Shown: positions 1-58,309 of the stretch, piece after piece
Layout: each line of letters starts with the position of its first letter
Position numbering within the stretch: the stretch's first letter is position 1
Assembly (NCBI RefSeq): GCF_016097405.1
Contig: NZ_JAEHGD010000001.1
Coordinates: 1,794,110 to 1,852,418 of the forward strand
DNA: 58,309 nt
Origin: a methane-oxidizing endosymbiont of Gigantopelta aegis
GTDB taxonomy: Bacteria > Pseudomonadota > Gammaproteobacteria > Methylococcales > Methylomonadaceae
Direction of reading: 5' to 3'
The notes under the pieces: model-generated
Databases searched by the model: none
What the model was told of the DNA's origin: nothing
Seen by the model: only the letters and a program-made list of their open reading frames with translations
Position numbers and translations under genes: made by a program

Positions 1-2341
1 ATAATACCGGCATATTCAAGTCAATTAGGGCAATATCGTAGTTTTTTTTCAGAAGCTTTTCGAGTGCGAGTTGGCCATTGACGGCGGTATCGTAAGTACA
101 ATTGAGTTGATCGAGAATATTTTGCAATAACAAAATATTGATCGGGTTATCTTCTGCGATCAAAATACGTTGCTTATGTGACTGAGACGGATGTTTTTCA
201 ATAGCGTTTTCATGGCCTTGTTTACTCTGCTCGGATGTGTTTTGTAGTGGAATTGAAACGGTAAAGGTGCTGCCTTTGTTGAGCTGGCTTTTCACACTAA
301 TGTGGCCGCCTAACAAACAGACTAATTCATGCGTAATAGCTAAGCCCAGTCCAATGCCTTCTTTTGAAAAATCACGTTCATCAATTTGGATGAATGGCGT
401 AAATATACGCTTTTGATCGGTTTCAGAAATCCCGCAACCGGTGTCTTTAATGACAATTGTCAGGCGTTTATCGTCGCCTGTGACAGATAATTTCACAGAG
501 CCATAGCTAGTAAATTTAATCGCATTGTTTAACAGGTTAACGATAATTTGACGTAATCTTTTTTCATCTGTCGTAATCATTGAACAGCAGCAATCAATTT
601 TGACATCGAAATGGATGTTTTTTTCCTTAGCCTTGAGTTTGAAAATGGAAATAATATCGTCCCAAAATGGTTTGCATTCAAAGGTTTGTAAATGGAGCTT
701 GAGCTTGTTGGTTTCGATGCGGGAAATATCGAGCAGATCATCGATCAAGGTCAATAGATGCTTGCTGCAATGTTCGATAATATTGATATGCTGCTTATTG
801 TTCTCTGATAAATCATTTTGTCTCTGTAATAGCTGAGTAAAGCCGATAATGCCATTTAACGGTGTACGCAATTCATGGCTGATATTGGAAATAAACCGGG
901 ATTTGGCCTGATTGCTGGCTTCGGCTTGATTTTTGGCTGCTTGTAGCTGGGCGGTGCGTTCTTTAACAATGGCTTCACTGGAAAAAAAACGGCCACTTAA
1001 TAACAACAGCCCGGTCCCCAAAAAACTGACAAATAACAGGCCGATGATCAGTACAGACCACATCATCCAGTGCGTTGAACTATCAATATGGTTTGTAAAC
1101 AGGTAGGTCAACGTCCAGTCTAAATTATGAATTTGAATCGGGTAGCGGAGTTTTTCGTCATAATGGCTTTTTTGTTGCCCGATAAAAATTGTTCTGCCTG
1201 TTCTGTTGTCCAGGATGGAAAACGTATTGGGGGTAAGCGGTGGTGTCAGCTTTAATATGGCACTGAACAATAGCTGTGGGTCAATGACAAAGCTCACCCA
1301 CTCGGTTTTATCGCTTGTCTGATGTACGGGAACCTCAAACTGTAAAAACTTTTGAAAACGTATGACCGGTGAGAATGTGGCGTATGTTTGTGCTGACAAG
1401 GCAGAAATAGGCGGGTGAACAGCTAAGCCAAGCGTGTTTAACGTATTGTTAGCTGAACAGGCCTTGATCGAAACGGCGTGATCGGAGTGTCTAAGCTGAT
1501 ACCAACAAATCTGTTTGATTTCCGGGAAGTCTTGCAGATAGATTGACGTAAAGGGTTTGAATTCATTGTGTTCAATTTTTTCAGAGTTGATAAAAAAAGC
1601 ATGAATGGCGCGGAGATTTCTGACATGTTCACGCAGACGATCGTCAACCAGATGGGTAGTCGATTGTGATTGCACGGTAAAATATTCATATTGGCGTTGA
1701 TATTCCAGTTTTTGAATAAACAGGAAAAATGTGGTCACTAGAATAAAGGTAATCAGCATCGGCAGACCTAACAACATGCCTCTACGTTTCCAGACTGCGC
1801 TGTCGTGATGGAAAACAGTCAATAGCAACGGCGCAAAAATCAGCACACCAATACTGTCACCGATCCACCAGGTTAGCCCGTTAGGCCAGATTTCAGACGG
1901 TTGCAGGATACCGGCCCAGAACATGGTGGCAATACCGATGCTGGCAGAAATAAGGCTGGCCAAAGGGCCGCCGATCAATAGGAAATACACGATTTCCCGG
2001 GTGGTTAGTAAGTCATTGGGAAAGCCGATGGTACGTTTTATCAGGTCGCTGCCAAACCAGGCATTTAAGGTAGCACCGGTGCCTGTGGCAATATAAATAG
2101 GAAATAAAGCGGTATCGAAACCAAATGCCCAGGCACTGATACAAAAATTACCGATAAATATACCGGGCCAGATTTTGGGGCCATAAAACAGCATGGCGAC
2201 CAGGCCAACACCGGCAGGTGGCCAGATTGCACCCGCTTGGCTGGGTGGCACGGCCAGTTGGAGTCCAATTAAACCCAATACAAAATAGCTCAATGCAATG
2301 ACAACAAGGCGTAAAAGATAGTGGGTCACTGACGTTAACAT
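1..2341 (-). CDS. MASE1-containing hybrid sensor histidine kinase (3' end beyond window)
   Basis: Membrane-bound sensor kinase read leftwards off the window edge, at least 780 residues. The N-terminal ~200 residues are a multi-helix MASE1-like sensory domain ([26 protein letters not shown]). An extracytoplasmic loop region and another helix near residue 410 follow. The dimerisation/phosphoacceptor domain has [15 protein letters not shown] with His489, then the ATP-binding domain ([25 protein letters not shown]) and a C-terminal receiver with Asp774 in LIDLNMP. ATG at 2341 opens the frame. It is divergent from fleSR. Ligand and output are unknown; MASE1 sensors often act in global signalling. 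The receiver is incomplete, so further domains (for example Hpt) may follow outside the window. Confidence 0.9.
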
Positions 2342-2511
2342 TTTATAAGGGTACTGTTTTCAAAGTTGTCGAGATGTATCAAATTGTAGAGAGGCTTTAG
2401 GAATTGTCCAGCGTATATTCGCAGGCTCGTAATGACCTTGAATAAGCTTTTAGGCTGTCGAAAAAATGACAGTTGTATTTTAATCTATTGATAATAAAGA
2501 TAAAAAAAATC

Positions 2512-2527
2512 TGGTTCATTTTTTGCT
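2512..2527 (+). promoter_or_regulatory. sigma-54 promoter of fleSR
   Basis: TGGTTCA-TTTT-TTGCT matches the -24/-12 consensus (TGGCACG-N4-TTGCW) with the invariant GG and GC dinucleotides exactly 10 bp apart. It lies 30 bp before the fleS start. In Pseudomonas and Vibrio fleSR/flrBC are RpoN- and FleQ/FlrA-dependent class II flagellar genes, so the position fits the family. Confidence 0.75.
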
Positions 2528-2556
2528 AAAGAAATTGTAACACGGTAAAAAAATGA

Positions 2557-3771
2557 ATGATTATGCAACAGATTATGACACCTTCAACGGATAAAACGTG
2601 CCAGTTAACCGATGCGTTTAATTTGTTCAATCAATTATCAGAAGACTTAGCACAGGCCTACCAGGGGCTAGAGGCTCAGGTTGCTCGCTTAAATCAGGAA
2701 TTGACGGCAGCGCGTAGCGCCAGGTTGCAGACGCTGATGGAAAAGGAAACGCTAGCCACACGCTTACAACAGATTCTAGCGGCCTTGCCAGCCGCCGTTG
2801 TGGTATTGGACAAGTTGCGTATTGTCATTGATTGCAACCAGTTGGCAATTGACTATTTAGGTGAACCTTTGATTGGTTTGGCCTGGGATGATGTTTTGCA
2901 GCGGCGTCTGTTACCGGTCACCGATTGTCCTCAGGAGCGCAGTCTGGTCGATGGGCGTCGATTGAATATAACCTGCAACTCATTAGGTGATGCGGCTGAG
3001 CAGATTGTTTTGCTGTCCGATATCAGTGAGCTTAGGTCATTACAGGATTTACTGGCACAGCAACAACAATTGTCGGCAATGGGAGAAATGGTAGCTCGTA
3101 TGGCGCATCAAGTTCGAACACCGTTATCGACTGCAATTTTATACGCCTCCCAACTTAAAAAAACACACCTGCCTGAACAGCAACGACAACAATTTGCCGG
3201 CAAAATAATGGAGCGCTTGCAATATCTGGAACGGCAAGTCAACGATATGCTGATTTTTGCCAAGCAAGGCAAAATGACGATGGAAAGCTTTTCGATACGA
3301 CATTTATTGGCGCAGCTTCAAGATAGCAAGGCTGGAATGCGCTGTAAATTGATTGTCGATGATCAAAGTGGACTTGAGTCTATGCGAGGTAATGAAGATG
3401 CTTTGCTAGGGGCGTTGATTAACCTGATCAACAATGCCGAAGAAGCTTGTGACACAGAAGGGGTCATTAAAATAAGTCTTCGTTGTTCAGCCAATGGCTG
3501 TTTAAGCATTACGATTCAGGATGATGGTCCTGGTATTGACCCGGCTGTACAGCAACGCATTTTTGAACCGTTTTACACGACAAAAGCGAGTGGTACAGGC
3601 TTAGGGTTAGCAGTGGTGAACAGTGTCGTCAAAGCCCATGATGGGCATTTGACGTGTCGTTCGGAGGTGGGAAAAGGAACGCAGTTTATTCTGGAATTAC
3701 CCTGTATTGATACTCACTCCGTATCCCTGTCCAGCCTGGAAAATAAGGAGGCTCAGCATGAAGCTGCATGA
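2557..3771 (+). CDS. fleS: Flagellar two-component sensor kinase FleS/FlrB
   Basis: Soluble histidine kinase of 404 residues that phosphorylates FleR to switch on mid-class flagellar genes. The N-terminus is a coiled coil (~25-75), followed by a PAS-like segment (~75-165). The phosphoacceptor motif MAHQVRTPLS carries His184, and the ATPase motifs are NLINNAEEA, DDGPGID and GTGLGLAVV. There are no membrane helices, as in other FleS proteins. ATG at 2557 is used; a second ATG lies 6 bases further in. The gene overlaps fleR by 14 bases, which indicates translational coupling. A sigma-54 promoter precedes it. Confidence 0.93.
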   Translation: MIMQQIMTPSTDKTCQLTDAFNLFNQLSEDLAQAYQGLEAQVARLNQELTAARSARLQTLMEKETLATRLQQILAALPAAVVVLDKLRIVIDCNQLAIDYLGEPLIGLAWDDVLQRRLLPVTDCPQERSLVDGRRLNITCNSLGDAAEQIVLLSDISELRSLQDLLAQQQQLSAMGEMVARMAHQVRTPLSTAILYASQLKKTHLPEQQRQQFAGKIMERLQYLERQVNDMLIFAKQGKMTMESFSIRHLLAQLQDSKAGMRCKLIVDDQSGLESMRGNEDALLGALINLINNAEEACDTEGVIKISLRCSANGCLSITIQDDGPGIDPAVQQRIFEPFYTTKASGTGLGLAVVNSVVKAHDGHLTCRSEVGKGTQFILELPCIDTHSVSLSSLENKEAQHEAA

Positions 3772-5122
3772 TATTTTGATTGTCGAAGATGATAAAGACC
3801 TGGCTGAAGCTCTGGCGACAACACTGGAATTAGAAGGTTATCGCGTTGTGACAGCGGCTAATGGCACAGATGCCCTGGTTTGTTTGAACAAGAGCGTTTT
3901 CCGTTTGGTGGTCAGTGATGTACAAATGCCGGTGATGGATGGGTTTGAGCTGTTGCACAATATCCAGCAAAAATATTCGCAGTTACCGGTATTGCTGATG
4001 ACGGCCTATGGTACGATTCCAAAAGCGGTTTCGGCCATGCGCGCCGGGGCGGTGGATTATTTGATCAAGCCGTTTGCCGCCGATATTTTGGTCGAAAAAG
4101 TGCGAGGCTTGATCAGCACTCGGCAAGCGACAGGGCATAATGCCATTGTGGTCGCCGAAAATATGCAGAAGCTGTATGGCTTATGCCGGAAAGTCGCTAA
4201 AACCGATGTCACTGTGTTGCTAGAAGGCGAGAGTGGCTGCGGGAAAGAAGTGTTGGCGCGCTATATTCATCAGCATTCAGGTTATCAGAAAGGACCTTTT
4301 GTGGCGATAAACTGTGCAGCAATTCCTGAGAACATGCTGGAAGCGATATTGTTTGGCTACGAAAAAGGGGCATTTACTGGCGCGGTACAGGCGAGTGCAG
4401 GTAAATTCGAGCAGGCACAAGGTGGAACGCTGTTACTTGATGAAATTTCAGAAATGGAATTGGGTTTGCAAGCGAAATTATTGCGGGTATTGCAGGAAAA
4501 AGAAGTGGAGCGGCTGGGTAGCCAGAAGAAAATCAGTCTGAATATGCGGGTATTGGCGACGACGAACCGGAAATTGAAAAATTATGTTGAAGAAGGTCGT
4601 TTTCGGGAAGATTTGTATTATCGTTTGAGTGTTTTTCCGTTGAAAATTCCACCACTCAGAGAGCGCAAACAGGATATTTTGCCATTGGCAGAAGGTTTTG
4701 TAGAAAAGTATTTCAGTGGCGGCAACAGCTTACCGGTTTTTAGTGAGCCTGCCCAAGAAAAAATGCTGGCCTACCCGTGGCCCGGTAATGTACGTGAACT
4801 GGAGAATGTCGTGCAAAGAGCGCTGATTTTGCAAAGTGGTGGACAAATTCAGAGCCAGGATCTGATTTTTGAAGGCATCGATGCGCTGAATGATTTTTCA
4901 GAACCGGAACAGGTCGTGACACCAGTTGAGCTCAGTTCAGAAAATGAAGTCAGTAAATTGGGCGAGGAAGTCAAAACTGTAGAAGAAAAAATTATTTTGA
5001 AAACTTTGCAGGAGCTCAATGGCAGCCGTAAGCGTACGGCTGAAAAACTGGGTATCAGTCCGCGCACCTTGCGTTATAAAATCGCCAGAATGAAAGAATC
5101 CGGTGTCGCTGTGCCGTGTTGA
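3758..5122 (+). CDS. fleR: Flagellar sigma-54 response regulator FleR/FlrC
   Basis: NtrC-type activator of 454 residues. The receiver domain (1-120) has the phosphorylatable Asp54 in VVSDVQMPVMDG. The AAA+ domain has Walker A GESGCGKE, the sigma-54-contacting GAFTGA loop and Walker B LLLDEISEM. A Fis-type helix-turn-helix ends the protein (NGSRKRTAEKLGISPRTLRYKI). I place the start at 3758 because AAGGAG stands 7 bases upstream and the protein then begins directly with the receiver; the longer frame from 3707 would be inside fleS. It should activate hook-basal-body operons such as fliE/fliF downstream. Confidence 0.94.
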   Translation: MKLHDILIVEDDKDLAEALATTLELEGYRVVTAANGTDALVCLNKSVFRLVVSDVQMPVMDGFELLHNIQQKYSQLPVLLMTAYGTIPKAVSAMRAGAVDYLIKPFAADILVEKVRGLISTRQATGHNAIVVAENMQKLYGLCRKVAKTDVTVLLEGESGCGKEVLARYIHQHSGYQKGPFVAINCAAIPENMLEAILFGYEKGAFTGAVQASAGKFEQAQGGTLLLDEISEMELGLQAKLLRVLQEKEVERLGSQKKISLNMRVLATTNRKLKNYVEEGRFREDLYYRLSVFPLKIPPLRERKQDILPLAEGFVEKYFSGGNSLPVFSEPAQEKMLAYPWPGNVRELENVVQRALILQSGGQIQSQDLIFEGIDALNDFSEPEQVVTPVELSSENEVSKLGEEVKTVEEKIILKTLQELNGSRKRTAEKLGISPRTLRYKIARMKESGVAVPC

Positions 5123-5159
5123 ATGGTTTAACAGGCATCCGCTGTTATTTTGGCATAAT

Positions 5160-5175
5160 TGGAATGAAAAATGCT
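5160..5175 (+). promoter_or_regulatory. sigma-54 promoter of fliE-fliF
   Basis: TGGAATG-AAAA-ATGCT keeps GG and GC 10 bp apart, as in -24/-12 promoters. It is 70 bp upstream of the fliE start. FleR-dependent sigma-54 transcription of fliE operons is established in Pseudomonas, and fleR is the gene just upstream. Confidence 0.72.
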
Positions 5176-5244
5176 TGTCATTTTATAAAGTCTATCTGTC
5201 GTCAAAAAAATGGCAGATTAAACGGTTGAGAATAAGGTAATGTG

Positions 5245-5556
5245 ATGAGCGAAATGAATGTCGATCAAGTTTTAGCACAAATGCGGGCCATGTCGCTGGA
5301 GGCTGGCAATAAGGTTAAGGAAAGTCAGAGCAGTGGCGATTTTTCGGCTATGCTTAAACAATCAATTGATGCGGTCAATGATACTCAGAAGGCGGCCGGC
5401 CAATTATCCAAACAATTCGAGCTGGGCAATGAAGATGTCAGTCTGGCTGAAGTGATGATTGCTTCGCAAAAAGCCAGTGTATCTTTTCAAGCGATGGTAC
5501 AAGTTAGAAACAAGCTGGTCGAAGCCTATAAAGATGTTATGAATATGCCAATGTAA
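5245..5556 (+). CDS. fliE: Flagellar hook-basal body complex protein FliE
   Basis: Small rod adaptor protein of 103 residues that joins the MS ring to the rod. The C-terminal family signature is visible: DVSLAEVMIASQKASVSFQAM, then VQVRNKLVEAYKDVMNMPM. The length is typical (~100). ATG at 5245 is preferred; a GTG lies directly before it at 5242 and AAGG at 5234-5237 would serve either. A sigma-54 promoter stands 70 bp upstream, and fliF begins 18 bases after the stop, so the two form one operon. Confidence 0.94.
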   Translation: MSEMNVDQVLAQMRAMSLEAGNKVKESQSSGDFSAMLKQSIDAVNDTQKAAGQLSKQFELGNEDVSLAEVMIASQKASVSFQAMVQVRNKLVEAYKDVMNMPM

Positions 5557-5574
5557 TCAGAGACTTAAAAAACA

Positions 5575-6324
5575 ATGAGTGAGCAAGAGGCGGCGAGTAC
5601 AATTAATTCTGATACCGGCACGCAGTTAACGACGACTGAAGAGGGTGAGACATCCGGGCATCCGGCGTTACAGGCTCTGGCTAAACTGAATATTAACCGA
5701 CAAATCGGCTTGATGTTGGGGTTAGCCTTGAGTGTCGCTATAGGCGTCGCCATTGTTTTATGGTCACAGACACCCAGCTACGATTTACTCTATACCGGTG
5801 TTGCCGAGCAAGACGCCTCTGAAATCATTGATGTGCTCAATGAAATGGGTGTCGATTATCAGGTCGATACCGGCTCTGGTGCGATCATGGTGCCAGCGGG
5901 TAATGTGCGGGAGTTAAAGCTGAAATTGGCAGCACGAGGATTACCGCGTAGTACCAGCGATAGTTTAGGCTATGAGTTACTCGATAAGGAAACCGGCTTC
6001 GGCACCAGTAAAAATATTGAACTGATGCGATTCCAACGTGCATTGGAAGGCGAAATTGCTCGTACCATCATGACTATTCAAACGGTAAAATCCGCTCGGG
6101 TTTTACTGGCGATTCCAAAACAATCGGTTTTTGTTCGTAAGCGAAAAAAACCCAGCGCTTCGGTGGTAATTTCATTGTATCCAGGACGAAGCCTTGAAAA
6201 ACAACAGGTCGAGGCCATTATTCATCTGGTTGCCTCCAGCGTGCCGATGCTCGAGCCAGGCGAGGTAACCGTTGTCGATCAAAAAGGCCGTTTGCTCAAT
6301 AGGGGCTGTTGCCATTTCACATAG
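5575..6324 (+). pseudogene. fliF: fliF, MS-ring protein, truncated by IS427-like insertion
   Basis: N-terminal part of FliF, which normally has about 550 residues and forms the flagellar MS ring in the inner membrane. About 242 genuine residues remain: an N-terminal membrane helix (~45-65, IGLMLGLALSVAIGVAIVLW) and the periplasmic ring-building domain (LYTGVAEQDASEIIDVL; GTSKNIELMRFQRALEGEIARTI). The frame enters the IS at 6302 and stops at 6324 after RGCCHFT. The remainder of fliF is not found on the other side of the IS, so this is not a simple insertion. With fliF broken, flagellum assembly from this locus should fail. Confidence 0.92.
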
Positions 6325-7153
6325 GTAACCATAAAAAGGCGCAAGCCAGAGCGATAGAGCCTTCAAAATTTCGTTTGAGTTTGTCATATCGCGTGGCGAT
6401 CGCTCTGAAATGCTTAAGTCTTGCAAACACATTTTCAACGAGATGGCGATATTTGTAGAGACACCAATCCATTTCATCATTTCCCCGAGTTGAATTCTTT
6501 TTTTCTTGGGATAACAGGAACAGCCCCTTTGTCTTTAATTTGAAGACGTAATGCTTCACTGTCATAGCCTCTGTCAGCAACTATATAGTCACCTTTTGGG
6601 AGCTCTGCAACTAATTTCGGTGCTTCTTTACAGTCATGAACTTCGCCGCCTGTCACTGAGAAATGAATAGGAAGACCACAGGCATCAACGGCCATATGAA
6701 TTTTACTGGTGTTCCCGGCGACAGATTTCCCTATCGCTGTTTCTTGTTCACAGGCCGCACCACTACTATGCTGATGTGCTTTCACAATACTCCCATCAAT
6801 AAATTCCCATTCCAGGTCTGGATCAACAACCAAGGCGTTAAAAATACCCATCAGTTTTTCTTTACGAGACCAGTCATTGAATCGTTTATATACCGCATTC
6901 CAATTACCAAAAGCCGTGGGTAAATCTCTCCAGGGACAACCTACTCGCAAGCGATAAAAATACCTTCGACTGTTTTTCGAAGACAAGGTTTGTCATAAAT
7001 TCCCATTTTCAACATAATTATCTTCAGTTTCTCCCAAAGTTCATCCGTAAGCATTTGTCGGGGCATAGTTTGCTTGTTTTTGAGTCAAAATAAACAATCT
7101 ATGTGGCGGAGTTATTGAATTTCAAGGGGGATTTTCAAAACGGCAACAGCCCC
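6302..7153 (-). mobile_element. IS5-family (IS427-like) insertion sequence, copy 1
   Basis: Element of 852 bp with terminal repeats GGGGCTGTTGCC(A/G)TTT at both ends and TA on each side (6300-6301 and 7154-7155). The transposase runs leftwards. The flanks are two unrelated truncated genes, fliF on the left and a minus-strand outer-membrane protein gene on the right, so this copy is probably a recombinant between two IS copies rather than a fresh insertion. Confidence 0.93.
6317..7066 (-). pseudogene. IS5-family transposase, frameshifted (copy 1)
   Basis: DDE transposase of about 250 residues when frames are joined. Catalytic motifs visible are FIDGS, VADRGYD and LVENVFARLKHFRAI. Two homopolymers are off-frame: a T5 run near codon 37 (T6 keeps the frame in copy 4) and an A7 run after IPRK (A6 keeps it in copies 2 and 4). 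Confidence 0.88.
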
Positions 7154-7582
7154 TAAATCGGCCGAAAAAGTTACATCGCCGGAATTATGTTGTAAAGGCG
7201 CTAATTCCGAATTCGTTAAAGCGGTTCCATCAGCATGGAATAATTGGCCTGGTTTCAGGTTTAAACTGCTGCTTTGATAAATAACGGTTGTTTGCCCGGA
7301 AACTGAGATGCCTTTTAAAGCTGAAGGTGCATACCCCGGCTCTTCCGCTTTAGGGCGCTTGCGCATCTGACCTTCTTGCAAATGGATTAGATGATTTTCC
7401 AGTTTATTGACAGTTTCTTTCAAGCGTTTTAATTCGTCCCGAAGCTGTTTTATCTCACGGCTTTTATCCGTATCACTCAGTGTCAATTCTGATGTGGCTG
7501 AACTGATTTGTGGAACGGCTCCGGTGAATACCAAGGCCGACAGCAATAGGGATCGGGTTGAGGGAAATGGTTTGAAAATCAT
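7154..7582 (-). pseudogene. Outer-membrane beta-barrel protein, 5' fragment cut by IS
   Basis: The first 143 residues of an exported protein. ATG at 7582 is preceded by GGAGG. A signal peptide (MIFKPFPSTRSLLLSALVF) is followed by a coiled coil (~35-70, EIKQLRDELKRLKETVNKLE) and then what looks like the first strands of a barrel (GISVSGQTTVIYQSSSL). The layout recalls LbtU- or DcaP-type trimeric porins, but I cannot assign the family from this fragment. The gene runs into the IS at 7153 and its 3' part is absent from the window. A cobalamin riboswitch and sigma-70 promoter lie upstream, so the intact protein was probably under vitamin B12 control. Confidence 0.7.
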
Positions 7583-7698
7583 GAACAAGCACCCTCCGTG
7601 CAAGCTATAAGTTAATGTACAGCAGAAGGGTGGAGACACAATGTGACTAAAAGTACAGAGCGTTTTCGACTTCAGCCCTCCGCTGTTGCGAATCGCTT

Positions 7699-7875
7699 TA
7701 AGGCAGGTCTCCGGGCTTATAAGCTGGCTGGTCCGGGGTCTGTCACCTTCCCATATCATCACGATACAGTGGTTGTCGGCAGACCCTGAAGCGCAAGGCT
7801 TCGGCTTTATTTACCGTTGCGGGGGCGGCGTCGGCTTTGTATTAAACGCACCGACTTCCCTTTTAAGTTATGTGT
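7699..7875 (-). promoter_or_regulatory. Cobalamin riboswitch
   Basis: Read on the minus strand, the leader contains the family's blocks in order: AAAAGGGAAGTCGGTGCG, the GCCGCCCCCGCAACGGTAA core, a B12-box-like ACCACTG, GGGAAGGTGACAGACCCCGG, and the closing GCCCGGAGACCTGCCTTA. It lies between a sigma-70 promoter (7906-7933) and an outer-membrane protein start at 7582. The region from 7583 to 7698 between riboswitch and gene holds no open frame I can support. Known members repress their gene when adenosylcobalamin is abundant. Confidence 0.88.
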
Positions 7876-7905
7876 TATACACATAGCACCAAAAAGCAGA
7901 TAGCC

Positions 7906-7933
7906 ATTATAGGTAGAAAATAGCGGTTGTCAA
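7906..7933 (-). promoter_or_regulatory. Strong sigma-70 promoter for the riboswitch transcript
   Basis: On the minus strand TTGACA (7928-7933) and TATAAT (7906-7911) are both perfect and separated by 16 bp. Transcription would begin near 7899, just ahead of the cobalamin riboswitch. Confidence 0.8.
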
Positions 7934-7992
7934 TTGATAATGAAAATTATATGCATTTATGTTAGTCGCATAGTGGACAAACTGCTGGTTGA

Positions 7993-9216
7993 TTACTCAC
8001 CTAGAGCACGTGCAATAGCATCTTGCCAGAAATTCAAAGGTTCGACGACAGGCTCCGGGCAGCTATCGTAGCCCTGATATTCGATGCCTTTGAAAACATC
8101 GTTTTTTAGCCATTGATAGGCATCGGGGGAACTGATTTTAAGTCGCTCGGGAATTAAAATATATTGCGCAAACAGTTCGGCCAGTTTTTCCTGGATACGG
8201 CCGTTATAACGCCCTTCATTGACTTCCCATAAATATTCAAAGGCTTCAAACCACTTCGATGGCCATAACGCCAGATGCGCCTGACGGATTTTACGGCTGG
8301 TTTCGCTATCGGTGGAGATTTTTCGATACCAGTAGAAAAAAAATAGCTCATCTTCACCATTCCAGAAATGGAAATTATCAATAGTGTGGGCAATTTCATG
8401 AACCAGAATAGGCAGCCTGAAATCGACTCGGTATTTCAGGCCAATATCGCGGTATAAATTACCATCTTTAGCTTTGTCGAAGGCTTTAGCGGTAAAAATA
8501 ATTAAATTTTGGCCGCTGAAGACTTGGGCGACCGTTTCACCGCGGTATCCTGTGCCCGGTACCATCATTAACGGCTTGGTCTGGTCTGTCCAGGTACTGG
8601 TGTCATAATCTTTTGGAAAGGCATCATGAATCAAGGCGCGAATTTGGACGGGGATGTTTTCGAGCGCTTTGTTAAAATTCTGATGCGGTTTTGCATGATT
8701 GATTTCACGGCGAAGAAAGGGTGGGATTTTGCGAATGCCTTTTTCGAATACGCGCAAGTGATCGGCATTAAAGCGTGGCGATTGATAATCATCACTGTGT
8801 TTGATGATCAGTTTAGTATCGTAAAACAAGGCCAATGCGCGGGCGGCGGCCTCTTCGTTGTCCCAGTAAAGGCTTAACACACAGCGTTCCGGTTCGGCCT
8901 GGTGTTGGCATTGCTGTCTGAAATCTGCCAAATCGGCCAGGTGGTTAGGGTGTGTGTGGTCGGTGAGTACTTCGACTGAATATTTTTGTAAATCCGGGTT
9001 GTGCTGCTGATAAAAGTGGATGATTTGTTCCAGTCGCGCCCGATTAAAGTAGCCTTGTTCATGTGTCGTGCAAATCAGGCTGTTATCCGTTGACAGGGTG
9101 AAAAAACGATTCTGGAACAGGGGTTCGGGTGGCGCTGGCTCGGCTTGGCAAAATGGGCTAAAAGGAATGATAAAAATGAGCGCGAACCAATATGCTGGTA
9201 TGTTCAATTTTATCAT
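7993..9216 (-). CDS. Exported metallopeptidase-like protein with HEIAH zinc motif
   Basis: Protein of 407 residues with a signal peptide (IPAYWFALIFIIPFSPFCQA, cleaved before EPAPPEP). The zincin motif HEIAH is at His273-His277 (LPILVHEIAHTID), and a possible third ligand is the Glu in EKLAELFAQYIL about 90 residues later. Several cysteines suggest a periplasmic protein. I do not recognise a named family; the arrangement resembles gluzincin-like peptidases. ATG 9216 was chosen because the signal peptide starts there and it follows the bamD stop by 7 bases; a longer frame from 9261 would overlap bamD. The gene is probably co-transcribed with bamD. Substrate unknown. Confidence 0.72.
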   Translation of the reverse strand: MIKLNIPAYWFALIFIIPFSPFCQAEPAPPEPLFQNRFFTLSTDNSLICTTHEQGYFNRARLEQIIHFYQQHNPDLQKYSVEVLTDHTHPNHLADLADFRQQCQHQAEPERCVLSLYWDNEEAAARALALFYDTKLIIKHSDDYQSPRFNADHLRVFEKGIRKIPPFLRREINHAKPHQNFNKALENIPVQIRALIHDAFPKDYDTSTWTDQTKPLMMVPGTGYRGETVAQVFSGQNLIIFTAKAFDKAKDGNLYRDIGLKYRVDFRLPILVHEIAHTIDNFHFWNGEDELFFFYWYRKISTDSETSRKIRQAHLALWPSKWFEAFEYLWEVNEGRYNGRIQEKLAELFAQYILIPERLKISSPDAYQWLKNDVFKGIEYQGYDSCPEPVVEPLNFWQDAIARALGE

Positions 9217-9223
9217 CGGGCGG

Positions 9224-10066
9224 TTATTCGTCCAGGCCTGTGATGTTCCAAATACGCTCAATCGGTGTCGGATTTTGTTGATCTAATGGGGGCGGGCCAT
9301 CTGGATAGTTTTGTTCATAGACACGCTTGGCATCAGCGGCTAAGTCGGCCAATCGCAGTTTGTCATAAGCTTTTTGCAAAATCAGCAAGGCATAAGGTAC
9401 CGCGGGCGTTCGTTGATAGTTTTCAATGACATAATTGGCGCGATCGGCGGCGGCAATATAGGCGCGGCGGCGCATGTAAAAGCGGGCGATATGGATTTCC
9501 TGGCGGGCGATATTGTTTCTGAGCGCAACCATGCGTTGTTTGGCGTCGCTGACATATTGACTGTTGGGAAAACGACGAATCAATTCAGCAAAGTTTTCAT
9601 ACGCTGTCATCGCATCGCTCAAATCGCGTTGCGAGCGATCTGTCGGCAAAAACCGGTCCAGAAAGCCGATAGTGCGGTTGTAGTTGACCAAACCCTTTAA
9701 ATAATACGCATAATCGACATGCGGGTTGCGTGGATGCAATTTGATGAAACGATCAGCGGCGGCAATCGCAGCTTCCGGGTTATCGTTTTTAAAATAGGCA
9801 TAGGCAACATCAAGCTGGGTCTGGGCGGCATACTGGCCAAATGGATAACGTGCTTCCAGCGCTTCATACAACTTAATGGCTTGATTGTAGTTTCCCGTTT
9901 TCATGGCGGCGCGGGCTTTGTCATGGAATTTTTTCGCATCCCAGCCGCTGTAATTTTCCGAGTCATCGGCGTTTTCGGACGAACCTAAAGATTTTAATGT
10001 TTCGCAGGCCGGCAACAAGAAGGTGAATACGCAAAGTAACAGAAGTTTTGCCAAAATAAATCGCAT
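9224..10066 (-). CDS. bamD: Outer membrane protein assembly factor BamD
   Basis: Lipoprotein of 280 residues, essential partner of BamA in inserting beta-barrel proteins into the outer membrane. The lipobox LLPAC acylates Cys20. Tetratricopeptide repeats follow (NYNQAIKLYEALEARYPFG; AIAAADRFIKLHPRNPHVDYAYYLKG), with the conserved LDRFLPTDRSQRD and IARFYMRRRAYIAAADRA blocks. The length is slightly above E. coli BamD (245) because of the C-terminal tail. It is divergent from rluD, a linkage common in gammaproteobacteria. Confidence 0.95.
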   Translation of the reverse strand: MRFILAKLLLLCVFTFLLPACETLKSLGSSENADDSENYSGWDAKKFHDKARAAMKTGNYNQAIKLYEALEARYPFGQYAAQTQLDVAYAYFKNDNPEAAIAAADRFIKLHPRNPHVDYAYYLKGLVNYNRTIGFLDRFLPTDRSQRDLSDAMTAYENFAELIRRFPNSQYVSDAKQRMVALRNNIARQEIHIARFYMRRRAYIAAADRANYVIENYQRTPAVPYALLILQKAYDKLRLADLAADAKRVYEQNYPDGPPPLDQQNPTPIERIWNITGLDE

Positions 10067-10170
10067 AATAATGAGGACACGTTGTAATATAGACAGTTTT
10101 TCGAATTTTATACTAAACAGGGAGGACGTGAGTAGCTGATTTCCTGAGTATAACGTAAGTTAGGACGAAT

Positions 10171-11115
10171 ATGGCGATTTTGACAGCAAAAGTCCCCGAT
10201 ACGCTGGCGGGTAAGCGATTGGATCAATGTTTGGCGGCATTGTTTGGCGATTATTCGCGCAGTAAGTTACAAACCTGGGTCAAGGCCGGGAAAGTTCAGG
10301 TCGATGGACGGCAGCTCAAGGCCCGGGATAAACTGGAAGGTGGGGAAACCATTACCCTGGATGCAGAAGCTGAAGTCGTGATGGAAACTGAAGCCGAAGA
10401 TATTCCGCTGGATATTGTGTATGAAGATGAATCCCTGTTGATTGTCAATAAACCGGCAGGTCTGGTGGTGCATCCGGCAGCTGGAAATTGGCAGGGTACC
10501 TTGGTCAATGCCTTGCTCAATCATGCACCGGAACTAAACACCTTGCCTCGCGCAGGTATTGTGCATCGGCTGGATAAAGCAACCAGTGGCCTGTTGATGG
10601 TGGCTAAAACATTAAAGGCACATCACAGTTTGACTACGCAATTACAAGAACGCACTATTAACCGGGAATATTTGGCGTTAGTAAAGGGCTGGATGACGGC
10701 GGGCGGTACCATAGACGAACCGATTGGTCGCCATCCGGTGGATAGAAAACGCTATACTGTTCGTGCCGAAGGTAAACCTGCGATAACGCATTACCGGCTG
10801 GTGCAACGTTTCAAACGCCACACCTTGATTCGAGTCAAATTGGAAACCGGCCGCACCCATCAGATTCGCGTGCATATGGCGCATATTAAATATCCACTGG
10901 TCGGCGACCCGGTCTATGGCGGCCGCTTCCAACTGCCGGCGGGGTGCAGCGAAACATTAGAGCAGGCGTTGCGTGGTTTTAAGCGCCAAGCCTTGCATGC
11001 CACCTTATTGGGGCTGATTCATCCTGAAACTGGTGACTATAAGGAATGGCAACAGCCGTTGCCGGATGACATGCAAAACTTGCTTGATGTCTTGGCCGAA
11101 GATGATCTGGATTGA
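10171..11115 (+). CDS. rluD: 23S rRNA pseudouridine(1911/1915/1917) synthase RluD
   Basis: Protein of 314 residues that isomerises three uridines in helix 69 of 23S rRNA. An N-terminal S4 domain (1-75, GKRLDQCLAALFGDYSRSKLQTWV) precedes the catalytic domain with GIVHRLDKATSGLLMVAK, where the Asp is the catalytic nucleophile, plus GRTHQIRVHM and HPLVGD-like YPLVGDPVYGG. ATG 10171 has AGGACGA just upstream. It overlaps pgeF by 14 bases; the bamD-rluD-pgeF neighbourhood is conserved. Confidence 0.96.
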   Translation: MAILTAKVPDTLAGKRLDQCLAALFGDYSRSKLQTWVKAGKVQVDGRQLKARDKLEGGETITLDAEAEVVMETEAEDIPLDIVYEDESLLIVNKPAGLVVHPAAGNWQGTLVNALLNHAPELNTLPRAGIVHRLDKATSGLLMVAKTLKAHHSLTTQLQERTINREYLALVKGWMTAGGTIDEPIGRHPVDRKRYTVRAEGKPAITHYRLVQRFKRHTLIRVKLETGRTHQIRVHMAHIKYPLVGDPVYGGRFQLPAGCSETLEQALRGFKRQALHATLLGLIHPETGDYKEWQQPLPDDMQNLLDVLAEDDLD

Positions 11116-11833
11116 ACCGGACTGGCCGGTACCGACCACGATTCATGCCGTGACGACGTTGCGAGACGGCGGTATCAGCCAACCACCTTACGCCACTCTG
11201 AATCTGGCGGCGCATGTAGGTGACCGGCCTGAGCATGTTGCCGAAAACCGGCATATTATTCGACAGGAATTGCAATTACCCACCGAGCCATTCTGGTTGC
11301 ATCAAGTACACAGCGCCATAGCAGTTCCCGCAACAGCCGATTCAAGTATCACACAGGTTACAGGGGATGCCAGTTTCAGTCGACAAGCCGGTATTGTCTG
11401 CGCGGTGATGACGGCCGATTGTTTACCCATTTTACTGGCTGATGAACAAGGAGAGACGATTGCGGCTATTCATGCGGGCTGGCGCGGGCTGGCAGCCGGT
11501 ATTATCGACAATACCTTCAAGCAGCTACCTGCTGATCATCGTTATCTGGCCTGGTTAGGGCCTGCTATCGGGCCGGATTGTTTCGAAGTGGGTGACGACG
11601 TCAGAGTCGCTTTTGTTCAGCGCGACAGTGCATTTGAAAGTGCCTTCAAAAAACAACGCTGTGGCAAATGGCTGGCTGATATTTATCAACTGGCGCGGAT
11701 AAACTTGCGGAAATTCAAGGTTGACCAGATTTATGGCGGCGACCGCTGCACGGTCAGCGAGCCAGATTGTTTTTTTTCATACCGTCGTGACGGCCAGACC
11801 GGCCGCATGGCAACGTTAATCTGGAGAGATTAA
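11102..11833 (+). CDS. pgeF: PgeF/YfiH-family multicopper-like (laccase-domain) protein
   Basis: Protein of 243 residues. Family motifs are the metal-binding and active-site blocks FWLHQVHS, VMTADCLPILLAD, AIHAGWRGLAAGI and GPAIGPDCFEVGD, plus GGDRCT near the end. Members act on purine nucleosides, and E. coli PgeF also corrects peptidoglycan precursors with misincorporated serine. I start at ATG 11102, which overlaps the rluD stop by 14 bases and gives the typical length; the upstream in-frame ATG lies deep in rluD. Confidence 0.93.
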   Translation: MIWIEPDWPVPTTIHAVTTLRDGGISQPPYATLNLAAHVGDRPEHVAENRHIIRQELQLPTEPFWLHQVHSAIAVPATADSSITQVTGDASFSRQAGIVCAVMTADCLPILLADEQGETIAAIHAGWRGLAAGIIDNTFKQLPADHRYLAWLGPAIGPDCFEVGDDVRVAFVQRDSAFESAFKKQRCGKWLADIYQLARINLRKFKVDQIYGGDRCTVSEPDCFFSYRRDGQTGRMATLIWRD

Positions 11834-11835
11834 AC

Positions 11836-12672
11836 GTGGATTTAATGCTTGTTTTTATCATTATATTTACCGCTGTAGGCGGCGTGCTCAGTGTGTTGGC
11901 GGCTGCCATGTTTTTATTGCTTTCGGATGCACGTAGAGAGCAGGTTTTGCCTCATGGCATTAGTTTTGCTACCGGCGCATTGCTGAGCGCATCCTTCTGG
12001 GGCCTTATTCCTCACGCTTTTGAAGAGGTCGAGCCGGAACAAATTCATGCCGTATCCGGCACGATTCTGATGGGTATTTTGTTGTTTTTTACCTTGGAAA
12101 AATTACTGGTTTGGCGCCATTGTCATTCTCATGCTTGTGAAGCGCATAGCGATCAGGATGCACATGCCAAGCATTCGGCCGGGACTTTGATAATTATCGG
12201 CGATGGGATACATAATTTTGTTGATGGCGTCTTAATTGCGGCCGCTTTTCTGACCGATGTGCAATTAGGTATCGTCACCAGCCTGGCCGTCGCCGCGCAC
12301 GAGATTCCGCAGGAAGTTGGAGACTTTGCGATTTTACTGCACAGTGGCTACAGCAAACGCAGCGCTTTGTTTTATAACATCCTGTCCAGTTTAGCGACCG
12401 TCGTCGGTGGCGTTTTAGCGTATTATTCTTTGGCAGATTTGCATTATTATCTGCCGTATTTCCTGGCCATGGCCGCCGCTAGCTTTATCTATATCGCTGT
12501 TGCCGACTTGATTCCATCGCTGCATGAAAAAACGGATATAAAAACCTCATTGCAACAGATTTTCTTTATCGCCGCCGGTGTGCTGTTGATTTATCTTTTC
12601 CATAGCCTGGCGCATAACGATGAGGCCCATGCAGCAGGCGAGCCTATGATCATGGAGGACACGCATCAATGA
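11836..12672 (+). CDS. ZIP-family metal transporter
   Basis: Inner-membrane divalent-metal transporter of 278 residues with about eight helices. The signature helices are visible: IIIGDGIHNFVDGVLIAAAF (helix 4) and LAVAAHEIPQEVGDFAILL (helix 5), whose His, Asp and Glu form the metal path. A histidine-rich loop (HCHSHACEAHSDQDAHAKH) lies between helices 3 and 4, as in zinc/iron ZIPs. The start is GTG 11836 with GGAGAG 7 bases upstream; an ATG 9 bases later is further from it. It follows pgeF by 2 bases. Zinc is the likely substrate. Confidence 0.9.
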   Translation: MDLMLVFIIIFTAVGGVLSVLAAAMFLLLSDARREQVLPHGISFATGALLSASFWGLIPHAFEEVEPEQIHAVSGTILMGILLFFTLEKLLVWRHCHSHACEAHSDQDAHAKHSAGTLIIIGDGIHNFVDGVLIAAAFLTDVQLGIVTSLAVAAHEIPQEVGDFAILLHSGYSKRSALFYNILSSLATVVGGVLAYYSLADLHYYLPYFLAMAAASFIYIAVADLIPSLHEKTDIKTSLQQIFFIAAGVLLIYLFHSLAHNDEAHAAGEPMIMEDTHQ

Positions 12673-12953
12673 GAATGGATAAAGAACAAATAGAGCTATT
12701 GAAAAACAGTTTGAAATCCCTGGATTCTGCCGCGCATATATACCTTTTTGGCTCCAGAACCGATGACAACAAAAAAGGAGGGGATATTGATTTGCTGATA
12801 CGCAGTAAAAAACTGAAGAAATCAGATATCAGAAAACTGAGACTGGATTTTTATCAGAAATTTGGTGAACAAAAAATTGATATCATACTGGATGATGGTA
12901 AACAAAACAGTGCCTTCATTGATAAAATTAAACAACAAGCCATTGAGTTATGA
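12669..12953 (+). CDS. MNT-type minimal nucleotidyltransferase
   Basis: Protein of 94 residues with the nucleotidyltransferase core GSRTDDNKKGGDIDLLI (GSxx...GxDxDL, catalytic Asp pair). Such small domains usually pair with a HEPN-domain partner, either as toxin-antitoxin (AMPylating antitoxin) or as a substrate-binding pair. The start overlaps the ZIP stop by 4 bases (ATGA); a second ATG 6 bases inside is also possible. The partner frame follows with another 4-base overlap but is truncated. Confidence 0.82.
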   Translation: MRMDKEQIELLKNSLKSLDSAAHIYLFGSRTDDNKKGGDIDLLIRSKKLKKSDIRKLRLDFYQKFGEQKIDIILDDGKQNSAFIDKIKQQAIEL

Positions 12954-13111
12954 ATCATAGCCAACGCATACTGATTGACAATATACAGGCTCTGGAAAAG
13001 CAATATTACTGGCTGGAGCGGTCTTATTCGATTTGTCGAAAAATACCGATCAGAGAAGAATATAAACCAGAAGAAATGGATGCCTTGGAAACATTGTTAT
13101 TTCCAATTTAA
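12950..13111 (+). pseudogene. Truncated partner of the nucleotidyltransferase (HEPN-like N-terminus)
   Basis: A 53-residue frame overlapping the nucleotidyltransferase stop by 4 bases. It begins MNHSQRILIDNIQALEKQYYW, then LERSYSICRKI and EEMDALETL, which resembles the start of HEPN-like partner proteins of MNT genes. At about 13090-13100 the similarity ends and the sequence becomes the tail of an Rpn-like gene in another frame, with a stop at 13109. I infer a deletion joined the two genes, leaving the pair without a complete partner. Confidence 0.6.
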
Positions 13112-13473
13112 TAGAATGGCTGTCAGCGCCAGAACAAACCCGGTTAAGGCGCAGCTTCAGCATTTGGATTAACAGAGTCTTACAGCCACCGGGGCAATCA
13201 GCACAAACGACATCAAATCTTAACGACTTAGTGGAGATAAAAACCATGATCGCACAACGTATACCGCAGTGGATACAAGAAGGTGAGCAACGTGGTGAAG
13301 CTAGAGGGGAAGTCAGAGGCGAAGCGAATACACTCTTAAAACAACTGAATCTGAAATTTGGCGTATTACCTGCTTGGGTGGAACAGCGCGTCAATGCAGC
13401 GGATAAAAAACAACTGGATGTCTGGGTGGCGCGGATTCTTACAGAGGATACATTAGAAAAAATATTTCTTTAA
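13093..13473 (+). pseudogene. 3' remnant of an Rpn/PD-(D/E)XK family (DUF4351-tail) gene
   Basis: An open frame without its natural start, encoding the C-terminal ~125 residues of the family: LIEWLSAPEQTRLRRSFSIW, INRVLQP, a charged hinge (EGEQRGEARGEVRGEA), and the DUF4351 tail LLKQLNLKFGVLPAWVEQRV ... WVARILTEDTLEKIF. Rpn proteins are recombination-promoting nucleases; the nuclease domain with its catalytic residues is missing here. A GTG at 13231 could start a ~80-residue protein, but I regard the gene as dead. The 169 bases after it (13474-13642) hold nothing I can assign. Confidence 0.65.
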
Positions 13474-14583
13474 CCCAGCATTATAAGGAAACAGGAAACG
13501 AAATCGCCCACGAATCTATTCAAGAAGGGCTGCAACAGCTTTTTGCTGATGTTTTAAAGATAGACCAACGCTTCTCGACGTCATGAAAAAAACGATAGCT
13601 TATTGTCAGCGCTTTAGCTAAAAGGCGTTCTACCGGGCAGGCCTAGAAACACAGCTTTGCTGTTTTTTGTAGCCGTTCATTGGGTGGATAGATGGCAGCG
13701 CCTTTTTTTGCGGTCTGACATTGTTTATCTTTATTACCAATAAAGCCATAGGCATCACTCAGCATGATGAACATACCGAGTTCAGGATTTTGTTTTATTG
13801 CTTTCTCGGCCCAATTGATAAACAAAGGGATTTTGCTTGTATCATGATGCTCAATACTTTGATAGAGCAAGGATTGCATGAGTAGTTTTTCTGCAAAGCG
13901 ATTAAAATAAAAATCATGCAGGGCAAATTGTAAGTTTCCGTCCGTTGCATACATATATTTAAAAATTTCCCGCTCAGCCTTTTCAATATGTATCAGCATG
14001 GCGCTTCCGGCTAGTCCTAGTACAAGGATAAAAGCCTGGAGAGACGTTAATGCCATTTTGCTGATTTTGAGCGGAACTGTCTTTAGTTGATGCCTGAAAA
14101 CGAGATAAATCAAAAACAGCCATAAAAACCAATGTACCGATGAAATATAAAAGGGCAGTTCAACCTGGGTGTGTAAGGTAATAGGGAATAACATGGCCAT
14201 ATAGGCACCTCCCCGCGAAAACCCACATTGATAAAGTGCTTTACACACAACGATTAAAATCACCATCAGTCCGGCAACGGCAACCAGCCCCCCCTCAATA
14301 AACCAGAATAAAATCTCATTATGCGGATGACTGGTTGTTGCAGATGTGACGGCGGCATCGGGGTGCTGTGCTAGAAATTTAGCTTTTTGTTCAACCCAGA
14401 CACGTGGAAAGCTACCAATGCCATAACCGAAGAGGGGTTTGTCTTTAATTAAATTAAGGCCGATGGCATACATGGTTTGTCGGGCTGAGGCGAACTCCCC
14501 TTCCGTCATTTTCTGGGTTTTATCCAGCGTACGAGAAAAACCGGATTGTCCTGTCATTCCACTTGCTAAGGAAGCTAATAGTA

Positions 14584-15433
14584 GGGGCTGTTGCCGTTTT
14601 GAAAATCCCCCTTGAAATTCAATAACTCCGCCACATAGATTGTTTATTTTGACTCAAAAACAAGCAAACTATGCCGCGACAACTGCTTACGGATGAACTT
14701 TGGGAGAAACTGAAGATAATTATGTTGAAAATGGGAATTTATGACAAACCTTGTCTTCGAAAACAGTCGAAGGTATTTTTTATCGCTTGCGAGTAGGTTG
14801 TCCCTGGAGAGATTTACCCACGGCTTTTGGTAATTGGAATGCGGTATATAAACGATTCAATGACTGGTCTCGTAAAGAAAAACTGATGGGTATTTTTAAC
14901 GCCTTGGTTGTTGATCCAGACCTGGAATGGGAATTTATTGATGGGAGTATTGTGAAAGCACATCAGCATAGTAGTGGTGCGGCCTGTGAACAAGAAACAG
15001 CGATAGGAAATCTGTCGCCGGGAACACCAGTAAAATTCATATGGCCGTTGATGCCTGTGGTCTTCCTATTCATTTCTCAGTGACAGGCGGCGAAGTTCAT
15101 GACTGTAAAGAAGCACCGAAATTAGTTGCAGAGCTCCCAAAAGGTGACTATATAGTTGCTGACAGAGGCTATGACAGTGAAGCATTACGTCTTCAAATTA
15201 AAGACAAAGGGGCTGTTCCTGTTATCCCAAGAAAAAAGAATTCAACTCGGGGAAATGATGAAATGGATTGGTGTCTCTACAAATATCGCCATCTCGTTGA
15301 AAATGTGTTTGCAAGACTTAAGCATTTCAGAGCGATCGCCACGCGATATGACAAACTCAAACGAAATTTTGAAGGCTCTATCGCTCTGGCTTGCGCCTTT
15401 TTATGGTTACCTATGTGAAATGGCAACAGCCCC
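14584..15433 (+). mobile_element. IS5-family (IS427-like) insertion sequence, copy 2
   Basis: Element of 850 bp with ends GGGGCTGTTGCC and a TA target duplication (14582-14583 and 15434-15435). Excising it with one TA exactly restores the interrupted glycosyltransferase frame, so the duplication is genuine and is 2 bp. Confidence 0.95.
14671..15418 (+). pseudogene. IS5-family transposase, frameshifted (copy 2)
   Basis: Same DDE transposase as copy 1. It has the correct T6 and A6 runs but lost one A in the CTTCGAAAACAG run (A4 instead of A5) and one G at ATAGGAAATC (GG instead of GGG), so the frame breaks twice before FIHM-AVDACG. Confidence 0.88.
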
Positions 15434-16235
15434 TAGAACTGTGATAAATTTTTTATGCTTGGAAAGTTGTTTATGCCTGCTAGACAACATCAATATAGTT
15501 GCGACAATTAATGAGAGTAACCCCATCCGTGAACCGGACGATACAATCACAAAAACCAGTAAGGCTGATCCAATCACCATGCCACCCTTTATCCAGACCG
15601 GAATGCCGGAAAAAGATGGACGACTGATTAAGTACAGCCCAATAATAAAACCAGATGTTAAAAAGCTTGCCTCTACATTGATTTGCTGAAATACACCAAT
15701 GGGAAGATGATTCCCATCAAATGGAATCCATTTATGTAATATAGAAATATCTGTAATTTGCGCGATACCGATCAATGCGTGAAGCACTGATGCCAGAAAT
15801 AAGATATAGAGTAAATAATCTATCTTCCCACTTTTGAGCTGTGTTTGCAGCAGAGCAAATAAAAAAACAAATCCGCCTAGAATATAGAGCTGACGAAAAA
15901 ACCATATTTCTGCTTGAGGTATATTGGAGAACAGGCCCGATATAATTAATATTACCGGGAATATTAAACAATACAAGAAGGCTGGGTTATATTGAATGCT
16001 TCCTTGTCTGAAACGATAAATCAGTGTAAAGCAGCTAAAAAACACAGACACTAGCCAAACTGCAATGTTAAAAGGCACTGCTAGCCCCAGTCCTCCGATA
16101 TTAGGGTGCATATAAAAGGGGGCAACAAGAAAAAGAATAATTAAGCTAATAAAAGGGGCGTCTAGGTTTGTTATTTTCTGCACTCGTAGTTCCTTTTTTA
16201 ATTATTAGCATAGTGTAGCTGAAATTCACGACCCA

Positions 16236-16270
16236 TAAAAAAAGCCCCAGCATTACTGCCAGAGCTTTTT
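16236..16270 (-). terminator. Rho-independent terminator of the first pilin gene
   Basis: On the minus strand AAAGCTCTGGCA-GTAA-TGCTGGGGCTTT forms a 12-bp stem with three G-U pairs and ends in a T run. It lies directly after the pilin stop at 16294 and ahead of the glycosyltransferase gene, which would need read-through or its own promoter. Confidence 0.8.
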
Positions 16271-16293
16271 ATTGTAAAGTCTAAGCTAGCAGA

Positions 16294-16740
16294 CTATTTA
16301 CAATAACCTTTTGAATAACAAGTAGCTGATGAATTTACTGTCCATGTTACAGCGCCTGAAGCATATGTTCCATCTAGAATATATGTTTCACCTTTGAGAC
16401 CTTTTTCTGCCTTGCTAGCTGAGCCGACAGCAGTTGCAGTAATTTTGAATGTAGGGTCTGACCACTTAACAGATACTTTGTTGACGTATTGGCCATTTGT
16501 CGCATTTGTGGCAGCTGTTGTTACAGCAGGGTCAGAAGAACATGAGCTTAAATCTCCTTCCGTTTGCGCACAGACTTCAGCGGCTGATTTAACAGCTGCT
16601 GTCGCCAGAACCACTTCAGAGAATTTTGATTTTGCTGTGTATTGTTGATAAGCCGGGATAGCAATTGAAGCCAGGATGCCAATAATGGCAACGACGATCA
16701 TTAATTCGATTAATGTAAAACCTTGTTGTGTATTTTTCAT
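16294..16740 (-). CDS. pilA: Type IV major pilin paralogue 1
   Basis: Prepilin of 148 residues. The short leader MKNTQQG is cleaved by PilD before Phe, followed by the class IVa helix [20 protein letters not shown] with Glu5 of the mature protein. Two cysteine pairs are present ([12 protein letters not shown] and the C-terminal CYSKGYC), the latter forming the receptor-type loop. The N-terminal half is near-identical to paralogue 2, while the middle differs. Its own sigma-54 promoter lies at 16799-16814 and a terminator follows. Confidence 0.95.
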
Positions 16741-16798
16741 GATGACTACCTCTTGAGTTTGGAAAAGTCGGCAAATAGTGCTGCCTTACTGGTGTTTA

Positions 16799-16814
16799 AG
16801 CAGATAGCGTGCCA
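16799..16814 (-). promoter_or_regulatory. sigma-54 promoter of pilin gene 1
   Basis: TGGCACG-CTAT-CTGCT on the minus strand is an essentially perfect -24/-12 element, 58 bp before the pilin start. RpoN with PilR drives pilA in Pseudomonas and Neisseria relatives, so the site fits. Confidence 0.85.
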
Positions 16815-16911
16815 GTTGTAAGTTGTTGTTTTTACTTGGGTGCGATAGAGGATAGATGGGCTTTGGGTGTTCTTTTTGTCAAAAAGTGACGCAAATGGTC
16901 ACTTTTATCCG

Positions 16912-17352
16912 CTATTTACAATAGCCTTTGTTATAACAGCTTGAATTGACAGAATCTAAGGTCCAATGCACCGCACCGGAGTTGTAACTGGCATTAAGAA
17001 TATAGGTTTCACCCTCTAAGCCATTATTATTGATTGCTATTGCTGTAATCTTGTCGCCATCTGCGTTGATTGTAACAGTACTGACATATTGACCATTAGC
17101 AGCACTGGCGGCAGTAGCTTTAGGTATCGGGGCATCTGTGCTTTCATTGCCACAGGAGGCTAAACCGCCGGCAGCCTGGGCACAGATTTCAATAGATGTT
17201 TTGAGTGCAGTAGTGGCGGTAATGACTTCTGAGAACTTGGCTTTAGCCGTGTATTGTTGATAGGCCGGTATAGCGATGGCGGCCAGGATACCGATAATAG
17301 CCACCACAATCATCAATTCGATTAACGTAAACCCTTGGTGTGTTTTTTTCAT
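16912..17352 (-). CDS. pilA: Type IV major pilin paralogue 2
   Basis: Prepilin of 146 residues: leader MKKTHQG, then [20 protein letters not shown] and [20 protein letters not shown]. The C-terminus is CYNKGYC, the same disulfide loop as paralogue 1, with another Cys pair at [12 protein letters not shown]. It sits upstream of paralogue 1 in tandem, 171 bp apart, with its own sigma-54 promoter. I cannot tell from sequence which of the two is the main fibre subunit. Confidence 0.95.
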
Positions 17353-17388
17353 TTTTTGTCTCCGTTTAAGAATACTTAGTAGGGTTAA

Positions 17389-17404
17389 AGCAGGATTTAT
17401 ACCA
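17389..17404 (-). promoter_or_regulatory. sigma-54 promoter of pilin gene 2
   Basis: TGGTATA-AATC-CTGCT on the minus strand keeps GG and GC 10 bp apart and lies 36 bp before the start codon. It is weaker than the element before pilin gene 1. Confidence 0.75.
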
Positions 17405-17473
17405 TAGTTATAAAAAACAAGGCATAACGTGAAAGCGTCTAAATGCCGACAATTGACAACGATGAGTCCACTT

Positions 17474-18235
17474 TTATGTGTCTTTCCGCCCTAACAGGTG
17501 CACATAACGCCCCATATCCCGATAAGTGGGCTTACGGCAGTAGCGGTATTCTAATTGGAATAATTGGTTTTTGTCGGTTTGTGCCAGGGCGTCGGGAGGG
17601 AGGTAGTCATGGAATATGCGGATGCCGGTGTGCTGGTGGATGCTAAACCCCATCTCGGCCAGGGACTCCTGCACGATGTGCGGATATTGAGGATTGGGTG
17701 GCGTTAGTCTGTGGCCTTTGCCGATGTAGCTGTCATTGAGTAGATTGGGCAGCCGCCAGCCGCCTTTTAGCGCATTGCTGTAAACCATGGCGTTGCGGTT
17801 ATAAAACAGCAGCGATAAATAGCCTCCGGGTTTGACTTTGTTGGCGATGGTTTTTAACGTCAGCAAAGGGTCGGCCAGCCATTCTAGTACGGCATGGAAC
17901 ATGACCAGGTCAAATTCGCCGATGTCGGCGGCCAGAGATTGTGCCGAGCGATGATGAAATTCGGCGTGTAGACCGGCCTGTTCAAACCGATCTTGTGCCC
18001 GCGCCAGCATTTTTTTGGAAATATCGCATAGCAGCAGGCGATGGCCATTTTCTGCAAACCATTGGCTGATTTGGGCGAAACCACAACCGGCATCCCAGAT
18101 GTCAAGCGGCGGGCCTTGCTGTAAAACGGATAGGTCTTCTTTTAACAACTTGAGTCGCCATTGGCCTTTGTCTGTGGCATAGACTTTTCGGTCAAAACGG
18201 TCGATCAGGCTGTCGAAATTGCGGTCTTGTTTCAT
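17474..18235 (-). CDS. cmoM: CmoM-like SAM-dependent methyltransferase
   Basis: Protein of 253 residues closely patterned on CmoM (SmtA), which methylates 5-carboxymethoxyuridine at the tRNA wobble base. Shared blocks are the opening [21 protein letters not shown] motif [33 protein letters not shown] and the late [16 protein letters not shown]. The start overlaps the stop of the upstream dehydrogenase gene by 4 bases, so it is translated as the last gene of the carrier-protein operon. A role in that pathway instead of tRNA modification is possible but not suggested by its sequence. Confidence 0.82.
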
Positions 18236-19314
18236 GGGTGTTCGGGGGGTAAGCGATAGCCTTCACCGGTGCCGAGTAGGGCGGCGATGATGTTTTTCTG
18301 GATTTCCGAGCTACCGGAAAACAGGCGACTGGCGAGGGCGTCGCTAGTCCAGCGCAGAAAGGGTTGCTCGCCAAGCAGGGCGGCGCTGCCGATAATTTGC
18401 ACGGCATCGAGGCTGGAGGCGACAAAACTTTCGGCACCATACAGCTTGGTTTGGGCGCTGGCTAGGGTGATGCGCTGTTGGCTGTCTTTTAGGTGTGCGC
18501 ATTTTTCTAGCCATAGGTTCAAGGTATCTAACCTGAGTTTCATATCGGCAATTTTATGACTAATGGCCTGGTTTTTACCGAGATGGCTGCCGTTTATGCG
18601 GCGTTTGCGGCTATGGTCGATGACGCATTTGAGTTGTTCGGCCATGATGCCGCTGATGCCGGCGAATATAAAGGCGCGTTCCAGTTCCAGCGCCTGCTGA
18701 ATGAGCAGGTTACCGGCGCCGGCTTTACCGAGTAGGCGCTGCTCAGGAATAAGGCAGTTTTTGAGTATGACATCACCCATGGTCGCGCTTTTGCAGCCTT
18801 CAACATTGGGGCCGTGACAAAATTCGGCACCGTGGTCGTCCTTTTCTACAATAAATGCGCTCAGGCGGCTATCGAGCCGAGCGTAAACAATCAGCATGTC
18901 GGCTATCGGCGTATTGGTAATAAAGCGTTTATGGCCATTGAGTAGAAAGCCGCTATCGGTGCGCTGTGCGTTCAAGGTTAGCCGAGTCAGGTCTGAGCCG
19001 GCTTGCGGTTCGGTAATGGCATGGCCGCCGATCCATTGGCCAGTCAGCAATTTTTCAAAATAGTGACGTTGGGTATCGCTGGCGTGATGAAGTAGCGGAA
19101 ATAGGCTACCCCACAGATGGGCGTTGAGCGATAAAATCAGGCCGGTATCGAGGCTGGTCTGGCCCAATTGCCGGTGTATCTGGACTAAATCCTGAAAATT
19201 ATCGCCTAGCCCGCCTGCATCACGGGCAATGGCATGTTTGAACAAGTTTTGTTGACCCAGAGTTTGTAGGCGTTGGCGGGTGGCTTTCAAGTCTGTGCTG
19301 GGTGTGTGCATCAT
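18232..19314 (-). CDS. Acyl-CoA dehydrogenase-fold oxidase, probable prolyl-carrier-protein dehydrogenase
   Basis: FAD enzyme of 360 residues with acyl-CoA dehydrogenase motifs ITEPQAGSDLTRL, GFLLNGHKRFITNTPIADML and the C-terminal LFSGSSEIQKNIIAALLG. The position of the usual catalytic Glu (EGT in MCAD) is Ser here (FSGS). From memory, PigA/PltE-type prolyl-S-carrier oxidases also read FSG at this point and share ITNAPIAD. I therefore infer oxidation of a carrier-bound prolyl group to pyrrole-2-carboxyl, not fatty-acid oxidation. It overlaps the adenylating enzyme by 4 bases (ATGA). The alternative is an ordinary short-chain acyl-CoA dehydrogenase. Confidence 0.78.
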   Translation of the reverse strand: MMHTPSTDLKATRQRLQTLGQQNLFKHAIARDAGGLGDNFQDLVQIHRQLGQTSLDTGLILSLNAHLWGSLFPLLHHASDTQRHYFEKLLTGQWIGGHAITEPQAGSDLTRLTLNAQRTDSGFLLNGHKRFITNTPIADMLIVYARLDSRLSAFIVEKDDHGAEFCHGPNVEGCKSATMGDVILKNCLIPEQRLLGKAGAGNLLIQQALELERAFIFAGISGIMAEQLKCVIDHSRKRRINGSHLGKNQAISHKIADMKLRLDTLNLWLEKCAHLKDSQQRITLASAQTKLYGAESFVASSLDAVQIIGSAALLGEQPFLRWTSDALASRLFSGSSEIQKNIIAALLGTGEGYRLPPEHP

Positions 19315-20726
19315 TTAAATAGTTCGGTGAGTGTGGAATAATCAATTTTGCCGCTGTTTAAAGACGGCAGACGGTCGACAATTTTAATCTGGCTGGGTAG
19401 CATGTAGGCGGGCAGGCGTTTGCGCAAGGGCTGTATGATTTCAGTCAGTGCTGTGTTTTGTGATAACACCAGTGCCGCAGCCGGGCGTTGGCCGGCGGTT
19501 GGGTCGGCAATGCCAATTACGGCGCATTGGGCGACATGTGGATGACGAAGAATGGCCGCTTCAATTTCGGCCGGTTCCACGCGAAAGCCTGAGCATTTTA
19601 ACATTCGATCCAAGCGGCCGTGATAGTCATATTCGCCGCAGGCGTTTAATGACACTTTGTCGCCGGTGGGATAATGGCCCGCTTTTAATTTGGGGGCGTT
19701 CAGCTTGCCTTGTTGCCAGTAGCCGGAAAAATTATTGGCACTTTTTACCCAGAGTTCGCTATTGTCCGGCGCGATTTTTAAATCAGCATTTGCGGCGGCG
19801 ATGCCGATGGGAATGGGGCGGTTATCGCTTAAGCGTGTGCGATCCACCGGCCAGTAACAGCAGACATTGGTTTCAGTTGGGCCGTAGAGATTATAAAACG
19901 CGGTTTGGGGCAATAAGTCAGTTAGCGTTTTTAAGGTGGCAGTGGGGAAGACTTCGCCAGCAAACAGAATTTGCCGCAATTGCGGCAGCGGCGTGTTGGC
20001 TAGGTCGCCTTTTAAGACTAGAAAAGACAATAATGAGGGTACGGTGTACCAGGTACTGATGGCCTGTTTAGCTAGCCATTGGCTTAGGCGGCTGGGCGAC
20101 AGGGTTAATGCTTGAGGGACAAAGCTGACCGTTGCGCCACGACTTAAGCTAGAGAACAGGTCAAACACGCTCAAATCAAAATGAAACGGTGCGAGCGAGG
20201 CGACCTTATCGGTCGAAGACAAGGTGAAAGTGTCTCCGGCCCAGTCGGCAAAATTTAGCATAGCGCGATGGCTGAGAGCGACGCCTTTAGGATGGCCCGT
20301 TGAGCCGGAGGTATAAAGAATGGCGGCAATCGATTCGGGGTCGGCCGGATAAAGAGCGTGTTGTTGTGCCGGCAGTTGGAACGGCAGCCAGGTGATGCTG
20401 TTAGGTTGCCAGTCGGGCTTGTCACCGAATCCAATCACGGCAGTAGGCTGGGCGTCTTCGAGGATATAGCGCAAGCGGGTAGCAGGGTTTTTGAGATCCA
20501 ACGGAAGATAGCACGCTCCAGCATAGACAATGGCCAGAATAGCACTAGCGGCATCAACGCCGCGATCCATAGCGACGGCAATGCGTTGGCCAGGTTTGAA
20601 CAAGGTGCTTAAATGACGCAGGTGCTGTTCTAATTCGGCATAACTGAGTTGGCTTTTCGCATCTTGCAGCGCAATCTTATTTGGGGTTTTATGGCATTGT
20701 TGGGTAATAGCTTCCAGCAAAGACAT
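19311..20726 (-). CDS. Stand-alone amino-acid adenylating enzyme, predicted proline-specific
   Basis: AMP-forming ligase of 471 residues that would load an amino acid onto the neighbouring carrier protein. Core motifs: LYTSGSTGHPKG (A3), FHFDLSVFDLFSSLSRGA (A4), NLYGPTETNVCCYW (A5), YPTGDKV (A7), GRLDRMLKCSGFRVEPAEIE (A8) and the catalytic Lys in NSGKIDY (A10). Aligning by hand to GrsA, I read the specificity code as D-L-F-Y-L-A-L-V-C, almost the proline code I recall for PltF and PigI (DLLYLALVC). A DltA-like D-alanine ligase is the main alternative. It lies 4 bases after the acyltransferase gene. Confidence 0.82.
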   Translation of the reverse strand: MSLLEAITQQCHKTPNKIALQDAKSQLSYAELEQHLRHLSTLFKPGQRIAVAMDRGVDAASAILAIVYAGACYLPLDLKNPATRLRYILEDAQPTAVIGFGDKPDWQPNSITWLPFQLPAQQHALYPADPESIAAILYTSGSTGHPKGVALSHRAMLNFADWAGDTFTLSSTDKVASLAPFHFDLSVFDLFSSLSRGATVSFVPQALTLSPSRLSQWLAKQAISTWYTVPSLLSFLVLKGDLANTPLPQLRQILFAGEVFPTATLKTLTDLLPQTAFYNLYGPTETNVCCYWPVDRTRLSDNRPIPIGIAAANADLKIAPDNSELWVKSANNFSGYWQQGKLNAPKLKAGHYPTGDKVSLNACGEYDYHGRLDRMLKCSGFRVEPAEIEAAILRHPHVAQCAVIGIADPTAGQRPAAALVLSQNTALTEIIQPLRKRLPAYMLPSQIKIVDRLPSLNSGKIDYSTLTELFK

Positions 20727-20729
20727 CGG

Positions 20730-22058
20730 CTATTGATCCAGTAATTCAGCGACAAGCAGTTGATGCAAGGTATCTATTTGCGCTGGCGATACCGCCGGTT
20801 TGACAAAGTTGTAGCTTAAATTTAAGCGGTTTTGATAAATGCCGGTTAAAAAAGCGAGCGAAGGCGGTGATGTGACCTGGCAGATGTGGAACATGGTGTC
20901 AATTTTTGCACCGGGAAAGCCATTATCCGGTAGGTTTATGTTACCAATATCTGAAAACCAGAATGAGCTACGTTCTTCGCCGGAGCCATAAGAAAGACGC
21001 AAAGTTTTTCCGTATTCTTCTAGCGATAACCAACTGCCCGCCCACATCAGCGGCAAAAAGGCATAATCGAGTTGTTGGCGTATCACCTGTTGGTTTTGCT
21101 GTTTTAAATAAGTGAATAATTGATTCCGGTCTTTTACGATGTCACGCGGAGCCTGGGCAAACAAGGCGCAGACATGGTTGCCGGTGACGGGTGTCAGCGC
21201 TCGCTGTTTGCGTAGATTGAAGGCGTAGGGGGTGCAATAGGCCTCACCTTCAGCGGTTGGGTTAAGTCGCTCTAAAGCCCGCATCAGACAGCCGATGTAA
21301 TACAGGCTGGTGCCGGTTAGGCCGCAGGTTTTACGGGATAAGGCTTGGATGGTTTTAGTTTGTTTTTCGGTTAGTCGGTGAATGGCAAAGTCCAATTGTT
21401 GGGCCGGTTTTTTGATTGGAAACGGCTGAATGCTTTTGAGGTTATCGAGCCGGTCAATATAGCGTTTACCTTTCAATAACAGGCCTAGTTTTTGCCACCA
21501 GCAGAATTTGTCTAGTTGCAGATTAACCAGCGGTCGGCTGGCGGGTTGCCCAAATTTCTGACGCGTGCTGTCATCTGCGGCACAGAGATATTGCAAAATC
21601 AAATCCGCACCCCGGGCATCGCAAAAAGGGTGTATCCAGCGACAGAAAAAGGTGTGTTGGCTGGGGCTTGAAATGAGATGAAAGGAAATCGGTTGCAGGG
21701 TTTCTCTGGGCTTGCATTCGTTGACCAGCTCAAGCAGTGTGTGGTGATGGAATACCGACTCATCTTTGGCATTGTCTGTTAATTTATGCTGGCTTAAAAA
21801 CGTCGGTGCTTGGTCGGTTTTACACCAATAAAAGCGCCGTCCGCGTTGTTCCAGACGGGCGTTGGCAAGCGGAAATTGCTGAAAAAAACACCGAATACGA
21901 TGGTTTAATTCTTCGATATTTGGGAATTGATCGAGCTCCAGGGCAAAGCAGCCATAGCTGCCAGCTAGGCCATCATTACGGATTTCTTGATCCATCGCTA
22001 AGGTAAAACTGTCGGCTGGGTTCAGGCCTTCGATAATCGCTGCGTTGTTCTGACTCAT
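20730..22058 (-). CDS. Stand-alone condensation-domain-like acyltransferase
   Basis: Protein of 442 residues with the CoA-dependent acyltransferase/NRPS condensation fold. The active-site motif reads WIHPFCDARGAD: relative to HHxxxDG the first His is Ile and the Gly is Ala, but the catalytic second His and the Asp remain. Other fold cues are VTGNHVCALFAQ and a late WFSDIGNIN block resembling the DFGWG-side strand. ATG 22058 overlaps the carrier-protein stop by 4 bases. I infer that it passes the carrier-bound acyl group to an unknown amine or alcohol; the acceptor is not evident. Confidence 0.72.
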   Translation of the reverse strand: MSQNNAAIIEGLNPADSFTLAMDQEIRNDGLAGSYGCFALELDQFPNIEELNHRIRCFFQQFPLANARLEQRGRRFYWCKTDQAPTFLSQHKLTDNAKDESVFHHHTLLELVNECKPRETLQPISFHLISSPSQHTFFCRWIHPFCDARGADLILQYLCAADDSTRQKFGQPASRPLVNLQLDKFCWWQKLGLLLKGKRYIDRLDNLKSIQPFPIKKPAQQLDFAIHRLTEKQTKTIQALSRKTCGLTGTSLYYIGCLMRALERLNPTAEGEAYCTPYAFNLRKQRALTPVTGNHVCALFAQAPRDIVKDRNQLFTYLKQQNQQVIRQQLDYAFLPLMWAGSWLSLEEYGKTLRLSYGSGEERSSFWFSDIGNINLPDNGFPGAKIDTMFHICQVTSPPSLAFLTGIYQNRLNLSYNFVKPAVSPAQIDTLHQLLVAELLDQ

Positions 22059-22297
22059 GGTTTTTTGTGCCGCAAAATCCAACTTTCCAGGGCATTGAAG
22101 CTTTTGACGTTATCCGGCTCAATTTCGTTATCCGGTAATGTGACGCCAAACTGGTCCTCGATAAACATAATCAAGCGCATGATGCCCATGCTGTCTAAAC
22201 CGGCTTCAAGCAAATCGTCATCATCGGAAAATTGGGCGGGATTATCGACAAAAACCAGTTCTCGAAAAATAAAATCACGTATTTTTTGTTTTATCAT
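22055..22297 (-). CDS. Acyl/peptidyl carrier protein
   Basis: Free-standing carrier protein of 80 residues. The phosphopantetheine attachment site is Ser36 in LEAGLDSMGIMRL, and the length and acidic helix II (MFIEDQFGVTLPDNEIEPDN) are typical. It is the first gene of a five-gene minus-strand operon whose members overlap or nearly abut, followed by an acyltransferase, an adenylating enzyme and an oxidase. It probably carries the activated amino acid. It is not the fatty-acid AcpP, which has a different surround (DSLD) and genomic context. Confidence 0.9.
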   Translation of the reverse strand: MIKQKIRDFIFRELVFVDNPAQFSDDDDLLEAGLDSMGIMRLIMFIEDQFGVTLPDNEIEPDNVKSFNALESWILRHKKP

Positions 22298-22513
22298 TAA
22301 AGCGCTTCCTGTGGGTTGCTTAAGACCGTATTGTCCGAATATCTGGGCTGTGTTGCAATAATTTGTTTAGCGTGATGTAACGCGCTACAGGTTGGTAACA
22401 CAGCAGAGGCGATCAATCTGGTAATTGATGTACATGCAGAAATTCGCGACAAAATAATGCTTTCCATGCCAATTCCCTTATAATTTGTACATTTTTTCTG
22501 AGCGCGTAAAAGT

Positions 22514-24421
22514 ATGTACCCATTTCTCCGTTCTAAAATCTCACAGCTTTATTTTCAACCGGCTCCGGCGAGTGGTGTTGGTTTGTTCAGGCTGTTGTTT
22601 GGCTTGGTGACCTTGCAAGAGGTTTTGTTTCTGCTCTATTTCAATCATCTCATTTTCGACCCCATACCTTATATGGATGTCGAATTTCCGATGATCCCGT
22701 TTTTTCTGTGCCTTTGGGCCATTGTCGCAGCCTGTGTGGTATTGGGCTATCGTAGTCAGCCGATGATTATCGCCAATTATCTATTCTGGGTTGTGTTTGT
22801 TCATTTTACGCCGATGCAGCGAGATTTTGATGGTGGATTTGATTTGTTCATGATTGGCGTCAATTTTTTTCTGATTTTTATGCCGATTGATAAGGCGTTT
22901 TCGCTGGATCAATTACGCAAAAAACTGGCGATGCCATTTAAACATTATTCGGAGTATCCACAGGAGACTGTTTCGCGTTTGGCTTATGTGTTGCCGGTTA
23001 CGATTTGCTTGGGCTTTTTATATTTCGATTCGGTTGTGCATAAGATGTTTGCCGAGCATTGGCGTAACGGTTTGGGCGCCTGGTTGCCGTCATCTATGCC
23101 GTATTACGTTTCTGCGTTGGATATGCAATGGCTGCTTGATCAGGAATGGCTGCAAAAACTGATTGGCTATACCATTATTCTGTTTCAGTTCAGCTTTGTT
23201 TTTCTGGTGCATTATCGCCTTTTACGACCACTTTATTTTTTTATCGGTGTGGGTTTGCATTTGGGGATTACACTGACGTTCAATATTTACCCTTTTGGAT
23301 TGGGGATGTTGATTTGCTATGTGTTGGTTGCGCCATTTTTCTGGTACCGGGCTTTATCGGCGTGGTTGACGGCAAAAACACCGCGATTGATAGTGTTTTA
23401 TGATGAGCTATGTCCCTTATGCAATCGTACCGTTTTGATTTTGAATCATTTCGATGTGTTTTCCTGTGTCGATTTTAAGGGTGCGCAAAGCTGGGCTAAG
23501 CATTACCCTGAATTGAAAGCGATTGAGGCAGAACAGCTACTAAAAGACCTGTATGCCTTAGATACACAGGGAAAGCTTTATGCCGGAGTCGATACTTATG
23601 CGCGTATTCTAATCGCCATGCGTTATACCGCACCTTTCGGCTGGCTGCTGTTGGCGCCGGGTGTTCACGTGCTAGCCTCTATGATATATCGCCGTATTGC
23701 GGATAATCGGCTTCGGGTCGATTGCGGGGAAGGCTGTGAAATCGCTACTTCTAAACCGGGTCTAACGTTTTATGATCGGTGGTTTACATGTTCTGAGCCA
23801 AAACAAGCGCGGCGTGTCATCAATCGTTTGTCTAAAATATTGATACTGATTTTCTTGCTGCAATTGAATACAACAATCCATTATGGCCTGCTGTATCGGT
23901 TGCATGTCGATTTGCAGCAATCGCCGGTGACGCGCCTTTTGTCTGGCATCAGCAATAATTTGATCATGTTGTCGCAGGCGTTTTTAGGGATTACGCCGCA
24001 TGCATTGTATTTGCATGACCATTTTGCCGGCTATGAGCATATTATTGCGATTACCTATCAAAAGGAAGGGGAAACTGAGGAGCATTGGTTGCCGTTTGTT
24101 GACGAACATGGCCGAATTCTGGCGCCAAACTGGGGTCGCGTGCATTCGATGTGGGCCAATATTGCGGTGACGCCGAATATCGATAACCAGCGTTTGAAAA
24201 AATTTATCATGAAGGTGACGGCTTTCTGGGGTATCAAATCCGGTCTTGATTTAGACAAGACGGTTTTTCATATCAAAATGAAAAAAATATCATCACCCGT
24301 AGTCTGGCGTAAAGGCTTGTTGAAACAAAACTTTTCAGGCGATTGGCGGGAGATTGGCACGGCTAAATGGCAGGGTAGGGAGGTTGACATTGTTTTGCCA
24401 AAAAATATCAATGTTTTGTAA
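22514..24421 (+). CDS. HTTM domain membrane protein fused to a DCC (DUF393) thiol-redox domain
   Basis: Protein of 635 residues. Residues 1-290 form an HTTM-type bundle (related to vitamin-K-dependent gamma-carboxylase) with about eight helices: GLFRLLFGLVTLQEVLF, VHFTPMQRDFDGGFDLFMIGVNF, FDSVVHKMFAEHWRNG. A DCC domain follows with the thioredoxin-like motif D297-E-L-C300-P-L-C303 (LIVFYDELCPLCNRT) and VDTYARILIAMRY. After another helix (~435-455) comes a hydrophilic tail of ~170 residues. It is divergent from the carrier-protein operon. Function unknown; the CPLC motif suggests thiol-disulfide chemistry coupled to a membrane domain. Confidence 0.83.
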   Translation: MYPFLRSKISQLYFQPAPASGVGLFRLLFGLVTLQEVLFLLYFNHLIFDPIPYMDVEFPMIPFFLCLWAIVAACVVLGYRSQPMIIANYLFWVVFVHFTPMQRDFDGGFDLFMIGVNFFLIFMPIDKAFSLDQLRKKLAMPFKHYSEYPQETVSRLAYVLPVTICLGFLYFDSVVHKMFAEHWRNGLGAWLPSSMPYYVSALDMQWLLDQEWLQKLIGYTIILFQFSFVFLVHYRLLRPLYFFIGVGLHLGITLTFNIYPFGLGMLICYVLVAPFFWYRALSAWLTAKTPRLIVFYDELCPLCNRTVLILNHFDVFSCVDFKGAQSWAKHYPELKAIEAEQLLKDLYALDTQGKLYAGVDTYARILIAMRYTAPFGWLLLAPGVHVLASMIYRRIADNRLRVDCGEGCEIATSKPGLTFYDRWFTCSEPKQARRVINRLSKILILIFLLQLNTTIHYGLLYRLHVDLQQSPVTRLLSGISNNLIMLSQAFLGITPHALYLHDHFAGYEHIIAITYQKEGETEEHWLPFVDEHGRILAPNWGRVHSMWANIAVTPNIDNQRLKKFIMKVTAFWGIKSGLDLDKTVFHIKMKKISSPVVWRKGLLKQNFSGDWREIGTAKWQGREVDIVLPKNINVL

Positions 24422-24519
24422 AAAAGGGTGTTGATTCAAAACTACGGCCGTGATATAAAATACCCGTGCTTAACCAATAGTACATTAAATAAATATAAAA
24501 ACCTTTTTTGGAGGATGTT

Positions 24520-24642
24520 ATGAAAAAAGTATTGTCTCTTTTAGCTATGACTTTAATGATTGTCGGCCTGACAGGTTGTATGGATGATCCAGATGGTTCA
24601 AAACAAAAAGTTTCTAGCTCTACTTCTTCTATCCAGTTGTAA
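24520..24642 (+). CDS. Small lipoprotein (40 residues)
   Basis: A short gene with GGAGG five bases before ATG. The protein starts MKKVLSLLAMTLMIVGLTGC, a signal peptide ending in the lipobox LTGC, and only 20 residues remain after acylated Cys20 (MDDPDGSKQKVSSSTSSIQL). Its size and type recall entericidin-like lipoproteins, but the sequence does not match one that I recognise. A terminator hairpin follows 28 bases after the stop, so it is a single-gene unit or the end of the HTTM transcript. Confidence 0.78.
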   Translation: MKKVLSLLAMTLMIVGLTGCMDDPDGSKQKVSSSTSSIQL

Positions 24643-24669
24643 TTCAACCGATTAGAACGAGAATGAGGA

Positions 24670-24698
24670 AAAGGCCTGCTTTAGCGGGCCTTTTTTTT
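24670..24698 (+). terminator. Rho-independent terminator after the small lipoprotein gene
   Basis: AAGGCCTGC-TTTA-GCGGGCCTT forms a 9-bp stem (one G-U pair) followed by a run of eight T. Confidence 0.85.
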
Positions 24699-24720
24699 GG
24701 CGAGGAGAGCACTCGGATAT

Positions 24721-24760
24721 CACATAAAAAAGCCCGGAAATGTCCGGGCTTTTTTATGTG
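24721..24760. terminator. Bidirectional terminator, perfect 18-bp stem
   Basis: CACATAAAAAAGCCCGGA, loop AATG, then its exact reverse complement. Each arm presents a T run in one direction, so it can end both the plus-strand lipoprotein transcript and the minus-strand transcript of the small exported protein now separated from it by IS copy 3. Confidence 0.85.
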
Positions 24761-24778
24761 ATAAGTAGATCTGAATTA

Positions 24779-25631
24779 GGGGCTGTTGCCGTTTTGAAAA
24801 TCCCCCTTGAAATTCAATAACTCCGCCACATAGATTGTTTATTTTGACTCAAAAACAAGCAAACTATGCCGCGACAACTGCTTACGGATGAACTTTGGGA
24901 GAAACTGAAGATAATTATGTTGAAAATGGGAATTTATGACAAACCTTGTCTTCGAAAAACAGTCGAAGGTATTTTTATCGCTTGCGAGTAGGTTGTCCCT
25001 GGAGAGATTTACCCACGGCTTTTGGTAATTGGAATGCGGTATATAAACGATTCAATGACTGGTCTCGTAAAGAAAAACTGATGGGTATTTTTAACGCCTT
25101 GGTTGTTGATCCAGACCTGGAATGGGAATTTATTGATGGGAGTATTGTGAAAGCACATCAGCATAGTAGTGGTGCGGCCTGTGAACAAGAAACAGCGATA
25201 GGGAAATCTGTCGCCGGGAACACCAGTAAAATTCATATGGCCGTTGATGCCTGTGGTCTTCCTATTCATTTCTCAGTGACAGGCGGCGAAGTTCATGACT
25301 GTAAAGAAGCACCGAAATTAGTTGCAGAGCTCCCAAAAGGTGACTATATAGTTGCTGACAGAGGCTATGACAGTGAAGCATTACGTCTTCAAATTAAAGA
25401 CAAAGGGGCTGTTCCTGTTATCCCAAGAAAAAAAAGAATTCAACTCGGGGAAATGATGAAATGGATTGGTGTCTCTACAAATATCGCCATCTCGTTGAAA
25501 ATGTGTTTGCAAGACTTAAGCATTTCAGAGCGATCGCCACGCGATATGACAAACTCAAACGAAATTTTGAAGGCTCTATCGCTCTGGCTTGCGCCTTTTT
25601 ATGGTTACCTATGTGAAATGGCAACAGCCCC
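24779..25631 (+). mobile_element. IS5-family (IS427-like) insertion sequence, copy 3
   Basis: Element of 853 bp with the same terminal repeats and TA on both sides (24777-24778 and 25632-25633). It inserted into the stop codon of the neighbouring minus-strand gene: the former TAA is now TAG, whose G is the complement of the last IS base. Confidence 0.94.
24866..25616 (+). pseudogene. IS5-family transposase, frameshifted (copy 3)
   Basis: DDE transposase with T5 instead of T6 near codon 37, giving an early stop after GIFIACE, and A8 instead of A6 after IPRK, which throws off the C-terminal part that contains the catalytic Glu (LVENVFARL). Confidence 0.88.
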
Positions 25632-26026
25632 TATTGTTTTTTCATAAAATAATACAAATAGGTGCATTTCAATGTCATTTCGTTATCGGTAAGTTCGTAA
25701 AAAGAACAGGTTTCGTATTTCTCACGCCCTGGTGCCGTTTGTCTTTTTAATTTGCCATCTTCAATCGAGTATTTAAGTTTGATGCTCATCATCCCTGTAC
25801 GACCGCTGACGACGTCTTTACCTTCGACAGTCATTGTATTGTCAGATTTAAATTCCCAAATAGAGTCTTGTGCGCGTTTTTCTTTGTGCAGTGCGGGTGC
25901 TGCCGCATAAACATGCCATTTTCCTACAATTTTAGAATTATCTTCCAGTTTGACTTCGGCATTGGCTGTGCTAGAGAGTACGGCGAAGGCGAGTAAAGTG
26001 GTTAGGTGTTTTATTGTTTTTTTCAT
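25631..26026 (-). CDS. Small exported protein, lipocalin-like
   Basis: Protein of 131 residues with a signal peptide (MKKTIKHLTTLLAFAVLSST, cleaved after ANA). The mature part reads like a small beta-barrel stress or lipocalin-like domain: IVGKWHVYAAAP, SIWEFKSDNTMTVEG, MSIKLKYSIEDGKLKRQ, NEMTLKCTYLYYF. Two cysteines could pair. Function unknown. The IS insertion falls in its stop codon but leaves the protein unchanged; its original terminator is now 870 bp further away. Confidence 0.75.
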   Translation of the reverse strand: MKKTIKHLTTLLAFAVLSSTANAEVKLEDNSKIVGKWHVYAAAPALHKEKRAQDSIWEFKSDNTMTVEGKDVVSGRTGMMSIKLKYSIEDGKLKRQTAPGREKYETCSFYELTDNEMTLKCTYLYYFMKKQ

Positions 26027-26184
26027 GGTGTTGTACCTTGTGTGATTGCGTTAAAGCTTATGATAACTTAAATTTTATCGGTATTGAAATGAGCTATGAA
26101 TAAACGCTTTTTTTGTAAGGATTAAAATGATAAAGTGATTATTCAGCATAATAATAACGTAAAGGTGAATGAAGGGTGAATAGA

Positions 26185-26544
26185 ATGAAAATGAAATTAA
26201 TTGTTTTAAGCCTGCTGATGAGTTTTTCCGGTTTGAGTTACGCGCTGGCCGTGGACGAATGGAATTATAAGGAAGTGACCGGTGACTTAAAACCTAGCCC
26301 GGGGTGTAAAGACAAAGAAGTGGCAATTAAAAAGGTTGAAAAGAAGCCGGATTCATTCAAAGGTTATAGCCGCTTTAAGAAATACTCCAATTTGCTTTGT
26401 GAAAATATGGGTTATGGTTGGACGCTGGATAAAGTCATTGATGAAGGTAAAATTGTTTGTGATGAATGCGGTGGCGATTATACCGGCAAGTACCGTTGTC
26501 AGGCGGTCAATGTTACGGTTAACTGTAAACAAGTTGCACGTTAA
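26185..26544 (+). CDS. Small cysteine-rich exported protein
   Basis: Protein of 119 residues with a signal peptide (MKMKLIVLSLLMSFSGLSYA). The mature part has six cysteines (PGCKDKE, LLCENMGYGW, IVCDECGGDYTG, YRCQAVNV, NCKQ), enough for three disulfides, and is lysine-rich. I do not recognise the family. ATG 26185 is chosen because GAAGGG ends 8 bases upstream; a GTG at 26176 would add three residues. A terminator follows. Confidence 0.7.
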   Translation: MKMKLIVLSLLMSFSGLSYALAVDEWNYKEVTGDLKPSPGCKDKEVAIKKVEKKPDSFKGYSRFKKYSNLLCENMGYGWTLDKVIDEGKIVCDECGGDYTGKYRCQAVNVTVNCKQVAR

Positions 26545-26572
26545 TATCGGAAACGTTGTGTGACAGCTTGTT

Positions 26573-26612
26573 TAAGCCGGGCAATATTTTGAATACGGCC
26601 CGGCTTATTTTT
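26573..26612 (+). terminator. Terminator after the cysteine-rich protein gene
   Basis: AAGCCGGGC, a 15-base loop, then GCCCGGCTT followed by ATTTTT. It overlaps the last codons of the converging RDD gene. Confidence 0.65.
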
Positions 26613-27066
26613 GTTCTTCGCTCAAAGAGAGCTTCGTTCCAGATAACTTGTCGTGCCAGGCTTGTTTTTCCGGGTCGATTAAAATCCATAAAAAACCCAA
26701 TCCCAAGCAGGCCCAGGATAGCAGTGCACTGAAGAAACGAATGCAGGCTTGTGGCCAGCCGATAGTTTTGCCTGATTCAGTATGTAATACCATTTTCCAG
26801 CTTTTCAGCCCCAATGTTTGGCCGCCGTGTGTCCAGAACCAGGTATAAAACAGGAAGCTGACCAAAAATAGCCAGGCGGGATAAAGGTATTGATCGGGCG
26901 TAAAGGCTTTGCCGCCATTGAAGGGTAAGGCAATTGCAGTGGCTAAAAAAAGGATGGCCAGTAGTAAAATGGCATCATAAAACATAGCCGCTAGGCGGCG
27001 AAAAAAACCTGGTCTTGGTGTTGGTTTTGGAGAAGTAGGACCAGGTTTTTCGGTTGTGTATTTCAC
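26605..27066 (-). CDS. RDD-family membrane protein
   Basis: Protein of 153 residues. A proline-rich cytoplasmic start is followed by three helices: the first begins with the RDD-type FFRRLAAMFYDAILLLAILF; then LYPAWLFLVSFLFYTWFW with GGQTLGLKSWKM; then LLSWACLGLGFLWILID, and the closing WHDKLSGTKL. All are family hallmarks. The function of RDD proteins is poorly known; some act in ion or small-molecule transport. It directly abuts the small membrane protein gene upstream. Confidence 0.88.
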   Translation of the reverse strand: MKYTTEKPGPTSPKPTPRPGFFRRLAAMFYDAILLLAILFLATAIALPFNGGKAFTPDQYLYPAWLFLVSFLFYTWFWTHGGQTLGLKSWKMVLHTESGKTIGWPQACIRFFSALLSWACLGLGFLWILIDPEKQAWHDKLSGTKLSLSEEQK

Positions 27067-27246
27067 TTAATCTTTAAATGGCGCCAGTTTTTGTCCCAGA
27101 TACATGCTTATTGCAACCAAACCGCCTTGCATAATCAGGGCGAAGATAAAAGGGGGTTTGTGTAAGAGCAATATGGCGAGATCAACAACGAAAAGACTGG
27201 CTAATAGTGGATGGTCAATGAGACCGTCAATGATTTTTTTTAACAT
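27067..27246 (-). CDS. Small membrane protein (59 residues)
   Basis: The frame starts at ATG 27246 (MLKKIIDGLIDHPLLASLF) and contains two hydrophobic segments (ASLFVVDLAILLL and FIFALIMQGGLVAISMYL) separated by HKPP, so it is probably a two-helix inner-membrane protein. Its stop is immediately followed by the start of the RDD gene, which implies one transcript. I recognise no family. Confidence 0.6.
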   Translation of the reverse strand: MLKKIIDGLIDHPLLASLFVVDLAILLLHKPPFIFALIMQGGLVAISMYLGQKLAPFKD

Positions 27247-27437
27247 ATGTTATCCCCGGCTAATCTGAATGAATGATGTTGTCCTGAGTTTGTCGCATCA
27301 ATGCGGGTTCAGGGCGGTTTAAACTTGCAGTCTGTTAAAATAGCAGACCTACGTTCGAGTAAACTTAAAAGATTTTACTATATAAAAAAGGGAAATGTAA
27401 AAGAAAGCGTCGGCTGGGCTAGAGCAAGGGCTCAAGG

Positions 27438-27443
27438 TATAAT
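27438..27443 (+). promoter_or_regulatory. Possible -10 box of pcnB
   Basis: TATAAT lies 60 bp before the proposed AUC start. No convincing -35 hexamer stands 16-18 bp upstream, so the call is weak. If it is used, the transcript would start after the GTG at 27446. Confidence 0.35.
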
Positions 27444-27502
27444 AGGTGCGTCTAATCGAAAATCACACAAGTACAGTGGGCGATAAAAAAAAGGAACATA
27501 CC

Positions 27503-28861
27503 ATCTTAAAATTTTTCAAACGATTCATTCCCTCTACAAATGGACGGGATAGTAAAAATCATGTGCCACAGATTTATGCACGTTCGGAACATAATGTTTC
27601 TCGGGCGCAGATCAGTGACAATGCGCTAAAAGTCTTATATCGACTGAAGAAAGCCGGTTTTGATGCCTATTTGGTTGGCGGTTGTGTCAGGGATTTGCTG
27701 TTGGGCCGTGAACCTAAGGATTTTGATGTTGTGACCAATGCGCGGCCAGAGCAGGTCAAGGCGGCATTCAGAAATTGTCGTTTGATAGGCCGCCGATTTC
27801 GCTTAGCGCATGTTTATTTTGGTCGTGAGATTATCGAAGTCGCCACCTTCAGGGGGGATGAAAGTGAGCAGGACGATCTACTGCGTGTGCATGAAGATGG
27901 TCGCTTGTTGCGGGATAACGTGTTTGGCACGATTGAAGAGGATGTCTGGCGACGTGATTTTACTGTCAATGCCTTGTATTACAATATTCGCGACTTTTCC
28001 ATTGTCGATTATACCGGCGGCATGCAGGATCATGCCGAGGCTGTCCTGAAATTGATTGGCGACCCGGAAGTTCGGTATCGTGAAGATCCCGTCAGGATGT
28101 TACGCGCCATTCGATTTGCCGCTAAACTCGGTTTTAAAATCTCTCCTGAAACAGAAAAGCCCATTCATACGCTGGCTTATTTATTGGAGGCTATTCCGGC
28201 CGCACGTTTGTTTGATGAAGTTTTAAAACTATTTTTATCAGGCTATGGTGTGCAGACTTTTGAAATGTTGCGCCATTATGGCTTGTTCAAAATTTTGTTT
28301 CCAGCAACAGAGCAGAGTCTGGCAAAGCAAGAGAGTGAATTTCCACGCTTGTTTGTCGCTAGAGCGCTGAAAAACTCAGACGAAAGGATTGCCCGTGGCA
28401 AGTCGGTGACGCCGTATTTTTTATTGTCGGCATTCTTGTGGGAACCTTTGCAGGATCGGGTGAAAGAAAAGTTGCAGCGAGGGGAGAGTGAAATCAATGC
28501 CTGGCAGCAGGCCGTGAATGAGGTCTTGAGCGAGCAGGTTAAAGTGGTCTCCATTCCAAAAAGATTCACTCAATCAATGCGTGATGTTTGGTTTTTGCAG
28601 TCGCGGTTTAATCGACGTACTGGCACCCGGCCTTATCGCTTATTGGCACATCCCCGTTTCAGAGCGGCTTATGACTTTTTATTGTTACGCGCTGAAACAG
28701 GCGGAGCAGATCAGGCTTTGGTCGACTGGTGGACGAAATTTCAGTTTGCCGATGAAGCTGAGCAGCGACGGATGACTCAACCGGCAAAAAAAACCGGAAA
28801 AGGGCGTCGCAGAAGGCGCAACCATTTTCGTACAGATAACAAGAAAAAGACCGAGCAATGA
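27503..28861 (+). CDS. pcnB: Poly(A) polymerase I PcnB, probable AUC start
   Basis: Enzyme of about 452 residues that adds poly(A) tails to RNA and promotes decay. The nucleotidyltransferase core shows LVGGCVRDLLLGREPKDFDVV with the catalytic Asp pair, RRFRLAHV, FRGDES, RRDFTVNALYYN and the RNA-binding YREDPVRMLRAIRFAAKLGF; the tail is basic (GKGRRRRRNHF). No ATG opens the frame. The upstream GTG (27446) gives an odd N-terminus and sits next to a TATAAT, whereas ATC at 27503 has AAGGA 7 bases before it and yields (M)LKFFKRFIP. E. coli pcnB is known to start at AUU. folK overlaps by 4 bases. Confidence 0.88.
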   Translation: MLKFFKRFIPSTNGRDSKNHVPQIYARSEHNVSRAQISDNALKVLYRLKKAGFDAYLVGGCVRDLLLGREPKDFDVVTNARPEQVKAAFRNCRLIGRRFRLAHVYFGREIIEVATFRGDESEQDDLLRVHEDGRLLRDNVFGTIEEDVWRRDFTVNALYYNIRDFSIVDYTGGMQDHAEAVLKLIGDPEVRYREDPVRMLRAIRFAAKLGFKISPETEKPIHTLAYLLEAIPAARLFDEVLKLFLSGYGVQTFEMLRHYGLFKILFPATEQSLAKQESEFPRLFVARALKNSDERIARGKSVTPYFLLSAFLWEPLQDRVKEKLQRGESEINAWQQAVNEVLSEQVKVVSIPKRFTQSMRDVWFLQSRFNRRTGTRPYRLLAHPRFRAAYDFLLLRAETGGADQALVDWWTKFQFADEAEQRRMTQPAKKTGKGRRRRRNHFRTDNKKKTEQ

Positions 28862-29358
28862 AGGCACAAGCTGAAATAGAAGTGTATATCGGCTTAGGGA
28901 GCAATCTTGAGCAACCTGAAGCGCAGATAAAGTCAGCCCGAAAAGAAATTGCAGCATTGCCGCAGGTGGCTGAATGTGCATTTTCTTCTCTTTATCGCAG
29001 TGCGCCAATGGGCCCACAAGACCAGCCTGATTATGTCAATGCAGTGATGAAAATCACGACCGACTTGTCGCCAATGGCGCTATTACACGCTTTGCAGGAA
29101 ATAGAAAATAGGCATGGTCGCGTGCGGGCCAGACGCTGGGGTGAAAGGACACTGGATTTGGATATTTTATTATATGGCGATCAACATATTGTGCAGCCTG
29201 ATTTGATTATTCCGCATATCGGCATCGCCGAGCGAGCGTTTGTCCTGTACCCTTTAGAAGAAATTGCAGGGTCTGATTTAGTGATTCCAGGACAGGGTAC
29301 ATTGGCACAATTACTTGCTGCCTGTCCGTTAAATGGGCTCTGCAGGTTGCCAGCATGA
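28858..29358 (+). CDS. folK: 2-amino-4-hydroxy-6-hydroxymethyldihydropteridine pyrophosphokinase FolK
   Basis: Folate-pathway kinase of 166 residues that transfers pyrophosphate from ATP to 6-hydroxymethyldihydropterin. Motifs: YIGLGSNLEQPE at the N-terminus, PDYVNAVMKI, and the signature RWGERTLDLDILLYGD with the two Mg-binding Asp residues, followed by IPHIGIAERAFVLYPL. It overlaps pcnB and panB by 4 bases each. The pcnB-folK-panB-panC order is common in gammaproteobacteria. Confidence 0.96.
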   Translation: MKAQAEIEVYIGLGSNLEQPEAQIKSARKEIAALPQVAECAFSSLYRSAPMGPQDQPDYVNAVMKITTDLSPMALLHALQEIENRHGRVRARRWGERTLDLDILLYGDQHIVQPDLIIPHIGIAERAFVLYPLEEIAGSDLVIPGQGTLAQLLAACPLNGLCRLPA

Positions 29359-30170
29359 ATCCATATAAGATAAATTCCGAACGCAGGCTTTTGACGGTTA
29401 ATCATTTAGCTGAAATGAAGCAGCAGGGTGAAAAAATAGCTTGTTTGACGGCGTATGATGCGAGCTTTAGTGCGCTGTTGGATGAAGCCGGGATTGACGT
29501 TATTTTAGTTGGCGATTCCTTAGGTATGGTGATCCAAGGTAATAGCAGCACCGTTCCTGTGACGCTGGATGATATGGTCTATCATAGCCGTTGTGTAACG
29601 CGCGGGCGGCGCCGTGCTTTTGTCATCAGTGATATGCCTTTTATGAGCTACAGCACGGTGGAACAGGCATTACAGAGTGCGGCGCGCTTGATGCAGCAAG
29701 GTGGCGCACAGATGGTAAAACTGGAAGGCGCGCATGCTGACATCGTCAGCTGTCTGGTTGCTCAGGGCATACCGGTTTGCGGGCATTTAGGCTTGTTGCC
29801 GCAATCGATCAATCAGTTAGGCCGCTATAAAATTCAAGGGACAGTATCAGAAATGGCCGAACAAATGATTCAGGATGCGCTCAATATTGAACAGGCGGGC
29901 GCTAGTTTATTGGTTCTGGAGTGTGTTCCGGCGGCATTGGCGCAAACCATCACCCGACAGCTTGAAATTCCCGTTATTGGCATCGGTGCAGGACTGGATT
30001 GTGATGGACAGGTACTCGTGCTGTACGATATTTTAAATATTGAGTCCGGGCGTAAGCCTAAGTTTTTTAAAGATTTTATGACGGGCTCTGCAAGTGTTTT
30101 AGAGGCGGTTAAAAAATATCGGCAGGCTGTTAAAAAGCAAACCTATCCAGCGCCAGAGCATTGCTATTGA
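29355..30170 (+). CDS. panB: 3-methyl-2-oxobutanoate hydroxymethyltransferase PanB
   Basis: First enzyme of pantothenate synthesis, 271 residues; it transfers a one-carbon unit from methylene-THF to alpha-ketoisovalerate. Visible are CLTAYDASFSALLDEAG, the Mg site VGDSLGMVIQG, MVKLEGA, CGHLGLLPQS and IGIGAGLDCDGQVLVLYD. The length matches the family (~264). It overlaps folK upstream, and its TGA shares one base with the panC start. Confidence 0.96.
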   Translation: MNPYKINSERRLLTVNHLAEMKQQGEKIACLTAYDASFSALLDEAGIDVILVGDSLGMVIQGNSSTVPVTLDDMVYHSRCVTRGRRRAFVISDMPFMSYSTVEQALQSAARLMQQGGAQMVKLEGAHADIVSCLVAQGIPVCGHLGLLPQSINQLGRYKIQGTVSEMAEQMIQDALNIEQAGASLLVLECVPAALAQTITRQLEIPVIGIGAGLDCDGQVLVLYDILNIESGRKPKFFKDFMTGSASVLEAVKKYRQAVKKQTYPAPEHCY

Positions 30171-31048
30171 TGAAAGTTGTTCGAACTATTTCTGAGTTAA
30201 GGCGAGTCTTGACAGGCTGGCGTCAGGCAGGCGATAGAATAAGTCTAGTGCCGACTATGGGTAATCTGCATGCCGGTCATCTGCAACTGGTGACTATGGC
30301 CCAGCAGCAGGCCGAGCGGGTCGTGGTCAGTATTTTTGTCAATCCAACCCAATTCGGACAAGGGGAAGATTTTGAAAGCTACCCCCGGACAGAAGCCGAG
30401 GATATTGAAAAACTTAAGGAAAGTGGTGTCGCTTTGGCTTTTATACCGTCACTGGCTGAAATGTATCCAGGGGCGCAACAGGTTAGTCTTCACGTTACAG
30501 GGCTTGCAGAACGCTGGTGTGGCGCCAGTCGCCCTGGGCACTTTGATGGCGTGGCGACGATTGTGGCGAAGCTTTTCAATTTAATTCAGCCAGATAGTGC
30601 GGTTTTTGGTGAAAAGGATTATCAACAATTGGCGGTTATCCGGCAGATGGTCCGGGATTTGAATATTCCGGTTTCGATTGTCGGGGCGCCGATTGTCAGA
30701 GAGCCGGACGGACTGGCGATGAGTTCGCGCAATAGTTATCTGACGCCGGAGCAGCGTGCGATTGCGCCGCGTTTGTACCAAGCCTTGTGTCAGATGCGGG
30801 ATGCTATACAAAGGCAGGAGGCTGATACGGAAGCTATTCTTCAGGCCCAACAAACGCACCTGCAACAGGCTGGCTTCAAGCTGGATTATCTGGCGTTGTG
30901 CAATGCAGAGACATTGGAACCTGCGCACCCGGACGATCAAGATCTGGTTATTTTGGTGGCAGCCTGGCTAGGAAAACCCAGGCTCATTGATAATTTGCGC
31001 TTTTCGCGATTTTCTGGAAATAAAACAAAAACAGGTTGTAGATGTTAA
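30170..31048 (+). CDS. panC: Pantothenate synthetase PanC
   Basis: Condenses pantoate and beta-alanine with ATP, 292 residues. Motifs: VPTMGNLHAGHLQLV (the ATP-binding HxGH), SIFVNPTQFG, HFDGVATIVAKLFNL, FGEKDYQQLAVIRQM and the KMSKS-equivalent AMSSRNSYL. The start is ATG 30170 in the junction TGATGA; an upstream TTG would overlap panB needlessly. The mechanosensitive channel gene overlaps its last 7 bases. Confidence 0.95.
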   Translation: MKVVRTISELRRVLTGWRQAGDRISLVPTMGNLHAGHLQLVTMAQQQAERVVVSIFVNPTQFGQGEDFESYPRTEAEDIEKLKESGVALAFIPSLAEMYPGAQQVSLHVTGLAERWCGASRPGHFDGVATIVAKLFNLIQPDSAVFGEKDYQQLAVIRQMVRDLNIPVSIVGAPIVREPDGLAMSSRNSYLTPEQRAIAPRLYQALCQMRDAIQRQEADTEAILQAQQTHLQQAGFKLDYLALCNAETLEPAHPDDQDLVILVAAWLGKPRLIDNLRFSRFSGNKTKTGCRC

Positions 31049-32904
31049 AAAAAATAGCTGGAACAGGGTTGTTACTATGCTGTATTTTTTTTGTGGGGCA
31101 GGTGCTTGCCGCGCCGCAAATAGCCGATATTATTGTTCAGCTTGAACAAAACAGAATGCAGCTTAATCAGGAAAAAGATGAAGCCCTTATCAACCAGGCA
31201 TTGGAGCGACAATCAGAATTGCTGGCAACCTTAATGCAACAGGTCAAGCAGTCTTCTCATTTGGTTTTACCTAAAGGGGTCAGCGAGAAACGCCGTAATT
31301 TTCTCAAATCCAGGATTGCGGTCAATCAAAAACTCGGCAATAAACTGGCCGTGTTGCGCGATAAGGCGGAACTGGAAGCGGCAAATACGCGGCAGGCCAT
31401 TGGCAAATATCTGCATTATTTAAACAATGCAGCAAATAGTTATGCTGACATAGAAGAGCTGGTTTCCTATTCACAAAAATTATTGGAAAAAAGCCGGGCG
31501 CTGAATAAAACATTAAAGGTACCTGAGCATTTGCAGCCACTTGAAAGCAAGGTTGCCGCCGAGATGCAGGCAAAACTGGCCGAATTTGAAGCGGTCAATG
31601 GGGTTTATCAGGACATTCTAGATTTTGCCATCAGTAATCCGCGGCAGATTGTGACAACCCACTGGTTTCAGGATTTATCCCTGTTTTCTGTTATCAGTTA
31701 TATCAATCAATTTGATTGGGCCAAGCAAGCCAATCGAAAGTTGATTGCATTGAATATCGATGTAGGCGGTGTCGGGGTTTCTGTCGCCATTATCTTATTG
31801 GTTTATTTTTCTTATCCTTTTGTCTTTAAATGCACCAGTTGGTGTATTGAAAAATATATCATTGATGAAGGTGCAGAAAACCAAACCTTAATTTACCACG
31901 AAATCCGCAAACCTGCCCGAGCGTTGTTGGTGTTTTTTGGGATTGATCTGGCGACCAATGCATTTTTCTATCGCACCGATTTCAGGCCAGTTATCGAAAA
32001 AATCACCTTTGTCATTTATTGTCTACTTATCATTTGGTTATTATTCAAAATTCTCGACAGCGTCATTCTAATACATATCAGTCGTATCAGCCGAACCAAT
32101 AAGGCCCTCCGTAAAGAGTTGTTCAATCTGGGGATTCAAATCATAAAAGGCCTGATTTTGGTCACCGTACTTGCCATTTGTTTGAGCCATTTTGGTATCA
32201 ATGTCACGGCTATTGTGTCAACTTTGGGGCTAGGTGGTCTGGCTTTTGCATTGGCGGCAAAAGATACGCTATCTAACTTCTTTGGTGGTATTACCATCTT
32301 GTTCGACAATATCTACAGTATGGGGGATTGGGTGCAGATTGGCGAGGTGGAGGGCACTGTCGCGGAGATAGGGCTGCGCAGTACCACGATCAGGACGTTT
32401 GATAATGCTTTGATCACGATTCCCAATGCGCAGGTATCTGTCTCCAGCGTTAAAAACTGGAACCGTCGGGCCGTAGGGCGGCGCATCAAAATGTATATCG
32501 GCGTCACCTATGAAAGCGATATGAATGATATTCGCCAAGCTTTAGAGGATATTCGAAGTCTGTTGCGGGAACACCCCGGAATAGCCAACCCAAAGCAAAA
32601 AAATATTGTTAAACGTCGGCATTTTAAACTTTCTTCTCAGGAAGATTCACAAGGCATAAAAACGACACAATTGGTATTTTTAGACCGATTTAACGATTTT
32701 TTCATTGATATTTTGATTTATTGTTTTTCCCGTTCGGTCAACTGGGCGGAATGGCTGGCGGTTAAGGAAGATATTTTGTTCAAACTGGATGAAATTTTAA
32801 AGAAAAACAACCTGGAGTTCGCCTATCCAACGCAGGTCTGGATTCAGAAAACCCCGGATACCGACAAGCTGTCGGCTATTGATGCGGAAATGGTCAAAAA
32901 TTGA
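31042..32904 (+). CDS. MscS-family mechanosensitive channel with periplasmic coiled-coil domain
   Basis: Protein of 620 residues. A signal sequence (LLLCCIFFVGQVLA) is followed by ~200 residues rich in coiled coil (QIADIIVQLEQNRMQLNQEK; RQSELLATLMQQV), then about four helices and the MscS pore helix with small residues (VSTLGLGGLAFALAAKDTLS). The cytoplasmic beta domain reads YSMGDWVQIGEVEGTVAEIG and ITIPNAQV. It resembles the larger YjeP/YbdG-type members. It releases solutes on osmotic downshock. It is translationally linked to panC, an unusual neighbour. Confidence 0.9.
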   Translation: MLKKIAGTGLLLCCIFFVGQVLAAPQIADIIVQLEQNRMQLNQEKDEALINQALERQSELLATLMQQVKQSSHLVLPKGVSEKRRNFLKSRIAVNQKLGNKLAVLRDKAELEAANTRQAIGKYLHYLNNAANSYADIEELVSYSQKLLEKSRALNKTLKVPEHLQPLESKVAAEMQAKLAEFEAVNGVYQDILDFAISNPRQIVTTHWFQDLSLFSVISYINQFDWAKQANRKLIALNIDVGGVGVSVAIILLVYFSYPFVFKCTSWCIEKYIIDEGAENQTLIYHEIRKPARALLVFFGIDLATNAFFYRTDFRPVIEKITFVIYCLLIIWLLFKILDSVILIHISRISRTNKALRKELFNLGIQIIKGLILVTVLAICLSHFGINVTAIVSTLGLGGLAFALAAKDTLSNFFGGITILFDNIYSMGDWVQIGEVEGTVAEIGLRSTTIRTFDNALITIPNAQVSVSSVKNWNRRAVGRRIKMYIGVTYESDMNDIRQALEDIRSLLREHPGIANPKQKNIVKRRHFKLSSQEDSQGIKTTQLVFLDRFNDFFIDILIYCFSRSVNWAEWLAVKEDILFKLDEILKKNNLEFAYPTQVWIQKTPDTDKLSAIDAEMVKN

Positions 32905-32960
32905 GGCTTGCTATCAATTCGGGTAAAATGAATTATTCCCAAGACTAAAGTTTCAAGAAA

Positions 32961-33341
32961 ATGCAGATAACCATGCTAAAAGCAAAGCTCCATCGCGCAA
33001 CTGTAACCCATGCCGAATTAGGCTATGAAGGGTCTTGTGCGATAGATGGCGATATTCTGGATTTTGCCGGTATCCGGGAATATGAGCAAATTCAGATATA
33101 TAATATTAACAATGGTGAGCGTTTTACCACCTATGCGATTCGGGCCGAAGCGGGTTCCGGTATTTTTTCCGTCAATGGTGCCGCCGCGCGGAAGGCCTGC
33201 CCGGGCGATTTGCTTATCATTTGTACCTTTGCGCAAATGGATGAGCACGAACTGGACGCTTTTAAGCCGACATTGGTGTATTTTGACGAAAAAAACAATA
33301 TAACGCACTCAAGCCATTCCATTCCAGTTCAGGCCGCTTGA
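32961..33341 (+). CDS. panD: Aspartate 1-decarboxylase PanD
   Basis: Makes beta-alanine for PanC, 126 residues. The proenzyme self-cleaves within YEGSC between Gly and Ser to create the pyruvoyl group; [21 protein letters not shown] carries further active-site residues. The N-terminus [20 protein letters not shown] aligns with E. coli [20 protein letters not shown], which supports ATG 32961. It completes the pantothenate set, separated from panC by the channel gene and 56 bp. Confidence 0.95.
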
Positions 33342-33347
33342 GCGGCA

Positions 33348-33824
33348 TCAAGTCGTCGCGGTTTCGGTCATATTGATTTCGTTTCGGGCTTCATCCGCTA
33401 GGGTAATGCTCTGTTCCATGTCGATAAATACTTTTTGAAAACCAATCCGTTTGTCGGCGTTAATAATTAGCGGTGCCTTGATCGAACCTTTGACCGTCGG
33501 TTTGTTATCCGTGCTGTTTTCTTCATCGGTATGCAGCAAAATCAGCAGCAGAATGTCAGAGTTCTCGTCAAGCTGCAGGCGCGCGGTTTCTTCTTCACTT
33601 AATGAAAAATTGTAGTTGATGTTGAAGGTGGCAGGTGTCGTAACGGCGAAGGTCAAATCGGCATCATCAATAGACTGTAACCAAAATAGTGCCTTGTTGT
33701 CCTCTTGATGAAACAACTTGAAGCGCTTTTGATCTTCAAAGCCGGGCAGGCCGTCAGGGAACTGGATGATTGAATCAGGGTCGATTTGTTGTTTGCCGAG
33801 CAGGCTGGACTGAATTTCCATCAT
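33348..33824 (-). CDS. fliW: Flagellar assembly factor FliW
   Basis: Protein of 158 residues with the family signature IIQFPDGLPGFEDQKRFKLF and IKAPLIINADKRIGFQ. In Bacillus and Campylobacter FliW binds flagellin and antagonises CsrA, matching flagellin synthesis to assembly. Here it stands alone on the minus strand, 27 kb from the fleSR-fliEF genes, converging with panD. ATG ATG opens the frame; the first ATG is taken. Confidence 0.88.
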   Translation of the reverse strand: MMEIQSSLLGKQQIDPDSIIQFPDGLPGFEDQKRFKLFHQEDNKALFWLQSIDDADLTFAVTTPATFNINYNFSLSEEETARLQLDENSDILLLILLHTDEENSTDNKPTVKGSIKAPLIINADKRIGFQKVFIDMEQSITLADEARNEINMTETATT

Positions 33825-33950
33825 GATGCATGTCTGAAGTCAGGAGTTAAAAAGATAATGTATCTTGCTAAGGTATAACATAAATTTATTTTTTTACAAG
33901 CCGGAAGCCGAGCATTGCAACCGGCCGGTCTTGTGTGTATTCTGCCATTT

Positions 33951-34418
33951 ATGCAAATAAACATGATTGCCGTTGGCAACAAAATGCCCACCTGGGTCGA
34001 ACAAGGCTACCAGGAATATGCTAAACGCTTACCCCATGAATATCGCTTGATTTTGAAGGAAATCAATCCAGGAAAACGGGGGAAAAATAGCGATACGGCC
34101 CGGATTGTTCGGGATGAAGGTCAGCGTATGTTACAGGCTGTGCCTGCAGGTGCCTATGTGGTGACATTGGATATCCCCGGAAAGCCTTGGAGTACCGAAC
34201 AATTGGCTAAGGCCATGCAGCGTTGGCAGCAAAACAGCCAGCAGGTCGCGTTGATGATTGGCGGGCCGGAAGGCCTGTCCGATCAGGTTCGGGAGCAGGC
34301 GCAAGAGTCCTGGAGCCTGTCGCCTTTGACTTTTCCTCACCCTCTAGTGCGTGTGATTGTAGCCGAGCAGATTTACCGCGCCTGGAGTATTCTTAAATCA
34401 CACCCCTATCATCGTTGA
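33951..34418 (+). CDS. rlmH: 23S rRNA (pseudouridine1915-N3)-methyltransferase RlmH
   Basis: SPOUT-fold methyltransferase of 155 residues, exactly the family length, acting on the pseudouridine made by RluD at position 1915. Motifs: INMIAVGNKMPTWVEQGYQEY, the SAM knot LMIGGPEGLSD and SLSPLTFPHPLVRVIVAEQIYRA. The start is ATG 33951; an earlier in-frame start at 33915 has no support. It is followed by maf with a one-base overlap (TGATG). Confidence 0.95.
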   Translation: MQINMIAVGNKMPTWVEQGYQEYAKRLPHEYRLILKEINPGKRGKNSDTARIVRDEGQRMLQAVPAGAYVVTLDIPGKPWSTEQLAKAMQRWQQNSQQVALMIGGPEGLSDQVREQAQESWSLSPLTFPHPLVRVIVAEQIYRAWSILKSHPYHR

Positions 34419-34996
34419 TGACAGAACAAATTATATTAGCCTCAGGTTCTCCCAGGCGGCGGGAATTATTGGACCAGATTGGCGTCACATATCGTGTGCA
34501 TGCGGTCGATATTGATGAGACTGTTTTGCCGGGTGAGCCGCCGGATGTTTATGTACAACGTATTGCCGCTGAAAAGTCAGCATGCTGTGTGCAACAGTTC
34601 AAGCCAACGATTCCGGTGTTAGCGGCCGACACCAGTGTGGTGTTGAATGGGGCAATCATGGGCAAACCGAGAGATGCAGCAGATGCTGAAGCGATGCTGA
34701 CGGCATTGTCGGGGCGGACGCATCAGGTTTATACGGCAGTGTCATTACGGCATCGATGTCAACATTTCGAAGCGCTAAGCGTGACTGATGTTTGTTTTAA
34801 ACCCTTGACGCAGGCTGAAATCCGCGCCTATTGGCGCAGCGGAGAGCCTATTGACAAGGCTGGTGCCTATGCGATTCAGGGCTTGGGAAGTGTATTTATT
34901 CAGTCGCTATCAGGAAGCTACAGTGGTGTGGTGGGGCTACCATTATTTGAAACTGCCGCGCTTTTACAGCAACAGGGAATCAAAATTATCCAATGA
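34418..34996 (+). CDS. maf: Maf-family nucleoside triphosphate pyrophosphatase
   Basis: House-cleaning pyrophosphatase of 192 residues that hydrolyses non-canonical or excess pyrimidine NTPs (YhdE type). Motifs: ILASGSPRRRELLDQIG, the catalytic VLAADTSVVLNG, GKPRDAADAEAML, SGRTHQVYTAV and GSVFIQSLSGSYSGVVGLPL. The rlmH-maf-rng order is conserved. ATG 34418 shares a base with the rlmH stop. Confidence 0.94.
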   Translation: MTEQIILASGSPRRRELLDQIGVTYRVHAVDIDETVLPGEPPDVYVQRIAAEKSACCVQQFKPTIPVLAADTSVVLNGAIMGKPRDAADAEAMLTALSGRTHQVYTAVSLRHRCQHFEALSVTDVCFKPLTQAEIRAYWRSGEPIDKAGAYAIQGLGSVFIQSLSGSYSGVVGLPLFETAALLQQQGIKIIQ

Positions 34997-36447
34997 GTGA
35001 AGAAATTTTAATCAATGTGACCCCGCCAGAAACCCGTGTGGCTGTGGTTGAAAACGGTGTGTTGCAAGAGCTGATCATCGAACGGATGCTGCAAAAAGGA
35101 TTGGTCGGCAATATCTATAAAGGCACTGTTTGCCGGGTTTTGCCCGGTATGCAGGCCGCTTTTGTCGATATTGGCTTGGGTAAGGCGGCTTTTCTTCATT
35201 TGTCCGATTTCAGCACCAAGGAGCTGGAAGCCCGGGGCTCGGATAACATTGAGCATTATCTGAGAGAAGGGCAGACGATTTTAGTGCAAGTCACCAAAGA
35301 CCCGTTAGGCAGCAAGGGTGCCCGGCTGACTACAGAGATTTCCATTCCGTCGCGCTATCAGGTTTATATGCCTTATGCGAAAACCTGTGGTGTATCGCAA
35401 CGTATAGAATGTGAAACAGAGCGGGCACGACTCAGAGCCTGTATCGAGGCCTATCAACAAAAAAATGACACCGGCGGCTTTATTGCTCGAACCGCTGCTG
35501 AATGTGTGGAAGAGGCTGTTTTGATCTCTGACATGACATTTTTGCTCAAATTGTGGGAAGCGATACAGGAAAAAGCACGCAAAGCGCCAGGTAAAACCCT
35601 GATTCACGAAGACTTGCCGCTCAGTATTCGCACCTTGCGCGATTTGTATAAGGAAGGTCTTGAAAAGGTGCGCGTCGATTCAAGAGAAACCTATCATAAA
35701 CTGATTGAGTTTTCCGAAGTGTTTGTGCCTGAGGTTGTGCCGGTAATTGAGCATTATTCGGGTGAACGGCCATTGTTTGATATTTACAATATCGAAGATG
35801 AGATCGCCAAGGCCTTAGAGCGGCGCGTGCAACTGAAATCAGGTGGGCATTTAGTGTTCGATCAAACCGAGGCGATGACCACGATCGATGTCAATACCGG
35901 TGGCTATGTCGGCGGCCGCAATCTGGAAGAAACCATTTACAAGACTAACCTGGAAGCGGCGCAGACTATCAGCCGACAACTTAGATTGCGCAATCTGGGC
36001 GGAATTATCATTATCGATTTTATCGATATGAAAAGTGAGGAGCATAAAAAACAGGTGCTGGATGCATTGCAGCGCCATCTCGATAAAGATCATGCCAAAA
36101 CCAAAATCACCGAAGTTTCGGTTCTGGGTCTGGTTGAGATGACGCGCAAACGTACTCGGGAAAGCCTGGAGCATATTTTATGCGAAACCTGTCCGGCCTG
36201 TTCCGGGCGGGGCGTATTGAAAACAGCAGAAACCATTTGTCTGGAGATTTTTCGCGAGATTATTCGTGAAGTACGACAGTACAAGGTCAAGAAAATTCTG
36301 GTTCTGGCTTCGAATGAAGTGGTCGAGATGTTGTTAGATGAAGAAGCGGATATGTTGGCTGAGCTGGAAGTGTTTTTGGGAATTTCGATAAAATTTCGTG
36401 CCGAAACGGAATATAACCAGGAGCAATACGATGTTGTTCTGCTTTAG
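34993..36447 (+). CDS. rng: Ribonuclease G
   Basis: Endoribonuclease of 484 residues that matures the 16S rRNA 5' end. An S1-like domain is at the N-terminus (LVGNIYKGTVCRVLPGMQAAFVDIG), followed by the DNase I-like catalytic block TTIDVNTGGYVGGRNLEET and GGIIIIDFIDM with the metal-binding Asp residues. The zinc-link CETCPACSGRG comes before the C-terminal domain. It lacks the long C-terminal scaffold of RNase E. It overlaps maf by 4 bases. Confidence 0.95.
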   Translation: MSEEILINVTPPETRVAVVENGVLQELIIERMLQKGLVGNIYKGTVCRVLPGMQAAFVDIGLGKAAFLHLSDFSTKELEARGSDNIEHYLREGQTILVQVTKDPLGSKGARLTTEISIPSRYQVYMPYAKTCGVSQRIECETERARLRACIEAYQQKNDTGGFIARTAAECVEEAVLISDMTFLLKLWEAIQEKARKAPGKTLIHEDLPLSIRTLRDLYKEGLEKVRVDSRETYHKLIEFSEVFVPEVVPVIEHYSGERPLFDIYNIEDEIAKALERRVQLKSGGHLVFDQTEAMTTIDVNTGGYVGGRNLEETIYKTNLEAAQTISRQLRLRNLGGIIIIDFIDMKSEEHKKQVLDALQRHLDKDHAKTKITEVSVLGLVEMTRKRTRESLEHILCETCPACSGRGVLKTAETICLEIFREIIREVRQYKVKKILVLASNEVVEMLLDEEADMLAELEVFLGISIKFRAETEYNQEQYDVVLL

Positions 36448-36493
36448 CTGTTGTTCATTATCGATTCAGTTATTCTGACCACCTGTTTGCGTT

Positions 36494-39400
36494 GTGATTC
36501 ATCATATCACCCGGGCGACCCGGCACTTGATTTTCTGGTCATTATTGATACTGGCTTTAGGCTCTATCGGCATTCGCCTGGGATTATTGGCTGTTGAACA
36601 CTATAAAACCGAATTAGAGCAAAAAATTGCCGAGTTTGGCGGCGTGAAGGTCAAAATTGGTTCGCTCAGAGGCGGTGTACAAGGCATTAACCCCGAGATT
36701 ATTTTACGCAATATTTCGATATTATCGCAGGATGAAGAAGGCCAGTCTGCAATACAGCTTAAACAGATTAGAGTGGGGGTGAATGTTTTTCAATTCATTC
36801 AGAGTCGGGATGTGTTGGCGTCGACCTGGATTACGTTGGTAGGCACTCGAGTCACTGTTATACGTGATAAACAGGGCAATATTTCGATTAAAGGCCTGGC
36901 TGTCAGTGAGGATGCGATTCCAGCCTGGATGCTCAGTTTCAGACACTATGAAATTCTCGATACGGAAGTGATTTGGCGAGATCAGCAGCATCCGCCGCAA
37001 TCTTTCAAGGATGTGGATTTCTTATTAAAAAGCGATGAAACTCGGCGCGACTATGATATTCATGCTGTGGCTTTATTACCACCTCCCTATCACGGCTCTT
37101 TGCGCTTGTCTGCACGCTTGCAAGGTGATCTTTTTGCGGCTAACGTAGCGGCCGGCGATGTTTATATCGAAGGCAAAAATGTTGCCTTACCCGAAGCATT
37201 GTCGCAATCTCTCATAGAGGATGCCGCGCTGACCAGCGAGGCGGCTGATTTTAAAATCTGGCTACAATGGCAAGATCGCAGATTACATGCCTTGGCAGGG
37301 CAATGGACGGGCGGTGAATTTAAGCTGCAACAGGGGCAGACTGAACAGGTTTTTGATGACGTATCCGTGCTGTTTTCCTGGCAACGGCAACAGCAAGGTA
37401 GTCGGTTGGATGTCGTGGATTTACAGCTGCAAAAGGACGATAAGGTGATTCCTGCAATGCGGTTTAGTGTCGTCTTCCGGGAAAACTCTGTCGCGGGCGT
37501 CATCAGTACGCTGGATCTGACTTCGCTAAGGTTTTTTACGCCATTTATGCCGGCGGATTGGCTCAGTGCTTATTCACTGACGAAATGGCGGCAGGCAGGT
37601 CTATTGCAGAATACAGCGTTCTATGCCGATTACACGGATAATACTTATGCCTTATCCGGTCAATTTGAACACTTAAGTCTGGATTTGTCGCCAAACTATC
37701 CTTCGTTTTCAGGGCTTTCTGGCACTATTCAGGGTGATAACGATGAAGGTATGCTCAAGTTAGACAGTGAGGCGGGTAGTGTTACCTTTCCTGATTTATT
37801 CAGGGATCCCTTGCAATTTAAGCAAATTCAAGGCGAGTTATCCTGGAAGCAGAGTGAACAGAGCTGGTTTCTTCAAAGTCATCAATTACGTTTGAAAACG
37901 AAGGAACTGGATGCGGTGGCGGCCTTGAGTCTGCGAGTACCTAAAAAAGCGCAGAACGCTATCGAAATGGATATGCGGCTTGGCTTTGACAGTTATCAAC
38001 GGGTACAAAATATCGGTCGCTATTTACCAACTGGCATCATGAATAAGGATCTGGTGTACTGGTTGGATAATGCCGCCATTTCCGGCGTGATCAAAAATGG
38101 ACGGATGCGCTTGCAGGGGCCCTTGGATCAGTTTCCATTTCAGCACGGACACGGTAAGTTTGAAGTCTTGTTTGATCTGAATGATGGTGTATTGCAATAT
38201 TCTCCCGTTTGGCCGCGCTTGAGTCAGCTGAATGCGCGTGTACATTTTCTGGCCAATACATTACAAATTGATATCGATCATGCGCACTCGAAGAAACTGA
38301 GCAGTCACTTCGCTCAGGTTGTGTTGCCGGACCTTGAAAAGGGCGAGCGAGTGCAAGTCAAGGCCAAGGTTGATGGAAAAGTGGATGATTTTCTGCATTT
38401 TTTACAACAAACACCTTTGCACGGAACAATCGATAATGTCATTGATGCAATGCAGGCCAAAGAAAAGACCCAAGTAGCGTTTAATTTGGATATTCCTCTG
38501 CTTGAAACAGCAAAAAATTTCCATATAGCAGGACATTTTCATCTTAATCAGGCATCTTTGCAGCTTAAGTCATTAGCACTTCCCATTGAAAATATTCACG
38601 GCACCGTGACGTTTACCGAACGGGGCTTGTTCAGTGATCAGATAAAAGGGACGTTGGCACGCTTGCCCTTACAAGCCGATATTTCTTCTGATGCACAGGC
38701 GGTACGGATTCGTAGTCGGGGGAAAATGAAGACAGCCGTCCTTTATCAATTATTCCCTGCACTAAAAAACGATACCATCTCGGGTGTGTTTAATTATAAA
38801 GCGATTGTAACCCTGCCAGATCAGGCGACTTCGCCGATAAACATTGATGTTTATAGCAATCTGAAAGGTGTTGCGTTACCTTTACCCGCACAATTGGGCA
38901 AAACTCGCCAGGATGTAAAAAAGCTGGCGCTCAATATCAAGCTGAAAAAAAATCAGAACAAAAAGATTTACTTAAATTATGCCGATTTATTCAAAGCTGC
39001 GTTAGTTCTGGAAGGAGAAGCCTCTCACTTGAAAATGGCGCATGTCTTGATTGGCAAAGGCAAGGCGCGCTTTTTAGCTGTACCGGGGATATATGTCGAT
39101 ATGCGCCTGCAGCAGCTGCATGTTGAACAATGGCTGGCCGCATTGACGGCTGTGTTGAAAGGTAAGAATAACGCGACTGACGTTCGCCGTATCAATTTGG
39201 CGATTGATCAGGTCTGGTGGGAAAAACGGCCGTTGGGGCCGCTTAAATTACAATTAAATCCCGGAAAACAATTTTGGCAGGGAGAGCTCGATTGTCAGAT
39301 TGCACGTGGCGAATTATTGATTTCTGTTCGGCAAAATATCGATAAAATCACCTTGCAACTGGATGAGCTGAATCTGGATGCGTTGCTGGCATCCTATTCT

Positions 39401-40279
39401 GACGAGGGTGGCGCGATTGATTCTGACCCCGGGTCAATGCCATTGTTTGATATTTATGCCAAAAAACTGATTGTGAATGGGCGCGACCAGGGTATGTTGT
39501 TGATTGAAACGGCACGGCAAGATGAGGCGATTGCATTTAAGAGAATAAGCCTGGTGGGTGAATATGGCGCAGTGGATATGACAGGACACTGGCGTAACAC
39601 ACCCGTAGGCGTTAAAACCGAATTGACGGGCAAATTACATAGTCAGGACTTTTCAATGTTTTTGGATCGACTGGGGTTTGCTAATGACTTACGGGATACC
39701 TCCGCCATGCTCGATTTCTCATTGGATTGGGTGGGGGCGCCCTATCAAGTCGCGTTGGAAATACTTGAAGGCAATGTGGAATTTAAATTACACGGCGGAC
39801 GCATTGCCAGTATCGAGCCCGGTGTAGGGCGTTTGCTTGGGCTCATCGCCATTCAACAATGGGTGAAACGCTTCAGTCTGGATTTTACCGACATTTATCA
39901 AAAAGGACTGGCCTATAACCAAATCAGCGGTCGTTTTGAGTTGACTGCAGGAATAGCCCGAACGCAGAATTTGCTGATCGATGCGATTGCGGCGCGCATC
40001 AAAGTTGCAGGATTGCTCAATCTGGCACAAAAGACGATCAATGCCCATGTTTGGGTTGTCCCTAAAAGTTCTGCCGCCGTGCCTATTGCTGGTACAATTA
40101 TCAGCGGTATTGCCTCAGCCTTAACACGGGCTATCGACGAGGATTATAAAGAAGGGTATTTCTTCGGTTCTGAATATAAAGTCACGGGGAAATGGTCGGA
40201 TGCCAAAGTGACGCCGTTACATGAAAATGACGGGGTTATTCGAAAATTTTGGCAAAATCTGACGGTTTCACCCAAATAA
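36494..40279 (+). CDS. yhdP: YhdP-type AsmA-like lipid transport protein
   Basis: Very large envelope protein of 1261 residues (E. coli YhdP has 1266), one of the AsmA-like proteins that move phospholipids between membranes. One N-terminal helix (FWSLLILALGSIGIRLGLLA) anchors a long periplasmic chain of repeated beta-groove segments, and the AsmA-like C-terminus appears at ~1110-1245 (FSLDFTDIYQKGLAYNQISGR; SSAAVPIAGTIISGIAS). The start is GTG 36494, 46 bp after rng, the usual neighbour. Confidence 0.92.
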   Translation: MIHHITRATRHLIFWSLLILALGSIGIRLGLLAVEHYKTELEQKIAEFGGVKVKIGSLRGGVQGINPEIILRNISILSQDEEGQSAIQLKQIRVGVNVFQFIQSRDVLASTWITLVGTRVTVIRDKQGNISIKGLAVSEDAIPAWMLSFRHYEILDTEVIWRDQQHPPQSFKDVDFLLKSDETRRDYDIHAVALLPPPYHGSLRLSARLQGDLFAANVAAGDVYIEGKNVALPEALSQSLIEDAALTSEAADFKIWLQWQDRRLHALAGQWTGGEFKLQQGQTEQVFDDVSVLFSWQRQQQGSRLDVVDLQLQKDDKVIPAMRFSVVFRENSVAGVISTLDLTSLRFFTPFMPADWLSAYSLTKWRQAGLLQNTAFYADYTDNTYALSGQFEHLSLDLSPNYPSFSGLSGTIQGDNDEGMLKLDSEAGSVTFPDLFRDPLQFKQIQGELSWKQSEQSWFLQSHQLRLKTKELDAVAALSLRVPKKAQNAIEMDMRLGFDSYQRVQNIGRYLPTGIMNKDLVYWLDNAAISGVIKNGRMRLQGPLDQFPFQHGHGKFEVLFDLNDGVLQYSPVWPRLSQLNARVHFLANTLQIDIDHAHSKKLSSHFAQVVLPDLEKGERVQVKAKVDGKVDDFLHFLQQTPLHGTIDNVIDAMQAKEKTQVAFNLDIPLLETAKNFHIAGHFHLNQASLQLKSLALPIENIHGTVTFTERGLFSDQIKGTLARLPLQADISSDAQAVRIRSRGKMKTAVLYQLFPALKNDTISGVFNYKAIVTLPDQATSPINIDVYSNLKGVALPLPAQLGKTRQDVKKLALNIKLKKNQNKKIYLNYADLFKAALVLEGEASHLKMAHVLIGKGKARFLAVPGIYVDMRLQQLHVEQWLAALTAVLKGKNNATDVRRINLAIDQVWWEKRPLGPLKLQLNPGKQFWQGELDCQIARGELLISVRQNIDKITLQLDELNLDALLASYSDEGGAIDSDPGSMPLFDIYAKKLIVNGRDQGMLLIETARQDEAIAFKRISLVGEYGAVDMTGHWRNTPVGVKTELTGKLHSQDFSMFLDRLGFANDLRDTSAMLDFSLDWVGAPYQVALEILEGNVEFKLHGGRIASIEPGVGRLLGLIAIQQWVKRFSLDFTDIYQKGLAYNQISGRFELTAGIARTQNLLIDAIAARIKVAGLLNLAQKTINAHVWVVPKSSAAVPIAGTIISGIASALTRAIDEDYKEGYFFGSEYKVTGKWSDAKVTPLHENDGVIRKFWQNLTVSPK

Positions 40280-40301
40280 ACTGTTAAACAAGAGACAAAA
40301 A

Positions 40302-41126
40302 ATGACAATATGTGCCGCCATACAAATGGCATCGAGCCCCAATGTGAGCGCCAACTTGCTGAGTGCCGGGCAATTGATTGCAGAAGCCGCCGACGCTGGG
40401 GCAAAGCTCATTGTTCTACCTGAAAATTTTGCCATTATGGGCGAGCATGAGCAGGATAAAGTCAAGGTCAGGGAAGTCGAGGGCGAAGGGCCGATTCAGG
40501 ACTTTTTGTCCAATACCGCTAAAAAATATGGCGTCTGGCTGGTGGGAGGAACGATTCCATTGGTTGCCAATGCCGATAATAAGGTCCGCGCCGCCTGTCT
40601 GGTCTATAACGACCAGGGTGAGCAAGTAGCCCGTTATGACAAGATTCATTTATTTGATGTCAATGTACCGGGAACAGATGAAGTTTATAAGGAATCGGAT
40701 TCTATCGAAGCCGGCAATTATATCGGCATGGTGGATACGCCTTATGGCAAACTGGGTATTGCCGTATGTTATGATTTGCGTTTCCCCGAATTTTTCAGAA
40801 CAGCGGCAACTGAGGGCGTTGAGATTTTGGCAGTGCCTGCTGCCTTTACGGCCGAAACAGGTGCTGCGCATTGGGAAGTATTATTGCGCGCTAGGGCGAT
40901 TGAAAATCAATGTTATGTGATTGCATCCAATCAGGGTGGATTTCATATCAATGGCCGGAAAACCTTTGGCCACAGTATGATTATCGACCCATGGGGCGTT
41001 ATTCTTGACTGTTATAAAACCGGCACCGGTTTTGTGCGTGCTGATATTGACCTGGAAAAGTTGGAAAAAATGCGCCAGTCCTTTCCGGTTTTACAGCATC
41101 GACGCTATTTTATTGCCAATGAATAA
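40302..41126 (+). CDS. Carbon-nitrogen hydrolase (Nit1/deaminated glutathione amidase-like)
   Basis: Nitrilase-superfamily amidase of 274 residues. The catalytic triad is visible: Glu in LIVLPENFA, Lys in YDKIHLFDV and Cys in GIAVCYDLRFPEFFR. The pattern follows Nit/YbeM enzymes that hydrolyse deaminated glutathione, a metabolite-repair reaction. It sits between yhdP and the tldD group, a conserved position in gammaproteobacteria. Its end overlaps the next lipoprotein gene by 8 bases. Confidence 0.92.
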   Translation: MTICAAIQMASSPNVSANLLSAGQLIAEAADAGAKLIVLPENFAIMGEHEQDKVKVREVEGEGPIQDFLSNTAKKYGVWLVGGTIPLVANADNKVRAACLVYNDQGEQVARYDKIHLFDVNVPGTDEVYKESDSIEAGNYIGMVDTPYGKLGIAVCYDLRFPEFFRTAATEGVEILAVPAAFTAETGAAHWEVLLRARAIENQCYVIASNQGGFHINGRKTFGHSMIIDPWGVILDCYKTGTGFVRADIDLEKLEKMRQSFPVLQHRRYFIANE

Positions 41127-41694
41127 AGTACTGCTCTGTTTAATGATAGCCGGCGTGACAGGGGGGTGTGCGGCTAAGTCACCTTATCGTGATACTTCCG
41201 AGTTGGAAATGCCGCCAGTTATTGAAGCGCAGGAAATGCCTTTTTCCAAGCCATCGTCTGTTGTCGAGAAAAAACCAGCACAGAAGTCCTTCGTTGCGCT
41301 TGATGACAGTCAGTCGCCGCCGGTTGTCATGATTGAAAAATTATTGGACAGAAGCTGGGAGCTGGTGGGGCAGGCCTTAAACGATAAAAAGATTGAAATT
41401 GTCGATAAAAACCGTGAAGCTTGGATTTATCGGGTCAAGTACGATGCCAGTCAGGATAGTGGCAAATATTTTGGAAATGTTCATTTTCTCTGGTTTGAAG
41501 ACGACTATGGCGAAGCGGAATATGAGATTAAATTAAACTGGAACGGTACCGAAACAGAAGTCCATGTTCGTTTGCTAGAACAGGCCGAAACGAATGATGA
41601 GGATGAAGATCTGGCAGATGGCTCAGAAAAACTGGCGCAAACGATTTATCAGGCGGTCAAGGCGATCGTCAATCCGGAGGAAAAGGAACAATGA
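41119..41694 (+). CDS. BamC/NlpB-like lipoprotein
   Basis: Lipoprotein of 191 residues with lipobox VTGGC (Cys17) and a disordered stretch ([20 protein letters not shown]). The folded domain resembles the helix-grip of Bam[50 protein letters not shown] and [14 protein letters not shown]. It is shorter than E. coli BamC (344), with a single grip domain. ATG 41119 fits the signal peptide; longer frames enter the nitrilase gene. It overlaps tldD by 4 bases. Confidence 0.72.
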
Positions 41695-43133
41695 GTGTAT
41701 TGGAGCAAGTTTCTCAATCTTTGTTATACCCCCAAGGGTTGCAGCATCGTGATATTGAACAGGTGATGAATCACTTGCTCAGCGTGCCGGCGGATCTGGC
41801 GGATATTTATTTCCAGAGCACGCATTTTGAGTCTTGGCAGTTGGAGGACGGCATTCTCAAACAGGGCAGTCACAGTATCGAAACGGGCGCCGGAATACGT
41901 GTCGTGGCCGGCGAAAAAACCGGCTTCGCTTATAGTGACAGATTGGAATTGCCGATTTTGCTGGAAGCGGCTGCGAATGTTAAAGCCATTATTCGGCAGG
42001 GACAAAGTCGGCAAGTGAAAGTTCTGGCTAAAAACGACAGCACAAGCCTGTATGCGCCGGTCAATCCATTAACATCGATGGCGGATGATGAAAAAGTCGC
42101 CTTTTTGAAAAATATCGAACAACAAACGCGTAAGCTCGACCCGCGCATAGAAGAAGTCATGATCAGTCTGGTCGGGGTGTATGAAAATATCTTGATTGCC
42201 AGCCAGGATGGAGCGTTGACAGCCGATATTCGGCCACTGGTGCGATTTAATGTGACCGTGATTATGGCACAGGATGGACGCCGCGAATCAGGCAGCATGG
42301 GCGGTGGTGGCCGTAGTGATTATAGCTATTTTATGCAGCAGGATCGGGCCATGGCATTTGCCCGGGAGGCAGTGCGCCAAGCTCAGGTCAGCCTTGAAGC
42401 AGTCGAGGCGCCGGCCGGTACGATGACCGTCGTTCTTGGCCCTGGCTGGCCCGGCATCCTGTTGCATGAGGCTATCGGTCATGGTTTGGAAGGCGATTTC
42501 AACCGAAAAGGAACATCAGCCTTCAGTGGGAGAATCGGTGAAAAGGTTGCCTCGGATTTATGCACCGTGGTCGATGACGGCACTCTGGCCGGTCGGCGGG
42601 GTTCATTGAACATCGACGATGAAGGTGTCGCCTCTGAAAATACCGTTTTGATTGAAAACGGTATTTTAAAAGGCTATATGCAGGATAAACTGAATGCGCG
42701 GCTGATGGGCGTGGCGTCGACCGGTAATGGACGCCGCGAATCCTATGCTCATTTACCATTGCCGCGGATGACGAACACCTATATGTTGCCGGGGCCGCAT
42801 CAGGCAGATGAAATCATCGCTTCAGTCAAAAACGGTCTGTATGCGCGTAATTTTGGCGGTGGACAGGTCGATATTACCTCGGGCAAATTTGTGTTTTCCG
42901 CCAGCGAAGCCTATTTGATTGAAAACGGCAAGATTACCCGACCTGTAAAGGGCGCGACTTTAATCGGTAATGGGCCGGATGTTTTAACTCGGGTGTCTAT
43001 GGTTGGCTCCGATCTTGAGCTGGATACTGGGGTTGGCACATGTGGCAAAGAGGGGCAGAGCGTGCCGGTTGGAGTAGGGCAGCCAACGCTAAAAATTGAT
43101 AGTTTAACCGTGGGCGGGACACAGCTTGCCTGA
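41691..43133 (+). CDS. tldD: Metalloprotease TldD
   Basis: Subunit of the TldD/TldE protease, 480 residues; the pair trims modified peptides such as microcin B17 and CcdA antitoxin. The zinc site [11 protein letters not shown] (HExxxH) lies near residue 262, after [11 protein letters not shown]; other blocks are [22 protein letters not shown] and [16 protein letters not shown]. pmbA follows with an 8-base overlap. Confidence 0.95.
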
Positions 43134-44496
43134 GCATAATTCTATAAAGTCAAATAAAACCGTGCAAACACAAGAACAGATCGAAACATTAAAGAATATT
43201 GTTCAGGATTTGCTGAACGAAGCTAAAAAACAAGGCGCAACTGCTGCAGAAGCAGGCTTGAGTGTCGATGACGGGTTGTCGGTTACCGCACGCTTAGGCG
43301 ATGTCGAAACTGTTGAGTATCATTGTGACCAGGGCTTGGGTGTCACTGTTTATTTTGGCCAGCGTAAAGGCAGCGCCAGCAGCAATGATTTATCACCCGA
43401 ATCTTTGCGCGAAACGGTAAGTGCTGCCTGCAGTATTGCCCGCCATACCAGCGAAGACCCGTATGCGGGGTTACCGGAGCCCGAGTCATTGGCGACAGAG
43501 TTTCCCGACTTAGACTTGAGTCACCCTTGGGGACTGAGTGCCGAACAGGCGATCGGATACGCCATACAATGCGAAAATGCGGCACGCGGATTTGACCCTG
43601 CGATCAGTAATTCAGAAGGTGCCAGCATAAATAGCCATCAAGGTATTCGGGTATTTGGCAATTCCTTAGGTTTTTTGCATGGCTATCCGAGCACTCGCCA
43701 TTCCATAAGTTGTTCGGTACTGGCTGGGCAAGGTGATCAGATGCAGCGCGATTATTGGTACACGCTATCGCGTAAAGCTGAGGATTTGGAATCACCCGTA
43801 CAGGTCGGTGAGAAGGCCGCCGAGCGTACGATCAAACGTCTGGGCGCACGTCCCCTTAGCTCGCGTCAATGCCCGGTGCTATTTTCAGCCGATGTGGCAA
43901 GCAGTTTGTTTGGCTCATTAGTTGGCGCACTGAGTGGCGGTAACTTGTATCGTAAAAGCTCGTTTTTACTCGATAGCCTGGGACAGCAGATATTGCCGGA
44001 ATTTGTGCGGATTCATGAACAGCCACTATTGCCGGCCGCTTTAGGCAGTGCTAGCTATGACGCCGAAGGCGTTGCGACCTGCGCACATGATCTGGTTACA
44101 GAGGGTATTATTAAGTCCTATGTGCTCAGCAGTTATTCGGCGCGCAAATTGGGTCTTAAAACCACTGGCAATGCTGGTGGCGTGCATAATTTAATCATTG
44201 AACCGGGTGAGATGGATTACGCAGGATTGTTACAGGAAATGGGAACCGGATTGCTGGTCACAGAGTTGATGGGGCAAGGCGTCAATATGGTGACAGGTGA
44301 TTATTCCCGTGGTGCATCCGGCTTCTGGGTGGAAAATGGCGAGATTTTGTTCCCGGTGGAAGAAATCACCATTGCTGGTAATTTAAAAGAGATTTTCAAA
44401 CATATTGTCGCCATCGGCAACGATGTCGATTATCGAAGCAATATTCGGACAGGTTCTGTTCTAATTGCGCAAATGGCTATCGCAGGTGAAGCATGA
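43126..44496 (+). CDS. pmbA: TldE/PmbA protease subunit
   Basis: Partner of TldD, 456 residues, lacking the HExxxH zinc site as expected. Family blocks: [69 protein letters not shown] and [19 protein letters not shown]. The start is uncertain: TTG 43126 overlaps tldD by 8 bases, and GTG 43162 would drop 12 residues. The alignment I remember with E. coli PmbA tolerates both. Confidence 0.93.
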
Positions 44497-45083
44497 ATAT
44501 CACAACATTACGTAAAGTTTATCAATTGAAAATATCCCTAGATGGTGCAAAGCCACCGATTTGGCGTCGAGTACTGGTGCCCAGTTCGTATACGTTGGCT
44601 GATTTACACGATGTTATTCAGATCAGCATGGGCTGGTACGATTGTCATATGCATCAATTCATTATCAATGGTGAATTTTATGGTGTTCCTGAGCCGGATT
44701 TTGATTTCGATATAAAACCAGAGCAGAGCGTTCGTCTGAGTAGTGTACTAAAGCGCGAGAAAGACAAGATTCAATACGAGTATGATTTTGGCGATGGCTG
44801 GAGTCATACCATTATTTTGGAAAAAATATTGCCTTTTGATCCCAAACAAAAGCTACCTTACTGTGTCACTGGTCGCAAGGCATGCCCACCTGAAGATGTT
44901 GGTGGTATCTGGGGGTATGCAGAATTTCTGGAAGCCTGGGATGATCCAGAGCACCCCGAACATGCAAATTTCCGAGAGTGGATGGCGGAAATAGGCGATG
45001 ATTTTGATCCCAATATCTTTGATCGGGATGAAGTCAACGACATGCTGGCGCAGTGGGCGAGTCCTGGCGATGAGGATGGTTGA
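44493..45083 (+). CDS. Plasmid pRiA4b ORF-3-like protein
   Basis: Protein of 196 residues of the pRiA4b ORF-3 family: VYQLKISLDGAKPPIWRRVLV, LHDVIQISMGWYDCHMHQFII, IQYEYDFGDGWSHTIILEKI and CVTGRKACPPEDVGGIWGY. The family is widespread on plasmids and chromosomes with no established activity. It overlaps pmbA by 4 bases, so it is an accessory gene captured at the end of a housekeeping operon. It converges with the DUF1415 gene. Confidence 0.87.
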   Translation: MNITTLRKVYQLKISLDGAKPPIWRRVLVPSSYTLADLHDVIQISMGWYDCHMHQFIINGEFYGVPEPDFDFDIKPEQSVRLSSVLKREKDKIQYEYDFGDGWSHTIILEKILPFDPKQKLPYCVTGRKACPPEDVGGIWGYAEFLEAWDDPEHPEHANFREWMAEIGDDFDPNIFDRDEVNDMLAQWASPGDEDG

Positions 45084-45091
45084 CAGTTCGG

Positions 45092-45640
45092 TCAACGCTG
45101 CTGTAATTGACTAAGTAGGGCTGTAAGTGTGTCCAGCCCCATTTTTCTGAGCAGATGAATATTGTTTTCAGGGATAGATTCTGGATCAGACGGGTAGTGT
45201 TTCAGTGCTTTTTCGATGCTGGCTTCGCGAATGAGGTGCAGCATGGGGTAGGGCGAGCGGTTGGTGTAATTAGCCGGGTCATTGTCATCACTGCCTTCAA
45301 AGCAGTAATGGGGGTGAAAACTGGCGAGTTGATAGATGCCCTCGAAGCCGTGCTGATATAAGAGCTGTTCGGCCAGACTTAAAAAATCGAGAAAAGCGTC
45401 AAAGTGTGTAAAGGCTTCGGGGTAAATTAGCAGCGTGGTTTCCGTTTCCGGATGTTGATCTAGATAGCGGCATTCAGAAATCAGATTGAATAAATGATCT
45501 TCTAAGTTTTGCCCTGATAGACATTGATAGCGGATACGGTTGTTTTGAAATTCACGTTTGGCGAACGGGCAGATGTTGAGCGGAATGATAAACGATTCAA
45601 TCCACTGGCGAGTTAGGTTAATTGCTGAGTTTTGAGGCAT
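45092..45640 (-). CDS. DUF1415-family protein
   Basis: Protein of 182 residues with family-typical blocks WIESFIIPLNICPFAKREF, ETTLLIYPEAF, YQLASFHPHYCFEG and NRSPYPMLHLIREASI. The function is not established. It is convergent with the pRiA4b protein gene, 8 bases apart, so the two transcripts meet here without a clear terminator. Confidence 0.85.
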   Translation of the reverse strand: MPQNSAINLTRQWIESFIIPLNICPFAKREFQNNRIRYQCLSGQNLEDHLFNLISECRYLDQHPETETTLLIYPEAFTHFDAFLDFLSLAEQLLYQHGFEGIYQLASFHPHYCFEGSDDNDPANYTNRSPYPMLHLIREASIEKALKHYPSDPESIPENNIHLLRKMGLDTLTALLSQLQQR

Positions 45641-45685
45641 CTGTTAAGGCAGGGCAACACGTTGCAAAGGTATTGCCCTTCGTAT

Positions 45686-46153
45686 TTAAGTGTGACTAAT
45701 GCCTTCGGCGATGCGTTTTTCACGCGCTTCTTTGGCATGTTCTAGTTTGGAAAAAACGCGCAAAATATCGGTGGCAGACAGGATGCCGACTAGTTTGCCA
45801 TTATCTAGGACGGGTAAGGCACCGATTTTATGATCAGCCATAAGGCCGGCGGCTTCCGATGCGGGTGTGTCTGGCGCGACGGTAATGACGCCACGACGCA
45901 TGATATTCATGACTTTTTTAGGTACGACATGTAGCTCGTGGCTTTTCGGGCCGCCTTCAATCGCATTCGAGTTGCTTTTAGGGCCTAGGGCTTTGTATAG
46001 GTCTCGGTCCGAAACAATGCCGACAAGTTTACCTTTTTCCAAAACCGGTAAATGGCGAACTTTTTCATAATGGACCAGGAAAAAGACCCGGTCGATCATG
46101 TCATGGGGTTCGACAGTAAAAACCTTGGCGGTCATTAATTCTTCAACACGCAT
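45686..46153 (-). CDS. CBS-domain protein
   Basis: Protein of 155 residues made of two CBS motifs (MTAKVFTVEPHDMIDRVFFL; VLEKGKLVGIVSDRDLYKAL, and MNIMRRGVITVAPDTPASEA; VLDNGKLVGILSATDILRVF). Pairs of CBS motifs bind adenosine nucleotides and act as energy or ligand sensors. No effector domain is attached, so its partner is unknown. It is divergent from adk. Confidence 0.9.
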   Translation of the reverse strand: MRVEELMTAKVFTVEPHDMIDRVFFLVHYEKVRHLPVLEKGKLVGIVSDRDLYKALGPKSNSNAIEGGPKSHELHVVPKKVMNIMRRGVITVAPDTPASEAAGLMADHKIGALPVLDNGKLVGILSATDILRVFSKLEHAKEAREKRIAEGISHT

Positions 46154-46193
46154 TGATAACTCCCTCTGATTTAAATGGATAAAGCATAAGTAA

Positions 46194-46988
<795 letters not shown>

Positions 46989-47002
46989 AGTGGAAAATTA
47001 AA

Positions 47003-48421
47003 ATGGCAGGTAAAACTTTATACGATAAGTTATGGGATGATCATGTCGTTAGCACCGAAGATGATGGTTCGGCTTTGATTTATATTGATCGACAATTGGT
47101 GCATGAGGTGACCTCACCCCAGGCTTTTGAAGGCCTTAGGTTGGCTGGTCGAAAACCTTGGCGTACTGAGCGTAATTTAGCGGTAGCTGATCATAATGTT
47201 CCGACTACTGATCGCGATAAAGGGATTAGTGATCCTGTCTCACGTTTGCAGGTGGAAACGCTGGATAAAAATTGCCACGAATTTGGCATTACCGAATTTG
47301 GTATGGACGATCTCAGACAGGGTATTGTGCATGTGGTCGGTCCTGAGCAAGGCGCGACGTTACCTGGAATGACGGTCGTTTGTGGCGATTCACATACCTC
47401 GACGCATGGCGCATCCGCAGCATTGGCCTTTGGCATTGGTACTTCTGAAGTCGAGCATGCACTGGCGACACAATGCCTGGTGCAGAAAAAATCTAAAAAC
47501 ATGTTGATTCGGGTCGATGGCAATGTGGCACCGGGGGTGACGGCTAAAGATATTGTACTGGCGATTATCGGCAAAATTGGCACGGCTGGCGGTAACGGTT
47601 ACGCGATTGAATTTGCAGGTGAGGCGATCAGGCAGTTGTCGATGGAAGGGCGTATGACAGTGTGTAATATGGCGATTGAAGCCGGTGCTCGAACCGGTTT
47701 GATTGCTGTCGATGATACGACGATTGATTATTACAAAGACCGTCCTTTTGCGCCTAAAGGCGAACTCTGGGATAAGGCCGTAGAGGCCTGGCGGCAATTG
47801 CATTCTGATGCCGATGCCGAGTTTGATAAGGTAGTGATATTAAATGCGGCCGAGATCAAACCGCAGGTGACCTGGGGAACCTCGCCCGAAATGGTCGTGG
47901 CTGTTGATGCCTGCGTCCCTAATCCTGCCGATGAAACCGATACCGTGAAACAGCAAAGCATGCAACGTGCATTGGAATACATGGCATTAACCCCAGGTCA
48001 GAAAATCACCGATATTCAGTTGGATAAAGTTTTTATCGGCTCTTGCACCAATTCACGGATCGAGGATTTGCGTCAGGCGGCTGAAGTTGCCAAAGGTAAA
48101 AAAGTGGCGGCTAATATTAAACAGGCTCTGGTGGTACCCGGTTCTGGTCTGGTCAAAAAACAAGCCGAGGAAGAAGGATTGGATAAAATTTTTATTCAGG
48201 CCGGTTTTGAATGGCGTGACCCAGGCTGTTCTATGTGTCTGGCGATGAATGCCGACCGTCTGGAGCCGGGCGAACGCTGCGCTTCGACATCCAACCGGAA
48301 TTTTGAAGGTCGACAAGGCTATGGTGGGCGTACGCACTTGGTGAGTCCGGCGATGGCCGCCGCCGCTGCGGTTAACGGCCATTTTGTTGATATTAGTAAG
48401 CAGCAAGGAGCACAAGTATGA
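47003..48421 (+). CDS. leuC: 3-isopropylmalate dehydratase large subunit LeuC
   Basis: Aconitase-family enzyme of leucine synthesis, 472 residues. The Fe-S ligands are Cys in [14 protein letters not shown] and the pair in [11 protein letters not shown]; substrate-site blocks are [26 protein letters not shown] and the ENDFE-type [10 protein letters not shown]. It overlaps leuD by 4 bases, and the set adk-leuC-leuD-leuB-asd reads as one unit. Confidence 0.97.
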
Positions 48422-49050
48422 AGGCATTTACGCAACTGAAAGCTATCGTGGCCCCACTGGATCGGGCTAATGTCGATACCGATGCAATTATTCCAAAGCA
48501 GTTTTTAAAATCGATCCGTCGCGCGGGTTTCGGCCCTTATTTATTCGATGAGTGGCGTTATCTGGATCGAGGTGAGCCGGAGATGGATTGCACAAACCGG
48601 CCATTGAATCCTGACTTTGTTCTAAACAAACCTCAGTATAAAGATGCTCAGATCTTGTTGACCCGGGAAAATTTTGGTTGTGGCTCTTCAAGGGAACATG
48701 CGCCATGGGCCCTGGAAGACTATGGTTTTCGCGCCATTATTGCGCCGAGTTTTGCCGATATTTTTTATAACAACTGCTTCAAAAATGGGCTGTTGCCGAT
48801 TGTGCTCGATGCTGACGTGGTCGATAGTCTGTTCAATGAAATCGAGCCGGACTATCAACTGGCGATTGATCTCGAGGCACAAACAATTACCACACCAACG
48901 GGGCGGACGATACCTTTTGATATCGACGAAAACCGCAAATTCCGCTTGCTGAACGGGCTTGATGATATTGCGCTGACGCTACAGCAAGCCGATAAGATTC
49001 GCGCCTATGAGGCGGAGCGGGCCAAGCGCGCACCGTGGTTATTTCAGTAA
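48418..49050 (+). CDS. leuD: 3-isopropylmalate dehydratase small subunit LeuD
   Basis: Swivelling domain partner of LeuC, 210 residues, typical length. Blocks: [59 protein letters not shown]. Together with LeuC it converts 2-isopropylmalate to 3-isopropylmalate. The start overlaps the leuC stop (ATGA). Confidence 0.96.
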
Positions 49051-49100
49051 AACTCGACGATTAGGCGCAAAGCGTAAACTATTTGACGATAAGGTTAACA

Positions 49101-50186
49101 ATGACGAAAAAAATTGCAATTTTACCTGGTGACGGGATTGGCCCCGAGATTGTTGCCGAAGCACTGCGGGTGTTGACGTTTTTAAATGCGGACATGAATC
49201 TTGGCTTGGAATTTGAGCAAGGCTTGATTGGTGGGGCCGCTTATGATGAATATGGGACGCCATTGCCACAAGTGACGCTGGACTTATGTCAGGCGGCCGA
49301 TGCTGTTTTATTAGGGGCCGTTGGCGGGCCAAAGTGGGAGCCTTTAGATCATGCGGTACGTCCCGAACGTGGTTTGCTGGGTATTCGCGCAGAATTGAAA
49401 TTGTTTTCCAATCTGCGTCCGGCCATTTTATATCCGCAACTGGCAGATGCGTCGAGCTTGAAATCCGAGATTGTTTCTGGCCTGGACCTGATGATTGTGC
49501 GGGAATTGACCGGCGGTATTTATTTCGGTCAGCCGCGTGGCGTCAGAACACTGGAAAACGGCGAAAAACAAGGTTACAACACACTGGTCTATTCAGAATC
49601 TGAAATTCGGCGCATTGCTCATTCAGCTTTCCAGATTGCACAAAAACGCAACAAACGCTTATGCTCGGTGGATAAGGCCAATGTGCTGGAATGCACCGAA
49701 TTATGGCGTGAAGTGATGAATGAGGTGGCGACACAATACCCGGATGTGACATTGAGCCACATGTATGTCGATAATGCATCGATGCAATTAGTCAGAGCAC
49801 CCAAGCAGTTTGATGTGATGGTGACGACGAATATGTTCGGAGATATTTTGTCGGATACTGCTGCGATGCTGACAGGCTCCATCGGTATGCTGCCTTCAGC
49901 CTCGTTAGATGAATCTGGCAAGGGCATGTATGAGCCGATTCATGGCTCTGCGCCGGATATTGCAGGCCAAGGGGTGGCCAATCCATTGGCGACTATTTTA
50001 TCGGTTGCCATGATGCTGCGCTATACCTTTGCCGAGGCGACAGCGGCCGATCGTATCGAAGCCGCTGTCAATGCGGCCCTGGATGCAGGCGTTAGAACAG
50101 CCGATATTTTTGCCGAGGGGAATAACAAAGTGAGCACATCGGAAATGGGTGATGCGGTTATCAATGCGCTAAAGGTAGGAGTCTGA
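49101..50186 (+). CDS. leuB: 3-isopropylmalate dehydrogenase LeuB
   Basis: NAD-dependent oxidative decarboxylase of leucine synthesis, 361 residues. Motifs: [58 protein letters not shown] and [23 protein letters not shown] with the metal-binding Asp residues, then [15 protein letters not shown] 49101 gives the normal start; the frame also contains an ATG at 49083. asd begins two bases after its stop. Confidence 0.97.
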
Positions 50187-50187
50187 T

Positions 50188-51210
50188 ATGTCAAAAACTT
50201 ATGATGTCGCCGTCGTCGGTGCAACAGGTGCCGTCGGTGAAGCAATGTTGTCGATTCTGGAACAGCGTGATTTTCCGGTCGGTCATGTTTATGCGTTAGC
50301 TAGCAGCCGTTCAGTGGGAAAACGGATTCCCTTTAAAGGTGGTTCGGTTGTGGTTGAAGACTTGGCCGAGTTTGACTTTTCTAAGGTACAAATTGGTTTG
50401 TTTTCAGCCGGTGCCAGTATTTCAGCAGAATATGCGCCAAAAGCGGCGGAGGCAGGGTGTGTCGTTATCGATAACACGTCGCAATTTAGGTATGACGATG
50501 ATATTCCGCTGGTGGTGCCGGAAGTGAACCCTGAGAAAGTGGCAGAATACAAAAATCGCGGCATTATCGCCAACCCGAATTGCTCAACCATTCAGATGCT
50601 AGTGGCATTGAAGCCAATTTATGATGCGGTGGGCATTGAAAGAATCAACGTCTGTACTTATCAGGCTGTTTCCGGCACGGGTAAGCCTGGCATTGAGGAG
50701 GTTGTTAAACAAACTGCCGCCTTGCTGAATGGTAAACCGATTAAATCTGAAGTTTATCCTAAGCAAATTGCATTTAATGTTTTACCGCAGATTGATGTAT
50801 TTCTTGATAATGGTTATACCAAGGAAGAAATGAAGATGGTCTGGGAAACGCGCAAGATTTTTGGCGATGATTCGATTCAGGTCAACCCGACCGCGGTGCG
50901 GGTACCGGTATTTTATGGCCATTCCGAAGCCGTGCATATTGAAACGGGCGAGAAAATTGCGGTGGAAACGGTGCGAGAACTTTTGCAAAAAGCACCGGGC
51001 GTCACTGTCGTCGATACCCGTGAAGATGGCGGTTATCCAACAGCTGTGACCGAATCCTCAGGGCATGATGATGTGTTTGTCGGACGGATTCGTGAAGATA
51101 TTTCACATCCTAAGGGATTGAATTTATGGGTGGTTGGCGATAACGTCAGAAAAGGAGCCGCATTAAATAGTGTTCAAATTGCTGAAGAACTGGTAAAAAA
51201 ATATATCTAG
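50188..51210 (+). CDS. asd: Aspartate-semialdehyde dehydrogenase
   Basis: Makes aspartate semialdehyde for lysine, threonine, methionine and diaminopimelate, 340 residues. Motifs: VAVVGATGAVGEAML (NADP), NPNCSTIQMLVAL with the catalytic Cys, QAVSGTGKPG, and GHSEAVHIE with the base His. It is the last gene of the leu cluster. IS copy 4 begins 5 bases after the stop, so the usual asd-fimV linkage is interrupted here. Confidence 0.97.
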   Translation: MSKTYDVAVVGATGAVGEAMLSILEQRDFPVGHVYALASSRSVGKRIPFKGGSVVVEDLAEFDFSKVQIGLFSAGASISAEYAPKAAEAGCVVIDNTSQFRYDDDIPLVVPEVNPEKVAEYKNRGIIANPNCSTIQMLVALKPIYDAVGIERINVCTYQAVSGTGKPGIEEVVKQTAALLNGKPIKSEVYPKQIAFNVLPQIDVFLDNGYTKEEMKMVWETRKIFGDDSIQVNPTAVRVPVFYGHSEAVHIETGEKIAVETVRELLQKAPGVTVVDTREDGGYPTAVTESSGHDDVFVGRIREDISHPKGLNLWVVGDNVRKGAALNSVQIAEELVKKYI

Positions 51211-51708
51211 TCTAGGGGCTGTTGCCATTTCACATAGGTAACCATAAAAAGGCGCAAGCCAGAGCGATAGAGCCTTCAAAATTTCGTTTGAGTTTGTCAT
51301 ATCGCGTGGCGATCGCTCTGAAATGCTTAAGTCTTGCAAACACATTTTCAACGAGATGGCGATATTTGTAGAGACACCAATCCATTTCATCATTTCCCCG
51401 AGTTGAATTCTTTTTTCTTGGGATAACAGGAACAGCCCCTTTGTCTTTAATTTGAAGACGTAATGCTTCACTGTCATAGCCTCTGTCAGCAACTATATAG
51501 TCACCTTTTGGGAGCTCTGCAACTAATTTCGGTGCTTCTTTACAGTCATGAACTTCGCCGCCTGTCACTGAGAAATGAATAGGAAGACCACAGGCATCAA
51601 CGGCCATATGAATTTTACTGGTGTTCCCGGCGACAGATTTCCCTATCGCTGTTTCTTGTTCACAGGCCGCACCACTACTATGCTGATGTGCTTTCACAAT
51701 ACTCCCAT

Positions 51709-52448
51709 AGTCCCAGCCTTCGGGTAACGTTCTTCAATCGCCTTACAAAGATCAATCGTTGCCTCGCCATTGATGGTGTCATAGAAGCGGCAGACAGTAT
51801 CCAGAGAATCGATATTGACTGCACCGTTGACATTGAGACGTTGACGCCCGGTATTACTCTGAATCGTGAATTCCACACCACGCTTAATCCAACCACAAGC
51901 CATTACAGGATTATGTTGTGGATGAACACCATCCATGAACAATATCAAGTCTTCGGGCTGCTTGTCTTCCTTTAGTTGTTGATATTTCTCAAGGAACTCC
52001 AGTTGGGCTTTTGCATTAGCTTTGCCGGGTATCAGCTTGGGCTTTTATAGACATAACCCAAGCGATGCAGCAAGGCTGTCACACCGCGTTCACTATAGCG
52101 AACCTGCCAACGCTCTTTAATGTAAGCTGCAACCGATTTAGCGGTTAAGTGAAGATTTTTCTGCAGATATTCATCCAACTCGGTCGCTTCTGAAACCGAT
52201 AAGAAACTGGCACTTCCAACATGCTGAGTTTGTAGGAGTTTAGCAAGACCACCTTTCTTATATTTTCGATAGTAGGTACGGATTGTATTGCGGTCAATGA
52301 GAAGTGCTTCGGCAACGTTTGTTGCTGACCAGCCTGAACCTAAAAGAATGATGGCTTTAACTCGGTCTGCATCACGTTTTTCTCGAAGCTCACCATGGGC
52401 TTCGCGCAAATCGGCTAATTCAGTCTCTGGAAGGGTGTAATTCGACAT
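51709..52448 (-). pseudogene. IS630-family transposase, frameshifted and truncated
   Basis: N-terminal helix-turn-helix part (52448 to 52032: WSATNVAEALLIDRNTIRTYY; RYSERGVTALLHRLGYVYK) and, in another frame, the catalytic part with the Asp in LILFMDGVHPQHNPV. A one-base loss in the run at about 52047 (TATAAAAGCCC) breaks the frame. The frame ends at the junction after AIEERYPKAGT, before the usual DNARYH motif, so the second and third catalytic residues are gone. Confidence 0.82.
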
Positions 52449-52516
52449 GGCCTTATTTTATATATTTCACTCCATTACGTCATCTTTTTATGCTAAATTC
52501 TCATTTGCGAAGAGTA
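51709..52516 (-). mobile_element. IS630-like element, 3'-truncated, nested in IS copy 4
   Basis: It contains one terminus (near 52516, joined at a TA) and most of an IS630-family transposase. The other terminus and the end of the gene are missing, together with 108 bp of the host IS, so a deletion followed the insertion. Confidence 0.8.
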
Positions 52517-52830
52517 TACCAAAAGCCGTGGGTAAATCTCTCCAGGGACAACCTACTCGCAAGCGATAAAAAATACCTTCGACTGTTTTTCGAAGACAAG
52601 GTTTGTCATAAATTCCCATTTTCAACATAATTATCTTCAGTTTCTCCCAAAGTTCATCCGTAAGCATTTGTCGGGGCATAGTTTGCTTGTTTTTGAGTCA
52701 AAATAAACAATCTATGTGGCGGAGTTATTGAATTTCAAGGGGGATTTTCAAAACGGCAACAGCCCCTAAGCTTATTCCAAATACTCTTTTTGGAAAACAT
52801 TGTGACGGGATTATTCGGTAGGAGAACAAC

Positions 52831-55341
52831 GTGCGCAATTTGAACAAACCTTTGGCCATTGTCTCTCTTTTAGCGCCGATGAGTGCGCACCCTTTGGGGA
52901 TTGGAGACATTAAATTGCATTCGGCGCTGAATCAAAAGTTGAATGCAGAAATTCCGCTGATTGTTTCTAAAGACGAAAATCCCGCCAATATCAGGGTCAG
53001 TCTAGCGGCGCCGGAAAAATTTGATGAAGCTGGGGTGCCGTGGAATTACTTTCTGACTAAAATAAAATTCAATACGCAAGTGCGGCGGGATGGCTCGGTG
53101 GTCATTAAACTAACCTCCAATGAAGCATTACGCGAGCCGTTTTTGGATTTTCTGCTTGAAGTAACCTGGGATAAAGGTAATTTATACCGGGAGTTCACCG
53201 TTTTAGTTGACCCACCCAGCAGTTATACCCAACCGGTCATTCCTGTCGCACAAACGGCGGTTTCGCCTGCATCCGCTCAAACTCAAACCAATAAACCGGC
53301 TACTGATGCGACCATTCGGGTTGAAAATGAACGGCTGGCAAGCCATGAATACGGCCCCACTCGGCGCAGTGATACCTTATGGGATATTGCGGCAAGACTC
53401 AGGCCGCGTAAGGATATTTCTATCGAACAAATGGTTGTCGCCTTGTATGAAGCGAACCCGAAGGCTTTTTACAAGAAAAATGTGAATGCCTTGATGGCTG
53501 GGAAAAAACTGAAAATTCCCGATGTTGACAGCATTTTAAAACTGTCTCGAAAACAGGCCGCTGATATTTTTCGGCAGCAATATCAACAATGGCAGCAAAA
53601 ATCCACAAAAGCTGCTAAAGCTCAAAAAACGACGAGTGCCGCTGAAGCCTCAGCTAAAAAAACGGGCAGTCAACTGGAGTTGATTGCGCCGGTGGAGTCG
53701 GCTGTTGAAGAAAGTGCAAGCGTTGCAGCACTGCAGGCGTCAACTGAAAAATCAGCAGAGGCGACAAAGGCAACGGCTGAACATGAAAAAGGCTCGACAG
53801 CTCAGCTTGATAATCAGGCATTATTGGCGAGACTTGAAAAACTTGAGCAACAATTGACGGCTATGCAGCAGTTGCTGGCGGTCAAAGATGCGAAATTAGC
53901 GGCTTTGCAACAAGCCGGTCAGTCAGGTGCCATAAAAACAGCGACAAAAGCCGAGGTTACAGCAAAGCCTGTGGAAAAATCAAAAACTGTTGTGAAAAAG
54001 GCAGTCGCTAAACCGGTACCTAAACAGTCAATTAAAAAGCCGCTGACACCTTCGTCCCAGGAAGAAGAAAGTAGTTTTTTCAGTGATTTTTATTACATTA
54101 TCGTAGGCGGCGCCAGCATTTTGATTTTAGGCTTGTTAGCCTGGCTGTGGACCAGGAAGCGTCGGGCGGAAGAAGAAATGGATGCCGACAGCATGTTTTC
54201 GGCATCCAGTCAGATTGTTATGCCTGACTCAGAAATGAATAGTCAGTCAGAGAGCTCAATCGTGTCTCATGAAGGCGAAGCTTATGATGTCGGGACGGTC
54301 GGTGAAAGCTCCTTCTTGAGTGAGTTTACACCCAGTGATTTTGATGCTTTCGATGCCGAGCAAAGCGAAGTCGATCCAATCGCAGAAGCCGATGTTTATT
54401 TGGCCTATGGTCGCTATCAGCAAGCGGAAGAGCTGATGCAGCAGGCGATTAAAGAACATCCTGAACGTAAGGAATGCAAGCTGAAGCTGTTGGAAATCTT
54501 TTATGCCAGTGAAAACAAAGCTGCATTTGCAGAATATTTGAGTGAATTGGAGCAATCGGGTACAAAAGATGAGGATCCTGAATTCTGGGCAAAAGCTGTG
54601 GAAATGCAAAAGGAGTTGGGGCTGGAGAGCAGCGCCTCGGATTCAACGGCGACAGCAAGTCAGAAAAATGATAATGAACCAAATCAGGATAAGTCGTCTG
54701 CTGATTTAGGTGCCAATAATCTAATTGATGAAACAGAACTCGATAATATTTCTTTGGATATCTTCGGCTCGTCGAGTAAAGATGATGCGGCTGATAATAA
54801 GGGTTCGGCTGAAACTGATGAGAGCACGGTTTTAGACCTGGACTCAATGGAAGATCTGGACTTTAATCTGGATAGTTTTGCGAGTGAGGATGTCGAGAAA
54901 AACAAAACTGATGAAAAAGTTGAAGATGATATTGAGTCATTAGATTTTGATTTGGATATTGGCACGCTATCTGAAGAAATCGATAAAACAGCTCCGGCTA
55001 AAGATGATAATGAAGATTTGGAGACCTTCGATTTCGATACGGCTTCAGAGCCCGTAACACAAAAGCCTGCGACTGAAGAGAATGCGGATGATGAGTCTTT
55101 TGACTTTGACTTTAATTTTGAAGAAAGCAGTTTTGAAGTTAAAGATGAGAAACCATCTGTGGCAGATGGTGAGGTATCTGATCTGACTGATATGGATGAG
55201 TTTGAAACCAAATTGGATCTTGCTAGGGCGTACATTGATATGGGAGACCTTGATGCAGCCAGAACAATTGTAGATGAGGTTTTAGCGCAAGGGAATGAGC
55301 AACAAAAGAAAGCAGCTCAAGAAATCATTGATTCATTGTGA
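52831..55341 (+). CDS. fimV: Pilus assembly / polar hub protein FimV
   Basis: Protein of 836 residues. A signal-like start is followed by the FimV N-terminal domain (GIGDIKLHSALNQKLNAEIPL), a peptidoglycan-binding LysM segment (~170-230, SDTLWDIAARLRPRKDISIEQ), a long Ala/Lys-rich coiled coil (~245-400), one transmembrane helix (~423-445, IIVGGASILILGLLAWLW), and a very acidic cytoplasmic part with tetratricopeptide repeats and the conserved C-terminus DEFETKLDLARAYIDMGDLD. It organises type IV pilus function and polarity. GTG 52831 with AGGAG 6 bases upstream. It is normally just after asd; here an IS lies between. Confidence 0.93.
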   Translation: MRNLNKPLAIVSLLAPMSAHPLGIGDIKLHSALNQKLNAEIPLIVSKDENPANIRVSLAAPEKFDEAGVPWNYFLTKIKFNTQVRRDGSVVIKLTSNEALREPFLDFLLEVTWDKGNLYREFTVLVDPPSSYTQPVIPVAQTAVSPASAQTQTNKPATDATIRVENERLASHEYGPTRRSDTLWDIAARLRPRKDISIEQMVVALYEANPKAFYKKNVNALMAGKKLKIPDVDSILKLSRKQAADIFRQQYQQWQQKSTKAAKAQKTTSAAEASAKKTGSQLELIAPVESAVEESASVAALQASTEKSAEATKATAEHEKGSTAQLDNQALLARLEKLEQQLTAMQQLLAVKDAKLAALQQAGQSGAIKTATKAEVTAKPVEKSKTVVKKAVAKPVPKQSIKKPLTPSSQEEESSFFSDFYYIIVGGASILILGLLAWLWTRKRRAEEEMDADSMFSASSQIVMPDSEMNSQSESSIVSHEGEAYDVGTVGESSFLSEFTPSDFDAFDAEQSEVDPIAEADVYLAYGRYQQAEELMQQAIKEHPERKECKLKLLEIFYASENKAAFAEYLSELEQSGTKDEDPEFWAKAVEMQKELGLESSASDSTATASQKNDNEPNQDKSSADLGANNLIDETELDNISLDIFGSSSKDDAADNKGSAETDESTVLDLDSMEDLDFNLDSFASEDVEKNKTDEKVEDDIESLDFDLDIGTLSEEIDKTAPAKDDNEDLETFDFDTASEPVTQKPATEENADDESFDFDFNFEESSFEVKDEKPSVADGEVSDLTDMDEFETKLDLARAYIDMGDLDAARTIVDEVLAQGNEQQKKAAQEIIDSL

Positions 55342-55413
55342 GTAACTACTCACCTCTTCAGAAACACTGGGCGTAGGGTATTGGGCTTGTGCAACAAGTA
55401 CAGCACCATTTTT
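55338..55413 (+). repeat. Palindromic intergenic repeat, left copy beside IS copy 5
   Basis: It shares, in inverted orientation, three blocks with 56478-56595: TAACTACTC, CGTAGGGTATTG, and TGTGCAACA...GTACAGCACCATTTTT. It starts at the fimV stop with the palindrome GTGAGT-AACT-ACTCAC. Confidence 0.6.
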
Positions 55414-55540
55414 CACTGCCAACTTATTACAATACAATGCGTAAGCTAATGAAATACAGTAATTCCTACTAAGAAATATTTATCTTTATAATCAATAACT
55501 TATGAATTTGTTTTTTCGCAAACTTTTTTATTAAATCTTA

Positions 55541-56389
55541 GGGGCTGTTGCCATTTCACATAGGTAACCATAAAAAGGCGCAAGCCAGAGCGATAGAGCC
55601 TTCAAAATTTCGTTTGAGTTTGTCATATCGCGTGGCGATCGCTCTGAAATGCTTAAGTCTTGCAAACACATTTTCAACGAGATGGCGATATTTGTAGAGA
55701 CACCAATCCATTTCATCATTTCCCCGAGTTGAATTCTTTTTCTTGGGATAACAGGAACAGCCCCTTTGTCTTTAATTTGAAGACGTAATGCTTCACTGTC
55801 ATAGCCTCTGTCAGCAACTATATAGTCACCTTTTGGGAGCTCTGCAACTAATTTCGGTGCTTCTTTACAGTCATGAACTTCGCCGCCTGTCACTGAGAAA
55901 TGAATAGGAAGACCACAGGCATCAACGGCCATATGAATTTTACTGGTGTTCCCGGCGACAGATTTCCCTATCGCTGTTTCTTGTTCACAGGCCGCACCAC
56001 TACTATGCTGATGTGCTTTCACAATACTCCCATCAATAAATTCCCATTCCAGGTCTGGGTCAACAACCAGGGCGTTAAAAATACCCATCAGTTTTTCTTT
56101 ACGAGACCAGTCATTGAATCGTTTATATACCGCATTCCAATTACCAAAAGCCGTGGGTAAATCTCTCCAGGGACAACCTACTCGCAAGCGATAAAAATAC
56201 CTTCGACTGTTTTTCGAAGACAAGGTTTGTCATAAATTCCCATTTTCAACATAATTATCTTCAGTTTCTCCCAAAGTTCATCCGTAAGCATTTGTCGGGG
56301 CATAGTTTGCTTGTTTTGAGTCAAAATAAACAATCTATGTGGCGGAGTTATTGAATTTCAAGGGGGATTTTCAAAACGGCAACAGCCCC
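55541..56389 (-). mobile_element. IS5-family (IS427-like) insertion sequence, copy 5
   Basis: Element of 849 bp, same termini, TA on both sides (55539-55540 and 56390-56391). It lies in an intergenic stretch between fimV and the DUF2892 gene and breaks no gene that I can see. The flanks (55342-55540 and 56390-56606) are AT-rich and contain an inverted pair of repeat sequences. Confidence 0.94.
55556..56303 (-). pseudogene. IS5-family transposase, frameshifted (copy 5)
   Basis: T5 instead of T6 near codon 37 and A5 instead of A6 after IPRK; both break the frame as in copies 1 and 3, though the second run differs in length from every other copy. Confidence 0.88.
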
Positions 56390-56477
56390 TATTATTCATC
56401 AATGACTTACATGATTTTTTCAGCGGGAATTGCTGAATGAAATACAAAATAAATATTACAACTCCACCTGACAGTAT

Positions 56478-56595
56478 AAAAATGGTGCTGTACAAGGATG
56501 TTGCACAGAGCTACATGGATGTATCTACGCGTCCTTAAAAATCAATACCCTACGGCCACTAAATGATTACCGTGCGAGTAGTTACCATTGTGAGT
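56478..56595 (-). repeat. Palindromic intergenic repeat, right copy beside IS copy 5
   Basis: On the minus strand it reads CGTAGGGTATTG, then GGACGCGTAGATACATCCATG, TGTGCAACATCC and GTACAGCACC. It carries the ATACATCC...ACATCC double motif also seen at 58234-58271. Confidence 0.6.
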
Positions 56596-56606
56596 CAATA
56601 CATTTG

Positions 56607-56637
56607 ATAAAAAAAGGCCGGCTCAGCCGGCCTTTTT
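56607..56637. terminator. Rho-independent terminator, bidirectional
   Basis: AAAAAGGCCGGC-TCA-GCCGGCCTTTTT: a 12-bp perfect stem with T runs in both directions. On the minus strand it closes the quinone oxidoreductase/DUF2892 transcript. Confidence 0.88.
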
Positions 56638-56654
56638 ATTGTGAGATGGATTTT

Positions 56655-56855
56655 TCAAAATGCACAGCCAGGTTTGACGCCTAGCTTCTTGAGTATGATA
56701 GCCAAAGGACAGAATCCAGTGAAAGAGGCTTGCAGAAGGTTTGCGCCCACAAAGGCGGTAAACCAGAGCCAATTCAAGGAATGCCATACCGCAAGCCCGA
56801 CACTGATTAAAATAAAACTGCCGGCAATAGCCATCACCATGCGATCAATTGTCAT
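56655..56855 (-). CDS. DUF2892 (YgaP-like) membrane protein
   Basis: Protein of 66 residues: [20 protein letters not shown], a second hydrophobic stretch [21 protein letters not shown] and the ending [16 protein letters not shown]. This is the DUF2892 inner-membrane family, often attached to or next to rhodanese and other sulfur-metabolism proteins. AGGAGG lies 5 bases before ATG. It starts 9 bases after the quinone oxidoreductase stop, which supports a role in sulfide or sulfane-sulfur handling. Confidence 0.88.
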
Positions 56856-56864
56856 TGTTACCTC

Positions 56865-58138
56865 CTATTTCAGGCGCACAACGCCCATAAATTTAAGCAT
56901 CATTTTTTCATAAAATGGCTCGCTGATGCCTTTTCTGACTTTTCGCATAAAATATTTTTCAAAGCCAATCTTAGCTAAATGTACCCATTTTCCATGACTT
57001 GACCAAGTTGTATTTCGTGGTGGAATTTGCGGGATCGCCAGAAACGCGACGCCGGTGTCGCCTAAATCGGCCAGGCATAAGGCACTCAGGCTGGGGAGTT
57101 CAGAAGGCTCTTTTCCTTCCAGCTCATTCAGAATATTATGTGCCGTTGCCGTGACCATCGACTCAATCATATAGCCGGTTTTAGGTGTACCCACAGGAAC
57201 AGGGGTTTTTCCACTGGCGGCAATGCGACACACACACCGACGGAATAGATATTCTTAAAGGTCGGGTTGCGCTGGTGTTCATCGACAATAACAAACCCCC
57301 GAGGATTCGTCAGCCCTTCTACGCCGGCATTGCGGACTGCATCGATACCAGTAAATGCTGGCAGCATCATCGAGTGCTTGAAAGGTACTTCATGCTTTTG
57401 TTTTTCATTGCCGCTGTCATCGACTTCGGTGACATACATCATGCCGTCTTCAATTTTATCGACTTTGGCATTGGTTATCCATTTGATGGATTTGTCACGC
57501 AATGCACTTTCCAACAAGCCTTTGGTGTCGCCAACGCCGCCGAGGCCAAGATGGCCAATATAAGGTTCTGAAGTGACAAATGTCATCGGTACCTTATCGC
57601 GGATTTTACGTTTACGTAGCTCGGTTTCCAGAATCATCAGGTATTCATAGGCAGGGCCAAAACAGGAGGCACCTTGCACCGCACCGACAACGATGGGGCC
57701 TGGATCTTCCATGAACGCTTCCCAGTCTTTTGCGGCAAGCGCGGCATGATCGACATGACATACAGATGTAGTATAGCCTTCAGGGCCGAGGCCGGGGACT
57801 TCATCGAAGGCCAATCGTGGGCCTGTAGCAATAACCAAATAATCGTAATCGACAGCGGTGTCATCGGCTAGATGAACTTTATTGTTTTCAGGATCAACCC
57901 GGGTCGCCGCTTTCTGAATAAACTGAATACCTTTTTTCTTGAAAACAGGGGCTAATTCAATTTTAAGATCTTCAGGTTTACGCCATTTAGGTGGAACCCA
58001 AGGGTTTGATGGAACAAAATGAAAGGTTGGTGAGTCGGAGATGACGGTAACCTCATGGTTATTTTTTACCAGTTCTTTCATTTCATACGCCATTGGTACG
58101 CCGCCAATGCCCGCGCCTAAGACAACAATTCTAGCCAT
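56865..58138 (-). pseudogene. Sulfide:quinone oxidoreductase-like flavoprotein, single frameshift
   Basis: FAD-dependent oxidoreductase of about 424 residues if repaired. The N-terminal part has the dinucleotide motif IVVLGAGIGGVPMAYEM, DYDYLVIATGPRLAF and VGAVQGASCFGPAYEY with a redox-type Cys, then FKNIYSVGVCVALPPVEK. At about 57207-57211 one A is missing from a run (A5, A6 needed): the frame then runs into a stop, while the continuation TPVPVGTPKTGYMIESMV lies in another frame up to 56865. Adding one base rejoins a standard SQR. It could be a true pseudogene or a homopolymer sequencing error. It is followed by a DUF2892 gene. Confidence 0.83.
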
Positions 58139-58205
58139 AACACTTTCCTCTTTTTTGTTTTAAGTTTTAACAATGTATATTTGTAACTACTTAGCATATA
58201 CATTT

Positions 58206-58306
58206 AATATCAGTCACCGGCATCTAGAAGATGCCGTGAATACATCCCTGAAGGCTTGAATGTGACATCCATGGCACAAACACTTGTTTTGTAAGTAACT
58301 GATATT
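58206..58306 (+). repeat. Palindromic intergenic repeat with 9-bp terminal inverted repeats
   Basis: A 101-bp unit bounded by AATATCAGT and ACTGATATT. Inside is a perfect hairpin CGGCATCT-AGA-AGATGCCG, then GAATACATCCCTGAAGG and TGTGACATCCATGGCACA. The double ACATCC layout matches the minus strand of 56478-56595. It lies upstream of the quinone oxidoreductase gene. Confidence 0.62.
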
Positions 58307-58309
58307 AAA

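Follow-up and report, generated by a model that had tools for sequence, protein, structure and literature searches.

The window (the whole stretch of DNA analysed, 58,309 nucleotides from a methane-oxidizing endosymbiont of Gigantopelta aegis) carries on its minus strand a tightly packed run of genes, listed here in the order of transcription.

22055-22297, minus strand: carrier protein, 80 aa
20730-22058, minus strand: condensation-like protein, 442 aa; start ATG and carrier stop codon overlap by 4 nt
19311-20726, minus strand: adenylating enzyme, 471 aa; 3 nt from the condensation-like gene
18232-19314, minus strand: oxidase, 360 aa; 4 nt overlap with the adenylating-enzyme gene
17474-18235, minus strand: CmoM-like tRNA methyltransferase, the last ORF of the run; 4 nt overlap with the oxidase gene

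The ORFs confirm that the first four genes form a real operon at the place given by the original prediction, along with Pfam domains in three of the products: PP-binding in the carrier, AMP-binding and AMP-binding_C in the adenylating enzyme, and acyl-CoA dehydrogenase domains in the oxidase. As the carrier and the condensation-like gene recur together at all 19 orthologue loci fetched from relatives (L028-L046), we do not consider the operon a product of chance. A contig scan gave one locus, L027, which agrees in length and match position with the contig of L028. The adenylating enzyme was found at 17 of these loci (absent from L033 and L034) and the oxidase at 15 (absent from L033-L036), and it should be noted that ORF calling lost some small or overlapping genes in the GC-rich loci L040, L042, L043 and L045. 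In searches of plasmids the condensation-like protein gave no match, and the adenylating enzyme gave only matches below 60%. The methyltransferase is a fifth gene of the run that was missing from the original list. It scores 226 bits against the NCBIfam CmoM model (cut-off 366). Among L028-L046, just L028 and L029 have a clear match to it close to the module, and it is probably a passenger.

The carrier matches PF00550 at 38.9 bits and has its Ser36 within GLDSMGIMRL, which bears out the predicted carrier with Ser36 in LDSMG. This serine is invariant in all 20 aligned carrier sequences, the window's counted, and peptidyl carrier proteins, PltL among them, head the PDB matches.

The pocket of the adenylating enzyme reads D-LFYLALVC-K (DLFYLALVCK), with positions placed by motif and PheA numbering. 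It fits the consensus L(L/F)YLALVC, which PMC3874040 gives for stand-alone L-proline enzymes between a fixed Asp and Lys. The same pocket is found in 16 of the 19 aligned sequences (the window's counted), while two of the others have F for the second L and one has I and F. Against the PDB the enzyme scores 253.5 bits to 6o6e_B (PltF, L-proline--carrier ligase), the best stand-alone adenylating enzyme among the matches listed, although NRPS chains that match over two or more stretches reach higher total scores. The best D-alanyl carrier ligase (DltA-type) chain reaches 168.5 bits, so the grouping with DltA that the original prediction had named as speaking against it was not seen, and score and pocket together rule out a DltA-type D-alanyl ligase. 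We predict the 471-aa enzyme to be an L-proline:carrier ligase.

The best PDB matches of the oxidase are the prolyl-ACP/PCP dehydrogenases 4irn (199 bits) and 5zw0 (177 bits), followed at 172 bits by 6cxt_B, which carries the PDB label butyryl-CoA dehydrogenase and which we take to be a prolyl oxidase; the next enzyme scores 147 bits. In the structural-database alignment Glu212 falls on 5zw0 residue 244 (an Ala in 6af6), and it does not vary among the 16 aligned oxidases. This base Glu lies in an LELER stretch, and none is present at the MCAD position, the MCAD base position and motif being those we assume. Prolyl-carrier oxidases rank above fatty acyl-CoA dehydrogenases among the matches listed; the latter assignment, also named beforehand as an adverse outcome, is therefore ruled out. 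The best NCBIfam matches are PigA (268 bits, cut-off 500) and RedW (235.8 bits, cut-off 650), and by sequence the oxidase is related to these equivalogs but lies outside both. Thus the 360-aa acyl-CoA-dehydrogenase-fold protein is a predicted prolyl-carrier oxidase with Glu212 as base. Pocket signature, oxidase kinship and base Glu bear out the predicted logic, and it is well supported at the sequence level that proline would be loaded on the carrier and then oxidised to pyrrole.

The condensation-like protein of the window has no match in Pfam or NCBIfam, and PF00668 is matched by only two of its 19 aligned family members (best E 7.2e-5). Two sequence searches of the PDB gave nothing credible (one match at E 0.088 in the first, repeat-protein and further spurious matches in the second), hence the condensation fold rests on the predicted model. 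The AlphaFold2 model has a mean pLDDT of 90.3 and matches condensation-domain structures over nearly its full length with the two-lobed fold, including TlmII, PapA5, WS/DGAT and AzeD, at 9-14% identity in the rows listed. The protein shares with these both the fold and the stand-alone form, and differs in its low identity and its lack of a Pfam match. VibH and SgcC5 are likewise free-standing condensation-fold enzymes, and HxxxD is present in such relatives. Here HxxxD is intact as H143-x3-D147, with both residues invariant in all 19 aligned sequences, the window's counted. The motif itself is H-P-x-x-D-A and lacks the preceding His, and so departs from the full HHxxxDG of condensation domains proper. 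The model thus agrees with the predicted condensation-type protein to the extent of a condensation-fold enzyme with catalytic H and D. The fold is no proof of acyl transfer, since the best structural match, AzeD (14% identity), is called a dehydratase; the accessible part of PMC10880069 holds no statement on the AzeD mechanism.

The four gene products resemble known sets whose gene roles we in part assume, namely PltF/PltL/PltE of pyoluteorin, PigI/PigG/PigA and RedM/RedO/RedW of the prodiginines, and CloN4/N5/N3 of clorobiocin. Common to all are a stand-alone proline-adenylating enzyme with the same pocket code, a small carrier, and an oxidase of acyl-CoA-dehydrogenase fold whose base Glu is likewise shared. 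The module of the window differs from them by a condensation-fold gene inserted between carrier and ligase, and by its tie to an aryl polyene (APE) core instead of the PKS/NRPS partners of those pathways.

To describe this tie we surveyed 201 genomes of the window's order, of which 60 have an orthologue of the condensation-like protein. Among these 60, the only genomes in which the two enzymes were counted, the adenylating enzyme is present in 59 and the oxidase in 58, and the module genes hence travel together. ApeH, the APE acyl-ACP ligase, of either family was found in 59/60 genomes with the orthologue versus 64/141 without it. The first ApeH family follows the same pattern (46/60 versus 25/141), while the second alone shows no association (13/60 versus 39/141, p 0.86), so that the association rests on the first family and on the union of the two. 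It should be noted that the Fisher tests count related genomes as independent, that the ApeH thresholds were our own, and that lower-scoring matches in family f4 may be other ligases. ApeP was found in 46/60 versus 43/141 genomes. The latter 43 carry ApeP without the module, which is therefore not required for APE, and of the 14 module-type genomes with no ApeP match over the cut-off, 13 have ApeH.

The association is also seen in gene location. The nearest APE marker lies at most 26 kb from the condensation-like gene in 30 of 39 same-contig cases, the remaining 21 of the 60 genomes giving no same-contig answer; in eight genomes besides the window's the nearest same-contig marker is at least 38 kb away. 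In several genera (L029-L033, L072) the module is adjacent to, and divergent from, a flavoprotein-KS-DH-KR-KS core, where ORF calling left out the KR in L030 and L032 and the DH in L030. A second cassette of carrier, condensation-like protein, flavoprotein and acyl ligase is also found inside APE clusters, and the arrangement of an own carrier with an own condensation-type enzyme is thus recurrent there. Across the order the module is hardly ever found outside APE-bearing genomes, and where its surroundings can be assessed it usually lies beside APE genes. The four genes together have the appearance of a conserved APE-pathway module.

The genome of the window is an exception: here 777 kb separate the module from the APE core, KS-KR-DH-KS with a flavoprotein (G000:C2:1035145-1039909). 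The same genome has an ApeP-like Pfam match and an ApeH-like ligase at C2:260556. The claim that the set lacks any large NRPS/PKS or halogenase holds for the local stretch but not for the genome, as this APE-type type II PKS core comes with a halogenase-like flavoprotein. By Pfam the genome also has an aromatic ammonia-lyase gene, which falls below all curated equivalog cut-offs and has its best score to histidine ammonia-lyase. A 76% identical gene is present in the module-bearing genome G003, and G001 and G015 were matched by opening residues only.

In one family of another proteobacterial class the module lies beside APE genes at four of six loci. A halogenase-like flavoprotein directly follows the oxidase at four of the six, which suggests that in this family the pyrrole may be halogenated.

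We compared the module-bearing genomes with the known APE clusters (E. coli/Xenorhabdus ape, xanthomonadin and flexirubin). Pooled, these genomes have KS, chain-length-factor-like KS, ApeP dehydratase, KR, ApeH ligase, ApeC, ApeD, ApeG, carriers, LolA and RND transporter. The ape gene roles were taken from PMC8253772; proline ligase and prolyl oxidase are both missing from the E. coli ape gene list given there, as is any condensation-fold enzyme.

We propose, with a probability of roughly one half, that the four genes are a proline-to-pyrrole accessory module of the APE pathway whose condensation-fold enzyme transfers the pyrrolyl group to an APE-lipid acceptor. The adenylating enzyme would activate L-proline and attach it to Ser36 of the module's own carrier, and the flavin oxidase would take four electrons to give pyrrole-2-carboxyl-S-carrier; pocket, catalytic residues and the nearest characterised relatives point to these steps. 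The condensation-fold enzyme, with the His of HxxxD as base, may then move pyrrole-2-carboxyl from the carrier to a hydroxyl or amine acceptor from the making of the APE lipid, be it a head group, a glycan or a lipid anchor. Co-occurrence and co-location establish the link between module and APE, while both the acyl transfer and the choice of acceptor are what we infer.

Plain replacement of the aryl starter by pyrrole is given less weight, since the two ApeH families together cover 59/60 module genomes and an ammonia-lyase is present. In its wider form, which we regard as possible but rather unlikely, pyrrole-2-carboxyl is the starter of the APE ketosynthase and gives pyrrolyl polyenes, the condensation-like protein passing pyrrolyl to an APE carrier or aiding the ketosynthase. 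The divergent position next to the core in several genera agrees with this, as do the second, different carrier/ligase cassette beside that core and the known precedents, which mostly use pyrrolyl-carrier as a building block; in pyoluteorin and prodigiosin pyrrolyl carriers feed PKS enzymes. On the other hand, a trans-acting ketosynthase needs no condensation-fold enzyme, and as 59/60 module-bearing genomes keep an ApeH-like ligase, with an aromatic ammonia-lyase gene in those inspected for it, addition of pyrrole is favoured over a replaced starter.

It is doubtful that the condensation-fold protein is instead dehydratase-, epimerase- or shuttle-like, acting on a carrier-bound proline derivative. 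In that case the oxidase may stop at dehydroproline, as AnaB is reported to do; a 2010 paper cited in PMC3874040 has dehydroproline in its title. The likeness to AzeD is at only 14% identity and the Z gap alone leaves the function unsettled; further, neither the base His nor the Asp varies in the 19 aligned sequences and a proline substrate has no hydroxyl to eliminate.

Least probable is the original prediction of a minimal stand-alone pathway in which the condensation-like enzyme frees a small pyrrole amide or ester with no PKS tie: the distant modules of the window and of the eight other genomes fit it and VibH is a free-standing enzyme of this kind acting on a small acceptor, but it is contradicted by the nesting in APE-bearing genomes (59/60), the clustering in 30/39 same-contig cases and the repeated association in another class.

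Among the literature matches listed, which leave most subscription journals outside, we found no proline- or pyrrole-bearing APE cluster. That methanotrophs and the other-class family make an undescribed APE, with a proline-derived pyrrole as cap or starter and a pathway that has a condensation-fold enzyme of its own, appears to us somewhat probable. According to PMC8253772, it is not known which molecule fixes the APE of E. coli to the outer membrane. The condensation-like enzyme and its acceptor would offer a genetic handle on this unsolved attachment chemistry, and a conserved four-gene module putting a nitrogen heterocycle into the APE pathway would make a specific, testable chemical prediction. 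The travel of the module with polyene-pigment genes in relatives suggests an undescribed, pyrrole-bearing form of the pigment.

The original prediction had placed four minus-strand genes in a row, for a carrier protein, a condensation-fold (C-like) protein, an adenylating (A) enzyme and an oxidase of the acyl-CoA dehydrogenase (ACAD) fold, and all four were confirmed in the sequence. The carrier and C-like genes overlap by 4 nt, as do the A and oxidase genes, and 3 nt separate the C-like gene from the A gene. The window, 58,309 bases long, occupies G000:C2:1794110-1852418 of a 2.93 Mb genome; as the C-like gene is 89% identical in an uncultured Methylococcaceae MAG, the host is taken to be a gammaproteobacterial methanotroph of the order Methylococcales. 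A CmoM-like methyltransferase gene follows the oxidase with a 4-nt overlap; as the product is similar to a tRNA-modification enzyme (226 bits against a cut-off of 366) and a clear methyltransferase match was found near the module only in L028 and L029 among the 19 orthologue loci L028-L046, it is treated as a passenger. Features by window position:

18232-22297, minus strand: the four-gene module
20730-22058, minus strand: the C-like gene (protein model mb9d4d184ce1f)
14582-15435 and 24777-25633: insertion-sequence copies on either side of the region, 99.4% identical over 858 bp
16294-16740 and 16912-17352: tandem pair of type IV pilin-like genes, recognised by eye, shortly after the end of the operon
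22514-24421: divergent gene; its product contains a DCC1-like thiol oxidoreductase domain and matches HTTM below threshold

The first insertion-sequence copy separates two ORFs whose counterparts in L028 adjoin (possibly a putative pilin glycosylation ligase).

The ten pocket positions of the A enzyme, located by motif and numbered after PheA, read D-L-F-Y-L-A-L-V-C-K. They are identical in 16 of 19 aligned sequences, the window counted; in two others a single L is replaced by F, and the remaining one carries I and F. According to the available text of PMC3874040, stand-alone L-proline enzymes follow the pattern L(L/F)YLALVC and modular ones VQ(Y/F)IAHVV. Among the PDB matches listed, the best stand-alone adenylating enzyme was PltF, an L-proline--carrier ligase (6o6e_B, 253 bits), with D-alanyl ligases well below at 168 bits; the only higher scores came from long NRPS chains in which at least two stretches matched.

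For the oxidase, prolyl-carrier oxidases outrank other ACADs among the PDB matches listed, both in the single-sequence search (4irn 199, 5zw0 177 and 6cxt_B 172 versus 147 bits) and in the profile search (290, 235 and 270 versus 216 bits); 6cxt_B is labelled butyryl-CoA dehydrogenase in the PDB, and we take it to be a prolyl oxidase. All 16 aligned sequences share Glu212, which lines up with residue 244 of 5zw0; that residue is Ala in 6af6. Since the protein scores under the curated PigA and RedW cut-offs, it is by sequence a relative, not a member, of these equivalogs.

One set of 201 genomes of the order was searched four times. C-like orthologues were detected in 60 genomes (E < 1e-100), six more with a remote paralogue or weak match only being left out; within the 60, the A enzyme was found in 59 and the oxidase in 58. 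The aryl polyene (APE) dehydratase ApeP exceeded its cut-off in 89 genomes, and the APE-type ligase ApeH was searched as two families, with matches in 71 genomes (E up to 1e-60) and 52 genomes (E up to 1e-40). With related genomes taken as independent, ApeH of either family accompanies the C-like gene in 59/60 versus 64/141 genomes without it (Fisher p 5e-15; missing only from G069) and ApeP in 46/60 versus 43/141 (p 1e-9). Taken singly, the first ApeH family is associated with the C-like gene (46/60 versus 25/141) and the second is not (13/60 versus 39/141, p 0.86). In 39 of the 60 genomes an APE marker lies on the same contig as the C-like gene, in 30 of them within 26 kb; the nine exceptions include the window's genome, at 777 kb, and the remaining 21 allow no same-contig comparison. 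For ApeP alone the gap is at most 26 kb in 24 of 31 same-contig genomes, 13 of them at most 5 kb.

Of the first 61 genomes searched with the C-like protein, 23 had a match. At the 19 orthologue loci the carrier and C-like genes are always present, with the A enzyme at 17 and the oxidase at 15. Beside the module in L029-L033 and L072 lies a divergent set coding for an FAD-dependent halogenase-like protein, KS, ApeP-like dehydratase, KR and KS; all five were called in L029, L031, L033 and L072, and the ORF caller missed some in L030 and L032. Beyond the order, sampling 369 genomes of the class added one strong match (G264), where ApeH-like and KS genes adjoin the module (L085), and three weak ones. 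A phylum sample of 378 genomes added six strong matches, which all belong to a single family in a different class, and a weak one; KR, KS or halogenase-like APE genes stand beside the module in four of the six loci and an ApeD-like acyltransferase only in two. Directly after the oxidase in four of the six (Pfam checked on two of the four) is a Trp_halogenase-like flavoprotein carrying WxWxIP (L095:13800-14963, L097, L099, L100), its best NCBIfam match, CmlS, far under cut-off. A second cassette was seen in the APE clusters of L048, L050, L051, L063 and L066 (e.g. L051:2810-7047), consisting of a carrier, a remote C-like paralogue (19% identical, HHxxxDA), a PF12831 flavoprotein and an acyl-CoA-ligase-like enzyme.

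The window's own genome holds the same five-gene core at C2:1035145-1039909. Its dehydratase is a Pfam ApeP-like match, and its second KS best matches 7f28_B and 6qsp_A, the latter presumably from an APE ketosynthase pair. The first gene is Trp_halogenase-like with WxWxIP; as its best PDB match is 3nix, a 'flavoprotein/dehydrogenase', ahead of halogenases (361 versus at most 159 bits), halogenation is only putative. The stretch C2:257.8-262.6 kb carries Ape-type C, carrier, G, H/I and J genes, and near C2:800 kb are a thioesterase-like gene and an aromatic ammonia-lyase, which scores under all curated equivalog cut-offs, highest with histidine ammonia-lyase. The ApeC-J stretch is duplicated (L053, G000:C2:249501-269500; L054, 521501-541500). 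The ligase of the first copy has a short open frame (449 aa, mostly 551-599 in relatives) and the second copy is interrupted, so this strain may be defective in APE.

APE clusters dominate in Methylococcaceae (PMC11964084) and occur in all analysed Methylobacter (PMC12810054), according to the available text of these surveys, in which the module is unmentioned; the word pyrrole is absent from the main text of the former as available. No proline- or pyrrole-bearing APE cluster was found among the open-literature matches listed. The parts of the module are of known kinds, and their combination and conservation across two classes appear undescribed.

We propose that L-proline would be adenylated and loaded on the carrier, oxidised there to pyrrole-2-carboxyl, and moved by the C-fold enzyme onto an acceptor of the APE lipid pathway. 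Against this stand the 43 ApeP genomes without the module, so that APE without it is common, the lack of linkage to APE genes in the window's own genome, and the possible defect of APE there. The predicted structure of the C-like protein is nearest to AzeD, titled a dehydratase (14% identity), a caution that proteins of this fold can catalyse other kinds of reaction. For E. coli, the proposal is that a pair of acyltransferases links APE to an outer-membrane anchor, itself not known (PMC8253772, available text). Pyrrole might instead be an alternative starter of the polyene, a reading we favour less, since 59 of the 60 genomes retain an aryl-starter-type ligase, the two cassettes of these clusters each pair their own carrier with their own C enzyme, and a ketosynthase would need no C enzyme. 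We thus prefer transfer of the pyrrole by the C-fold enzyme, a step to which we give about one chance in two.
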